Shown here in pieces: positions 1 through 64,000 of a stretch of 64,000 nt of DNA. The notes beneath the pieces are model-generated. The model was not told the origin of the DNA and ran no database searches. It saw nothing but the letters and a program-made list of their open reading frames with translations. The position numbers and the translations under genes are program-made. Where the stretch lies: the NCBI GenBank assembly GCA_003194525.1, contig NBIV01000116.1:62001-126000 (forward strand), written 5' to 3'. Position 1 is the stretch's first letter. Every line of letters begins with the position of its first letter. This stretch comes from Gracilariopsis chorda. Taxonomy: Eukaryota; Rhodophyta; Florideophyceae; Gracilariales; Gracilariaceae.

Positions 1-267
1 AAGGACTTTGTCGGCTTTGTCCTCGTTCTCGGCCTGCGGAACCGCAGCAGCCTGCCGAGCCAGTTCTGCTGCGGCATCTTCCACGTCCTCTCTCTTGTCT
101 ATCTTCCAGTCACCACCCTGTGCAACCTGGCCTTCAAGCAGTTTTCCCTGCAACCGCCTGTTCGCGTTCTTCTCCGCCTTGTCATCGACGTCACCACGAC
201 CAACGAGGCACGCAAGAGAACCGTAAAACTTCTGCTCCTGCCTGCAGGGCTTGCCACTACTTTGCAT
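1..267 (-). CDS. Partial charged protein, N-terminal part (runs off left edge)
   Basis: On the minus strand an ATG at 267 opens a frame with no stop through base 1, 89 codons in all. After about 30 residues it becomes very hydrophilic: Asp, Glu, Lys, Arg and Gln with an Ala-rich stretch, likely helical or coiled coil, with no membrane segment. Codons are GC-rich at the third position, unlike most neighbouring transposon sequence, which is why I prefer this strand over the Ser/Ala-rich plus-strand reading. It diverges from the Harbinger accessory pseudogene, whose first usable ATG is at 332, so the two starts are 65 bp apart. I do not recognise a family. It may be a host gene or a further part of the transposon. 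Confidence 0.4.
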   Translation of the reverse strand, partial: MQSSGKPCRQEQKFYGSLACLVGRGDVDDKAEKNANRRLQGKLLEGQVAQGGDWKIDKREDVEDAAAELARQAAAVPQAENEDKADKVL

Positions 268-331
268 GTGTGAAGGACGCGCGAGCAATGAACTTTATCG
301 CTTTTGGCGTGCTTTTGAGACCACACTCAAA

Positions 332-1378
332 ATGTCAAGCCCACGAACCGGAAGTGAGAAGAATGTGCTAGTCCCCACTGTGGAGGGGCGTGACACGCTA
401 GAGTTTGATATGGCAAGAGAATGTATGAATGATACAGTCTTTCTTGATGACGACAAAGTCGTTGGAAGGTCCATGAACTGCAATAGGAGCGTTGTTTTGG
501 AGGAAGGCGAGCAAGGAGCTCAGAGCGCTCCCGTGATTGATGCCCCGTTACTTGCGGAGAAAGATCTAAACGTCTCTGAGACTGCTGGCTCTGTCAGTTT
601 ACCGGTCAAATGTGTAAAGAGAAAGAGGGCAACAGTTGGTGCTCAAGAATTAGCATCTTTTGTGGGCAGATATGGTAAACATTTTGCTGCGTACTACAAG
701 GGAGGAGAGCGTGCTGTTCAACGAAAGATACCGGCCGCTGTGTGGAAAGCAATCTAAAAGGACTTTTTGGAGTCTACAGAAGCCCAATGAGTGGCTACGG
801 GTGCGGTGTTCACTGAGGAGGATCTCCCACGGGAGAGGACAGTGCAGTATGCATTACGATCTGCCCTAAGAGAAGTTTCTACTGGCACATTTGACCCAGA
901 AACCTGTAAAACGTTCTTCCCGCAAGATAATGATCTGATGTGACGTCTCAAAAACGCTGAAACTTTTAACAGGAAGAAGATGTTGGATTCTAGGGAATAT
1001 CTCACAAACGGCTCTATAGTCTCCAATGTCAGTGTAGAGGCCGAGTAAAGCGCAAGCAACAGTAGTTCCGGTAGCATAAAAACTAAAAAGCAACTTCAAA
1101 GTAGACGGGAATTGACGGAAAATGCTTTTGATGCCGTTACAAGTATGCGTGACCTGATTGAGACGAAATCTTCTCATTTGAAACGTGCTGTACAAGAGCA
1201 GACTAAACTGCAATCCGACGACGTCAAAAACCGTCAATACCTTCGTCAACTTCAGATCAATGCGCTCCACAGTAAGGAAGTGGATAGAAAGATGAAGCGC
1301 CTGATACTACTGCGCGACCAACAAGTCATAACAGAGGAAGAAGTTAATGAAAAGATGAAAATATTCGTACAACTGTAG
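332..1378 (+). pseudogene. Harbinger-type transposon accessory gene, decayed
   Basis: One frame can be read from ATG 332 to a TAG ending at 1378, interrupted by four in-frame stops (TAA 755, TGA 788, TGA 941, TAA 1046). The readable protein is about 345 residues. The N-terminal half is acidic, followed by a basic KCVKRKR cluster. The C-terminal 88 residues, from about 1112, are a long Lys/Glu/Gln-rich coiled coil. Its tail overlaps the 3' end of the convergent PIF/Harbinger transposase. In that superfamily the second gene usually codes for a Myb/SANT-like DNA-binding partner that brings the transposase to the transposon ends. I infer that role from position and cannot see a clear Myb repeat. 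An upstream in-frame ATG at 266 is also possible. Confidence 0.6.
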
Positions 1379-2527
1379 CCCTGCCACTCACCCTCAATCA
1401 ATTCGAGCTGTTGCAGACTTATACTGAAATGTTGGCGCCTTCGATGCAAAACGTTTGTTATGATGGGTGCACTTTCGAACATGAGAGCAATTGAAGACCG
1501 CCGGTTAGGGCAGATGTCTAGAAACCTCTTAAAGAGCATTTTCATTCGACCAATATCCCACTCTATCCTCACCCAGTCTCCAGAATGCAGTTGGTTGAGT
1601 GCTCGCATGACCGGGTCTGAATCCACGCCGACTACCTCACGCGCGTCAATTCGTCGCAAAACAAAGTGGTCTAGCCCCAAATATCGTGGATTGCCAAGCC
1701 GATACTCCACAGGATAAGGCAAGTTGTGAGCTACAGAAAGGTATTGCTGACAGTTGCGTGCTAAATCTGTATCACGTAACACGGATATATCATGAAAAGA
1801 ACCCGTGTATCCAGCAGCAACAAACTGAAACACACAGTTGTGATCAATTAAAACAGCAGTTTTAAAACAGTACAGCTTCTTTCGGCCGTTAGAATATGCT
1901 CGATAATGAGCTCTCCGCGGTCGCCGTATTTTGCAGAGCGTACCGTCAACATATCCTAAGCACCCCAGACAAAAAGGGGTTCCTGTTGTGCATCACTTTC
2001 TTTTGCTCCGACGTAGGCCACGCAATCTGTGATGCCATGGCCTTGTTCATAATGCTGCAGATGAACATGCATTCGTCTCGAAAAGAAGCTCTGCTGTCGT
2101 TCCAGCAGGCTATCTCGGCGTGAATCCTGTTGCAACCAGGAAGTAAAAATATGGTCGTGAAAACTCTCTGGCGGGGAGATAGTTGGCATTTTCTTCCAGC
2201 AGAGGTAGCATGCACATGATGGGTGTGAAAGCTTTGCAAAGGAATAACGGGACAGGTAACTTCCCGTAAGCCCTCCAGTTCCCGCGGGAAGAATCCTGTA
2301 TTGAACTTCATGGGGGATACGTTTCTGTTGATAGGATTGTCTAGGAGGCTTATTTTTGGGATCGACGAGTTTACGGAGTGGTCGCCGTTGTAATCTTTCT
2401 GCAGATCGTTTATCAGGAGCCGAAAAAGTGGCATAACTGAACTGCATGCCGTAAAGAGAGTCATGGCGTGCGAAATAATTGCTGTCGATGTTGTTATGGT
2501 ATGCGTCACGTCAACGTCGCTATCCAT
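1252..2527 (-). pseudogene. PIF/Harbinger DDE transposase, frameshifted
   Basis: This would be the cut-and-paste transposase of a PIF/Harbinger element (DDE_4 family). The helical lead-in IAWPTSEQKK sits near 2000. The catalytic segments follow in order: YVDGTLC near 1935, GSFHDI near 1800, and RIEWDIGRMK with the catalytic Glu near 1530. The lead-in is in a different frame from YVDGTLC, so a frameshift lies at about 1950-1965. Downstream of that the frame is open for about 230 codons to 1252. The region upstream of about 2250 is poorly conserved. It converges with the accessory pseudogene, overlapping by about 125 bp. I could not find the terminal inverted repeats or the TWA target duplication expected of the superfamily. 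Confidence 0.85.
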
Positions 2528-2840
2528 ACTGAAGTTGCAGGCTGGTAGAGAGGACGCAGGGGAGGGTGAAAATTGGAGGGCGGCACGAGGATTGGGACGG
2601 AAGAGTAGTGGGGGAGTGGCGGAGGTCGTCGAACGGCGACGCCGAGGTTGTGCCAGAGTACTGAAGGAGGTGAGGCAGGACTGAGACGAGGTTTGGCGCG
2701 GTGGGAGGTTGTCACGGAACGGAAAGAGCGAAGGGTGGGAGGTCGATCAGTTGCGACGGAATGGCCGGGAAGCGCGTAATATGCCGGTGGGAGGTGGCCA
2801 TCAGCGTCCAGCCGAAGCTCAATTGCCAGAACTCACCAGA
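2528..2840. other. Purine-rich stretch, no gene seen
   Basis: The plus strand is strongly G/A-rich here, with runs of GGGG and GAGG. ORFs on both strands are low-complexity and none has a recognisable motif. It may be flanking or terminal sequence of the Harbinger element. Confidence 0.4.
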
Positions 2841-2891
2841 AAACTCGCAAGACCTCCAGTTTGGAGGTGTTTGCGAGTTTGTCCAAACTGG
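2841..2891. repeat. Long hairpin with two competing pairings
   Basis: A near-perfect 40-bp palindrome spans 2841-2880: a 10-bp outer stem (AAACTCGCAA with TTGCGAGTTT), a small bulge, then a 7-bp inner stem around a 3-nt loop. A second perfect 10-bp pairing, CCAGTTTGGA (2856-2865) with TCCAAACTGG (2882-2891), uses the same inner bases and excludes the first. Confidence 0.7.
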
Positions 2892-3016
2892 CGATGTAGA
2901 AAAATTGATATATGAAAACTGACAGTATCAATAGCCTGTTAGTGGCCAAATATTTGTATTTGAGGCCAGGGTTAATGTTCCTGCTTTTATTCAATACGCT
3001 TTTCCAATGCCTTCTG

Positions 3017-3102
3017 TTTCAAACAGCATTACAGTCAGATGAGACACTTAAGCCACAGGAACAGCAGGACGGAGTAATGGAGAGGTTGGTTCTTTTTCCA
3101 CA
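3017..3102 (+). repeat. C1 5' LTR remnant
   Basis: About 86 bp from TTTCAAACAGCATTACAG to TTCCACA can be aligned with 7549-7634 at roughly 80% identity. Upstream of 3017 the match stops abruptly. Confidence 0.75.
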
Positions 3103-3119
3103 GTTTATGGGTCCCACGC
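3103..3119 (+). promoter_or_regulatory. C1 primer-binding site, half-tRNA (initiator Met) type
   Basis: Immediately after the LTR end CCACA comes GTTTATGGGTCCCACGC. It resembles the C2 site GTTATGGGCCCAGCGCAC and is complementary to the anticodon stem-loop of initiator tRNA-Met rather than to a tRNA 3' end. This is the arrangement known for Drosophila copia, which is primed by a cleaved half-tRNA. Confidence 0.75.
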
Positions 3120-3158
3120 TAGCACACACCATCTTCTTACTTACCACCTCTCCTCACA

Positions 3159-4941
3159 ATGGCGAGTAAAGACTCCAGACTCGCGCGCAGACTAGGGCGT
3201 GACCTCTGCCAAGACCCCATCATGTCTGAACTCTATCAAAAAGCCATAAATAACTGCCATCGACAACCACCACCCTCGCGACACGAGAAAACGACATCAT
3301 CATCCAACTACTACCGAAACAGGACTCAACCCAGTATCTCACAGTATGCCAGCAACCACAGCAGTACCCGAAATGGATACAGACAAACCACACAAACTGC
3401 CCGAGCTTGATGCCACCAATTATGTCCCGTGGTGTTTTGCCTTGGAAACATACGCAGCACCTGTCAAAGCCCCCTCGAATCTCGAAGAAAACCCACAGCC
3501 TCCAACTGATGACCAAAAGCTTGAAATATACAACAACAAGAAGCACAGGATTCTTTGAGCCGTCCCTAGCAGCGTTCCCAATAAAATCCTTGGTCTATTG
3601 CTAGTCCCACACGAACGACCCACGCCACACGAACTGGTATAGAAGATTATCTCACATATCAATCATTCCTGAAAAGTGGACCACCAATATCTGAAGACAG
3701 AAGCCGAGAGCATACAGTTTAAGTCCGACACTACCATTGACGACTATATTCAAGAGCATACGGATATCCGCTAGAAGATTATAGCGGCAAAATATCCGAA
3801 AATAGCCAACGAGGAAACCACTGTAGACTTTCTGCTCACAGAAATACGTACCGCTCCAAGTCTCACAGACATAGTAGGCAACATATTGCCACACAAACCC
3901 AAAACGATAATGCAGTTCACGCGCATATTCAAAGACTTTCATGCGCTATACCAACCAGTTCATCCAACTTTAAGAACAAAAACATCGGCATCGGCATTCA
4001 CCGGGGACTAGGGCTACCGCCCAGGACCTAGCAACTATGGAAGGCGAGTACCCCGAAGTCAGTTTCGATATCTCCGCGTACCCCCCAATCGTTTATGCCA
4101 ATTCCACACATCACTGGGAATCAGATGTAATCACAAAGATGACGAATGAGAAGACACGCGCCACCCTAAATACAGGCATCCCGAACAGGCCCACTATTCC
4201 CAGTCAGGACAGGCTCACCCAGCATTCCATTATCAACTTCCAGCCCTACCGCCCGCTGGATACATGAATCCGGTTCAACCCTCCCCCTCCCCCCCACTCA
4301 CCGACATCGCCTCTGTCGTAGACACCGACGAGACCGGTACGTTCATTCTTGACAGCGGGGCGCACCCCACCCACATCCCCTACCCCACTCCCACAATGAC
4401 CCCACTCAAAAACAGAACGCTAACTGAAACCGCCTCAACACAGACAACCAAGTGCACGCACCATGGAATGCTGCACCTGCGCCCCACGAGGAATAAGTCT
4501 AAAATACGCACCTATGCAGTGGCCAATAGATATATCCCACACAATCTACTTTCAGTCAAAGACCTAGCAACTCGTTACAGACTAGTGGCCTTCGCTGCCA
4601 CCAAGGGATTTGTCATCCACACAAGTCACACTCCCCCCAAAGTCATTGCAACTATACCTTGGCAAGGGGACCAATATCGATTTCACGCAACTTGTTATAC
4701 ACGCCATAAAGCGTACACATCTCGCACGATAGCGTTTGAACATCAAAGAAGTCACGAAGTTTCTACAAAGGCAGACAAATCCAACCCTAGCCTACGCTCA
4801 TCAGCGAACGACGGCAGCAACAACTCTCATCATACCATAATTGCTCTGCCAGTATCACAGCCTTCCAAGCAGCCATGTAAGACACGAAATCTCAAGTCAC
4901 TACGCAACCCCACACATCGCAGACATCATTCAACAGTATAA
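3159..4941 (+). pseudogene. C1 gag and protease region
   Basis: The gag start is probably ATG 3159. The frame soon shifts, and the continuation near 3346 contains LPELDATNYVPW, typical of copia Gag N-termini. Several stops follow between 3556 and 4262. From 4264 a 225-codon frame carries the aspartic protease active site FILDSGAHPTHI (near 4350), which would cleave the polyprotein. The pre-integrase motif NLLSVKDL (near 4545) comes next. The Pro/Thr-rich composition near 4270-4400 may be a linker. Protease motifs are intact but the surrounding frame is not, so no functional product is expected. Confidence 0.85.
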
Positions 4942-5155
4942 CTCACAGCATACAACTGGCATATCCAAATGAATCCGGTCCATCCTGCAAAACTACACCT
5001 AACGTCCCAAAGGTAATTACTTCCCACCATTCCTACATCACTACCAGCAGACTTCCAGATAATCTGCAGCGCATGCAGCCATGCAATACTTCACCCAGCC
5101 CCACATCCACGAAAACCCCATACATACGTACCCGGCGCTTACGTAAGTTCAGATA

Positions 5156-5937
5156 CTTGCGGACCAGTAAAGCCCACCTCCACACATGGCAACAACCACA
5201 TCTTAATCATAATTTGCGCGGCAACCCGGTTTTGGATGGCGCACTTTATCAACGAGCGAAAGGACATCCCGGCTTATGTCAACCAAACTCTAGATCACAT
5301 ACGAAATCGCATGCATCATCCCCTTACAGAATTTCTAACAGACAACGCCAAGGAATATACGTCCAGCACAATTCAAGCAGTTTACCGCCATCACCAAGTT
5401 CAGCACCATCTTAGGGCACCACACCAACCTCAAGAAAACTCTATAGCGGAAAGGTTCAACAGGACCATCTTGAACGCAGTGCGATCACTACCCGACACAG
5501 CCGGACTTCATGATACGTATTGGGAAGACCCAGGGCGACATGCGATATTTAAATACAATCTCATGCATCATACTGCTATAGACACCTTTCCATATGCGAA
5601 ATGGTATGGAAGAATCCTCGCCATACAAAAATTTTTAATTTTTGGGCAGCTAGGATCCATACCGAAGTATGCACCAAAAAAGAAACTTGAAGAACGAGGA
5701 GACCCTGCACGGTACATGTATGCAAAACCACTGACACATGTAGTAGTTCTCAATTTACGGAACCAACAATATCAGACAATACGAGTCTGCGACTTCCATC
5801 CCTACAGCAATGAAACAGACCCCACCTATCGCAGTAACATGGCGTACAAAACACGTAGTCTACAGAGAAAACGGATACCGGAGATCATACGTATCGACAC
5901 ACCACATCCTGCCAATCTCCGACAAGCCCGAGACTAA
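5156..5937 (+). pseudogene. C1 integrase
   Basis: The integrase core would insert the cDNA into the genome. The three catalytic acidic positions are all recognisable: the Asp of SDTCGP (near 5150), the Asp of FLTDNAKEY (near 5335), and the Glu of QENSIAERFNRT (near 5440). The reading frame is open from 5236 to 5937 but shifts upstream of that, between the first Asp and the rest. A C-terminal extension continues to the stop at 5935. It is separated from the protease frame by several stops. Confidence 0.85.
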
Positions 5938-7484
5938 CCTGACGCACAGCTATGGAACCAAACCAATGACGACGAATTAGAAAACATAGATCGACACAAA
6001 GGTATCAAATGGCTACCTCGGTCTTACAGTCCTCCCCTTCACGCCATCATCCTAGTAATGATGCTGTACTGCTACAAACGCAAGGATGACGGTTCAGTAG
6101 CCAAAAGGAAGGCCATATGCAATCTAAGAGGAGATCTTATGAAGCCGGGTCTTCATTTACACCAGAACCACATTACAAAACACACGGCAGACAAGATAAC
6201 ACAGTGCATCCTAATAGCACTGCACCCCACACACAACCTACCACTCGAGCACTTTGATATCACCTCAGCTTATCCGCACGAAAAATATGAACACAGTAAG
6301 CCAGTATACGTTACGCAAATGCCATGATTCAACGGATAGATGAAGCAAAAAGGCCAGTATGGGCTTCTAGACCGCAATCTGTATGGATAACCACCAGCAG
6401 CTCATTATTACAACTAAGGTCTCAAAACCTTTCTCAAGAAACTTGTATTTGTACCATCAGAGTACGAACCCTGCCTATTCATCAAATCAACGGCTCACGG
6501 AGTCATCCTATACAGCACAAATATAGATGGTTTCCTGCTATTAGCATCTTCAAAACAACTCATGGACGAATTGTACACCCAAATGCTCACCAAGTACGGA
6601 ATGAAGAGACTCGGAAAGCCCACCAGGTTTCTTAATTGACAATCCAGCATAATGACGACGGCAGTGTACACATTTTACAGCCCGACACCATCGACTCTAT
6701 TCTGCATCAAACAGGCATGCAAGATTGCAATCCTGCAGCAACTCCATACGCACATATCAGTAATCTAGATCAACAACCACTCTCAAAACCACTCACATCG
6801 CAAAGTGCAACTACTTATCGCAAAGGTTTAGGAGAGATCAGATATCTAACAGACAGTACGCGCCTTGATATCACGTACGCCACAAATCGGCTGGCACAGT
6901 ACATGTACAAACCACAAAAACATCATGAAAAAGCCCTCAAAACACTTTTCCGTTACCTGAAAGGAACCAAAACTGAGGTCTCCTGTACAAACCAAGCAAG
7001 CCATTGACACAATCACTTTCTATCTACAGCGATGCTAATTTGGGAAATGCCAAAGATCGCAAGTCCATCACAGGAAATGTTCACTGTTAAGCTAACACAC
7101 CAGTTTCGTGTTTGTCCAAGAAACATATTGTTGGAGCCCTTTCAACCACAGAGGCCGAATAAATATCCGGAACAAAGGGTATCCAACATACCCAGTGGCT
7201 TTAAAAACTTCTTTAATCTGCACAAATCAATATGAGTCATCCAACGCCACACTTTATTGATAATCGCTTAGCTTTCTTAATAGCAAAAACAAAGCTTCAA
7301 AAAGAGAAGAAAATACATCGATGTCAGGTTTCATCACTTACAACATCACATTACAAACAATACCATTCAACTTTGTCGAGTCTCCACACAAAACATGTTA
7401 GCGGACATATTCACCAAATCTCTACACCGTGACCGATACACACAGCTCAGACATCAGCTCAATGTACCACCCTGCAAACCATGA
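5938..7484 (+). pseudogene. C1 reverse transcriptase and RNase H
   Basis: RT pieces can be followed across three frames. HFDITSAYPHEKYE (near 6255) carries the first catalytic Asp. The second catalytic block reads STNIDGFLLLAS (near 6520) where copia elements have YVDD, so the Asp-Asp pair is lost. RT ends in ATNRLAQYMYKPQ and FRYLKGTK (6880-6970). RNase H follows with YSDANLGNAKDRKSITG (near 7030), and the element's characteristic tail LADIFTKSL lies near 7400. The coding region ends with TGA at 7482. Multiple frameshifts make this a clear pseudogene. Confidence 0.88.
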
Positions 7485-7508
7485 TCTAGCACCACAGCAA
7501 CTGGGGAC

Positions 7509-7634
7509 TGTCAAACAACCATGGATATTGCTGTGTTGTATTTTTTGAAGTCAAACAGCATTACAGTCCGATTAGAAACGTAAGCCGCGAAAACAGCAGA
7601 ACGGAGTAACCGAGAGGTAGGTTCTTCTTCCACA
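7509..7634 (+). repeat. C1 3' LTR with upstream purine tract
   Basis: The tract ACTGGGGAC directly precedes TGTCAAACAACC at 7509, and the LTR ends TTCCACA at 7634, giving a 126-bp LTR of TG...CA form. If a complete 5' copy had survived it would start near 2977, but only its right part is recognisable. Confidence 0.7.
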
Positions 7635-8363
7635 TTCTGCTTGTCTATTTTTTCACATCACACGTAACGGTGATACTGGAATGGAAATTGTTTTTAATAA
7701 TCTACTTATTTATGAATTGCAGAATTAAGGTTTATTGTTGATGGCCTGCACCCTGTTAAATTAGACCAGCATTCGCTGAACAAGTGTTGTACAATCGATT
7801 GCTTTGCTCTGAATTACAAACCTGTGGCGCTTTGTGTAGATTCTTTGGTAATGTTTTAGTCTTTTCCACTTTCATTGTTTGTTGTAGAAACGACAATATC
7901 CGTGCTTTCCAGTGCTTTGTTGTGTGGACTTACTTGAGTCCTCCTGTATTCTGCTCTGGCTTTGCTTGTTGTGCCCGACGCTTTGGCCCAATCGTTCGAG
8001 CTTTGGTTCGTGTTACTCATCTACGCCAGTCTTGACGTAATCCTCGGTTTGGCCCTGGACAGTGCACACAAAACAACTAGATCTTGTTTTGCGCTTTTTT
8101 CTTCAAGAGAAAGACCTCGAACATCCCTGTACACCTTCTTCAATCTTTGTGTTTTGCACCATAATATAAATTGTCAACCGATAAAATGTGACAATATTGT
8201 AGTCACTGAGAGTAGGTAGTGTTGTGAAATTGGCTTCTGACATGTGTCAGGAGTTCTTGTTTTGCGGAGTAGGAGAGATCTCGTTCACAAGCAAATTTAT
8301 CTGGCACAGAAATCTGCTGGGAGTCCTTCTAGGTTACCTGGGGGTCAAGACATTACTTATATA
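7635..8363. other. Intergenic, no gene seen
   Basis: Short overlapping ORFs at 7784-8219 have no motif and AT-rich, Cys/Phe-rich random-looking translations. It separates the C1 and C2 copia elements. Confidence 0.4.
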
Positions 8364-8368
8364 GGTAC
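8364..8368. repeat. C2 target-site duplication, left (GGTAC)
   Basis: GGTAC directly precedes the LTR end TGTGGGTTG and recurs at 15014-15018 directly after the other LTR end TCATCACA. A 5-bp duplication is typical of LTR retrotransposons. Confidence 0.85.
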
Positions 8369-8485
8369 TGTGGGTTGAGTGGACTCCATACTAATTACGG
8401 ACGGTGACAAATACAATCAGAGCACAGTATTAAGCTCAATCAGTCCGTGATATTTCAGAAAATTGTGAAATGAGCCTTATCATAA

Positions 8486-9004
8486 GGCTCTACCTACCGA
8501 CATTCCCAAATCTGCAAAACTGCACTCGGTGACCTCCACGGAGGGGTTTCGGCCACAGTCTCCAGAACCCCGCAACTTTATTCCTTCGCAGCCGCCTCTA
8601 CTTTCCAGCGTCGCCCCTTCCGCATAGCTCAAAAGGACAGACGGAGCTCAAATTCCCATTCGCCGAAGTCTCGCTGTCTGAAACAGCCGGAGCCATTCTC
8701 GGGGATGGCGTCAAAAATGAAAGAGGTCGTCAGGGATTCGTGGAACCAGCCAACTGAAGGTCCTTGCGTTGCTTGTGGTGAAAATGACAAACGGAGGCCA
8801 ACGAAAGCTTCATTCTTAAGTCGTACACAGCTCCTGAAACGATCTCAAGTCGATACAGAAACCCTTCCAAACCCTTTCGTCCGGAAGGATCCTGGCTTTT
8901 TCCTGCTTTGTATATCATGCCGCTCTCCTAAGAACGGCTGGAATGTGATTTGCGATGTAAGAAGGTACGGCAGCAAGTCACGTTCTGCTCTTCAAGTGAG
9001 TTGA
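8486..9004 (+). CDS. D1 plus-strand ORF with paired CxxC motifs
   Basis: The frame is open from 8486 to TGA 9002, with the first ATG at 8705, giving 99 residues from the ATG. The translation from the ATG has CVACG (near residue 21) and CISC (near residue 74), a spacing that could hold a small zinc-binding fold. The middle is basic (KRRPTK). It overlaps the end of the minus-strand D1 ORF by 77 bp, so at least one of the two is probably not translated. I recognise no family. If real it could be the DNA-binding N-terminus of a transposase, but that is speculation. Confidence 0.3.
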   Translation, partial: GSTYRHSQICKTALGDLHGGVSATVSRTPQLYSFAAASTFQRRPFRIAQKDRRSSNSHSPKSRCLKQPEPFSGMASKMKEVVRDSWNQPTEGPCVACGENDKRRPTKASFLSRTQLLKRSQVDTETLPNPFVRKDPGFFLLCISCRSPKNGWNVICDVRRYGSKSRSALQVS

Positions 9005-9869
9005 AGCGATCCTCAAACTTTCGTTGAACTACGGTGCAGAGGGACTGCAAGAAATTAGTATCACTGTAGCCTGGCAAAAGCTCTTGGTAGCTTCCTTTTA
9101 AACCCCTTGGTGTACTTGACAGCTTGATTGTCAACACAGCAGAACAATCAGTACGCTTGGCATTATAGACCTGTGAGGAAAACCTCCAGTACAGCCTTTC
9201 AGCTAGCTCTCTCCGCACAACTGCTTTTCTATTTCTGATAAACCCGTCTTCGCATAATAAAGGCACACAAAAGCAATAGCATAGGCAAGCAGCATTTGCT
9301 AGGCTTTCATTACCGATGCAGAGAACAGAAATGTCATGCCCTGGAACTTTCAAGGGGCCTAAAAGAGACCGAAAAGCACTATCAGACTCCAAGTGCTGCA
9401 AACATTCCTTTGGGTCAGTTGGAGGCTTGTGACGGCCCCACCGCATACGCAAACCGTAGGAGTAATTACCGAAGGTCATTGTCGACGAAATAGACCTTTC
9501 TTCAAAGGCCAGAGCCACTTTCGGGAGAATGAGGAAACCGCACGGCAATGCAGCTTCTAATTGAGGCCTTGGTTGGCCGTGTTCTCGACGAGAACACGAA
9601 AGATTGCTGAGAAAAGAATATCCAACGATGCAGCAGTCTGAGCCGCTTGAAGCGCGCTCTTTTGTGGCGGTGGACGCTGCCGTAATCGTGAGTACGGGAC
9701 TTCGCTTGTTGGTGGACAAAGAGTTCTTTTGGTGAAGGTGATGCTGTGGTGATGTGGCAACGGTCAGAAGGCGGTTCCCATTGGGCCCTGGAAGAGCATT
9801 TTGATATCCCTTTGCTTGGCGAGCAATCGCAAGTTTTCTTAATATTTCCAAAATTGCTTCCAATCTCAT
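8928..9869 (-). CDS. D1 minus-strand ORF, 313 aa, unknown
   Basis: This uninterrupted frame starts at ATG 9869, which lies inside the terminal inverted repeat, and runs to 8928, filling two thirds of D1. A 313-codon open frame by chance is unlikely in sequence of this composition. The N-terminus is a short basic amphipathic helix (MRLEAILEILRKLAIARQ). The centre is Ser/Thr/Arg-rich, and a Cys-rich stretch (CLCYCFCVPLLC) lies near residue 200. No catalytic motif of any transposase family is visible. Its start in the repeat suggests it belongs to the element, not to captured host DNA. Confidence 0.35.
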   Translation of the reverse strand: MRLEAILEILRKLAIARQAKGYQNALPGPNGNRLLTVATSPQHHLHQKNSLSTNKRSPVLTITAASTATKERASSGSDCCIVGYSFLSNLSCSRREHGQPRPQLEAALPCGFLILPKVALAFEERSISSTMTFGNYSYGLRMRWGRHKPPTDPKECLQHLESDSAFRSLLGPLKVPGHDISVLCIGNESLANAACLCYCFCVPLLCEDGFIRNRKAVVRRELAERLYWRFSSQVYNAKRTDCSAVLTIKLSSTPRGLKGSYQELLPGYSDTNFLQSLCTVVQRKFEDRFNSLEEQNVTCCRTFLHRKSHSSRS

Positions 9870-10107
9870 GGACTGCAATTGCCCAGAGTCCGCCCTTTCT
9901 CTCGCTTGTCCCTCTCCTCTCGTTTACTCTGAGCCCCCTCGCTCCTTTTATAACACTCACACGTGGACGTTCTGTCTCCGGATATATCTTTCTGTTCCGA
10001 TCTTTCATGTATGTCAGCTATCGCGGTGCGCTGCGATCAATTCCGGCACGTGCCTTTGTTTAACTACAAAGTCCAATATCAATTCGACACATATAAGTCT
10101 CACCACA

Positions 10108-10122
10108 CTCCCCTGAGCTGAC
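10108..10122 (-). promoter_or_regulatory. C2 polypurine tract
   Basis: Read on the minus strand, CAGCTCAGGGGAG directly precedes the LTR start TGTGGTGAGACTT. This is where plus-strand DNA synthesis would be primed. Confidence 0.6.
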
Positions 10123-10207
10123 CTGATCAATGGTTAACTCGCACACAGACTATCTTCATCAGCTGTGCTCGTAACCTCAACACGTATAAAAATAAGTCAT
10201 GCAGTTG

Positions 10208-13200
10208 TTATACCCAACGTTTACTTTTGACTTCTTTTGTTGGATCGTTATCGGACTTCCAAATGCCAGTGCAGCAAAGACGATCAATTTTTCTCTGGAT
10301 ATCGTAGTTCCTCTTTGTTAAGCCGTCTGCAAGGTTACGTTTACCCTGTATCCACATGAGCTTATCAAGCTCTCCAGCTTCGAAACTGTTGCGAATGCGT
10401 TGTACGGTAGATCTAAGTCGGTACTCGTGTCCCTCATGCAATTTTGTTATCGTTGTCCCATAATGCCTTCGAATGCACCACAATCTCATGTGTTATGAAA
10501 CAGGTGCTGAACATAGAGCGTATAGCGTTCTTGACGTAGTATCCACGATCATCTGCAAAAGCGCATGCCAGAATTTCTGCACCATATGCAGAGTAAGAAA
10601 TCCGTTCCTTTTTGTGCCTTGACCAGTCGATGGTGTGGAATATGTTTCTGCTGGCTGTTGTAACTTTAATTCCTTGCAGCATTCCGGATTGTCCGTAGTC
10701 TCGTTCTTTTCCTGCATGTGAAGCATCCGAGAAAGTGACGATAGCTGCGCATCGGATTTCCAAGGGTCTTATGAAACGAAGAATGGGGCTCATGCGGAGC
10801 AATTCGTTGACTGATAAGTTCGCATCGACAATGTCCTGCACTTTCAGGTTCGATATTCGTTGTTGCATCAGCGATGCATTGACCGAAGCTTGTTGCATAA
10901 ATGCGTTCCCAAGGTACAGCAGAGTTCCTGATAGCGATCTGAAAGTTCTTTTCTCGACTTCTGTTACTTGTGAGAGAGCCTGCTCGCGCCTTGTCCGATC
11001 AAGGTGAATGAGCTTGATTCTCTTCATATACCTATGCAATGACATAGTCACTGAGCCGTGATCGTCTTGTTCAATCTCGCATCTACTGAAGAGAATCTTC
11101 TGATTCACCACTGCCTTTCCGATGACGAACCTCTTGCCTATTCTTGCAATAAACCGTTGCATTTCTTCAATGCTACCTGCCATCAGAAAGTCATCGGTAA
11201 GCTTCGAGACTATCATCACGATCTTCTGGCCTTTGCGCTTGACGTACAACTGTCCTATGCCTAGTATTCGTTCTAGTCCGCCGTACGTGAGTATCCATTC
11301 TTCCACGGTCTTCATCCATTGTGTTCCTACTTCGACGATACCGTAAGGAAGTTTCGTTAGTTTACACAATATGCCACGTATGCCATCCCATTCTCGTGGT
11401 GAACGGACGAATATGGATCTCGTTATCGGGCCACTCTGGAGGTATGCGCCCTTAATGTCGATCGCAGCAAGTCGGAATCCGAGGAAAGTTGTGATTGAGA
11501 GAAGAAGTCTTATTATATCCAGTTGCACTGTGGCTGAGTCTTTTCTAATGTCCTCTTTTTCCTTATCTCTGTTCCCGTGCGGTACTATTCTTTCCTTCAT
11601 TGCGCGTTTTCCGTCTTCGTCCGTCTTGACCTTGTAAACCACGTGGGAAGTTATGACATTTGCGTTTTGGTCTACCTCGTGCTCTGGTATTGGTGTGTAT
11701 GCGTCTACCCAGTTGGTATCGTATTCTTTCTGGAAGGCCTCGTCGAGGATCCATGCTGGTGCAAACGCAAGTTCTTTCCTGTTCACCTGTTTACTCCCGA
11801 TGTGGTCAAATATGCTGTTTAACACTTTCTGCTTATCCGACTTTAGTTGGGTTGGTACGTTCTCCTTCTGTTCTCTTCCCGTTGCATGCACGCCGATGTC
11901 CTTCCGTTCCGCTTCTTCGATTGATGTCCGTGATGAAATCATGTGGTTGTTCGTCGGAAGCATATCTTTTGCTGAGATCTCTTCCCTTCCCCCTGCTTCC
12001 GATGAATCAACTCCGTATCCAAGGGCGTCGTCGAGGGTTTCTCGCCTCATTTAGGCTGTTAGCGGGTTATCTGGTACAAGAAAAATGTCTTCGTAAGCGG
12101 TTTTCATTGGCCTGCCTTGCCGTGACCTTCGGGTAACAACATAGTGATCTGTTGGATTGACGACTCCTGCTTCTGTCCAGTAAGCTGTCCCACGTGATGG
12201 TTTGATAAATAAGTACACTTTTCTTCCCTGATGTAGCATATGAGGGCTGGTAGTGATAGGTGGCCATGTCTTGAGGAGCCTGTGTAGCGCCCTTGTCGCT
12301 ACTTGCTCTTTGTGGGCATCGAGGATCTCCTGCGATACAACCGAGGTCGGTATACCTAGCAGCGATGGGCTGTATCCTTTCACCAGCTCGAATGAGCTCA
12401 GGATGGCTGACCCCGAGAAAATATTAGACAGAAACGTTGCTCTGGTGAGAATCGTGTGGTGGTTGTCTTGCGAGTTCTCCTTATTCAGCTTTTCGATGAT
12501 CTTCTTGACCGTTTGGTTTTTCCTTTCCACTATACCCAATTTGTTTTGCCTTTTTGCTGGTCTTGGGCGATACTCAATGTTGCGGCTGATACAGAATGCT
12601 CTTAGGGCTGGTGAATTGTACTCATCATCTGCGGATAATCTTAGTGGACATCCGTGTCTGCATATGTATATGGATTCAATTTCCCGCAGGATCGTGGTTG
12701 TGGACCTATCTGTTACGATGGCTGCCTCCGAATAGCGTGTGCCGGTATCTGTGATGTGGATTATCGTTCGTTTCTAGTTATGGATATCTATGAAGAAGAA
12801 GTCGATCTGGACTTCTTGGTTGAAGTGTTCGTTCACGTGGGACAAAGATATCTTTCTCGTTCTTGCCGGTTGCCCGGATTAGGCACAAATGTCACATCCG
12901 TCGGATATGGAATCTATAGCTTGTCTTAGTGCTTCGTCGAGTATTCCTGCGTCTTGGCATATCTTTTCACTTCTTCTGCCGGGGCATGTGTATATCGATG
13001 TATCCGTTTGGCCAATGTTTTCATAGCCCGGTTGTGATTTGGGGTTAGAACTGGTGAGGAGTATTTTCGAGATTCTGATTACGTCTGGTCGCGGGACTAT
13101 AAGCACTCTGAGTCACTTGTCCGAACTATTTAAATCGATGTATGTTGGAAGTGTCCGTGATCCTTTATATTCTGGTCGTTCGATGATTTTCTTTTTGTGT

Positions 13201-13540
13201 TTGCCCCTGTTGATGGTGTCCGCGTACTGTTTTGTGTCGAGTACAACGATTAGTGGATCGTTTCCGTCGGTCAGATCGAATGTCAGAGAAAGCGGTTTGG
13301 AGTTCTCGTCGTTGACAGTTAATGTCAATAAGCATTTCACTGGTTTGGCGTTTATGCCGTTCGGGCCACATCCTTGGAGGTATTCTTCTCGGGGAGGGTC
13401 TAAGTCTAGCTGTATTCCGAGTATATCACATATGCGCGCTGCTGTGGCAATACCGCCCGTCGATGTTGGTGCTCCTTCGTCTAGAATGGGATTAGGATGT
13501 GGTTGGAGCTCACCGATCCTACTTACTGAAAATACTGCCT
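10208..13540 (-). pseudogene. C2 pol: protease, integrase, RT, RNase H
   Basis: A single minus-strand frame can be read from about 13540 to 10434, with a frameshift near 10450 before the tail to 10208. Protease: PILDEGAPTSTGG (near 13480; DEGA in place of the usual DSGA). Integrase: CDIC zinc-finger remnant (near 12890), VQIDFFFIDI, LSADDEYNSP and VERKNQT supply D, D and E. RT: AAIDIKGAYLQ (near 11460) and KLTDDFLMAG (near 11190), with the catalytic Asp-Asp kept. RNase H: TFSDASHAG (near 10720) and the tail GKRNLADGLTKRN (near 10320). In-frame stops lie near 13112 (TGA), 12889 (TAA), 12777 (TAG) and 12052 (TAA). Pol is in the -1 frame relative to gag. Confidence 0.9.
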
Positions 13541-14710
13541 ATCTTCTGGTTTCGATTCTTCCTCTTTCTCCGCCGTATCTTGTACATCGTCTGCCTTATG
13601 CTTCTTACTCCATGGTTGATCCTCTCGTCCGAAGTTCGGTCTCTTCCTGTTCAGTGGGTGCATTTCGCATTTACGATCTTTCCATTAATGATCCGGTTTA
13701 TCGCATGCACAACAATTTCCTTTCTTACGAAATGATGTTCGCTTATGGTTGAATCCGGATGAATTAAATCCTGTGCCGGCTATCATAGTCTTTTTGATCT
13801 GAATCCCGCCTTCTGTATCAGCAGTTGCCTTCTTATCCGTTGGGTTGTCGCCCTGTAGGTCTTTAATTGCTGCCACAGTATCCTCTAGGCGTATGAAAGA
13901 TCGTTCCGATTTCTCCGTCATGACGAACTTATGTGGGTTCAAGGTGTTGTTGATTGTTTTGTGACACTCTTTCACTTCAACTGCGTTGCTTCTCTCTGAT
14001 GTGGCTTCTTTTACCGCGATGCTGTCTTTCTCGGATCGGTGCTTGTCGAGGTTGAGTATATTTGTTAAGATACCCGTCAATTTGTGAAGCTTCGACACCG
14101 TTATTTGATGGTATGTATCGGATATAACTGGATTGACTCTTGCAGCTGCAATCAATGAAGATGCGAAGTTGTTGAATGTCACCGTTGATAGCTTCGAATT
14201 ATCTAATAGTACCATTGCGAATGTCTGGCTATCATTTCCGTTGTCGATGGTTCCTGATAAGTTGAGATACGCCTGTGCGTGGCCATGAAACCGATCGGCG
14301 TATCTAATGAAGTTCTCATTATCTTCTCGAATGCAGTTGTGGATTGCTCTAATCATTTTCAATTTGCGCCGAAACGAGTCTGATACTGAGTCCTTGGCTA
14401 CAAGGCATATGATCTTTTCCAATGCCTCGATACGTTGTTCATAGATCGTGTTGCTGTTGCTTCGTAGACATATTTTCCCTGCATCCACAGATCGATTCAC
14501 AAGTTGTTGGTATCCGTAATTCATGAAGGAGTATATTGTAAGAAAAACGGTGTGGGAAACTCCTTTTGCTCTATTTTCTCCTCCTTCTGCATACTCGAGG
14601 ATTCTTTTTGTCCATATCCAAACACTTTGTCGCCACAAATATTTGTGAGTTGTCGATTTTAGTCTCGGTGGTTTGAGATGGTTGATGGGTGATGAGTGCG
14701 CTGGGCCCAT
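13523..14710 (-). pseudogene. C2 gag (nucleocapsid precursor)
   Basis: The frame runs from ATG 14710, which lies inside the primer-binding site, to TAA 13523, with one in-frame stop (TAA near 13684). The protein is about 395 residues, mostly helical and polar as expected for a capsid. Near its C-terminus is a CCHC-like knuckle, CACDKPDH, whose last Cys lies after the internal stop and with altered spacing. The next in-frame Met is about 65 codons downstream, so the Met in the primer site is the best start. The upstream part of the frame only translates LTR sequence. Pol overlaps its end in the -1 frame. Confidence 0.8.
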
Positions 14711-14713
14711 AAC
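14696..14713 (-). promoter_or_regulatory. C2 primer-binding site, initiator tRNA-Met anticodon arm
   Basis: On the minus strand GTTATGGGCCCAGCGCAC abuts the LTR end with no gap. It is the complement of the anticodon stem-loop GUGCGCUGGGCCCAUAAC, the hallmark GGGCCCAUAAC of initiator tRNA-Met. Priming by a cleaved half-tRNA is known for Drosophila copia. Confidence 0.85.
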
Positions 14714-15013
14714 TATGGGTTGACTGGACTCCATACAAGTTACAGACGGTGAACAATACAATCAGAGCACAGTATTATGCTCAATTACCAAGAGTCCGCA
14801 CTCTCTCTCGCTTAGCCCTCTCCTCTCGTTTACTCTGAGCCTCCTTGCTCGTTTTGTAACACTCGCACGCGGCCGTGCTCCCTCCGGATATATCTTTCTG
14901 TTCCTACCTTTCATGTATGTCAGCTATTGCGGTGCGCTGCGATCAATTCCGGCGCGTGACTATGTTTAATTACAAAGTCCAATATCAATTTGACACATAT
15001 ACGTCTCATCACA
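14714..15013 (-). repeat. C2 right LTR (5' LTR)
   Basis: This is a 300-bp LTR. On the minus strand it starts TGTGATGAGACG (15013) and ends ...CAACCCATA (14714; the last CA has mutated to TA compared with CACA in the left copy). It includes GGATATATC (near 14886) as a possible promoter core. It is followed by the duplication GGTAC at 15014. Confidence 0.92.
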
Positions 15014-15018
15014 GGTAC
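15014..15018. repeat. C2 target-site duplication, right (GGTAC)
   Basis: This copy pairs with 8364-8368. Confidence 0.85.
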
Positions 15019-17356
15019 GCTTTGCGACCTTAGGGATACTGAAGTCTGTCAGCGACGGGCATGGCGCTCAGATGATCTATGTCAGTTCTTCTTTGTCAGC
15101 GGCAGACTTGTACGTGTTTTCACAACTGTACTACTTTAAAGCAACCGCTATACATGAGTTCAAATGCATCCAAACATCTTAACTTATCAAGTTTTTTTAA
15201 ATCACAAATTGTGATGTTTCATAAGCAACTGGGGGTTGAATTCATTACCGTTTGTTTTGATTATTTAGATCTTAGCGATGAGGAAAAAGCATCTTAAAAG
15301 ACTTGGGTAATAAGCGCTATTGCCTGCTAACAAATAAAATATGTGGCATATTTTTAAATAACTCTCTATGCAGGATTGTCATCTATTAAGCCAATGTTTC
15401 GGCTATTTAGTCAGCTTTAGTCACAACTGAAGTCACTAAAAAACATGAAATAAACAATCAGCTAATACCCTTGCTCTTACTACATTTTGTAGTTGTACGA
15501 GTACTTGGTACCTGTTCTAGCCCTGAAGATAAACATGGGCTGCCGTAAAGCATAGCAAACAAAGTCGAACGTTCTTTTATATACTCAAAAGTTAACGTTT
15601 TGAATTCAAATTCACATCGCATAGCAATGTTTTTGAAATTGTGCGTTTCTAAAATTTTCAGAAATTATGCTTTTCGGCTTCAATATTCTGCACCGATTAC
15701 TTTTGATGACTACGTTTCTAGAACTAAAGTCAGTCAGTCGAAAGTCACCGTTTTGTTCTTATAGTCAGTCGACTCTGAATCGAGCTCGACAGATCGACGA
15801 TCAGAAACCAAGAGCACTTGAGTGCTGTGTACAGCCTTTTACACCGTAGCATGTATGCAAGCTTGCAAATGCCCGGCAGAAAGGTCCTTTTTGAAGAACT
15901 TAAGTTTTATAGGGAAGCAAATGAACGCTAGGAATGTGTCAGCCCTTTGCCGTTCCATTGTAATGCATGGGCCTCTTATCAGCAAAGCATCATCTCCCTC
16001 AGCTCAGAGGCTGACCTCATGAGAGTAAAAGGAAACCAAAGACAGTCTTTGCTTTCCATAACACTTGAGATGGTCGCAGTAGTCCACGAGTGTGTGCATG
16101 CTGAAGCAGAAAATCTTTGCAAACATTCCTTTTGTACTCTAAGGCCTCTGGCTTTTGCCGAAACGTGCACAACATTACACGTAAGATACCCGAAGAGGCT
16201 TTTTGATACTCAGTAAATGAGTTTTAGATCTTCAGTTGCATTTAAACGCAATGATTATGTCGGTAAATAAACTTGACTGACTACCCGCAAAAACCTAGGA
16301 CTAACTGACTTTGAGCAAAAAAAAACGGCCACATTCCAGTGTGTGACGACAAAGACATGGTGTTATGCTCGAACTTATTCGAAGTGGAAACATGACCAGA
16401 GTGATCTGGATCACGTGTGCTGCAATGCCATTATTGTTGTTTCTCGTGAAAGTGAAGCTTGATATATGGTTGAAATTGTAACACATTAAAACCTTTCTCC
16501 GGTGCCCTCTTCTATGGCTTTTATGCAAACCTTGTGCATGCGACTTAACGGAAAACAACAATACCTTGTTGTACTCCGATTCAGGCTACAAGAGCGCGCT
16601 CTTGTACCGTACTGGTGTATCGTTCGTTAGAAGACCATTGAGTCCGTCAGGATCGCATTGCGATACCAAAGCGTACGCATTACGCATGTGTTGATTGATG
16701 CTGTGTGAAGACATGAGCGGTTGCACGTCGGATATCGTAATCATGGAAGCATCATACGTCATCGCTGCAATTACTGCAACAGATTTTGCGAGGTCGAAAA
16801 TCGTTACTGAGACAGTCGCTATCAACCACAACTCGTACAGAACGGGGCAGTGAATAAATTCCTGAGCACCAATGCGTTCAGGGCGGCGACCATGCACGTT
16901 GTCTATAACGAAGCAAAGCAATGCTGAACTAGAGATCGGAGTTGTTCACGCCACTGTTTTATGCCCGTCAGACTTAACTAGACGCTGTGACTGTCCAAGC
17001 AAGGCAAGAGCGTGGGTACACGTGCTGTGCACATGTGGCGCCGGATGTGAGTTACGGCGCGAGCAAATAAAATAGACACTCTCTGCACCGTCAAAGGGTG
17101 AGGAGGAGACGGTCGATTCCAACTCCACCTCCCCTTTCCGCCACAGAAATAGACGGAAGAAATGGAAGGTTACCCTTGTAACTTTACCTTACCCCTATTG
17201 TGCTGGGTACTATCGTATTAGAGACTTGGGGAGGTAGAAACTTTGACATTGTTTAAACCTTGTTGCCGCAACGCATTTGCGTGGGCTCGCTCCTACATCG
17301 ATACCGGCAGCAGTATCCGGCTCTACAGTGCCCTTCATGGATGCAAGCCTTGCGAT
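15019..17356. other. Intergenic, no convincing gene
   Basis: The sequence is AT-rich with only short ORFs on either strand. The longest (15947-16216 plus, 16586-16921 minus) have no motif, and the latter lacks an ATG near its start. AGTCAGTCGA-type direct repeats occur near 15730-15770. It may contain degraded transposon sequence that I cannot identify. Confidence 0.4.
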
Positions 17357-17409
17357 TTTTTTCGTGTCGGAGCACCCTTGCATTGCAAGGGTGCTCCGAC
17401 ACGAAAAAA
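17357..17409. repeat. 53-bp perfect palindrome (26-bp arms, 1-nt centre)
   Basis: Two 26-bp arms, starting TTTTTTCGTGTCGGAG and ending CTCCGACACGAAAAAA, are exact reverse complements around a single T at 17383. On either strand the RNA would be a 26-bp hairpin beginning and ending in U or A runs. Confidence 0.9.
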
Positions 17410-17891
17410 GAATTCAACTCCGTTGATGCCGATCCGCATGATGCCCTTGGTTCCCTCGTATGAATCACCAATGTGCGCTGTTACTGGTATCGTTGGTACT
17501 ACCTTCGTAGTAAAAGGTCACCCTTTGGTACAGGCACCGCACCGAACCAGTGAGAGTACTCAGCTGTCCATGGCTATCCTCGCTCCATCGAAGGTGTTAT
17601 CTATATGCGCGCTTTGACTCGGATATTTTCTTTTCCGTTCATTTCTTAAGCGTTCCTTCCTTGCGGCTGATTGGCTGTACGTTGGGCAACAGTGCGGTCA
17701 GCACGTTGCCTATATCCAAGAACTCGTGCATTTATAGGTCACTCAAAGAGAAAACCAGTTTCTCGCCTGGGGCTCTGTACTCACTTTGCCCCTGGTCGTG
17801 CCCAGTAATCCGCACTCGTTCGTCGATATAACTCATACTCCTCACGTGCAGGGACAGTCCGTTTCTCCGTACATTTAACGATACGGAGACT

Positions 17892-18437
17892 ATGATGTCC
17901 AACGAAGAACAACTCTTTAAAAGGTTGTGGAGCGGAGGAGGTAGTTCTGAACAAGTGAATCCAGTGGGCTCGCAATTGATGCTTGCAACGATGTTCCTTA
18001 GACATTCTCTTTTCCTGTGGCTCCTCTGCCCGCTCAGAGACGATTCGGTAGTGAGGAGCAGCGTCAGGGGAGAATTGCACTGCCAGCCATTCCGGTTGTT
18101 CACAGCACACTCAAAGGAGCTCGACCTCCACAGTCGGGAACAAATTCAGAAGAAAGGCAATGAAGAAGATTTTGTAGTAATATCTATGACGCTGGGCCAA
18201 ATGAACCCAAACAAATCGGAGGAGTGCTTAGGAGAGGCTCTGAGGATTGGAAAGGCTCTGAGGATTGGAACGAACATCAGCAAGGGTAGTATTTTCCGCT
18301 TACTTACGACCGCAGTCGACAATACTCAAAGTAGAAATTTGAGCATTCTACTGAGTGAGTACTTGTACTCTACAGACGTGTACCAGCTCGGCTGCTCGGA
18401 GATAGGAGTTGAGATTCTTGGTGAGCTCGTATTTTGA
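17892..18437 (+). CDS. Hypothetical protein, 181 aa
   Basis: This ATG-started open frame has no recognised domain. A hydrophobic stretch near residues 28-47 (MLATMFLRHSLFLWLLCPL) could be a membrane segment. The sequence contains an exact 18-bp tandem duplication at about 18236-18271, repeating EALRIG/KALRIG in frame. Overlapping minus-strand frames at 17732-18110 begin only at GTG and are less likely. Because of the shadow ORFs I cannot decide the coding strand firmly. Confidence 0.3.
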   Translation: MMSNEEQLFKRLWSGGGSSEQVNPVGSQLMLATMFLRHSLFLWLLCPLRDDSVVRSSVRGELHCQPFRLFTAHSKELDLHSREQIQKKGNEEDFVVISMTLGQMNPNKSEECLGEALRIGKALRIGTNISKGSIFRLLTTAVDNTQSRNLSILLSEYLYSTDVYQLGCSEIGVEILGELVF

Positions 18438-19478
18438 GAGTATGGTTGCCTTAACGAGAAGTTCCACTGCGTTCTTTGATAACTAGGTGTGTTTGCTAGT
18501 TGGAGGCAGCTGTGTTTTTCCAACGCTAGGAGTTCATCTCCAATGATATCTGAAGCACACTCACTCCTTAGAACTCTGTCGCCTGCAGCTGACAATGGCT
18601 GCGTGTTGATAGAATGAAATAACAAAGTCCAGTCTTCGTGTCCCTCTCTGGCATCGCTCTTTTCAGCGTCTAAATAGTCTCGGTGTCCTCGCCGGTAAAA
18701 TCGGAGAAGCGTATCTATCCTAGCTCCACAATTTTTTCACTTGACCCGGCAAGACGGGTCAAGTGAATAACACAGTGCGGGAAAAGTCAAGCTACAAGCT
18801 GTACTAAATGTACAACTAGGGGAGGATGTTGTTGGCAAGGTCGCTCTGCCTTTCAGGTCCCACTTTGTGGAGAGAGATCTGCCGTTTTATAGTTAATTAA
18901 TATCTTCATTCAGGGCAGATCTTTCATTGTAGCTACATGACCGTAATTCAGAACTAGATCTGAGCATCGTGTCCCGATCAGGGCTCCGTAAATGATTTCT
19001 AACAGTTCAGAATGTATACTCTTTTCTATCTAAGGGACTGCTATATCCTTGCACGATCCGTACAATAGGAGCTAGTTGTGGCGTATTATATGAATGCATT
19101 TGCCGGTGCTGCAACTCTATTCTCCACTGAGAAATGCATACAAAAAGCTTCCTAAACACAATGAGGGCAAAGGCAAATAAGCGGAGATAGGCCCATGAGA
19201 TAGGAACGGTACAGGTTGAGAATCTATAGAACTCAAGCTACTTGATATCTATAAAGCGTGGCAGTCGTCATTATGGCATGTTTGTCCTATCGAAGAGAGA
19301 GAGAGAGAGAAAGCCTTTCGGCGCCAAGGACTATTTACTATGGATACTTTTAATGATGTTTGCCTTTACAGAAAACTTCTCCTCTTCCCTCCAAGAATTC
19401 CACTTATCTTCTGTTGAGAATGTAGCGGAACGAGAAACAGAACCAGTCTACACTTCGCCTTATTTGTGCCTCTGCTCA
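18438..19478. other. Intergenic with a 13-bp hairpin and a GA microsatellite
   Basis: A hairpin with 13-bp arms (TTCACTTGACCCG, 18736-18748, and its complement at 18755-18767) and a 6-nt loop lies here. A (GA)8-like run lies at 19295-19311. Short ORFs on both strands show no motif. Confidence 0.5.
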
Positions 19479-20150
19479 TCACAATGAAGAAGCACAGAAG
19501 CAAGAGGTGCTGAGAGGAAATTGGCAAACGTCTCGTTTTCCTCCCAGAAATACCTGAGCGCGCAGTACGACCGAATCAGTTGTACCTTCAAGGAAGGATT
19601 GAACCAACGCGAGCAAAAACGTTTCAAACAATCCATCAAACTCATAAAACACGTTTGTGGGCAAAAAGGGTATCATGATGCTTGAGTTGCGCCTGATTTC
19701 TTCTAGTTCGGCTTCACGTATTCCTGCAGATAAGAACACACTCTGATTTTCAGAGAATGCTGCCGCACACAGACTGCTCTCACAAACTGCTGTTGCGTTA
19801 CCCAAAGGAAATGTAGGGAAATCAGTGCTATTGTACGATATAACTGGTGACTCGCCACAAAACAGAGAGGAAGTCTCCAAACTGTTGTTCCCGGGGAAGA
19901 TCGTGGTAATTCCATCATTGGTAGTGGAACAAGTAGTAAGAACTGAGAAGGACTCAGTACCGCCTGGCAAGGTTTCGTTCACAACGATTCGAGAATCCAC
20001 GATAGAGCAAGATTCCGGGCGAGTCCTAGATGTTCGGATTGGAATACGAGGAAAGAACACACCTTCCACGAAAGTAGGGGCAGGTAGAAGAATCTGGGCG
20101 GATGAAAGTGAGCCAAGAACCACGAAGACTGCTACGATGAGGGCATTCAT
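19479..20150 (-). CDS. Secreted, N-glycosylation-rich 223-aa protein
   Basis: ATG 20150 starts a clean 223-residue frame. Residues 1-19 form a classical signal peptide (MNALIVAVFVVLGSLSSAQ, cleavage likely after SSA), so the product should enter the secretory pathway. At least six Asn-X-Ser/Thr sequons and eight Cys residues fit a disulfide-bonded extracellular or cell-wall protein. It has no second membrane segment and no family I recognise. A TATA box lies 136 bp upstream of the ATG with no intervening ATG, giving a leader of roughly 110 nt. Intact frame, signal peptide and promoter make it the best host-gene candidate here. Confidence 0.75.
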   Translation of the reverse strand: MNALIVAVFVVLGSLSSAQILLPAPTFVEGVFFPRIPIRTSRTRPESCSIVDSRIVVNETLPGGTESFSVLTTCSTTNDGITTIFPGNNSLETSSLFCGESPVISYNSTDFPTFPLGNATAVCESSLCAAAFSENQSVFLSAGIREAELEEIRRNSSIMIPFLPTNVFYEFDGLFETFLLALVQSFLEGTTDSVVLRAQVFLGGKRDVCQFPLSTSCFCASSL

Positions 20151-20285
20151 CTTATGTATGAGTTGACAACTCTTTCGTATACTGAGACTTGAAGGACCTG
20201 ACTTGTTGACGACCAGTTGCAGATATTGCTGGAGAAGAATGATGGAGCGTTGAGTTGAGCAGGAGTTCGAATGAGGCCGGTGGTC

Positions 20286-20292
20286 ATTTATA
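20286..20292 (-). promoter_or_regulatory. TATA box of the secreted-protein gene
   Basis: On the minus strand the sequence reads GCTATAAATGACC. Transcription would start about 25-30 bp downstream, near 20260, leaving a 110-nt leader before ATG 20150. Confidence 0.6.
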
Positions 20293-21101
20293 GCGGATTG
20301 TGGAGAGCAGTGCCCCCCCTACGGACGAATTCACAAACACTATGATCAAGTGCACGGGACCGATGAATCTCGCGCAGTGTTTTCTTTCGACTACCCAAGG
20401 GTGCACTGGCCTGCTGTAGAATGTCAATGTGGGTGATGGGATGTGCGGGATACAGTGGCTTTGGGAAACAATGATTTGCGCAAAGTACAGTAGTTGCTTC
20501 AAGCAGCACGTCAGATGTTTCTCTTGTTCCTATAGCCCTTTGCACGTAAAAACGCTTGTAAAGATAAGTGTGCGTGATAAACGCGATCAGTGTCATGGAA
20601 GATACGTACACTGCTGTGGGTACGAATAACAATATTAGCATATGCGAGAGAACCACACCGGAGAAAGAAGGTACGCGGCAACGATTCTGAGAACACGGTA
20701 TTTCAAAAATGGCAGCAAAGCGGACAGCAAGAACAAATTAAACTCGTCCAAGGACTTTAAGGGATTTCATTTCATTCTTTCGTTCTTCTCAGTTCTCTTG
20801 AAAGCTTCATGATATAATGGAAATTCTGGGTCTAGAATAACACATGATTCGACACGGTGGCAGTTATTCGTGGATCTGAACCCTTCAAGTCCTGCTCTGC
20901 TTTCAGCAAAGGTTTTCAAATGCTACATTTCTTCCGATGAGTATTCACTCAGAATGTTCATAATCATGTAAAAGGCATTGGCATGTATTTGAAACAGTTT
21001 GTTTCGAATATTCCTGATATTCTGACTATCAAGCTCTACTCGCAGCTAGAGTCAATGAGAAGCAAAACAAACTCACTAATAGTGTCGTGACGTAGACGAC
21101 A
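20293..21101. other. Intergenic, no convincing gene
   Basis: A 122-codon minus-strand frame (20288-20656) overlaps the TATA box of the secreted-protein gene and shows only a hydrophobic N-terminus. I see nothing else. Confidence 0.4.
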
Positions 21102-21166
21102 GATTCAACCGGATTCAACCAGATGCAGTGCGATTCAAGAACTCAAACTGATTCAACGCGATTCAA
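21102..21166 (+). repeat. Five GATTCAA boxes spaced about one or two helical turns
   Basis: GATTCAA occurs at 21102, 21112, 21132, 21150 and 21160, spacings of 10, 20, 18 and 10 bp. The cluster lies about 140 bp upstream of a TATA box on the same strand and could be a multimeric activator site. Confidence 0.55.
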
Positions 21167-21304
21167 ACAAGAGTTTCACATGGTCTCGCTTGGGAAGCCA
21201 TCACTGTAATAGAATAGAATTATGTGATTCACTGCTACGCACACCCACGCAGCTGAGTATGCGTGGTAGATAGTTTCTAGTTAACTATAGCGGCCGCCGA
21301 GCCC

Positions 21305-21311
21305 TATAAAA
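21305..21311 (+). promoter_or_regulatory. TATA box, plus strand, no clear gene downstream
   Basis: CCCTATAAAAGGGG is flanked by a NotI-type GCGGCCGC upstream and the palindromic GGGGTCGGACCGGCCCC downstream. The first ATG (21334) opens only eight codons. The following open frame (to 21641) lacks an ATG at its start. It could be the promoter of a non-coding transcript or a relic LTR promoter. Confidence 0.45.
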
Positions 21312-22245
21312 GGGGTCGGACCGGCCCCGTAAAATGAAGAGAGACCGTCAGGTGTCTGATTGAACTTCCTCTACTCCCTTCTGACCAACAAATGGGCTTT
21401 GAGGCTCTGCGTCCTTCCGGAGCAGAGCTTGCCTTCACGGATTCAATACATGACGGGCCGGTCGCTCGTCTTCCCAATCTTCACACGACTTCAAATCACT
21501 GCTCATTTTGTAGTCAGCTGTCATCACTTGGCGCTTTTTCGGCATAGTATACACTGCTCTGCCTTGCGTGACATGATCATTGTAAAAAGCCATCCTTACC
21601 AGCACAAAGTCTTGACAAAACGTTTACTTCAAAATCAGTAGGAATTCTATGTGCTTGATGAGTGTCTAGGTTGTTGTATGCGGTGAAAGCCTATTCTATC
21701 TTCCACGTGCCCATTTTAGTGTCTTACTCAAAGGCTTGATTCCTGCCTTGTATTCCGTGTACAGGAATTCGCTTATGGACATCTGCGAGAGGCTGGAACA
21801 CCAAAAGAGGCGAAGGGACGGGTCTCCTTGAAGACCGGAAAACTGTCAGCTCTGCACAAACAATCATATCCGCGTTAATCCAGAACGGATATGACACCAA
21901 TAAACAAAAACTTCTGAAAACACCGACGAAAAAACATCAGACCTTAGGTTATTTAAAACGTGTACATGTAGACGTTCAGCCCCTAATTCGACAACTGCAA
22001 TAATTTTGGCGAAGCACCTCCATCAAAACGTAAACATCTCTGGCACCAATAGGGCTATCTCGGTTCTCATACAAGCATTTGATTTGCAACACAACCAACA
22101 TTCAACCAGTTGCGTTACGACAGAAACAAAGCTTTACCACTCAAGAAAACAAAGCAACTAACAAACCGGCTCTCACAGCCCAAAAACCAAGTGTACCAAA
22201 TAGCAACAACAAACATGCGCCCGTTGGCGCAACTGACCGTTCACA
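21312..22245. other. No gene seen between the TATA box and the pogo-type element
   Basis: There is a short inverted repeat, TCATATCCG (21864-21872) with CGGATATGA (21886-21894). No coding motif is visible. Confidence 0.4.
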
Positions 22246-23948
22246 TCACACCCGCGTCTGACTCTTCGTTGCAATCTGGAACTGCGACAACGCCGACGCG
22301 AACCAAAAGCGCAGTGCGCGCTTCGGCGCCCTACGCTCTAGCCATTTCTCAGCGGATGTGTAGCCTTTTCTTGCGGGTCTCTGCCAAACGATTGCGTCGT
22401 ATGCTGCGCTGTGCAGCAAGCTCAATGAGACATTCAATGTCTTTCTTCGGTTCCTTGTAAGCAGCTGCTTGTCTTCTTGCCTTTTCTTTTCGTTCCTTCT
22501 TCTTAAGGTTTTCCGCACCTCTATGAAGAGTTTCAATAACCGCTGATGAAGTAACATGAGACCCACATTTGTATCAATTCGAACATGCCCGTTTTTCTGC
22601 ACCACCGCATCGCGAAGCAGAGTACGATGCTGTCTTTTGAAGTGCGTTAAGATTTCATGCATGCTAACCTTTGAGTTTTCTGCTTTCCTTCCCATCGTCA
22701 GGTGTCTCTCTAAGAGTTCAATGTTTGGACCAAGAAGTTCATGGTCCCATATTCCGGTTTTGTGGAACCCGGATCGGATGTTTGTTGATGTGTGTGAGCT
22801 ACAATAGGCGTTATGAATGCACTGTCCAATATCAAACGCATTCAGGAGTGTTTTCTGTCGTGCTGCTTTGTGGAGGTCACTTTGCAGAAATGACTTGTAG
22901 GAGCTGAAAACCGATGCGTCTAAGGGTTGGGTGGCATGGGAGGTGTGGGCAGGCAGAGAAATTACAACAACGTTGTTGTCTTTGAAAAACTTCAAAGTTT
23001 GGTACTGAATGTGGGATCCATATCCATCGAGGAGAAGCATCAACTTTTGGTTGTTAACACAGAGATGCTTAGTTTCTTCGACGAACAGCTGGGCCAATTC
23101 GAACACAATATTGGTATCAACGCCGGGAGGGTTACGCTGAAAGAGGTAACAGGGTGGTAAGACGGAGTGCAATGTTTTTGTTTTGCCACGAATGGTTCGA
23201 TAGTGCGCAAGTATGCCGGGAAAGACTATCACGGGTTTATAAGCCTTTCCGCAGGCGCTTACAACAGACATGACTGTAACGCGGTCCAGGTTTCCTTTTG
23301 TGGTCAACGCTTTCTGTAGAAGGCGCGAACCAGCCACTCCGAAACCTTTTCGCCACCTCCGGCCCTTCAGTTTTTCAAACGATGCACCCGACTGGTCGGT
23401 GTTGAAGATGTACCTCGGCTCATGAATGTTGAACCGATTCATGGCGGCAGAGAGGCGAGCGATATGTTGTGCCAGGTTGTGTGGAGTCATTGCATTGACT
23501 CGTTTGTCCTCCACGAGATTAACCGGCAGCACTGCAAGATTGTTGCGTTGAGTGAAGCGAGCAACCCAATTATTTGACGGTTTGTTGTTAACAAATGGAA
23601 TTTGTCATTGACGTTGTACTTGTGACATGGATACATACTGTTGAACAAGATCTCGAACACCATGCTTAGAGAGTGGTGTATTGTTCTCAGCATAATACTG
23701 TATTGCTTTTGCAATAGTTCTTTCTTCTTCCGCAGATAACACTGGAGGGCTACCGCACAAAGTACGGTAATTTGTATATCTGATTCATGAGTAGGCTGTC
23801 CGTTCGGATTTTGAGACACCCATGAGGCAAAGGCACGACGTACCTGCCCTACGGGGATGTTGTGCGTATTAGAAATGACTTTCCAAGATTGCTTGGTAGT
23901 AAAACGTTCGTATACTGCCGAACGTATAACCACATGTTGTGCGGCCAT
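22246..23948 (-). pseudogene. pogo/Tigger-type DDE transposase, one stop and one frameshift
   Basis: This DDE_1 (pogo/Tigger/Jerky-like) transposase is about 565 codons from ATG 23948. The N-terminal part (KQSWKVISNTHNIP) looks like a helix-turn-helix. The frame shifts near 23770, continues with PPVLSAEEERTIAKA, and meets one in-frame TGA after QVQRQ (near 23614). Downstream it is fully open. Catalytic blocks: IFNTDQSGASF (first Asp, near 23400), LLLDGYGSHIQ (second, near 23020), HATQPLDASVF (third, near 22930). Only two lesions suggest recent death. The basic C-terminus from about residue 490 may bind DNA. I could not identify terminal repeats. Confidence 0.9.
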
Positions 23949-24779
23949 GTTGACGCTGGTAGAGCAGTGTTGCTCATGCCTCGTGACTACGACAAAGCGA
24001 ATATCGCCTAAATACCAGCTCTTGGATCAAGGAAAGCGCGCGCTTTTCAAAAACTAACTCAGGTTTGCGGATGGACGACTGGTTTGGACAGCAAACGAGA
24101 TGCATTGCTTGCCGCTCGGAACATTTTGCATCATGAGGAAAGAATCCTTGCAAATTGAGAAAGAACGCCGTTGTCAGTTTTGGGTTTTTTTGTCGAATTA
24201 GGGGGTGAACGTATACCTAGAGCAGCAAGTATCCTTGATGTTCGCAGATTTCTGTTGTATTTCAAAGTAAAGGAAACTCTGGGGTAGATCTTTGCAATAA
24301 CGGTTCCAATGGTACTGGATACTAACTCTCACACGGGCTCAATTTGGAGACGGGCTCAATTTGGCAGAGCCAAATTCCGATCAAATCAATGGATAGTCCA
24401 AGAGTACAAACGTTAGATGAGGTCGCAGATCTTTCCGAAAGTTTTACTTAACCTCCTGAGAAAAAAAGCTGAGTCCCGAGACTACAAACCTAACCATGGC
24501 TCTTTCAATGCGAAGAAAAATCACCAAACTGAAAGCCGATCACAAAAGGCGCCCGTAATTGCAACAACGACTCCAAAAAAGGGCAAAACTACTTTCTGCT
24601 GATGAAACGGTGGCGGGCGTCGTAACCAACATCCTCGAAGCAGTAAGCTGTGAATTGCATACAGAAAGCGATAAAAATGGACAGGTAAGAACATTTTAAC
24701 ACCTGCTCACCTGGACTGAGCATCATCCCGAGCAAACGCCTATGCTTTTGTCCGCAGAAGAAAAACAGCTTTTACACCA
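23949..24779. other. Spacer between two pogo-type pseudogenes, with a short tandem repeat
   Basis: CGGGCTCAATTTGG is repeated in tandem at 24334-24347 and 24351-24364, followed by an inverted GAGCCAAATT. This is possible terminal-repeat debris of one of the neighbouring DNA transposons. A 61-codon basic ORF (24417-24602) may be the N-terminal part of the next pseudogene. Confidence 0.4.
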
Positions 24780-26011
24780 CGCCAGATATGTTGCTGAACG
24801 TACATGTACAATACCAAGGGTAGTAAAGTACGACACGCGATCAGTGATAGCGCAGGTTGCCAAACATGGTGGACAGACCTATAAAAACGGCGTTCTTTCT
24901 GGTTACGCCTTGTGATCGTCTTGCTCACTGCGCTTAGAAGACCGAAAACATGAGGACAGTTGTGAACATAATTTCGAATGTCAAAGCAGATATGCCAAAA
25001 ATGTTTACAAATCTCATATGGGTATGGAAAATAGATGAGACCGCCATTTTCACCTCCTATCAATAATGCTACAGGGGGCTTAATGATGCAGCAAGCCGAA
25101 GGAACAGGGGCTGCAGAATGAAAATGATAGACACTGGGGAACATCTAACATCCGAAATTATCATTTGTGCGGCAGAGCGCGTTGCATCCATGTGTCTAAT
25201 CGCACAAGGCAAAGGCTTGGTCCAAAAGAGGACGAAGCCAACACCAGAACATGTCACATAGAAGCGTCCCGAGATCTACAAGTGGTTGCGCGAACAGAAA
25301 TGGATTGCTAAAAGGCACTGAAGTTTTGTGCAACGCAAGTGGGTCTATAACGAAAGAAGTTCTCCCAAATTCTAATGAACACTTCAATAATTTCGCAAGA
25401 AAGTTTCTGCTACACGATAAGAAGCGTTTGCTGTATATCGACGGTCACAGTTCACGGAAGGACACAGAATGGAATGTTCCAGCCGTTATGAAGAGTATTT
25501 GAGTTATTTAACGTCCTGCGAACACATCACCTTTTCTCCAACCTGGCGACGATCGCATAAATAAAGTATTCAAGGAGAATGTTAGAAATGTTCTGGACAT
25601 TTTTTTTTACACTGCAGCTCATCTAAATGCCAATATATCTGTCACGATAAAACTAGTCCCGCAGCATTTTGGTCCCTGAATGCAAGAATTTTAGTGTGAA
25701 TATTTTTGAACTGCGGACTGTATCCATTGGTCACCAAAAAGATTAGAAGCTTCTCGACAACGCCGTATACCAAACCTGCAACTAACGCAAAATTATCCCT
25801 AACCGCCCAAAGAAGCACACGCATTGCGAAAAATGTCGTTGGGAAGAAGGTCAAAAATACTGCTTGCAGCATTGAAAATTCAGCTAATTATTTGTGCCTA
25901 ATAGATACCCAGCTCCAGAAAAACAATTCTGCAAAAAGCGGTATATCGCGTCCAGGACTGGAGATTATACCTGTGATACAACCAATAGGATTTTACGTAC
26001 ATGCAAAGTAA
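24780..26011 (+). pseudogene. Second pogo/Tigger-type DDE transposase, heavily decayed
   Basis: Fragments in three frames line up in the order expected of a DDE_1 transposase. An HTH-like stretch (KYDTRSVIAQVAKHG, near 24830) is followed by VWKIDETAIF with the first catalytic Asp (near 25035), then LLYIDGHSSRKD with the second (near 25435), and FLQPGDDRINKVFKE with the third (near 25535). A basic tail follows at 25706-26011, including TRIAKNVVGKKVKN. Many stops and shifts separate them. It is on the opposite strand from the neighbouring pogo pseudogene and clearly different in sequence, so it is an independent insertion. Confidence 0.75.
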
Positions 26012-26093
26012 TTCGTGTTAGATACACGTTTGTGGGTGTCCGGCAAGGGTTAGCCATGAAATGTGAAGAATAGTGTGAATCTGGGTGTATGCT

Positions 26094-26151
26094 CTTGCCA
26101 TGATGGCAGGGCATGCGTCCCAAAATTTTCATGCCCTGCCATCATGGCAAG
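26094..26151. repeat. 22-bp inverted repeat with 14-nt spacer
   Basis: CTTGCCATGATGGCAGGGCATG at 26094-26115 (first bases CTTGCCATGATGG) is perfectly complementary to 26130-26151. A 23rd pair extends the stem outward. Each arm contains the palindromic core CCATGATGG. Confidence 0.85.
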
Positions 26152-27544
26152 ACCATGCATCTGCACAAGTATACAGAGCAGCCGGCGATTCCACCGCGAA
26201 TCGACAGCGCCCTCTCGATGCTCTGCGCGGCGGCCCCGGCCGCAACTGTCGGTTAGCACCGCCGCCGCTGCAGGGCCTGGTGCAGATGCTGCACAACATG
26301 CTCTTGCATACTGGCGGTTGCCTCTGGTTTGTAAATACGGGGGTGGTTAAAAAGATGTTGCTGGATTCATCTGGTACTGTCACAAGATGCTGTATAGACA
26401 CAAAAATACCATCAGGAAAACAGTATTTTTGCCAAGCTGGTCTACCATGGCAGAAACGTCTCCCATGATGACTTGCTGTAGGTTGTTGCTTAGACCTACT
26501 ATGCAGAAATAGAGACTATGCGCCTAGCCTAATTGTCTATAGAAGCTCGGGGTCGGCGGCCTCCAAGCCAACTCGAACCAGACGACTTCTTCTTTTTTGG
26601 CAACCCTCATCTTCTCTTAGAGCATTCTCCTCTTCCCTGCCATCAACGACACTCTTCACCACTCACTCCTTTACGTGTTGGGGCTCGGTCTCCCGCATTT
26701 TCTCACGTGCTTGTACGCTGCCCTTGTTTGGGCTCGTCTTGTGTAGCACGGTGCACTTTGGCCGCACACTAGACCTAACGTTTTGGTCGTGCGTGTACGC
26801 CATTGCACTATACTAGAAGTGATCATCAGTACTACGCTAGATCTAAGGTTTTGATCGCTTAGGTTATCCGCTGGTGTCATCTCTTTCCTACATTGTACCG
26901 TGCTTTGTCGCTCGATGTGTTGTACGGTCACTACCGTGTTTCCTTTCTATCTTGCATCTTGGTTCTTTGTCGCAATTTGTGCCTATTTGGTACATTGGCA
27001 TTGCACGGCTGTGCTGGTACTCTCGAGCTACCAATATTTTTTTGATCTACTCTCCAGCAAAGAAGGGTACAAATAGGACTGTCATCGTCCGGTGTTGTGA
27101 AATCTTGCACCATGGCACTCACAAATAGGTAACCAAATGAGGGTTGCAACACAAATGCAAAAGGGAAGCGAAACATTCAAGGCGGCTGATCGTAACCAAT
27201 TTGTGTTGTTGGCCATACGACACACACGGTTCATAGAGCGTGAATAGTCTTAAATAAACCGGGATATTGACTGTGGTATCAAAATCGTTTCAAAAATAGG
27301 CAGAGGCGCACAATTCTACCATTCCTGGTAAGAAAGCGCTACTTCCTCTTCATCGTTCAGTGAGGCTCCAAGCTAGGTGCATGAAGAGCAAATCCTGGTA
27401 GCAGGAACCACATCTCAAGGCTTTTGGAGCCTCGTCCTCTCAGAAGGTAGTTTTAGAGACAGAGCCCTCTGTTCCAATTGCAACGCAGGGCGCAACTTCC
27501 AAAGACGATGCAAGCAGTACCCATGAAGAAATAGTTCGAAACAT
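26152..27544. other. GC-rich then mixed stretch, no convincing gene
   Basis: A GC-rich block (26170-26290) gives overlapping frames on both strands without motifs. Further right, short ORFs (26533-27176) are likewise unrecognised. TATA-like or terminal-repeat signals are not clear. Confidence 0.4.
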
Positions 27545-27829
27545 TCAAAGAAAGATTGTCAGCAGTGCATAAGATATACGACGCCAGAACCAAGAATAGC
27601 AAACAAACACATGGCAGCCCCAGGGCATGCAATAAGCGATAATTGTCCCAGTGGCGGTAAAAAAGAAAATAAAGAGTACCCAGACACGATAAACGAAATA
27701 ATCTTTATACAGAGTCGACAATCTGTCCTCGAAAGGATACAAAAAGCAAAACACAGTTAGAATGCAAGCCATCAAGAGGTACTGTGCATGCAGGTGATCT
27801 ACGCCCCCAATGAGATATATCAATGGCAT
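27545..27829 (-). CDS. Small multi-span membrane protein or fragment, 94 aa
   Basis: The frame starts at ATG 27829 and is strongly hydrophobic. Membrane segments can be placed at about residues 17-31 and 50-68, with a third near the C-terminus, separated by a charged loop (EDRLSTLYKDYF). No family is recognisable and there are no neighbouring partners. It could be a fragment of a larger transporter gene or a chance hydrophobic ORF. Confidence 0.3.
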   Translation of the reverse strand: MPLIYLIGGVDHLHAQYLLMACILTVFCFLYPFEDRLSTLYKDYFVYRVWVLFIFFFTATGTIIAYCMPWGCHVFVCYSWFWRRISYALLTIFL

Positions 27830-28225
27830 CAACTCTTGGATAATCTCCTTATGGAATCGTAACCGTACGAGGACATGTTTATTCAGAATCAGAATTGGCT
27901 GTCTTTACTTTGCGCTTGCAACGCAGAGGTCTCTCGCCTTTATATAGCATTCAATTTAAAGCTCCAACATCGGAGCCAACAATGCCCCACGCGTACTACG
28001 CGTTGCACCTGTTCAGGGCCGACTATACCCAGCTCATCAGATTTCCAACCCACCATGGAAGCCATCCATCTGTCATCATTAGTAGCGGGAAGGTTCATAA
28101 CATGAGCTGCTCCAGTGTGAGTAGGACCAACCTAACATGAAGAGGGTCACTAATCATTTCACCCAAGGCGTTGCTCCACAGTGCAATCCACAACGCGGCA
28201 TATTTTTGGGCCGTCCCTAATAAAA

Positions 28226-28342
28226 TGGCCGTTATTAAAGTAGCGGAGTGTCTGTAGCCATCTAAAATAATTAATTAAACTAGTACTATATTTGGTTAGC
28301 CACTCTAACCCACGTGGACCACTAACCAACTGGTACAGCACG
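28226..28342 (+). repeat. Left arm of a 115-bp imperfect inverted repeat
   Basis: It aligns with the reverse complement of 31194-31310 at roughly 70-75% identity, including GTTAGCCACTCTA(A)CCCACGTGG and TGGTACAGC. The arms enclose about 2.85 kb. Confidence 0.65.
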
Positions 28343-31193
28343 AGCCTGTGCCTCCTTGCTGGTCTGAGCTCACTGTACCACAGTCCCCCGTCCAACAGAC
28401 AAACAAGCCATCTTGGCTGTACGCGGTGAGCCATTGGCGGTACCTTTCGTTGGCAGTTAAACGCGCACCTCTACACAGCGTGCACAGTAGTACATTAGAT
28501 AATCCACCCGTGGGTCGGCAGCGCATCATCCTCACTGTTGACGTCAATCTGAGGGTTGGAATCTCACTTTTCTCCCTCCAGATTCCCATTTGGTTGCGGT
28601 TGTTGGTCTGTGTACCCCTTCGGTTCGCGCTCATTCCGCTTGGGTCTCCATCCCTGTGAGGTTAGAGATCTCTTTGGTTGGCACTTTCCTTTGCTCAGCT
28701 GACAACTTGCATTTCCGCCGTCTGCCTTGGGGGTGAAGCTCCTGATCTACCTTCCATTTAGTACCTGGCATCGGCGTTGGTCAACTGCGGTCGTTTAGTT
28801 AATTTTCTTATGGGTTGCTCTCGTGTCACGTTGGTTTCCGCTGCTCGACGTCCCATTGGCCATCCTGTTCCGTCACGTCATGCGTACGCTAGAGGAGGTG
28901 GAGGCACTTTTCTGCATAAAAGAGTAGGAGGGCGTGCCCTCTAATCCACCTATTGGTGTTGAGTTGGCGCCCCATCTGCACAGCGTTCCTACCACACTGT
29001 AGCGGGTGGTAATCACCCACTTCGGTATACATACACAAATCTTGCCACCCACCCCAGACTCCTGGGTGGCACACCACATTAGGTAGCACATCTGCTTTAG
29101 ATTGTTTGCTCATTGGGAACAGTTCCAGTGCTCTTAATACACGGAACCCGGTCTCCTGAGTAAATCGGGGGCATCGAACTCCACATTCTTTGCACACCCC
29201 TTGTGCTAGCAACCGGCAAGCGCACCCGCACCCTCACGAATTATCGCCACCAAGGAGGGCAGTCAGAGTGACCATTCAGGTCTTTCCTCGCGAACAGAAA
29301 CGCGTAATACTCTTCGGCGTTTTATTCTTGCTTCGGAATCATTCACCTATGGCGCAAAACCAAAAGGTATGAATGCTTCTGGAAGTAGTGGATGTGTCAC
29401 CTGACTCTCATAAAACCACTATGGACAGTTCGTCAGGGTTTCAAACAGGACCAACCGGTTTGGCTTTAGCTATGAGCTTTCACCCTCGCATGGGCCCGTA
29501 CAGGGGTATAGACAGACGGGTCACTCGCTCTGATACTCCGTAGTCGACCGCGGACCATAGCAGTGGTTGCAGACTGGGCCACGGCCACTCGTTTTCTTCT
29601 ATGGATAACTACCCCAACCCGATACCAGTTGTGGGTACCTGGCACACTTCTCCGGCTGCCGTCTCTCCTACAGGTCAGCTGAGTCCTCATTTTCGTCCCG
29701 TTGGTGAGTTATTTCGTTGCCAAGGTAGTTATGGGACAGCTCTGGAGGACATTGATCCCCCTATCTTTGACTCCGCCTATTGACCTATTTCTACCAACTC
29801 TGCTCAGGCTTCCCACGAGTACCATCGACCCGCCCTGGGCACCTACGTCACGTACAACCGTTTGGATTGACAGCGACTCACGCAAATCACCATCTAAAGG
29901 GCTCCTCTACCACCTAGTTGTGGAAATCTTCTCGTAAACCATTCGTCGCTAATGGATTCCAAACAACGCCGCACCCCACATTGCTACGTTATCCTTACAT
30001 TGGTTCTGTCAGACGTTCCCTTCGTCCAACTGGGGCCTTGCAAAGATTCCAAGAGGTCTAATACTTCCACCGAATGGTCTGGGTCTTATACGATATGGAA
30101 CCCAAGAACTTCGCCGTACGGCAAAACTACAGCAGATAATTGTAGTAGAATAATAAGACCTACGGTCAACTGAAGTAGTAGTCCACCGGAAATAGAAGCA
30201 ACAGAGAACCGGTCACGGACGTGACAGACCTGTGGTGTCTTTTGATCACACGAGCACCAACTGGCAGCGAGGCGCAATGAACGGACGCTATCTCAAGTCT
30301 TTACTGATCTGGAGAATGATAGTGGTTGCCTGGAGGCCTTTGGGGTATTACTGGCTGCATTTAGCAGCAAGAAGATGGCGATGGTGTTTGCCCTTACTCT
30401 CCGAGGTTTGGCGGCACCCGAGCAACCCTATTTGGCTGCAGATGCGCTCTTAACTCCGGTAACTATCAAAAATACTAAATGAAACGTCATACATAATAAA
30501 ATCTCTTGCCACAGTCTTTTGGCACTCGCACTGTCTACTAGTACCTTGTTTTTTGGCACACAGCTTGACCACGTAAGAATCATCCACCAGCAATGTTATA
30601 ACCACCTCTGGTATCTCGGACCTATGGTTTATACTTTCCCAACATGCCCAATGTTCATTCTTCTACAGATCGCTCTCCTTATGTTGGACCGTCCCAGTGG
30701 ATCTCCTTGACCAAACGCCTTGGCTTCTCTTACTCCTATTTTCATTCCGGCAATTCTTCCACTCCCTTATACTCTACGTCTCACAGTCCCCCTTCGGTTC
30801 GGTACGGGTTCCATTCGTACAACACCGTCCAGAGGTCAACATTGAAGTTTTGTCGATATCTCATTTGGTCTTATGTGTGCATCGGAGGCGTTTAGCCAGT
30901 GCGGGTGCCACATGCCCTGCAGGAGCGACGTGACCGTATTGGTTGCGGTAAACCATATCAGACTTTCCGGGTTGGGAATTAAACATATCACGTAAACCCT
31001 AGCTATAGGTCCTTAATTTGTCCTTTTTAGGTAGAACTCATCCCTGGTGGTCCTCATCGCTCTAGCCTCATTCTCCCTGAAATCCGCTTTCCCGACCTGC
31101 TTTAGGCTCAAAGTCCATCTAGTCCCACTTGCACCACCGGTAAACTCATGTGACCTGTTATAAAGTACGATCTTAGCACGTGTGCAGTGCAAC

Positions 31194-31310
31194 GTGCGCT
31201 GTACCAATAGTTTAGTATGCCACGTGGGTAGAGTGGCTAACTATTTAGAATACTTATTTATTAGTAAATTTAGATAGGTAGTGACACTCTGCTACTCTGG
31301 CGTGAGGCCA
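31194..31310 (-). repeat. Right arm of the 115-bp inverted repeat
   Basis: This is the partner of 28226-28342. Confidence 0.65.
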
Positions 31311-31710
31311 TGCCACGAGTGCCGGCCTAGACGTGTGACATGGACCAGATTGTACCTGATGTTGAGCCTCACTCACCCTTAAGGTGAGTACACCACTCCC
31401 TCGCCAAGAATGGTACAGATAAGCACCTCTTGGCTAAGTGTGATACCATTTGGTTTCTACAGTCAACCTTCTGGTTTAGCTAAAACTATTCAGGCTCTGC
31501 TAGCCCGTGTGAGCCGTATGGCCTACACTACCAGTTTTTTACAATTAGCCCGGCTGGCTATCTCGCGCCCCTAGTGGTTCGGTGCTGTCAATCCCATCCG
31601 GCTACCCAATTTCCACTCTTCAAGTTGAGCCCGCGCCGCGCTCCCAATAGAGGACATCCAGACGGACTACCCAGCTGGAACTCGACACCCAACTGGTTGT
31701 ACCATATTTA

Positions 31711-31731
31711 TTTCTCCCGACCTAGAATCTG
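31711..31731 (+). promoter_or_regulatory. G1 primer-binding site
   Basis: TTTCTCCCGACCTAGAATCT matches the G2 primer region GGTCTCCCGACCTAGAATCG, placed just after the presumed LTR end. Confidence 0.6.
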
Positions 31732-31810
31732 TAACTTTACCTATTGGTGGTGGAAAGAAGAGCTTGGAAGGAAGTGTATTTTGGAACACCGTTTGGTTTT
31801 GGTTATCACT

Positions 31811-33829
31811 AGAAAGCAATTGAGTGAAACATCAGTTTACCAATTGGATGTGCCACAGCCGACCACAGGGTTTCGAGGTGCATCGAGCCGAGGAACGGGC
31901 GCGGGCACCTCCCGACTCGTCAAACCAACACTGGACATACCGGAAAACTATTATGAAGAACTACCTTGCAGGTATATGCCGACGACGGGGAGCAGACGGC
32001 GGAGGGTGCCGCTGCCCCGGTCACCGATGTCTTGGAGACAGCGTCCCGATGGGGGAGAGGTTCGGTACCACATCCAACCAAATTGTAGAGAACAAGGATG
32101 AAGACAAAGCTAAGGTGGTGATACTCATGTTGGATTTGGATAGAATTACCATGATGGGGATTGACCGCGGTACGCAAGAGCTCACCCATCAAGAACCAGC
32201 TTTGGTTTTTCAATTCTTTGAGCAGGAGGCTCGGAGATATGTAGACCAATTATTGCAGGAGTCCCTGCATAAACACCAACAGGTGGCCCCGCAAAGCCCT
32301 CGAACCGTTCGGGAATTGACGCCTACCAGTCAAGGTAACCCATACCTTTTCTCGGTAACGGAGGCTATCCAGCCATTCTTTCCTATAAACCAAACTGGTG
32401 AAGAGCTTCCCGACCTGGAAACGAGCGGGCCTTACGGTAGACGAAGACCTGGGGTATATATGCTTTCTGGAACCAACTGTTAGAGCCAAGCAGGGCGCCG
32501 ATGGAGGAGACCCTGGTGGCGGTGGTTTTTCGAGTGCGAAGCATGATGTACAACGGAGACAAAAAGGAAACAAAGAGACCAATAGAAGAAGTAGAAAGGG
32601 CTGTGGGGAGGACCCTGAGCACTGGGACTCCAGCAGCGATACGGAGTCACCCGAGGATGAAAGGCATCGTAAGGGTAGGGGAAAGCGGATCAAAAAACAC
32701 CGTCGGAACGTGAAGAAGAATCACAAAGGTCAAACGAAGCAGTATGACTCATCTGATTACAATGAGTGCGAAATGGATTCTGACCTGGAGGTAGTTTGGC
32801 CGTTGAACGACCTGTGTATAGAGCACTGCGTACACGCACTCTCTCTAGGCGAGGTGGATCATGAATGAGTCAGTAGCAACGTGGCATCGGCTCAACTCAG
32901 GTATCAGAGGGCTCTTCGGAATTCTGGGTGAAATTCAAGGTGAGTTTTATCTCAAGTTTTTGGAACCTTTGTGGGTCATTTCTATGGTATCTGGAATAGA
33001 TGGACGTGTGGTAAGCGTACAGATATTATTCATTGCAGGCATGATTCACACGTGTTGTATCGCGCCGTGGCTGGCCAAGCCACTCAGTGACATAAACCTG
33101 TGGACCACACGTGTGGCACACGGAAGTAGTAGTATTAGTAGTTTTACTATGGCCCCAAAGTACTTAAGGGAGGATGGCCCTGCCGTCTCACTCTGAAATA
33201 AAGCTAAGCTGTGACTCGGCTCTGAGTTCATTGACTGCGCAAAGAACCGATATAAGCTCGTAGATGCAAAATCATTTCGTGACAGACCAAAAGATGGATA
33301 ATAACGGGCTCTTGCAGTATGCTTTAGCACGTGGAGACACTCACCGACTCCGTCGAGGACAGCCCAGCGCGGTTATCAAGCCTGACAAGGATATACCGAA
33401 ACGGGATATCGCAGAGGTCGATTAGTCGTCATCCTCCGATGACATGGAGCACGATGTCACACCGGTTGGATCTTATACCCATTGGGTACACACCAGATCT
33501 GTCTCCGCACCGTTTTCTCAATCATCCGGCTGGATGTCCACAATGGCAGGCTCATCCCCTACGCCATCAATGCCAGTCACACAGGTGTCCGTCCCCGACC
33601 AACAGATACTCCCAATACAATATTTTGCTACGACCACACTATAGATTCAGCAGTTTTCGTACCATACGGCACACGTCCGAACCATGGACCAAACGCTAAT
33701 GCGTGGAAACTGAATGGCTCTGAGAGATCCAACCACTGGGAATCTCCTTTGTTGGTTTTGTCTATCACCTCAGAGCTGGGCTACGACACGTCTGAATATC
33801 ACCCCTCAGGTTCTGGCCGCACTTTTTGA
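31811..33829 (+). pseudogene. G1 gag region
   Basis: Several frame-shifted pieces are present: 31824-32483 (acidic, Gln-rich), 32398-32868 (very basic with a Ser/Asp/Glu/Arg-rich segment SSSDTESPEDERHR near 32635), and 33331-33829. G2 gag has the same Ser/Asp-rich block between its N-terminal and capsid-like parts, supporting homology. No intact zinc knuckle survives. Confidence 0.6.
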
Positions 33830-34072
33830 AGGGTTTCAGCAGAACCATCAAGTGGTATTTGGCCAAGCGGGTGGAAACTGACAGGTTCAGTACAAGCCGT
33901 CCCCTCTAAACTAACAGTTTAATCTATTCACCAGTACTGATTTGGCAACAAAAGCTGATACCGCACCATCCCAGGCGGAAAATGCCTAAAGCTGGGGCCG
34001 CAGGTTACTCCCAACCGGTCTCATTCGGAGGGCTAACCTGCACTACTGGTTTCTCGTATCGATATTCACCCT

Positions 34073-36430
34073 TTGGTTACAGGAAAAGAAGCGCTGGAAG
34101 ATCAATCGCTACCTACCTGCTTTCTGAAGTATGATAACTACAAGGTAAACATCTCTTTTGGGTTTTCTGTTAACCATTTGGTTCTGTGCACCACTATTTT
34201 GAATACGGGAGCTGGACCAAATCTGTTTATTGAGAAGTTATTGTCACGGAAGCTCTTTGACACGGTACAATCATTTACACTGACGAACCCTTTGATGGAT
34301 GCAAATGATCGACTATTAGCCGTCTGTCGCAGCATGGACCAAGTGGTAGCCGTAGGAACTCTCAAGATCCGGGTACGGTGTATCGTGACCAACCAATTTT
34401 TGCAACCGATTGCATCCTTGAAACTACGTTCATTGAAACCTATGTCCGAGAAATTCTGCCTCGAACCAGAACGGTATTGTTCCAGAAGAGGCCTAGAGTA
34501 GCCATAGTTTGTTGGCTAAAATCGAAAATTGTATCGACACAATGGAAGGAAAAGCCTTTGGCAACAATATCCAGTATGGTTCGACTTGCGATGTCCATCC
34601 GGATTCCACCCAAGCATCAAGTGGTGGCCTAAGTGATATGCGGTCTACCTGGTCTACTAGCACTAGAATACCAGAATAAGCTATTGGAACCCCACATGAC
34701 CATGATGCCAAACGGAATCGTGGACAAACTACTGAATCAAAACTTACAGGTATGCTTAAGCAAGTTCAGTAACCACACAGGCATATTGCTCAAGAACACC
34801 CTTATGGAATTAACGTCTCCCGTCCTGAATAGTACTTTTACCCTGAAACCACAAACATTGTCCAGAAAACTCTACCCTAAGGAGGGGGGGGCAAAACCGA
34901 TGGCGGAAGAAGAGAAACCAGCAGGCCGGTAATTACTGAAACGTCACTATCTCCGAGCGAGAGTACCAACTAGAAAGAGGATTTAAGCATCAGATCTGAA
35001 GGGCAACCTTCTAAGTACCGTATTTTTGACATATTTAATCCGTTTAGTACCATTTGTTCAGGTCACCTATGGGTGATCAAAGCCACGGAACAAGGTATCG
35101 CCTTCGTTCCTGGACCCAACCCGATACACAAACTACCGTACTGCGCAGGTCCAAAAGCCCGAGAGGATGAAATCCAAGACCTGCGAAGAATGTTAGAGGA
35201 AGGGGTTATCGAGCCCACATATGCGGCGTGGGCCAGCCCAGTGGCGTTAGTCCAATCAAGGGACACACCAGACTGAAGTTCTGTATTCACTATCGTAACC
35301 TAAACGATACCGTTAGATATTCGAATCCAATACCTAGAATGGACGACTCTTTACATTCTCTGGGGGATGCAACAATGTTCACCAGACTGGATGCAAATTG
35401 CGGTACTGGCAATTTGAGATACCAAAGGAGGATAGGGTCAACACTACATTGACCTGGCACGTGGGTCTCATCCCTTTCTTTCGAATTCCATTTAGTCTTC
35501 AAAACGCGCCTGCTACGCAGCAAGCTCTAGATACCATTCTATCGAAGGTAATACGCCAGATCGCAATGGTGTTCATAGATGACGCATTCAATTACTCCAG
35601 GTCAGTTTAAGAACACTCTGGGCACGTCCTAACGGAAGTCCAGGTTCTTAATTCGTGTTGGAGTCACGCTGGAGTTACGTAAATGCGTGTTCTTTGAACA
35701 AAAGGTGGGGTATCTGGGTCACATGATCAGCCCAGGTGGCCTGCAAGTAGCCGAATGCATCATCTAAGCGTTTTAAGAAACCAAAAAACCACGGATCCAA
35801 ACGGATATACGTCTCCTTTTTGGTTTTGGTAATGTATGCCGACGTTTTATCAAGAGGTTCGCTAAGATTACAGCTCCCCTTAACAAGGAGCTGCGTAAAG
35901 GACAATTAGGTTGGTTTTGATACGTTGAGGGGGACAAACGTCAAGCGTTCCAGAAGCAGAAAGCTGCGCAGATCTCCACACCAATATTGGCTTTACCCAA
36001 TTCTGGTTATCACCACACCCTTGATACAGATACATCCTCTGATTCGGTAGGATGTGGCGTAATATGAGACCAAGTGGATGGGAGCAAGTTACCAATCGGT
36101 TGCTGGAGTAGAACGCTCACCAAAACGAAGCATACCTGCACCGTGCTGGAGAAGAAATGCCTAGCGGTGGTTTAGAGCATTCTGATGCTCTATCCTTACA
36201 CCTATGGAAGGACGTTCATCCTGTGAACTGATCATGATGCCTTAAGGTGGATAATGGGCCTCACGGACGCTTCTTTACACTTCTGTAGATGAAGGTTAAG
36301 TATATCGAAGCTTGAGTACGAGGTACAATACCCGTGGTTGTAAGGCAAAATGTAGCCGACACCATGTCACGCTTGAATAACAATGGGCTAGAAGAAGCAT
36401 CAGTGGAGGACAATATCACTTGGTTGACTA
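34073..36430 (+). pseudogene. G1 protease, RT and RNase H
   Basis: Protease: TILNTGAGPNLF (near 34195; DTG has become NTG, losing the catalytic Asp). Then comes a linker homologous to G2. RT: LPYCAGPKAREDEIQDLRRML (near 35130, first 14 residues conserved), IPRMDDSLHSLGDATMFTRLDAN (35330-35395), and FIDDAFNYS (near 35570), where YLDD has become FIDD. RNase H: TLDTDTSSDSVGCG (near 36020) and TDHDALRW (near 36230). It ends NVADTMSRL near 36360. Numerous stops make it long dead. Confidence 0.85.
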
Positions 36431-37089
36431 TCTAATCTACTTAAGAATGTTTCTGACAATGAGCAAGTTCACTCCTTAGAATACGTGAATAAACGCACAT
36501 TTATTTCCCTCCAAACGAATAGCCAATGATAATCAACCGATTTGCCCCACTTGCGCGAGTCGTTCGAGCACGTGTAAGATCTGTCACTCTCGACAGCCTC
36601 AACTTCTATCAGCCCCGTCGAACCCGTCTCACACGGGGATATCTCTGAGGTCCAATGAAGAGACAAATTGAGGGTGCATCCAATCGGGCCGTACTCTTCC
36701 AATTCCGTGTACACGCTGTTGGTCTTCGGGCCGACGGAGCCCAGAATCTCTTCCAAAAGGAACCAATTCAACGTGCCACGGTGAACATCAATTTACTTCA
36801 ATTTAGCCTGTATTATGCACAAGTTTTACATTAATATGAACAGGCGCGGTAGAATAGAATTCTTACGGTTGTTCAAACGGCATAGTTGTAGGTAGCGAAG
36901 CTTTATTTGGGACATATTGGCCATGGCATTAGATGACAGTTGAAACGAAGGAGCAAGAAGAGTGAAATAGGTTGTAGGTGTATGCCTCAAGAAGAGTGGT
37001 CTGCAACTTCAGATCACATTCTAGCTTAAATAGAAAATCATTAACACATTAGCCAATAGGCAACATCGAAACGTATTCTATTCTAACAA

Positions 37090-37497
37090 CAAAAAGCATG
37101 TACATACGTACTTATATCTACGTATGCCCTTCTAAACAATAATAGTTATACGTTACGTAGTGCATATGTAGGCTTCACAGTACTGGAAACGTATACACTT
37201 ATAACCGAAATAGCAATGCTTTGCATAGTGCATAGGTGGACTGCGCAGTACTGCAAACGGATACCCTTCTAAAGAAAATAGTTGCAATCTATGTAGTGCT
37301 TACGAAGGCCGCGCAGTACTGCAAAGTTATACCCTTCTAACAAAACTAGTTTTAATCTATGTAGTGCATACGGAGGCCATACAATGCTACAAACGTAGAT
37401 CTCTCTAACAAGAATAGGAATTAGCTACACGATTCATATGTAGGTAAAACCGTCCTCGATATGTACTGAGGTCTAACAGCAATACGAAATAAGAATG
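37090..37497 (+). repeat. 68-bp tandem repeat, six units
   Basis: Unit starts fall exactly 68 bp apart: 37090, 37158, 37226, 37294, 37362 and 37430. The middle units share TAGTGCATA...CAGTACTGCAAACG...ACCCTTCTAA. The outer units are more diverged, and traces continue to about 37560. No spacers or coding frame are present. Confidence 0.85.
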
Positions 37498-38561
37498 TAA
37501 TGCATATGTATTTTGTAAAGTGCTACATATGTAAACTATCAATGTACTGCTGGTGTCAGAAACATCCTGAGACCATGAGAACGATAGATACACTTCTGTA
37601 TCATACAGTAAACTGTTATGCACGACAAGTTCTCTACTTAAGCGGCAGAGACGGTACACATTCCATCTAAAGGTGATCACCCAATACCTCAATCTCTCTC
37701 TCATTCCTGCAATCCAACTTCAGTTGTTCTTCCCATCGACCCTTATCAAGAAGTAATGGACCCCTATGGGTAGCAGTTTGTCGTCCAAAGGGATAATATA
37801 CAGCCAGTGCATCATTGAGACATAACCGATAAGCTTGTGGGGGTGGATTTTGGAACTAGAACCGACCTTCCCAAAAATTTTATGGAACTTCATAACCCTG
37901 AAGAGATGTACTTGAACTGCTCTCATTCTTCTGGCATTCATCAGAAACGAGAGAGAACGGTTATGCGGCTCGCTGGGAGACCTCGTCAAGGTAGTCACTA
38001 TGGAGCAAACTATTTCTAGTATGCAAGTGCAGGAAATGTTAGTCAAGTCCTCCCACGTCCGCGTTCTTCACATCAGGAGTACCAACTAATCCCTGGCACA
38101 CTTCCAGCGTGCCGTGGGACGTGCGGTACAAACAGTAATCGAGCAAACTCTATGTCCTCTCAAATACTCGGGGTTCCTGCTTCGTATTCATATGTGCAAG
38201 TATTTGCGCGCAGTTCTGCCTCTGCTAACATGTTCCCGAAGGAACATGTTGTGGATGTAAAAGCACCAGATTGCTTAGAGTTTCTCTCAGTCGAGTGCAT
38301 ATCAATTCGCAATTTGAAGACATATATCGCTTCCGTTCTTTTCAGACGCTATCAACACACCTAAATGAGTTTTTTAGAAACCGTAGTCACATTCATGGAT
38401 ATGACGTACGTTCGTGGTGGAGGTCCGTCATTTCTTCGGCTTCAAGGCAATGTGTCTCTTTCTGTTCCAGACCATGACGTTCTCTACACATATTTGTTGT
38501 GAGAAGGTCCTCCAGGTCTAAAATCACAGGATTGTAATTCTTCTTTCAAGATACCAATGGT

Positions 38562-40575
38562 GTGTCACTTGAATATTCGATACGTGGATCCGAATTTGTA
38601 CGATCGCTTGCAGCGATGACCAGACAATACCGTGCAAAGGTACAAATATTGTTCAGATCAGACGAAACTGTTCGAAAGAGATCAGAAACGGACGAGCCCA
38701 TTATGCATATCACTGCAGATGCTTTACAGGAAGGAGTAGCTGTCCGGAACCATCAAGTTATCCATGAAGCCCGACTACAGATGAGCTCCGGTGCTGGACC
38801 TTTACCAGAAGACAGCCGAGGCAGAAATCTCCCAATGACACATTTTGCCGTAGTGGATTGTTCAGTTCAGAACCCCTAGTTCCCCAACAGATCGGGGAAG
38901 AGAATCCCATCACCTGTCAACCGGAAATCTTCGATGTGTTCTTTTCAAATACAAGCGTGAGAAGCCCGCTTCAATGGAGGCTGAGAAAGAAGGTTCATCA
39001 CTGCTTTACCCTCACGTTGAGATTCATGCCCCGTATGATACAGCCAAATATAATGCATCCACGGATGCGAAAAACCGAGAGGAAAAGATCTTAACATGGG
39101 CAGAACACTCTAAGCGAAGACTGTATACCGATAATGTGCTGCTGAACTCTGGCACTCTTTTCCAAAAATAGTAGGTTCGTATTGGCACAAACTTTGAAGA
39201 CTTGAGACTTTGCTACTTGGAAACAGAACGAATGAGACTGCTTTACGAACTTGAGCTGTGGGCTGAGTCTAGTACCAGAACAGATGAACTTGCCCTCCCG
39301 GTAAACTATTCCTTTCAGGTAATCACAAAATCTCTTCGGCGTTTTGGAGACAGATACACCTGGATTTGCAAAAAAAAGGTCACCCTACTAGGCTCCTCGA
39401 TGCTTTTCGTCACAGTCACAATGAAATTATGGCTGGAAGAGATGAGAAGGTTTGCTATAGACAACGAAAAGACCGCAGCATTTTCTTCACAGGGAGACAG
39501 AAGCCGGCGTCTTGATAGGCCAGATATTATTAAACAAGTTCACAATCAGTAAGCAAACTCAATCATGAAGGATCTCTATAATAATTCAGAAGAGCTCTTT
39601 GGCTTGAAATGCTTTTGTATGGCCGCCAACCGTGAGTTACAGGAGAAAAACACTCAACATCATCATATTCTTCTTTGGTTGGAGGGGGACGGAATTGAAG
39701 ATTCGAATATCATTAACACTTTGGTCAAAGCCGAACAACCTCAGAGTGGCTCACCCAAAGACCAGCAACTCCGAAAATTGGTGAATAAATTCAATATGCC
39801 CAGACATTCTCCATATTGCCGTGGTCGTACCTCTGATGGGAGGTGCCAATTGGGGTATGATAGACAAAAATTTGTTGCTGAAATATCGATAAATGAGTAT
39901 ACAAACTGAGTAACCTATGGAAGAAGAAAGATAGAAAATTTGAAAGTGGTTCCGTACAATCCGAATCTCACAAGAAAGTACAAGGCTCACATCAATTTTG
40001 AAAAAAGCAAAGGTGGCAGCGCTGTATCATGCATGATGAGTTATACTTTCAATAGTGCCAAGGAAAAGGATTTGGTTGAATCAAGTCGAACAGAAAGCCA
40101 ATCAGGAGCACAGAGCGACATGCTTCTAAATGAGATCAGGGCGTATATGACAGTGAGATTGGTTTGCGGGTTTGAAGCTGCATGGAACCTCTTTGAGTTC
40201 AGGCATGCTTGCATCAATTCAACTATAAAAGCAGCAGACGTACACCTCCGTGGAGAGTGACAGGTTTTGATTCGAAACGTAAGACTCACTAGACGTCTGA
40301 AGTCTTCCATGCTAGAAAGATATCTGAAACGCCCCTTCTGGTACATGGATTTGGAGTACATGACATACTACGAGATTGTACGTGTATACGATACTCAACC
40401 CCACTCTGTACCAGAGTCCGAATATTCTAGGGATGGAGAATGTCCAGGAATGTACGTTTTGCAACAATCCGAAAATGATCCAGCTGTGACTAGAATTAGA
40501 TTGGCGTCCCCCAAAAATCCTGAACTACTTCGTTCTTCGAATATTGCTCATGAACTCTACATTCAGCTCCTTTGA
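38562..40575 (+). pseudogene. Helitron Rep (HUH nuclease) domain
   Basis: From 39565 to 40575 one frame is readable with stops at 39907 and 40258. The HUH motif appears as NTQHHHILLWLEG (near 39655). Downstream are KVVPYNPNLTRKYKAHINFE (39943-40002) and NEIRAYMTVRLV...EAAWNLFEF (40120-40200), both diagnostic for Helitron Rep. Of the YxxxY pair expected near MMSYTFNS only one Tyr is left. Upstream (38562-39550) pieces match weakly in other frames. The Rep would nick and join DNA during rolling-circle transposition, but this copy cannot. Confidence 0.82.
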
Positions 40576-41322
40576 TGATCCGAAACGTGCTGGGAACAAA
40601 TCTTACTCAAACTATAGACAAGCGGCAGTAGCCTGTGGAATATCTATCCAGGGTAGGAAGTACGATAGGACATTTGATGAGGCAGTAGGGTACTATTCTA
40701 CTCCTTCTGAGCAGCGTTATTTGGTCTTCATTTTCTCTCAAAAAGGGGTAAATCCTAAAACGGTGATTGAAAAGCACAAAAGAGCTCTAACTGAAGATAT
40801 AACCAAGGGAAAGAGAGCACAAAGAATAGAAGAACTCCGTCGACGAATCATTGGGATTTCGGAGAGATATGGTGGTCAGCTTATCAAAAATAGTCCCTTC
40901 TTTCATCATACTGTATCAAAACTTCATCTCAGAAATTTCGAACTACAATTAACAGAGAAACAAGCCAAAATACGACGCAGCTCTTCTTTGAGGTCCACGC
41001 AAAGGTTAAAATAGTGATATGGTTATCTGAAAGAAGGCAAAAAGCACGTTTTTGACAATATAATGAGAGAAATTCAGTATCGAGAGAAACTGAGACAGTC
41101 CGAAATACTCAAAACATACGGAAGCGTATTCTTCATAAAACGACGAGCGGGGACAGAGAAGACCTATCTCCTATTTTTGCTGTACGATATTGTTGAGAAC
41201 GAAGGGCTATTTGTGCAGATAAGAGTCACGACAGGTATTGCTGCTGCATTATATGAAGGCGGAACAACTTTGCATGGCTTGGTTAGATTGAGAGGCGATG
41301 AAAACAAAGATTCGGAAAGTAG
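40544..41322 (+). pseudogene. Helitron Pif1-type helicase, left half
   Basis: YRQAAVACGI and STPSEQRYLVFIF...RALTEDI (40610-40800) match the Rep-helicase linker of Helitrons. The Walker A motif reads FFIKRRAGTEKTYLL (near 41135), with two glycines replaced. GIAAALYEGGTTLHGLV (near 41240) is the next helicase motif. The frame is cut at 41322 by G2 and resumes at 53123. Confidence 0.85.
41318..41322. repeat. G2 target-site duplication, left (AGTAG)
   Basis: AGTAG precedes the LTR start TGAAGTGCAACG and recurs at 53118-53122 after the LTR end TTGCACCACA. Joining across it restores the Helitron helicase order (motif Ia, then Walker B). Confidence 0.93.
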
Positions 41323-42148
41323 TGAAGTGCAACGCCCTCAGGGAGGGATCCTTGGTACTTGAATGCTTTCCCTATATTATCGGTTGTGTAGTGTGTATAT
41401 GAACTACGCCCCACAATGGTGGATATGGACACGTGGGACACGGTTTTGGGTTCATTGGCGGTTGGCCACAGTAGTGGATGTTGCCACGAAATGTGGAGTA
41501 TTTTTGTTGATTTTATTTATTATTTTCACACCCATTTCTGGGAAGCTAGTACTTAGTGCGACGGCGCACTGCCGTCGCACCAGTAAACCTTCCCCAACAA
41601 GGGACCCCAACCTGGGTAATTGGCTCTAGTTGTCACCGCTTGCGCGCGTGCTCTACTCCTACTTGGAGGGAAACGCCATGAACCACCGGACATCTAACCC
41701 CCTTGCGCATCTAAAGGGACCCATCACTGGGAGTCATATAATTCCAAATGCATTGGTGTTTCGCCCTGTATAGGGATAATGTTACCGGCATCGCCGTTCG
41801 CCCCCGTCGCTCTCGCGACTCACTTCGTCCTCTCTTCCTCCTCTTCGCCCTTCCTTTTTCCCCTTTTTTTGGTAGCACCTCCCGCTATCTGCGGCCCTCG
41901 TGTGCGCATCCGCTCACACACCCCCACTGGCGTGGAAACCTACCTCTGGCAAGGACGCATTCCCGCTCTCGCAGATACTGATTCTTGTCGTAAACCCTCT
42001 TGCGCTAGTCGTGGAGGGTGGCCTCGGTCTTACAAACCGACTCCGCCATGCCACCCCTAGAGGGGCTTTACCCAACTGGGTTCACCTCCACGGAGGAAAG
42101 ATCCCGAACGTCTTTCGGTGTTTTTCCCCTTTGGGGCGTTGCACCACA
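41323..42148 (+). repeat. G2 5' LTR (826 bp)
   Basis: It starts TGAAGTGCAACGCC and ends GCGTTGCACCACA. The last 125 bp consist almost entirely of adjacent short hairpins (see findings). AT-rich TTATTTATTATTTTC near 41513 may contain the promoter. Confidence 0.93.
41556..41580 (+). repeat. 10-bp stem, 5-nt loop hairpin in the G2 LTR
   Basis: GTGCGACGGC and GCCGTCGCAC surround GCACT. The same hairpin is conserved at 51605-51629 in the 3' LTR. It could act in RNA 3'-end formation or packaging. Confidence 0.7.
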
Positions 42149-42151
42149 AAG

Positions 42152-42164
42152 TGGTCTCCCGACC
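42152..42164 (+). promoter_or_regulatory. G2 primer-binding site
   Basis: TGGTCTCCCGACC, three bases after the LTR end, fits the 3' end (...GGAGACCA) of an unidentified tRNA. Its first bases pair with the LTR terminus in the hairpin ACCAC-AAA-GTGGT (42143-42155). Confidence 0.65.
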
Positions 42165-42253
42165 TAGAATCGGTTTTTGTTTTCCCTCTTATGAGGTTTG
42201 TTTTCATTCACTGGAAGGTCCGTGATCGTTTCCCGTCGTAACGGTATTCTCTC

Positions 42254-44398
42254 ATGTCGAGAAATCCCTCCGATGCGGAGCCAGTGGTTAGGCGTAGTCG
42301 CTCCCGCGAAAACGCGGACACTTCCGAAGTTCGGTTCGTACCCCGTATCCCTATACGGACAACTTCCAGCCGTGCAGGCGCCGCTTCATTGCGGAATGAT
42401 ACCCCCGACCAGGAACCCCGGAACCTCCTTTTGCCCTCGTTATCACACCCGCAGGGGAATGCAGCATCGACTCCGGCTGCTGCCGCAGTGCCCCAGGCAC
42501 CCTGGCCTGCTCACGCTGTCGCGGCTTCAAGCCCCCGTGGAACGGGCGATAACACCCCCCAGGAGACTTCCCTGGAATCCCAGGCCCACGCTCTGTGGAC
42601 CGCCAATGACATCCATGTAGGGGAACTAAAATCCCTCGAAGAGGTGGTCTTGGCAACCCCCGTAAAGGAGGTTGCCGAGGAACTCCGTATTTTAAGGTCT
42701 GACGTCAACTCCGTGGTGGAGAGTTTGGGACAACCCGCCACCTTCATCGAAGGAGTTGAAGCCCGATGTAATCGGATTGGTGCCCGCCTGGAGACGCTGG
42801 AGCAGTTCGTCCTCATGGACAAACCATCCCCCGATAATCCAGTAAACGAGGCATCGCACAACGACCAACTTGCTGGGAAGAAGAAACGCCGTCATCGATG
42901 GAAACACCACTGAAAATATTCGGACTCTGATTCTTCGACATCGTCGGACTCATCCCGAAACCATTCGGTTAGCTCGAGCTCCTCGGACTCCGACTTGGAG
43001 GACGAGAAGCGAGGCTACTTCTCCCGCTCGAAGCGGTCATCGGCCACTGAAGGTGTGATCCGAACCCCCCAGAAGGGGAGAAGACACCCTGGTCTCCGGG
43101 AATTGAAACCGACAAACCGGGATTACCGGAAGCTTTTATCATACCGGTACTACCGGCTCAACGATTCGTCACTTGGACGTACGCCCCGTGGTACGGGAAA
43201 GGTGCGAGAATGCATTAAGCGAATGCAGCTGTCGCTCCCCAACCAGTATTTTACTGGAGAGGACCCAGTCCTGGTACTGGATTTCTTATCCCGCTTTGTA
43301 GCGGAGGCCGACATCCTCGATATGAATGAGGGACAAGCCTATTTGGCTTTACCGTATTTCCTACGGGGTGTGGCGGAGGACCAATACAACTCTGTCAGAG
43401 GATCTTCCCGCGCCTCCGAGGGAGGAGATACTTGCTGGCCGGAAGCGGTGCAGTATCTACTGCGTTCCTACGCCACAAAAACCGCTATTCAGCATGCTAT
43501 CCTCGCTTTGTGAGATACACGCCAGCGTGCTGGAGAGACCGAGACCGATTACTCGGTGCGCCTTAACAAGGCTTTCCACAGATGTGGTAACGTATACCCC
43601 GCTGTGGAGCGCAGTACCACGTTCATCGATGGTCTTGACCCGGCAATCCGAAGTTTAGTTACCCGTTATCGGGAGGACAAGCGGAGGATCACCTATCTCG
43701 AGCTGGTCCAACACGCTGGAGCGGAAGGGGATGCACTTCGTGCAAGAACTCCGAACAATCGGTCTAAATCCGCCAAGGCGTTGTTGCTAGAAAGCGAAGC
43801 TTCCTCACTCTCGCTTACTGCGGATGGGAACCCTGCACAGGGATTTGATACCGTGAATTTAGTGCAGGGGGATGGTGTGTCGATACCCACCAGTGATTTG
43901 CCGTCGACGACGGAGATGACCCGTGATACGGGAACAGAAGATCCCGTTCTATACGGTGGTAACCGTCGGGTCCAACCCCAACGACTCCCGTTTTCAAACG
44001 GTCATTCCCTTTATCAACAGCCTGGATGGACTGACACCCGCCCTGCGGTTCGCTTCTCCGATACTCGGAATAATAATCCGCGTGTCGCGGTGTTGGCTCT
44101 CATTTGCCACCTTTGTTATGCCCATGGCAATACCTCGCTTCAATGTATCTGTTCATTGAAGGATATGGCCAAGGTGGTGGCAAAATACGAGGCCCTCACT
44201 CCTGAAGAGAAACGTTCCGTCCCGACGGCTTCCTACCTCATTGCTAAAACGGACTTTTCCCATGCCCTACCACAGACCCCACGTGCGCGGCAAGCTTCAT
44301 ACACCCCGACTCGGGAGATCGCGCAACCATCCGTTGCAACCCCCGCTTATGTGGATAGAAACCCCCGTCAACCGGATGAAGCACTCGTTTCCGAGTAA
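42254..44398 (+). pseudogene. G2 gag, full-length frame with two TGA stops
   Basis: ATG 42254 to TAA 44396 is one frame of 714 codons, broken only by TGA at 42911 and 43511. Residues 1-200 are Arg/Ser/Pro-rich. A Ser/Asp run (SDSDSSTSSDSS) spans residues 220-245. A capsid-like region with LPNQYFTGEDPVLVLDFLSRF follows near residue 330. A Cys/His cluster, CHLCYAHGNTSLQC, resembling a nucleocapsid zinc knuckle, lies near residue 620. Gag would coat the element RNA. Both stops could arise from CGA by one C-to-T change. Pol begins beyond the TAA in the -1 frame. Confidence 0.88.
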
Positions 44399-47300
44399 AC
44401 AAACCCACCGCCGAAGGCGGAAAAGTAACTGAGGGAGTCTCCTCTTTGGGAGAGGCGTCCTCAGACAATAGGCTGTTGACGCCCGAGGTGTCCTCGCCTC
44501 GCTCCCCGGTGAAAGTCCTCTCGAGGAAAGACACCACTGACGCGAACTCTGCGCACCTCGGTGTGTTGCGTCGCCCGTGGATACAGGGTAAAAATCGCCG
44601 GATTCCCGGTAGATTCTTGGTCTTGGCCAACCGCAATTACAAGGTCTATGCCGACTTTGGCCTTGAACCCCAGTTTATGGTGAGGTTTCTCACCGTCCTG
44701 GAAACAGGTGCCGGCCCAACTTTGTTGTGGAATCATTTTTACCCCGCTTGTGCGGTCTCGTATCCGCTCTGAAGCGGTCCCCAACATTTCGGATGCGAAC
44801 AACAATCCGTTACAAACGGTGGGCACCGTGGACCTCGTCGTAAGACTTGGTACCTCTGTGGTGAAGTTGGACTTCATCGTTTGCCGTTCATTGGCAGCAC
44901 CAGTCATACTGGGATGTGATTACTGCGACAGATTTGTCGACGCAATCAGGCCCCGCCTCAGGCGTGTAGAACTTGAAGACGGATCGTCGATTCCGATTGT
45001 TCGCCGCCCGCTAAAGCGGTCCTCTCGGAAACAAGTTCCGCTCCCTGCTGCGCAGGAACCACCGCCCGCGTCCCGCGAGTCCACCAAGCTCCGCGTCGCT
45101 GCCTCGGTTTCTATACCGGCTGAGTTCCAAGTCTGGGTGCAGGTAAATTCCCGTCAACACGGTCTTCGGGTTATACAACCCCTCGCCTCGTTGTACGAGA
45201 ATTCCCAGCTGGAGCTGGCTAATGGAATTGTCTCCACTTCCCCGGATGTTGCTTTCCGGATATTGGTTGCCAACCTTGGCAAACACCCCCAGTATCTAAT
45301 AAAACACCAAGTAATTGGGAGTGTAACCCCCCATCCTATGGGAATGCTGCCGACGAAGATGACAGCCTCCGATGTACTCGGAGTTACCACCTCTTCTGAG
45401 GAGTTCGCCCCGCCGTCCGAAAACGTCAAGTCTAAGGAGGGGAAGGAAACCGCTACTTCAGCATCGAAAATACCGAGTAACTTGGAATTGCGAACCACAC
45501 CTGTTCCACAGGACAATGCTCCATCGAGCAACGACCGGATTGATCCGCAAAAGGAACTTGAAGCGCTGGACTTCAGCCACGTGCCAGAGTCGCACCGCGA
45601 CAAACTCCGTACAATGTTACGGGAACTCACCACAATGTGGGATGGCTCGCTTGGCGAGATTAATGCAACGGAACACCGGATCGATTTAATCCCCGGTGCA
45701 CGACCGGTTGCCCAACCCCCTTACGGGGCAGGTCCGAAAGCTTGGGAAAAGGAGCAGTCCCAAGTGGACAAGATGCTCCGCGCAGATGTGATTGAGCCCG
45801 CTCAATCACCCTGGGCATCCCCAGTTGTACTGGCTTTGAAGGCCGACGGAACCTGCAGGTTCTGTGTGGACTACCGCCGGCTCAATGCCGTGAATGTCAG
45901 GGACACGTACCCTATCCCTCGTATGGACGAGTGTATTGACGCCCTCGGAGACGCCACCGTTTCCACGGCTCTCGATGCCAATTGGGGATATTGGCAAGTA
46001 CCTGTCAGACAGGAGGATCGCAACAAAACCGCATTAACCTGCCACGCAGGAACGTACCGCTTCAAGCGGATGCCATTTGAGTTAACCAACGCCCCCGCCA
46101 CCTTTCAGCGTGCAGTAGATATTCTACTCAACCGCTTTAAATGGCGGAGTTGTCTGGTCTACCTTGATGATATTATCATCTTCTCCAACTCGTTGGACGA
46201 CCATCTCACTCACGTCCGAGAAGTTTTGATCGTACTCCGCGATGCGGGGACTACCCTCAAATTGAGGAAATGCAAGTTCTTCACAGATACTGTGAAGTAT
46301 CTGGGTCACATTATCCGTCCTGGACGGTTAGCGATCGAGAAAGCTCGAGTCAAACCCCTCGTTGAGGCGAAAGAGCCCCGTACTCAGACGAAACTGCGCT
46401 CCTTTTCGGGGCTGGTCAACGTCTATCGACGGTTTATCCCGAACTTTTCGGATACCGTGGCGCCCCTGAACGCGTTGTTGCGAAAAGGGAACCCCCCAAA
46501 GCTGGGAACATTTACGCCCGAGCAATCGGAAGCCTTTAACTCCTTGAAGGAGGCTGTCACATCAGCACCAATCCTACATCTCCCAAAACTTGGTTTGCCA
46601 TACTCCGTAGATACGGACTCGAGCGACTACCGAGTCGGGTGTGCTCTTTTTCAAACCACCCCCGAGGGGGAACGACACCCAATTGGGTATTGGTCGCGCT
46701 CGCTCAATGTTCATGAGCGGAACTACTCCGTATCGGAGAAAGAGTGCCTCGCCGTCGTATGGGCGATGACCACTCTGCGCCCCTACCTTATGGGAATTCA
46801 CTTGACCGTGTACACGGATCATTCCTCATTGAGGTGGTTGATGATTATCTCCGACCCGTCGGGACGCCTCATGCGCTGGAGACTCCGCCTCGCGGAATAT
46901 GACTTTCAAGTCATTTATAAAAAAAGTGCGCAGAACACCCAGGCCGACGCTTTATCGCGGTTACCCACAAGTGGGGAAGCACTCCCAACGGAGGATGATG
47001 AAGTCCCATGCTTCATGGCTATAGACCCGGATGATCCGGAACATGCCGTCGAGGCTAGGCCAGAAACCTGGGACGAGGATGCTGATTTTGACGAACTACT
47101 CGCATCGCGAGATAAATCTGAGAACCCGTTACCGGGAAACTTTGTACTGGTATCACCGGAAGAAATGATCCGAGAACAATTTGGCGACCCATTCTGTACG
47201 AGAATTCGTGCCCGTATCAACGGTGGTGAAGATCTCCCTTTCGGGGTAAACGACAAAGGCTACCTCGTAAGAAAGGTCGAAGCCCGCCCACAGATTGTGG

Positions 47301-48474
47301 TACCACATTCCCTGCAATCGCGGGTGTTACATCTATCACACTACGCCCCCATTGGAGGTCACCCAGGTGGGAGGAAACTCTACCTAACCCTGCGAAGGGA
47401 TTTCTATTGGCCCGCAATGGCGGTGGATTGCTACGCAACTGTGCGGTTTTGTAGCGAATGCGCGAAGAATCGCGTCAAACTCCGCAAAAATGCGAAGAAG
47501 ATGAAACTATTCCCCGCAAGGGCGCCGCTCGAGTTTATTGCGATCGATATTCTCGGACCATTACTCACCACGAAACGTGGAAACAAGTTTCTACTTGTCA
47601 TTACCGACCGCTTTTCTAAGCTGGTACAGACTGTCCCTCTTCGGAGGATAACCACTCTCACGGTGGCCCAGGCTCTGGTGACGCACTGGATTTTTGTCTA
47701 CGGTCCCCCTGTAGAGGTGCTCTCTGACAACGGGAAGTAGTTCGTAAGCAAGTTCTTCCAGGATGTTTGTCGCATCCTGGATGTCAAGAACTTGTTCACG
47801 ACTACCTACCACCCCCAGTGTAATGGGCAAGTTGAAGGGTTTAACCGGACGTTACTCGCGGCGTTACGTTCCTACGTCGCTGACCACCCAACGAATTGGG
47901 ATCTCTACGCTGATGCGGTAACCTACGCGTACAATACGCAGGTACACCGGACTACCGGAGTTTCGCCATTCGAGTTAGTTCTATCTAGAACACCCCCGCC
48001 TGTGGCGCTGGAACCCCAAGCTACCTTGGACAATTTCCCATCTGTGGGTATCTACCGGCAGCAATGGAAGCAATGGCTTTCAAAGCTGGTCCCCGCTGCG
48101 CGAGAGTCAATGGCACGTGCGCAAGCCACGTACAAGCGGGATTTTGATGCTCGCTTGCGAGGGAAACCGTCCACGATTCGGGCGATTAACTACGTCTTCA
48201 TCAGGAAGGAGTACTACAACCCGGAACGGGAGGAGTACCATAAACTCTCGCCTGTGGCGGATGACCATTCAAGGTCATCTCCGTGAACACCGACACTGTC
48301 GTGGTAGAGATGGGCGACACGCACGAACGGATTTCCCGTGATCGTGTTGTCGTTGCCCCTCCTCCCTCGTCAGAGGTAGTCCTGGATCCAGGCAACCCCG
48401 TTTCTACGGACTCTGCAACACCGGAATCATCCGGGAGTACTACCCCTACGGTACTACCACACCCCAGCCGGTGA
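44399..48474 (+). pseudogene. G2 pol: protease, RT, RNase H, integrase with GPF module
   Basis: Protease starts in frame 1: TVLETGAGPTLLW (near 44695; DTG has become ETG). It then shifts near 44745-44765 into a 990-codon open frame. RT: LPYGAGPK-like PPYGAGPKAWEK (45715), RFCVDYRRLNAV, STALDANWGYWQV, RMPFELTNAPATFQ, YLDDIIIFS (near 46160). RNase H: SVDTDSSDYRVGCALF (46605), YTDHSSLRW. Integrase: HxnH-CxxC zinc finger (HLSHYAPIGGH...CSEC, 47330-47460), FIAIDILGP, LSDNGK-stop-FVSKFF (TAG 47738), NGQVEGFNRT. A frameshift near 48262 precedes GPFKVISV and HERISRDRVV. All catalytic residues except the protease Asp remain. Confidence 0.93.
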
Positions 48475-48570
48475 ATCTCAGACCTACCGACCCTGTAGGA
48501 CTGACCGGCTCAGCCGGGTAATTCGGGCCTCTCAGCACCCACCTCTACCACGCCCGCCCCCCTGGCGCGA

Positions 48571-49280
48571 ATGTACACCCGCCAGGCGGGGAATGTTCTC
48601 CCTTACCCCGCCGCTCCGTCTAAGGAGGGGGAGGAGAACACTCGTTTTCGAGGAACGATATCGCCGTCGCAACGGGAAACACACCGTAACATACGGAACA
48701 CTGACCGTGGAGCACGGCGTATGTCACGCTACACTAATTCTCCGTTCCGGGGCAGTGCTGTGCAACAGGAACCAGACGTGCAGGCCCCACAAAAGCAACA
48801 AATACACCGTTTGTCACGGGAAAACGAAAAGCCACCCTCCAATACCGCGAAAGCGGAAACGACCCTGCCCCAATGGGGAATGACTTGGCGGTGAAAACCA
48901 TGACGCCAAACACCCTCTTGAGGGGTATCCTCCCGCACGGGCAGTGGCCGCTACCACAGCGCGCGGCAACGCCGGAGTTATCGCCGAACAACCTGCTAAG
49001 GGACATTATACCGCACCGCGGGCAACCCTCACAAGGGAGTACAACCACCACCCGGCACGGCCGGCAGGTCTACGAACGAGAGTTCGTAGTAGACCGACTT
49101 GTCGGACACACCTGGGACCAGGATGTTATTCTACAATACCGCGTCCGCTGGTACGGGTATGACCCCAATGGGGATACGTGGGGGCCAATCGAACACCTCC
49201 CACGGTCGCAGGTCGTGCGATACCACCGTCAAACGGTAACCGCAGCCCACGATACGTTCAGTAATGCCCAGGTTTGGTAA
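48571..49280 (+). pseudogene. G2 pol C-terminus with chromodomain
   Basis: After a Pro/Ser-rich linker (48571-48890, frame 1) the frame shifts to one ending at TAA 49278. Its last 75 residues are a chromodomain: YEREFVVDRLV, then YRVRWYGYDPNGDTWGPIEHL. The aromatic residues at the cage positions (Tyr, Trp, Tyr) are kept. In chromoviruses this domain follows the integrase and directs insertion to marked chromatin. That fits a G2 inserted in heterochromatin-like transposon DNA. Confidence 0.88.
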
Positions 49281-49469
49281 CGTTGCCGTGCGAGCGGAGG
49301 GCGATAGGAAAGGATAACAAGGCAAGGTCCGTCGAGGACGGGGAACTCAAACGAGAATCACCGTTCTAAATGGGAAAGTTTATTCAGGGGAGCAGCTAGC
49401 TCCCCACACACTATACTACACTAGCTGGCTATGCCAGGAAAGAAGAACCAGGGAACTGGACTAGAGGTT

Positions 49470-51317
49470 TCACTCACCCCCATCTTCTGGGGCGTAACCA
49501 CCAGCGAGGCGGTAGGCCAACGCGTCCGCCATAGTGGTAACATCCCCCGATACCTCGGCAGCGCTCAGACCGGCACCCCGGAGAAAACGTGCGATGATCT
49601 CGTTTTCATTCGCTGTCACCCCGCCGGGGATAGAAGATCCGGCACTTGCCGCGGAAGGGTCAGCAGCCGGCTGTGCCGGAGATACCCCCTCTGGGAACGC
49701 TTCCGCGCTAGCGCCGGTTTCCTCTACGTCCATCTGCCCGGGTTCTTCCGGTTCGTTATGGACCACTGGGTCATCCCCGCCGTATGCGCGGTTGTATTCG
49801 TCAGAATCGACGTACCCCACTGGGTGGTCTTCCGGCACATGCCGGGGCGCATAGCGAAGCTCGCGCACCTCCTCGGAGGAAATTTCCCGGAACTCCCAGG
49901 GGTCGAAGTAGATAAAATCCCCCGAAAGGGCGGTGTTTCTACCCAGTCCCGGACCACCGGTGTTACTGCTGCCGCCATCCAGACGACCGCTTTGCTCCAG
50001 CGGGACCTCACTCCAGCTAACGCTGTCAATGTACCCAAGTAATTGGAGGACCTCTTCATTGTTGGCCTGGCCCCCAAGGGGGATGCGAAGATCCAAATTG
50101 CGGATCGCTGCCCGCACACGCCATGGGGGGAACCAGAGACGAAACTGGTCCTACGCCTCGTTGAGGATATAAGCCGCAGCGCGGGCCGCCCACTCCGTAA
50201 CCAATACGGACCACAACTCCGACCGGGGATCCTGCATGAGCAGCGAACCGAGGTACTTAAGTACCGGCGGGAGTTCTATGTAGCACCACCGGCAGGCTTC
50301 ATGGAAGCGCCACCACTCGGGGAGTGCTACATACCGACCTAGTCGGTGCGGTGGCGCAATCCGCTCTATCTCCACGTTCTGATACGGGATGAAATACCAG
50401 AATCGGGATCGCCAACGCCGCTCATAGCGGATGAAGTTTTGGAGAAAGTTGGACCGGTATTGCCGGGGAAGATACCTGAACTCCGCCCGAATAATCAGTC
50501 GCTCCCAACAAAGGGCTTCTTGCCGCGCTGCGGGGAAATTCCTCCAAGCGAGGATCTTGAGGCGGAACAGGTTGTCGCCGTAGCAAATCTCCCCGCAAGT
50601 GCGAAAGTGGCTAACGTCGAAGCCAAACTCCGGTGGGACCGGTACATCGAATGGAGCCCGGCTCTGCCGTTGGTATGCCATGCGCGTCAACGCGGTCTGC
50701 GCCGCAGCGACGGCCTTGCCCGAATACCTTTGGAGGTGGTGATGCAGAATCGCAATCCGGTGACGCCAATCCCACGATGTGGTGGCTGCTCTGGGAAGAT
50801 ACCCCGGAAGGGTGTCTGAGCCATCCGCATAAGCGGTGACCAATCCCTCATTGAGGAGAGCGACTGGTTGAAACCAAGGGGCAAGGCGCATGCGCGACGC
50901 ATGATTCCGATTCATCGGGTTGAGCCCCACCAGGGTGTTGTAGGTTGGCCAGTTGGACGCCGGAGCGGTTCCGGAGGATCCCGCCGAAGGTAGTAGTGCG
51001 AAGGGATAGTCGGCTGCAGCACCCAAATTTCCCGGTTGTACCGGATGTTGATCGCCCTGAGGCAGGGGAACTGACCGCAAACCGGTCTTGTATCGCCCGA
51101 CAGACCTCGGAGGTTGGCTTTTGTTGTTGATGTTGTTGTCGTTGTTCATTTCTCCCTCTTCGAGGGTGGTTGTTGTTGTTTGCCGGAGTGCGCTCGGTGA
51201 CGAGGTAGTGCAAAGGCGAGGCGGGGAAATACCAGCTGCAGTAGCATGGGGTAGTGCCTCTGATGCCGAGGAGTTTACCGGAGAAAGGGAGACGGCGCAC
51301 GCGCTTTTATCACCCAT
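49470..51317 (-). CDS. G2 antisense ORF, 616 codons with one internal TAG
   Basis: Opposite to pol, between the chromodomain and the 3' LTR, a frame runs from ATG 51317 to TGA-type stop 49470. The only interruption is TAG 50151, plausibly from CAG. Residues 1-90 are Ser/Pro/Asn-rich. Residues 180-400 are rich in Arg, Trp, Tyr and Phe (YRSNFLQNFIRYERRWRSRF) and look like a folded basic, perhaps nucleic-acid-binding domain. The last 160 residues are acidic and Gly-rich. I recognise no family. The start lies 54 bp from the 3' LTR, so that LTR may supply an antisense promoter. Antisense ORFs in this position are known in some plant gypsy elements. Confidence 0.7.
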
Positions 51318-51360
51318 TTTCGTCTGGGAATCCTCCACGTCCGCGGTCGTTTTCCCGTTT

Positions 51361-51371
51361 TAGGGGGGATA
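51361..51371 (+). promoter_or_regulatory. G2 polypurine tract
   Basis: TAGGGGGGATA abuts the 3' LTR start TGAAGTGCAACG. Confidence 0.8.
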
Positions 51372-53117
51372 TGAAGTGCAACGCCCTCAGGGAGGGATTC
51401 TTGGTACTTGAATGCTTTCCCTATATTATCGGTTGTGTAGTGTGTATATGAACTACGCCCCGCAATGGTGGATGTGGACACGTCGGACACGGTTTTGGGT
51501 TCATTGGCGGTTGGCCACAGTAGTGGATGTTGCCACGAAATGTGGAGTATTTTTGTTGATTTTATTTATTAATTTCACACCCATTTCTGGGAAGCTAGTA
51601 CTTAGTGCGACGGCGCACTGCCGTCGCACCAGTAAACCTTCCCCAACAAGGGACCCCAACCTCGGGAATTGGCTCTAGTTGTTACCGCTTGGGCGCGTGC
51701 TCTACTCCTCCTTGGAGGGAACCACCGTGAACCACAGGACATCTCACCCCCTTGCACATCTAAAGGGACCCATAACTGGGAGTCATATAATTCCAATTGC
51801 ATTGGTATTTCGCCCTGTATGTGGTGCAATCCCGGTGTGGGAAAGGCACCCAAGGCAGCTCGAAGCCTTGCTCTCTTGGAGAGGTAGGCCCAGCTGGGTA
51901 GAGCCCTCCGTGTCCCGTATGACGGGTGTAACTCCGTCGGGAGCCTGGATGTACCTCGGAGGTTTAGGGGTTAGAACGGGTCGGAACCACGGCTGGTACG
52001 GAAGTAGCCTGCGAGCAGGGGAACAAAAGAGGGAAAGGGACCACCAGACGGGGGCGTGCGGAAAGCGGGAACAGACCCCGGAGGAGGGTGCCGATACACA
52101 CGCACGAACACGCACCGCGCGGCGGTTAGGGGATATGAGGGGAAGAGATGGTCTCACGGTCTCACGACACACGACGGTAATATCAATACCCAAAACTGGG
52201 GCGGAGATAGGGCCTGTACGGGCGGTCACACGACAACAATGAATACCACGAGTGGTCACAACCCACTGGGTACGACGAGCACGGTCTCCTCGGTGGTGCG
52301 AGTCGGGTGAAACTACCGGGCAAGCGGTGTACCTCCGCGATGAGTTAGACATTTCGCATGGCGAATAGAGTCAGAGCCGAACTCGGTTTTCTTTTCTTAG
52401 TGAGCTCGCCGTCGTGCGGCCGACGCTCAAGTACTAGGTCAGTGCAGTACAGTAGGTAGTGCACTAGCCTAAGTAAAAAATTAACCCCTAAACTACAATA
52501 AAATAAGTAGCCATTTTGGGCCTTCCTGGCCGGGGCTGTAGCCACGTGTCCACCACCCTTGCCAGGCAACTACCACAAAATATGAATGTTCCCATAACCA
52601 CCCTGGGTAACCCGACCGCTAATTAGCCCGGTAAACGGGGGCTAAAATTCATGCATCCCGCTTCATCGCTCGCACCGAGTACACCTCAGATATGAGTTTC
52701 ACCATCGCCCGTACGCGGGAATGTATTGCACTACACTGTATAGGGATATTGTTACCGGCATCGCCGTTCGTCCCCGTCGCTCTTGCGACTCACTTCGTCC
52801 TCTCTTCCTCCTCTTCGCCCTTCCTTTTCCCCTTTTTAAGGTAGCATCTCCCGCTATCCGCGGCCCTCGTGTGCGCATCCGCTCATACATCCCCACTTAC
52901 GTGGAAACCTACCTCTGGCGAGGACGCATTCCGGCTCTCGCGGATACCGATTCTTGTCCTAAACCCTCTTGCGCTAGTCGCGAAGGGTGGCCTCGGTCTT
53001 ACAAACCGGCTCCGCCGTGCCACCCCTGGAGGGGCTCTACCCAACTGGGTTCACCTCCACGGAGGAAAGATCCTGAACGTCTTTCGGTGTTTCTCCCCTT
53101 TGGGGCGTTGCACCACA
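51372..53117 (+). repeat. G2 3' LTR, enlarged by a nested solo LTR
   Basis: It matches the 5' LTR at 51372-51819 and 52741-53117, together the same length as the 5' copy to within 1 bp. The 921 bp between (insert plus one duplication) are absent from the 5' copy. Confidence 0.93.
51820..52735. mobile_element. Solo LTR (916 bp) inside the G2 3' LTR
   Basis: The insert begins TGTGGTGCAAT and ends ATTGCACTACA (11-bp imperfect inverted ends, TG...CA). It is flanked by CTGTA at 51815-51819 and 52736-52740, whereas the 5' LTR has CTGTA once. A 5-bp duplication with TG...CA ends and no coding capacity indicates a solo LTR left by recombination. It also shows the dense short palindromes of G2 (CCCAGCTGGG, GCTAATTAGC, CCCGTATGACGGG). 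The alternative is a non-autonomous TIR transposon with a 5-bp duplication. Confidence 0.85.
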
Positions 53118-53122
53118 AGTAG
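53118..53122. repeat. G2 target-site duplication, right (AGTAG)
   Basis: This copy pairs with 41318-41322. Confidence 0.93.
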
Positions 53123-54356
53123 TGAACATCGGACACTTTCAAAGTACGGACCACGATCACAGAGAGCAAAGCGTATCCGAAAGACTGTGTTTCTGGTACT
53201 TGAAGAAGCTGCAATGTGCCCGAAAATGCTCTTTTAGATTTTGAACACCATGTTGAAGACTTTAAGAAGCTTTACCGACAACTTTGGAGACATGGTCATA
53301 GATATGGCCGGCGATTACGTGCGACCGCTTCCAGTGGTTCAAAGAACGAGAACAGTATTTAAAAGAGATGGAACAATTCTTTTTATTCCATTGAGTATCT
53401 TTAGGGAGCTTCTATGGTAGTTTTGGGAGATTTGTGGCGGAAAAGTGAAAGTTATTCGCATTATAGTACAGGTTCGTCAAAAAAAGGCGTCAGTGTTAGT
53501 CAAATGTTTGCTTAGTTTTGGTCGTGAAACGTGTACAGCATCTACAAGGCTTCCACTCATGTCTACATCAGATATAAAACAAGCATACAAGTTGCTCTGG
53601 AAATCGTTTACAACACGAACGAAGGACGATTTCAAGCTCAACCAATTTATTGCTGCGCCAACAATTCACTTAGTGTAGGATCATAACCAGAACAAATTGA
53701 AGTATTTGGCAGGAAATATATTTCCCTTGACGTCTGCTACGAAATTCCTTCCCAGTTGAGGTCCAAAGGCTGAAAATGTTCACACGAATAGTATCATTAG
53801 ACCTGAAATGACGTATTATTACGCTCCAACTGGAGTTCCACACCATCCTTGGAAACTGAAGTTGGTTGTTCCTGTTTTGATGATTCGGAATGTACTTCAT
53901 CTCCAATTGATAAACGGAAGGGTATTCATCGGTATCAGTATTTCTCGCAGAGTGATTCGACTTTCGGGAATTGACGAAAATAAAAAAATCCAGAAAAGGC
54001 TTTTGCTGTACCGTATTAACCTTCTCTTTGAGTTTGCAGATGTGAAAATCAAACGTCGACAGTTTCCCATCAGATTTGAATTTCCAGCAACATTGCATAA
54101 AGCGCAAATATAAACGCTGAAGAAAATGATAAATGACTTTCGAACAAACGTTTTTTCGTCGGGTGAGGTTTATGTTGGACTTCCGCGTTTGAAAACATAT
54201 GATTATGTGTTGCTTCATGATAACGAAAACGACACGTCACGAAATGTGCACAATTTCTATCCAATGCCCGTAAGCATCAAAACAAATGTTTTACAACAAG
54301 CTGTAGACTTTGTAAAGGGGCCTCATTATTATCTGCAGATATATTATGAAAACTAG
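53123..54356 (+). pseudogene. Helitron Pif1-type helicase, right half
   Basis: It continues the frame cut at 41322. Walker B appears as TVFLVLEEAAM (near 53190; DEA has become EEA), followed by MAGDYVRPLPVV (near 53310). Further on are VKIKRRQFPIRFEFPATLHKAQ (54040-54105, the FKRRQFPV...TINKAQ motif) and VFSSGEVYVGLPRLKT (54145-54195, equivalent to FSHGQLYVALSRVRS). Stops at 53236, 53677 and elsewhere, and shifts between blocks, make it non-functional. Confidence 0.88.
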
Positions 54357-54429
54357 CGGTCGCGATGCAAAGCGCCACCTGCAGCCTAAGGCCTCTTTTC
54401 CTTGTCCAGTTGGTTAATGATTGACAAAA

Positions 54430-55585
54430 AGAGGAAACCGAAATGGGTATATTTTTAGATGAAGAGGAGGATGTCCATCAGGTTATTGTCGCAGATGATC
54501 TAAAAAACAGAGTGTGCGCACTAGAGAAGGAAGGGTATGGTCTTATTATTAAAGAGGAATTCCTGCGAGAGCAAGCAACCGAGAGGTAGCGAAAGTCATT
54601 GATAAAATTTGGTGGACAGAAAGATATGCAATTCCAGGAGGAACATAAAGGTTATATAGTCAAACGATCTACTTTAGACGGCCTGTTCCAAAATGTCGTA
54701 CTGGAGTCGCTTCGCCAGAAGGCTTTCCACTTGGCCCACTGGCCACGGTTTGCAAGTCACCCAGGAGGGAAAAGAATTAATGCACCCTGAACAAAGACTT
54801 CTTAATGCCCCTATTGGATCACGATGATTAGGTCTATGTGGCCACATGCAACTCGTGCGTTAAAACCTGTGGTGATATTGGGATAATTCATAAGTTTATG
54901 AAGCTATTCCTGTTGTCTAGCCCATTGGAGGTCGTAGCTCTTGACTTAATGAGACCACGTCCTGAATCCAAGAAAGTAAACAAGTACATCATGGTAGTTA
55001 CTGATCGGTTCACAAAGCGTACTCGAGCTATCTTGCTCTAGTGCACAACCTCTACAGTCTCGGTTGAAGCCTTTCTCAACCCTTGGGTATTTCCGTAAGG
55101 TCCTTCACACTAACTCTTCACCGATTATGGTTCCAACCTAGCTCCGAAGTTCTTTGAATCATTCTGCAGCATGTTAGCTTTGAAGCACTATTTCATGACT
55201 GCGTATCACCCCCAAAACAATGAGCGAGTGGAAGGTTTACAGAACCCTTGTAGAACGTATGCGACGCTACGTAGTGGAAAGAGAACCCGATTGGGCGGAC
55301 TTCGTCCAGCCCTTGACGTACTTTTGTAACCTACAGGCACACCGCTCAACAGGGACCACGCCCTTTGACTCGTTCTTTCGCAACACCCATCTGGTATTCT
55401 TGTTCCAGTTGGTCCACCAAGCCGTCGTGCCACTGGGACACAATATGCCACTCAGGAGAAGAGATATATTTTACGGAAGGTTGAGGGAAGTCAGGGCGGT
55501 AGCATCATCAAAGATGACTCCAGCCCAAGAGCAGTGGAAGAAGTACTTTGACCACCCTAATAGAAATTTGGCAAAAATTGGTTAA
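54430..55585 (+). pseudogene. G1 integrase (right half of G1)
   Basis: The linker KEEFLREQATER...EEHKGYIVKR aligns with EEMIREQ...NDKGYLVRK of G2. A zinc-finger remnant, HLAHWPRFASHPGG, follows near 54735. The first catalytic Asp region is VVALDLMRP (near 54935) and the core continues VVTDRFTKRTRA. The second Asp segment (near 55125) is degraded. The end, AHRSTGTTPFD...HNMPLRRRD, reaches 55585. It is much more decayed than G2. No chromodomain or 3' LTR can be recognised downstream. Confidence 0.82.
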
Positions 55586-56541
55586 TGAAAGGAGTGCAAA
55601 AACCTGAGTTCTATTGCTTTAAATCAGCGCGCAATCCAATTACTTTATTCCTAAAACAGGAGCTCATATGGAATGCAACTTTTCGTTTTGGCCATCCAAT
55701 TGCATTCAGCGCACAATCAGGGTGCGTTCCAAAGTGACACTACTCAGAGGCGCAAAAAGCCGTTGCGCCAAACCCATAGGAACTGAACACTCCAGGATGC
55801 TGCATGTGCACTCCTTTTCAAGCAAATACTTAACTAGGTTCTTTAGCAAACAGCTCACGGCTTTTCGCCCATGCACTCCAATCGCGTTCCGAAGTATTAC
55901 TTCTTGGCTTCCATCTGAACCGCAGTTGCTCTCCTGCCTTAGCGCAAATGTTCCGCATACAACCCATCCGAGCGTACCATACCCCTCCTTTTGCACTCCA
56001 AGTACGAGTTTCCATCTTTCTTCTCGTCCTCCGTTTATGAACGTTTACCTTTGAATACATGGCAGGCAACCGAGGGGTCTGATTAGAGAACCACCATTGT
56101 AGTGCAATGCAAGAACCAGATTTGTTAGACGTTTTCAACCACTTGCATTATCTTCAAACAACAAGCCCGTGGCCGAATACGTGCAGGGAGTTAGTTAGGG
56201 GCTCTCTAATGACATTCCGCTCTGGTTCGCAAGGGCGAACGAAAAGTTTCCCGCCCACTTCGACGCATTTAACGACTTGCAGGATCATCAAATTTCTAAA
56301 ATTAGCGACTGCTGCCATTCTTTTGTTTCGAAAATATCCATTCACAATTCGTTATCACCAAACTGGAGATAAAGAGAAAGGGAGAACATCACCAGTCTCC
56401 ACCACCTGGTAAAACGCAGAATAGTCTAGTATCCTATTCAGATAGTTATTCATCTTTGACCTAGGTGGATGAGCATAGATTACTGTAGTGCTTCCCAGAC
56501 ATAACAGGCTTTAAAGATCATCTTCTTTGGCCTCTGATTCC
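55586..56541. other. No gene seen; possible G1 tail
   Basis: The sequence is AT-rich with short shadow ORFs. TACTGTAGTG at 56481-56490 resembles an inverted CACTA-type end but has no partner. Confidence 0.35.
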
Positions 56542-59500
56542 TCACAGAACTTTATTTAGAGATTGCTCAGATGTGCGCTCTCCGTTGGTGAGATTGTCTG
56601 ACAATATTTTGTCGTCAATGAAGTAGCACTGATGACGGACGCGGTTCGCACCAATTTGAGATAGTACAACGTGATCTACCACACTTATCAATCTATAAAC
56701 AATCGATAAGTTCTCTATGGTTCTTGATTTGAACGCATTCGCAGAACGATATCTCTTGAACACCTGACCTTGACCATTGACTTCCATTCCGGATGCCCAA
56801 CTCAGAAGCCCCACCTCATACTTCTTTTGCCAATGGCTCCATCGTTCTGTGAGATCCAAATCCAGTTTAAATTCTATAAGCGTCAACAAACGACCGTAGT
56901 AGACTTCTACGCAACCATCGTTGAACATCTCGCAGGCTATATTCGAGTTTTCACGCAGCCGATTAGTCACAGTATTGAGCGTATCAGGAATTAGTTTCAT
57001 GCTGGCGTATTTATCTTGAGCAGTAAGAACATTTGAAAAGCACAAGCAAGGTCTAGATGTAACTTTGGAAACTGTTTCTAAAAATGAGGGAGCCTCCAAT
57101 GAACTTAATCTATCGTAATTTCTGAGCAGATAACTTCTGAGAGACACAGAAAGTATATCATCAAGATCTGGGTTTCCCCCGCCCGTTTAATTATGGCCCC
57201 GGCCCTTGACCTCGTACCGTTCATTCTTCAGAAGATCTTGTTCTTCCTCACTGAAATATTTATAGAACGACTTGTAGGCTTCAACAAATTTCGCATCGGA
57301 CATTAGCGATGCTGCTGCCATATTCCGATCGTTCATGCGACTAAGTATCCAACCAATATATCTTTCCATCCAGTATTGTGAATAGTTCACAGGAAGGCCA
57401 CACTCGAATACGCATTCGGGCAGGTGCAAGATCAGATGCATCGTGTACTTGCACATGTTGAGGCGATCCATTTCACCCTTGAAGTAATGCCGTTCAAAAT
57501 GCTGATAGAAAAGAAGTGAGAGAATCCGCAGCTTTCCAATAAGAACTTACGATATGGTTGAACGCCAGCATATGTAAACAATCTCCACAAAGTCTCTTCT
57601 ACCAAAAATGTAGGGCTCAGTGAGATGACCATCCAGAGCAACCAAGCCGTAAGAAAGAATGAACGCCTTAACTTCAGCATACTTCCATTGTGCAAACGAC
57701 TGAGAGGTCGTGGCCGGCATCCTAGTTGAATAGATATTCCTACGCCAAATTGCCTCAGCTCTGCATCTATGTGACGCAAGGAAACCTTCGCAATAGAATA
57801 AGGCTCATGTTCACCAAAGATCCATATACGGATTAAATCTTTCCAAACATTTTAGAAGAGATGCATAATGTCGATTGGAAACGATTTGTTTGCCATAATA
57901 CTTGGCAGACGAAAAAGAATGCTCCCTTTGCTGATACCGGTCTCAGTATGAAGAACTATTCTTCTCTGCCCTGAACTACGATGCAGTTCTCGAATCGTGC
58001 CTTGCGTTTGGTTTTCTGTGCGTAACGCCAGATTAGAAGGGTGGAGCACTAGATGAGTACCATTAGGTGTGCTAAAAAAGGTAGGAAAGTAGTAATGTCG
58101 ACGAGATACAGACCAAATTCTCGATATAGTACAATACCGACAGGGCAACTTCCCATTGTGACCTTTCACCCCAGATACCTTTTTCATGGTTGGGAGATTG
58201 CCTGTGAACGAAATCATATGGACTCTAATGTTCCTTGTCGTTCCGTCATAGATTAAACACTCGGTGCCATTTCCAGTGTTCTGTAATAATTCCCACTCCT
58301 CAACGAGAGGACCAAGGAAAGATTGAAGATCTTCTGGCTCAGAAGGTACCGGGATGAAAGTGTACGGGACAACGTTGCGCATAAGAAATCGTTCGCATGG
58401 CGTCAAGTTGCAAATAATGGCTGCAATAGGCCACACTGTAGGGGTTTGATTTCGAAAAGCTTGAAACCAATCTGTCGAAACCGAAAGGAAAATGTCACTC
58501 TTGGCTTTCTTTACCCCACAATATCTTGCTGCAATTTTTCGGAATGATTCCGTGTAAAAGAAATCAATAAGAGTCTGTCTATCTCCGTGAAGACTTGAAT
58601 GGAAGTATTTGTATCGCTTCTCGTATGACGACTTCTCTTTGAGCATTGCTTGCAGCCTGCCATGGAGTGTAATCCAAGAGATTTTGGACGACGCTGTGTC
58701 TTGAGATACTGGTCGTGGTTTGTCGCAAACTGAGCACTTTGAAAATGTATCATGATAGAAGCACATGTGACTAGGGCATTTTGGAAAGTTTGAGACAATT
58801 CTTGCTATCCCAGACTCACGACACATGCGAGAGACGATTGTTTTCCAACACCTGTATGGGGACTTAATGTTATTCAAAATGTCATCCATAACGACCTGGG
58901 TGACATTATGTTTGAGGTAAAGATCAATCCAAATCCTGTTCTGATGCATCCATAACGAGAAGATTTTAGGTTCTGCAAACATCTCTTCTGCGAAATCCTC
59001 TTCAGTTATATTGACCGCACCATCAACCGAGAATGGGTCAACTTGGGAACCACCATACTCCGATATGTACGTTTCTTCATCGAACAGATCGACGAGATTG
59101 AAAGCAGAGGTTTCCTGCACAGGAATCGTGGGATAGAAATGAAGGTTCCTGGCCTCTTCTTCCAGAGGTTTGATGTTAAATGCATGATCCTCTGTCAAAG
59201 GAGGGTCAGTAAATGATACTTGGCCTTCACCCGCCATTTGTTCGGAGTTGATACAATCGTTGGAAAGTTGTCCCTGACATCTTAGATGCTGTGCGTCTTC
59301 AATCTCAAGTGCGTCTCTATGATCTGCAGTATCACCATTGAGACCACACTCACTGCCAACCGTTGCATGGCTTTTCGCCTCATCCTGCGCAGACTCATCA
59401 TTCCCATCTGTAAGAAGTGCTTGATCAACTGTAACATGTTGGCCTAGATTCATGGAAGAGGAACTGAAGTTTCTCTCCTCTGAAGTATGCCAAGAATCAT

Positions 59501-60079
59501 TGCCGATGTCTAAAGATGTTTTTTCCAAATTAGCATGATTGAATAACGATGCACTCAAACAATAATAGGGGTCTTCTTCAGTTTCCAGTACCTCTACATT
59601 TCCGTCGTTTTCAGTTCTTTGGATGTGAGGGTCAGTAGAGCTCGGCATAGATCCAGCCCCAGGCACTTCATCCCATCCGCTTCTCTTAACGGTCTCTTGG
59701 GATATTAAAAGTGTATTTCGGACCTCTGTCGTGTTTTCGTTGTCTTGAGTACTGGATAAAATATTCCCATCTCAGTTTACAAAAGCTTTTCCACCAAAAA
59801 CTGAAAAATAGCTCTTTTAACCATACGATTTTGCTCAATCGCCCCCCATGTAAGCTCACCACGCATGCCAATAGCAACTAAAGATTTTTTTGCTTTCTTT
59901 CTGTGATTCAACATAGTTGTCCTACTCACTCCTTTTTCTTTTGGGTAGCACGAACAGTTGTACTGTGGGAGACATACATACCTTGGAAACATGTGAAGTG
60001 CTCGGTATGAATTCAATGATACAAAAAGAGAGCAAGAACGTTCAAGGCGTGCAAAGAGTCCTGGAGGGAGTTGCTGCAA
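56542..60079 (-). pseudogene. tnp2/CACTA-like transposase, decayed
   Basis: The Transposase_21 (tnp2) family is recognisable. A Cys-rich start (CNCSCY-type NCSCYPKEKGVSRTTMLNHR, near 59965) is followed by an acidic N-terminal region. A clean frame (59648-57852) contains KCPSHMCFYHDTFSKCSVC (zinc-binding), VPSEPEDLQSFLGPLVEEW, TGNLPTMKKVSGVKGHNGKLPCRYC (GDLP has become GNLP) and FPIDIMHLF. The frame then shifts repeatedly: RHIDAELRQFG...PRPLSRLHN (57779-57600), KYAEVKAFILSYGLVALDG, LHLPECVFECGLPVNYSQYWMER (57440-57360), and a C-terminal segment to 56542. The pieces follow the family order. It is head-to-head with the ORF at 60355. Confidence 0.8.
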
Positions 60080-60354
60080 AGCAATGGCGTTGTGAAGGAG
60101 ATGATATTTTCTAAAACTGAGTTTAGGGCGTGAGACGTGCCGCTTTTGAGTAGGAGGTAATTGTATATATCTTTCGCTTCACTTCCAATAGGAGACAAAA
60201 TTTTTGGTTGCCATGGTCCTTTCGCTTCTAAGCTGAATCGCAAGGCCACAACCAGTGAAGGACATAATTGTCTCTTTTCTCTCTGTTTTCTCTTCTGTAC
60301 CATCTTCAAAGAATCCATCCGATCTGAGCGACATTTGAGAAGCATAAACCATTC

Positions 60355-61515
60355 ATGACGATCCCACTGGAGGTTCTTCAGCACTCGCACGAATCAATTC
60401 CGGCAAATGCAGTAGAGACGCCTCTCGAACGGTTTCTTTCTGAAACAAAGCAAGAGATTGTTCAGAATTGGAAGGATGATTTGTCAAAAGTCAACAGAAG
60501 CCTAGACGCTCTTGAGCCCTCTTCGAAACTACCTCCAATTCCGAGCCCTATTAGAGGCAAGGACTTTGTAAGAGAACCAAAATTATCTGCACTAATGAGG
60601 ACTGCCAATGAGTATCACAATGCTTTGATACCGGAAGGAAAAGAGAAGTACATTCAGTTCCCCACCGGCGCCACGGATAAGAAGCTTAACACTGATGCTA
60701 AAGACGCGCTTGAGTATGTCTTGATTGAGCAGCTTGTCGAAGGCTACGGCTCACTTTCGTGGGCAGCGGCATCTAAGACAACGCATTTTCCTCAGTGCGA
60801 AGCGATAATAAGAACTGCAGCGTCATCAAGAGATTTTGTCGTCTACCCGCAAAGCAGCAACTACTGGTGCATTCGATGGCTGGCAGAACATAAAATGAAT
60901 TCCAAACAGCGTCCTTCAAAAGTTAAACGAATCGGTACTGTTCCTCGATCAATTATGTCATGTCAGCCTCCGCACGTTTCTGATGTGCCATCGAGTCAAA
61001 ACAACATTATTCTCTCTCAAGAGGTTGAACAGTGGGTAGAAGAAAGCGCAATACTTGCACAGCCTCCCACACATGATATGGATATTGAGCCTTCTACAGG
61101 ACCTGTTGACGTCACCGTGAATACGAGAGATGTGGTTGCTTCTGAGGAGTCCAATGACGCAAACGAGGGAATTTCAAGAGCTTATTCTTCCCCTGCTGCG
61201 CCAAGAGAGACCATATCTACATTGCCGAAAGCTACATCGCGAACCATCCCAGTCTTTCTGCGCTTGCACGTCCAACCTTCAAGATCTTTGGTAGCCCAAG
61301 CATCTGCAACACCATCATCGATTCAAACTCGGAGCCAAATTCCTCTTCAGGGGACCAACATATCAGAAAAAGAACGTTTTAACTTCGAACTGAGGAGAAA
61401 TTCTGTCGCCAATGGTAGCGCAACTGTAACCGCACCATGTCATGTTTTTTTTGTCTGGATTATTGCTACATGGCATTCATGGACGTACTCATGGCATGAA
61501 AACAGACATTGCTAA
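60355..61515 (+). CDS. 386-aa ORF divergent from the tnp2 transposase (probable accessory gene)
   Basis: ATG 60355 begins an uninterrupted 386-codon frame. The N-terminal 190 residues look folded (TNEYHNALIPEGKEKY, YGSLSWAAASKTTHFP, VVYPQSSNYWCIRWLAEHK). The rest is Ser/Pro/Thr-rich and disordered. The last 25 residues are aromatic and may be read through an unrecognised intron. A GT...AG reading would join residue 365 to an acidic frame near 61507, while another frame from 61442 is RG/GG-rich. CACTA-type elements carry a second protein that binds subterminal repeats, and this head-to-head position suggests that role. I recognise no family. Confidence 0.55.
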   Translation: MTIPLEVLQHSHESIPANAVETPLERFLSETKQEIVQNWKDDLSKVNRSLDALEPSSKLPPIPSPIRGKDFVREPKLSALMRTANEYHNALIPEGKEKYIQFPTGATDKKLNTDAKDALEYVLIEQLVEGYGSLSWAAASKTTHFPQCEAIIRTAASSRDFVVYPQSSNYWCIRWLAEHKMNSKQRPSKVKRIGTVPRSIMSCQPPHVSDVPSSQNNIILSQEVEQWVEESAILAQPPTHDMDIEPSTGPVDVTVNTRDVVASEESNDANEGISRAYSSPAAPRETISTLPKATSRTIPVFLRLHVQPSRSLVAQASATPSSIQTRSQIPLQGTNISEKERFNFELRRNSVANGSATVTAPCHVFFVWIIATWHSWTYSWHENRHC

Positions 61516-62984
61516 ACGCGGACGAGGTCGCGGACGAGGTGGTGGACGATGTCCGCCGAGGATCACAGCACCGACTCGAAAGCCAGTACGTACAGGAGGA
61601 AGAGGTATGAAAACCGTTATTGTCAGAGGCTGTAGAACAGGACTCGGTGGTCGCAGAGAAGGCTGCGAGTGTAGTTCACCTAGTACCGGATATTATTCAC
61701 TTTAGAGAGTTCACCCTACCATTTAGTATTGTAATTCATTTTTTAGCATGTAGAATGCATTTTCTACCACTCTTCTTACCATACATCTCTTCCAAGAAAA
61801 TGCATCTCAAAAGCAAAGAGCGACAAACAGATGTCTGCTAGAGTCGTAAAGCATAGTTGCTCAAAGTTGTCTATGTAACTCACAAATGTACAAAAACGTA
61901 GACGCACAAGTTAAGGGCATAAGGACTTCTCCCTTTGTCGAGACAAGTTGAGATATATATACGCCATTGATCAATGATTGCAAGTTGAAAACCCACGTTA
62001 GTCTGGAAACCAATTGTGCCTATTTCAATCTGTTATCTTACTTACTCTCCTGCAATGAACAGTTGGCGTTCATCATTTCAAAAGCTTGTATTCACTCTCG
62101 TATCGCAGCCGGTTACTCCCCAAAACGTGCGTCCTGAAGCGCTCTCGAGGTCATTGTATCACATTAGAATACACAGGCCTTCATAAGTTTCAGTACAAAG
62201 TACAACTTGCAACATAGTAAGTAGTAAACCTTGGCGTGAGCTTAGGCACCTATAAAGTGAGAGAGAACGCTTGGCAGAGATAGAACTATTGTGGATGCAG
62301 AATATTTGAATACGTCTTATACCTCACAAATTGCAAGTTAGGTTCCTCAAACCAAGAGCTACATCACGCGCAGCTGCAGTACATGAAGATGCACCCAATG
62401 AACAACGAAGAGTGCAACACATGTAAAATTGAATAGGTTTACATGTTCGCTCACAAGAAATATCCTTAAATTCCTCTTTTGGTGCGATTGAAACTGAGGT
62501 TGGGCTCCAACAGTTGGAGGTTCAAATTCATTACAATGTTTCCAAAATATTTGAACACAATTGGTGGTGACGATATTCAGATGATTCTATTGGCAGCCAC
62601 AGGTGACAAGGTAAACTTACGTACTCAATTAAGTAGAATGCAGAGCCCTCAGGGCCTGTCTTAACAAGCGTTGACGAAGCCAGCGTTCAGGCGTGAACGG
62701 AACGTGTCTTTAAATGATTGGCAGTTTGGAAGCCCCTACCTTGGGCCCCTTAACATTTCTTAAACCTCTCGGTCTGTAAGCAAAGCTTGCAATTCTTGAA
62801 TTCAAAGGACCTCTTGCTAGCAGTCCGACCTCCACATCCGCCTCTTGGAGCCGCGCAAATTAAAGCATAGTCGCTTTGGCGCGTCCCATGTACTTCTGGC
62901 ATGCTTCTTTAATCTCCCCCACAAACTTACCCTCTCCCTACCGAATCTTCCTGTTCTAATTCTTCCTCGCATTAAGATGGTCAA
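61516..62984. other. Mostly intergenic; Arg-Gly-rich frame near 61,500-61,705
   Basis: A frame at 61442-61705 encodes RGRGRGRGGGR and related repeats and may be a 3' exon of the preceding ORF. From 61,850 to 62,984 only short frames without motifs are seen. Confidence 0.35.
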
Positions 62985-63423
62985 CAGCGTTCCCACCGAT
63001 CATTTTCAACGCGTGTCAGCACATTTCCTGCCTCTCGAACAACCAGACGCAGGAAATGCTGCACATCATGTACAACGTCTGTTAGAAGATCCTACGCCGC
63101 GAATCGCGTCGGTTACTACTCCCAGCAACTCTTAAGGTCAAACAAGTCAGCCTCAGATTGCATACGTTTCCACTGCACCTCAACCACTCCTTCCTTCTAC
63201 TTCTGAATTGCACTCGGCTCATGTTTCGGCTGTTAGGCAAGCTCGCGTTATCCGACGTAGCCCTCGCAAGCATCCTTCCGTAAATCAGCAAAGAACCAAA
63301 AACAGCAACGTAGGGAGTTTGGCTGGTACTTCGGAGCTTGAAGGTCTTTCATTTACTGAAAAGGACAACGCGGTACGAGAAAATTCAGCTGATCGCAAGA
63401 CAATGGAAGCTGAAGATAAGTAA
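62985..63423 (+). pseudogene. TE-accessory-like gene, first part, one in-frame TAA
   Basis: ATG 62985 to TAA 63421 is a single frame interrupted once by TAA 63133. The product would be about 145 residues: Pro/Ser/Gln-rich with a basic patch (RRSPRKHPSVNQQRTK) and an acidic end, as in a disordered nuclear protein. The next coding segment (63455 on) is in another frame, so an intron or a frameshift lies between. I do not recognise a family. Confidence 0.4.
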
Positions 63424-63454
63424 CAGATCGAAAAGCGAACTGATATCTAGATGC

Positions 63455-64000
63455 ATGCTACACTTGTATATGACAACCAGGAAAAACATTTCTTTTGATA
63501 ATATTGTGAAGCAGAACAGAGCTTGTAATGACTATGATTTGTGGGTTCAAAATGCGGTTAAGAGTTTACGAACGTGGGAAATGCTTCCAGAAAGTCAATC
63601 TCTTTTGAACATGGTGTATCCTGGAGAGAAATCGGGAGTGCTGAGGTCACTGCATGGAGGGGGGAGTAGAAGCGATGCTGACAATGGTCCATCAAATTCT
63701 GGGACAGCGAACTTCTCTCTCAACGAGTTTGCTCGCTTGCTTGTGCTTCTGCGGGACGATTTACTCTGTAGACATGCGTTATTTAAAGCTTGTGGTGGGC
63801 AGCTTACCCGGGAAGAGAGCGATGCTCGTGTCACGCGTGAGTCCTTTTGGGGAGCGATTGCTCAGAGATTTAACGATGTTCGTGTAGATTCAAGGGAAGA
63901 TTTAACTGGCCATTTGGAAGAACTTGATTCAAACAGTCGCCCTCTTGCTATCAGAACGGCCTCATCTCTCAAAGATCAATTTTTAACGGCAAAGAGATCT
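63455..64000 (+). CDS. Partial conserved-looking ORF, open past the right edge
   Basis: ATG 63455 (or 63470) opens a frame without a stop to base 64000, at least 182 codons. It reads like a folded protein: FARLLVLLRDDLLCRHALFK, FWGAIAQRFND, and a basic end RTASSLKDQFLTAKRS. The pattern of a helical segment followed by a W-x3-I-x3-FND block and a Lys/Arg-rich helix recalls the non-transposase proteins of DNA transposons in algae and oomycetes. That is from memory and cannot be verified here. It is probably the second part of the gene beginning at 62985. Confidence 0.5.
   Translation, partial: MLHLYMTTRKNISFDNIVKQNRACNDYDLWVQNAVKSLRTWEMLPESQSLLNMVYPGEKSGVLRSLHGGGSRSDADNGPSNSGTANFSLNEFARLLVLLRDDLLCRHALFKACGGQLTREESDARVTRESFWGAIAQRFNDVRVDSREDLTGHLEELDSNSRPLAIRTASSLKDQFLTAKRS

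What the first reader, a model, noticed from the sequence alone, without database searches (positions are those of the whole stretch)
41323..53117. Gypsy element G2 is saturated with tiny perfect palindromes in coding and non-coding DNA
From the LTR through gag, pol and the solo LTR, perfect inverted repeats with 4-6 bp stems and 2-7 nt loops follow one another every 15-40 bp. At the 5' LTR end eight non-overlapping ones occur in 150 bp: 42024-42040, 42054-42065, 42070-42081, 42085-42096, 42104-42118, 42126-42136, 42143-42155, 42159-42173. In g ag-pol: 43243-43257 (CCAGTA-TTT-TACTGG), 43335-43349, 43352-43366, 43450-43463, 43522-43533, 43560-43572, 43576-43587, 46659-46670, 46677-46688, 46726-46738, 46806-46817. 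For stems of 5 bp or more and loops 2-5, chance gives about one per 256 bp, or 1-2 in 400 bp. I count about eight in 43200-43600. The copia and Helitron sequences beside it do not show this. One idea is template switching during reverse transcription that repairs imperfect palindromes into perfect ones. Another is selection for a heavily folded RNA. I know of no description of this for gypsy elements.
Basis: partly seen in the sequence, partly recalled or inferred. Interest (0 to 1): 0.92.

Follow-up and report, generated by a model that had tools for sequence, protein, structure and literature searches.

The report
Retrotransposon built of tiny perfect hairpins
A jumping gene of a red-alga-like genome folds about a third of its sequence, genes included, into hundreds of near-uniform short hairpins that selection appears to keep, and what reads them is unknown.

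Summary
In the gypsy/chromovirus G2 (41323-53117, TSD AGTAG), perfect inverted repeats (stem 5 or more, loop 1-5) run at 15-19/kb across gag-pol and the 3' region, against 4-5/kb in the rest of the window, and exceed codon-preserving shuffles at z 13. The excess sits in one size class: 4-5 bp stems, 3-5 nt loops, span 11-14. The foot is mostly 5'-CC...GG-3'; GG...CC frames show no excess of inner pairing. Pairing is Watson-Crick; overall G.T mismatches are no commoner than A.C, though one set leans that way. Family copies, a 71%-identical sister family and a 49%-identical element from a bacterial MAG share the trait; the more distant gypsy loci tested do not. Between two subfamilies, third-codon-position stem sites diverge 2.7 times less than other sites while singletons do not differ; hairpin loss is avoided and gain is not biased, so selection fits better than templated mutation. 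Best guess at function: distributed sites read in single-stranded RNA or cDNA by the element's own Gag/nucleocapsid. That is inferred, not shown.

The parts
41318..41322 (+). target-site duplication AGTAG, left copy
   Evidence: sequence
41323..42148 (+). 5' LTR (TGAAGTG...CACCACA); hairpin-dense only in its last ~150 bp
41991..51338 (.). array of mini-hairpins, mostly 4-5 bp stems and 3-5 nt loops, often CC...GG at the foot; 263 non-overlapping (stem 4 or more, loop 3-5) in 42001-51372, 28 per kb, 36% of the sequence
42254..44398 (+). gag region, interrupted by stops in this copy (ORFs 42254-42913, 42995-43513, 43556-44398); open over 728 codons in the C23 copy, with a CX2CX4HX4C knuckle
44708..47740 (+). 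pol ORF: RVT_1, RT_RNaseH, RT_RNaseH_2, Integrase_H2C2, rve (rve under its cut-off); a further ORF in the same frame at 47792-48286 has no Pfam match
48873..49280 (+). ORF with chromodomain (PF00385)
49470..51338 (-). antisense ORF, split here into 49470-50117 and 50151-51338; 609 codons open in the C23 copy; protein of unknown function with relatives
51372..51820 (+). 3' LTR, first part
51821..52735 (.). about 915 bp inserted in the 3' LTR
52736..53117 (+). 3' LTR, second part
53118..53122 (+). target-site duplication AGTAG, right copy

Best explanation
G2 belongs to a clade of chromovirus-type LTR retrotransposons whose sequence (LTR end, gag, pol, antisense-ORF region) carries an array of near-uniform mini-hairpins: 4-5 Watson-Crick pairs, a 3-5 nt loop, mostly a 5'-CC...GG-3' foot, with gaps of 4-14 nt over-represented. 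Shown here: the array, its size class, its foot polarity, its limitation to one clade among the loci tested, some compensatory change, and reduced divergence of stem sites. Inferred: the hairpins work in a single-stranded intermediate (genomic RNA and/or cDNA) as repeated binding sites, most likely for the element's own Gag zinc-knuckle nucleocapsid, so that the element's nucleic acid is recognised, spaced and packed in the virus-like particle. Reading by a protein would explain why the hairpin foot matters more than the inner pairs, and why a distant relative keeps the hairpin size but not the CC foot.
For: Excess over codon-preserving shuffles: window pol 61 vs 13.8 (z 13.3), L064 76 vs 17.8 (z 14.2), sister family L071 61 vs 21.4 (z 8.3); 4 of 4 other gypsy loci so tested have z -0.7 to 0.8. 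Foot polarity: inner pairs complementary in 108 of 387 CC...GG frames vs 5 of 254 GG...CC frames; sister family 29 of 119 vs 2 of 89. Third-codon-position fixed differences between subfamilies A and B: stems 15 of 290, other sites 133 of 946 (p 2e-5), loops 5 of 64; singletons 11 of 290 vs 36 of 946 (p 1.0); control stems with loops 8-27: 19 of 177 vs 109 of 878. Both-sided changes that keep pairing, G2 vs sister: 22 of 516 pair cells vs 6 of 414 in controls (p 0.012; overlapping hairpins share cells). Independent relative L078 (48.6% identical over 426 residues of pol): 52 vs 18.0 (z 8.1); codon shuffles of its two ORFs z 4.1-4.3 and 6.8. Centres lie 20-23 nt apart about 2 times more often than chance. 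Sense-coding, antisense-ORF and LTR-end sequence are all covered. A Gag with a CX2CX4HX4C knuckle exists in the C23 copy.
Against: No binding or probing data; Gag as reader is a guess. The loops carry no evident shared motif, unlike the MS2 example in PMC6281560. The CC foot is a preference, not a rule: in G2, CT, CG and AC feet also show raised inner pairing (17 of 102, 25 of 198, 13 of 103), and the background itself leans the same way (CC 18 of 311, GG 6 of 336). L078 lacks the CC foot (3 of 81 CC frames, 8 of 77 GG frames) and also has a long-loop excess (loops 10-29: 95 vs 64.2, z 3.9). The lack of a G.U advantage in most sets is odd for an RNA site and points as much to cDNA or both strands. 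Most hairpins have turned over between G2 and its sister: 8 of 60 and 10 of 35 are fully paired in the other (controls 3 of 40, 2 of 39). The fixed-versus-singleton contrast at third positions is only p 0.027, and p 0.15 over all codon positions; A singletons also lose fewer hairpins than expected (12 vs 21.8).
Confidence: 0.38

Rival explanations
1. The hairpins act in single-stranded cDNA (or in RNA and cDNA alike) without a dedicated reader: they keep the ssDNA intermediate compact, or protect it from nucleases or deaminases.
For: No consistent G.T advantage is what a DNA or two-strand constraint predicts; short 3-4 nt loops suit DNA hairpins (recalled energy rules, not tested); most of the element is covered.
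Against: Stability alone does not explain CC...GG over GG...CC. In the stem-5 loop-3 class AT pairs take 24, 21 and 15 of 56 at the three inner positions, so GC is favoured clearly at one of them only.
Confidence: 0.22
2. Evasion of RNA silencing: small hairpins in both strands make element-derived small RNAs and their targets self-structured, while stems stay too short for Dicer.
For: Explains pairing on both strands, hence no G.U advantage; stems that tend to stop at 5 bp in the triloop class (7 of 67 extend, 25% expected, p 0.0025); spacing near 20-22 nt.
Against: Does not explain the CC foot; tetraloop stems show no such limit (8 of 36 extend, counted); other gypsy families of the same genome, facing the same silencing, lack the array; no small-RNA data here.
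Confidence: 0.13
3. Genome-scale ordered RNA structure as in some RNA viruses: selection for bulk folding of the sense RNA.
For: Local folding energies are lower than shuffles (31 windows of 150 nt, mean z -1.26 plus and -1.17 minus strand; background -0.31 and -0.73); reduced divergence of third-position stem sites; in the window's gag-pol, internal G.T stems outnumber A.C 27 to 13.
Against: In G2 the excess is confined to short loops (loops 10-29 z 1.0 and -0.2 in codon shuffles of G2 pol); other sets show no wobble advantage; plus and minus strands hardly differ.
Confidence: 0.12
4. Templated mutation: fold-back template switching during reverse transcription repairs imperfect palindromes into perfect ones.
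For: Would give Watson-Crick stems in coding and non-coding DNA alike; some both-sided changes exist.
Against: New and fixed mutations do not create hairpins clearly above chance; no shared hairpin carries a compensated pair in any of the 14 copies compared with L064; the CC...GG preference.
Confidence: 0.05
5. Artefact of base or codon composition.
For: G2 is richer in GC (0.52-0.59 in the 2-kb bins 42001-52000) than most of the window.
Against: Dinucleotide and codon shuffles; gypsy loci of similar or higher GC without excess (L074, L085, L086, L087).
Confidence: 0.01

Closest known systems
Multiple dispersed packaging signals of ssRNA viruses (PMC6281560: abstract and one section read)
   Same: Many stem-loops dispersed through a genome and proposed to share a coat-protein recognition feature
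   Different: Here the common feature is hairpin foot and size, no loop motif was seen; pairing is Watson-Crick; 20-30 hairpins per kb; an LTR retrotransposon; protein binding untested
Genome-scale ordered RNA structure (GORS) of RNA viruses (recalled)
   Same: Genome-wide structure at the expense of silent sites
   Different: Local hairpins of span 11-14, no consistent wobble advantage, CC...GG preference
Chromovirus-type Ty3/gypsy LTR retrotransposons
   Same: LTRs, PBS, gag with knuckle, RT, RNase H, integrase, chromodomain
   Different: Hairpin array, and an antisense ORF of about 609 codons beside the 3' LTR
Quasipalindrome-templated mutation (recalled)
   Same: Perfects inverted repeats
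   Different: No clear mutational gain bias seen here

Membership tests
Ty3/gypsy LTR retrotransposon, chromovirus type | RT-RNase H-integrase order with a C-terminal chromodomain | tested here: met
   PF00078, PF17917, PF17919, PF17921 and PF00385 over cut-off; PF00665 at 21.2 bits, under its 32.6 cut-off, in the cut ORF; the chromodomain is in a separate downstream ORF of this copy
Ty3/gypsy LTR retrotransposon, chromovirus type | LTRs TG...CA, target-site duplication, PBS after the 5' LTR | tested here: met
   LTR pair, AGTAG duplication, TGG... after the LTR; tRNA identity not tested
Dispersed viral packaging signals | many stem-loops throughout the genome under selection | tested here: met
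Dispersed viral packaging signals | shared recognition motif | tested here: inconclusive
   CC...GG foot in G2 and its sister, no evident loop motif, no CC foot in L078
Dispersed viral packaging signals | binding by the capsid/Gag protein that drives assembly | not testable with these tools
   needs binding assays
Genome-scale ordered RNA structure | folding energy below that of sequence-order-matched controls over the genome | tested here: met
   modest: mean z -1.26 in 31 windows of 150 nt
Genome-scale ordered RNA structure | pairing of RNA in general (varied loop lengths, G.U allowed) | tested here: not met
   G2 excess only at short loops; G.U no commoner than A.C in most sets, with the window's gag-pol (27 vs 13) and L064 (5 vs 1) as exceptions
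Templated quasipalindrome mutation | new mutations create or perfect inverted repeats | tested here: not met
   gains near or below random expectation

The most novel reading that the evidence does not exclude
A clade of retrotransposons carries a second, structural code laid over its genes: some 20-30 near-uniform Watson-Crick mini-hairpins per kb, often about 20-22 nt apart, with a foot sequence that can differ between lineages, read on RNA and cDNA by a co-evolving element-encoded protein.
Probability: 0.3. Interest if true: 0.94.

Novelty: categorically new. Interest (0 to 1): 0.86.

Why it matters
If right, an LTR retrotransposon spends much of its silent freedom on one repeated 11-14-nt hairpin design covering about a third of its sequence. 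That would be a new kind of genome-wide cis signal and a tractable system for asking how a Gag tells its own nucleic acid from others. It also suggests that 'silent' sites in mobile elements can be under strong structural constraint, which would bias dating and dN/dS estimates for such families.

Tried and rejected
Composition artefact: rejected by dinucleotide and codon shuffles. Templated mutation: judged unlikely from gains and losses. A 3'-flanking A seemed to give the hairpins a strand, but GG is followed by A at 0.28-0.44 anywhere in the element, so I dropped it. Short linkers are A-rich in some sense-coding parts (A vs T p 0.008 in L064, 0.035 in C23 gag, 0.0003 in L071) but not clearly in the window's gag-pol (p 0.32), the C23 LTR (p 0.10) or the antisense-ORF region (p 0.77, 0.30), so the strand question stays open. 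Fixed changes in stems gave G.U:A.C 8:4 and singletons 3:8, but the larger G2-sister set does not favour G.U (28 vs 56 with one side changed; controls 33 vs 46; p 0.33). The structure model for the antisense-ORF protein (made for P0124, 4 sequences) was useless (mean pLDDT 31.6) and no fold search was made. Two viral-contig scans found no relatives. Literature searches with no hits. The binomial p for 26 shared dyads ignores overall sequence conservation and is not used.
Full report
Check of the observation. The 19 hairpins exist as listed. In 2-kb bins the five bins of 42001-52000 exceed dinucleotide shuffles at z 4.8-8.9; the other 27 of 32 bins lie between -1.6 and 2.8. By segment: gag-pol 19.4/kb, 48287-49469 15.2/kb, antisense-ORF region 15.0/kb, LTR end 25.3/kb (4 in 158 bp), PBS/5' UTR 0 in 105 bp, 3' LTR parts 11.1 and 10.5/kb, first part of the 5' LTR 6.0/kb (z 1.2).

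Anatomy. The element is one insertion, 41323-53117, with AGTAG on both sides; its 3' LTR is split by about 915 bp, so the 'solo LTR' is its own. Its two LTRs match at 95.8% over 449 bp and 93.5% over 383 bp. It has a gag region (interrupted here), pol, a chromodomain ORF and an antisense ORF next to the 3' LTR. A pol hit named Agarophyton chilense (64% over 75% of the query) and an antisense-ORF hit named Gracilariopsis chorda (50% over 96%) suggest a red alga of that kind; this is inference. 131 places match the RT piece, the window's own included (a capped list). The C23 copy has LTRs 99.9% identical over 806 bp and open gag and antisense frames, so the family has moved recently.

What the hairpins are. 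The excess is at loops 1-5; loop 0 shows none for stems of 5 or more (12 vs 12.2 per 10 kb), though loop-0 stems of exactly 6 are slightly raised (5.8 vs 2.2). In span terms it is 11-14 nt. Strongest cells in gag-pol against the window's left side, per 10 kb: stem 5 loop 3, 55.1 vs 4.9; stem 6 loop 1, 14.5 vs 2.0; stem 5 loop 2, 24.6 vs 6.1; stem 4 loop 4, 69.6 vs 25.4. In the triloop class 7 of 67 extend past 5 bp where a quarter is expected; in the tetraloop class 8 of 36 do, no limit (counted). Foot: 108 of 387 CC...GG frames have complementary inner pairs against 5 of 254 GG...CC frames; CT, CG and AC feet are intermediate; the background has 18 of 311 and 6 of 336. Inner pairs are AT in 24, 21 and 15 of 56 at the three inner positions of the stem-5 loop-3 class. 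One-mismatch stems, internal positions, G.T vs A.C: in CC...GG frames 7 vs 9 (gag-pol), 4 vs 2 (3' region), 1 vs 2 (L071), 5 vs 1 (L064), 2 vs 3 and 2 vs 2 (C23 ends); over any foot 27 vs 13 (gag-pol), 4 vs 7 (3' region), 17 vs 22 (C23 ends), 11 vs 10 (L064), 11 vs 12 (L071); L078 11 vs 16. The window, L064 and C23 sets are homologous, not independent. The non-overlapping set has 263 hairpins in 9.4 kb, 36% coverage, against 105 and 15% in one background stretch. In the C-footed set (212 in the window) gaps of 4-14 nt are over-represented (81 of 211; 56.7 at random) and gaps of 3 or less depleted (9; 22.8 at random); 54 gaps exceed 40 nt. Centre distances peak at 20-23 nt, 2.1-2.4 times chance.

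Who has it. The 8 loci, the window copy among them, have 21.7-24.5 per kb. Of 30 loci brought in by RT_RNaseH, 29 lie at 3.9-7.5 (many are copies of one family) and one, L037, at 10.6, which belongs to a sister family. That sister (70.7% identical in pol) has 12.2-13.2 per kb in 4 of 4 stretches, one of them overlapping L037; the 3 other stretches of that fetch have 3.6-6.8. 13 of 13 other gypsy loci put to dinucleotide shuffles have z -0.5 to 1.9 at loops 1-5 (one, L032, 2.6 at loops 1 and 3). A MAG labelled Robiginitomaculum, a bacterium, holds eukaryotic-type gypsy contigs. L078 (48.6% identical) has z 8.1 and codon-shuffle z 4.1-4.3 and 6.8, with loops 1 and 3 dominating, plus a long-loop excess (z 3.9, and 4.6 in its first ORF). 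I fetched 6 of the 7 other matching contigs; they have z -0.3 to 2.0. L078 lacks the CC foot.

Selection or mutation. In a 3.9-kb piece I compared 20 copies of subfamily A with 8 of subfamily B; a difference counted as fixed when each set agreed at 80% or more. L001-L008, L039 (the window copy) and L040 were left out. L064, L065 and L066 come from two short contigs and may be partly redundant. At third codon positions stems hold 15 fixed differences in 290 sites, other sites 133 in 946, loops 5 in 64; singletons 11, 36 and 2; long-loop control stems 19 in 177. Stems were taken from L064; taken from L047 the numbers are 22 of 290 and 124 of 945. Between L064 and L047 70 of 82 hairpins are shared at 6.7% divergence. 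Fixed changes remove half as many hairpins as random placement of the same changes (24 vs 48.2; 22 vs 51.2) and do not clearly add more (20 vs 15.8; 14 vs 15.7); A singletons gain 1 vs 5.6 and lose 12 vs 21.8, B singletons gain 6 vs 8.6 and lose 27 vs 30.8. So maintenance by selection fits better than biased mutation, but the fixed-versus-singleton contrast alone is only p 0.027 (0.15 over all codon positions).

Over longer time the hairpins turn over. Between G2 (L064) and its sister (L075), third positions are 47% identical and 8 of 60 and 10 of 35 hairpins stay fully paired (controls 3 of 40 and 2 of 39). With a looser definition and L071, 26 dyads are shared between 90 and 54 hairpins, and by my reading of that list 7 of the 26 contain a change on both sides of a pair.

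Mechanism. A near-uniform size, a preferred foot, mostly free inner pairs and cover of most parts of the element suggest sites read by a protein on a single-stranded intermediate. The element's Gag, with a CX2CX4HX4C knuckle (the window copy has lost its histidine), is the first candidate; the antisense-ORF protein (no Pfam match at 0.001; best 0.098) is another. The lack of a G.U advantage in most sets is the best hint that cDNA or both strands matter; silencing evasion is a rival that also predicts it. None of this is tested by experiment.

Known work. The nearest described kinds are dispersed packaging signals (PMC6281560: abstract, and the section on genomic RNA) and genome-scale ordered RNA structure (recalled). 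Searches, for hairpins, stem-loops or inverted repeats together with retrotransposons, returned 0 papers; others returned listings in which I saw no description of this by title or start of abstract. The library holds open-licence papers only.

Noticed in passing
49470-51338 (-) and L077:1747-3573: Antisense ORF beside the 3' LTR, 609 codons open in the C23 copy, split in the window; relatives at 38-58% identity in three database proteins, one named as Gracilariopsis chorda BWQ96_03215; no known domain.
   Followed up: partly
L078-L089 (MAG g2_MAG_00002, Robiginitomaculum sp.): A bacterial MAG in the genome set contains several eukaryotic-type gypsy contigs, so it looks contaminated, perhaps by an algal host.
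   Followed up: partly
51821-52735: About 915 bp inserted in the 3' LTR; mild hairpin excess (9 vs 3.9, z 2.6); origin unknown.
   Followed up: no
G000:C190, C529 (two places), C920, C938: Another gypsy family shows one TAG inside the matched RNase H stretch in the 5 rows of equal score, with long frames around it when stops are read through by the tool: a shared stop, possibly readthrough or a shared lesion.
   Followed up: no
G000:C573, C819, C883 and others: Copies of another gypsy family spaced about 5.68 kb apart on one strand, as in tandem arrays.
   Followed up: no
9876-10107 and 14782-15013: A 232-bp direct repeat pair, 89% identical, 4.9 kb apart: possibly LTRs of another element.
   Followed up: no
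37120-37417: Tandem repeat of 68-bp units, 71-76% matches.
   Followed up: no
window 1-41300: One perfect inverted repeat with 26-bp arms and a 1-nt loop turned up in the background count; exact place not looked up.
   Followed up: no
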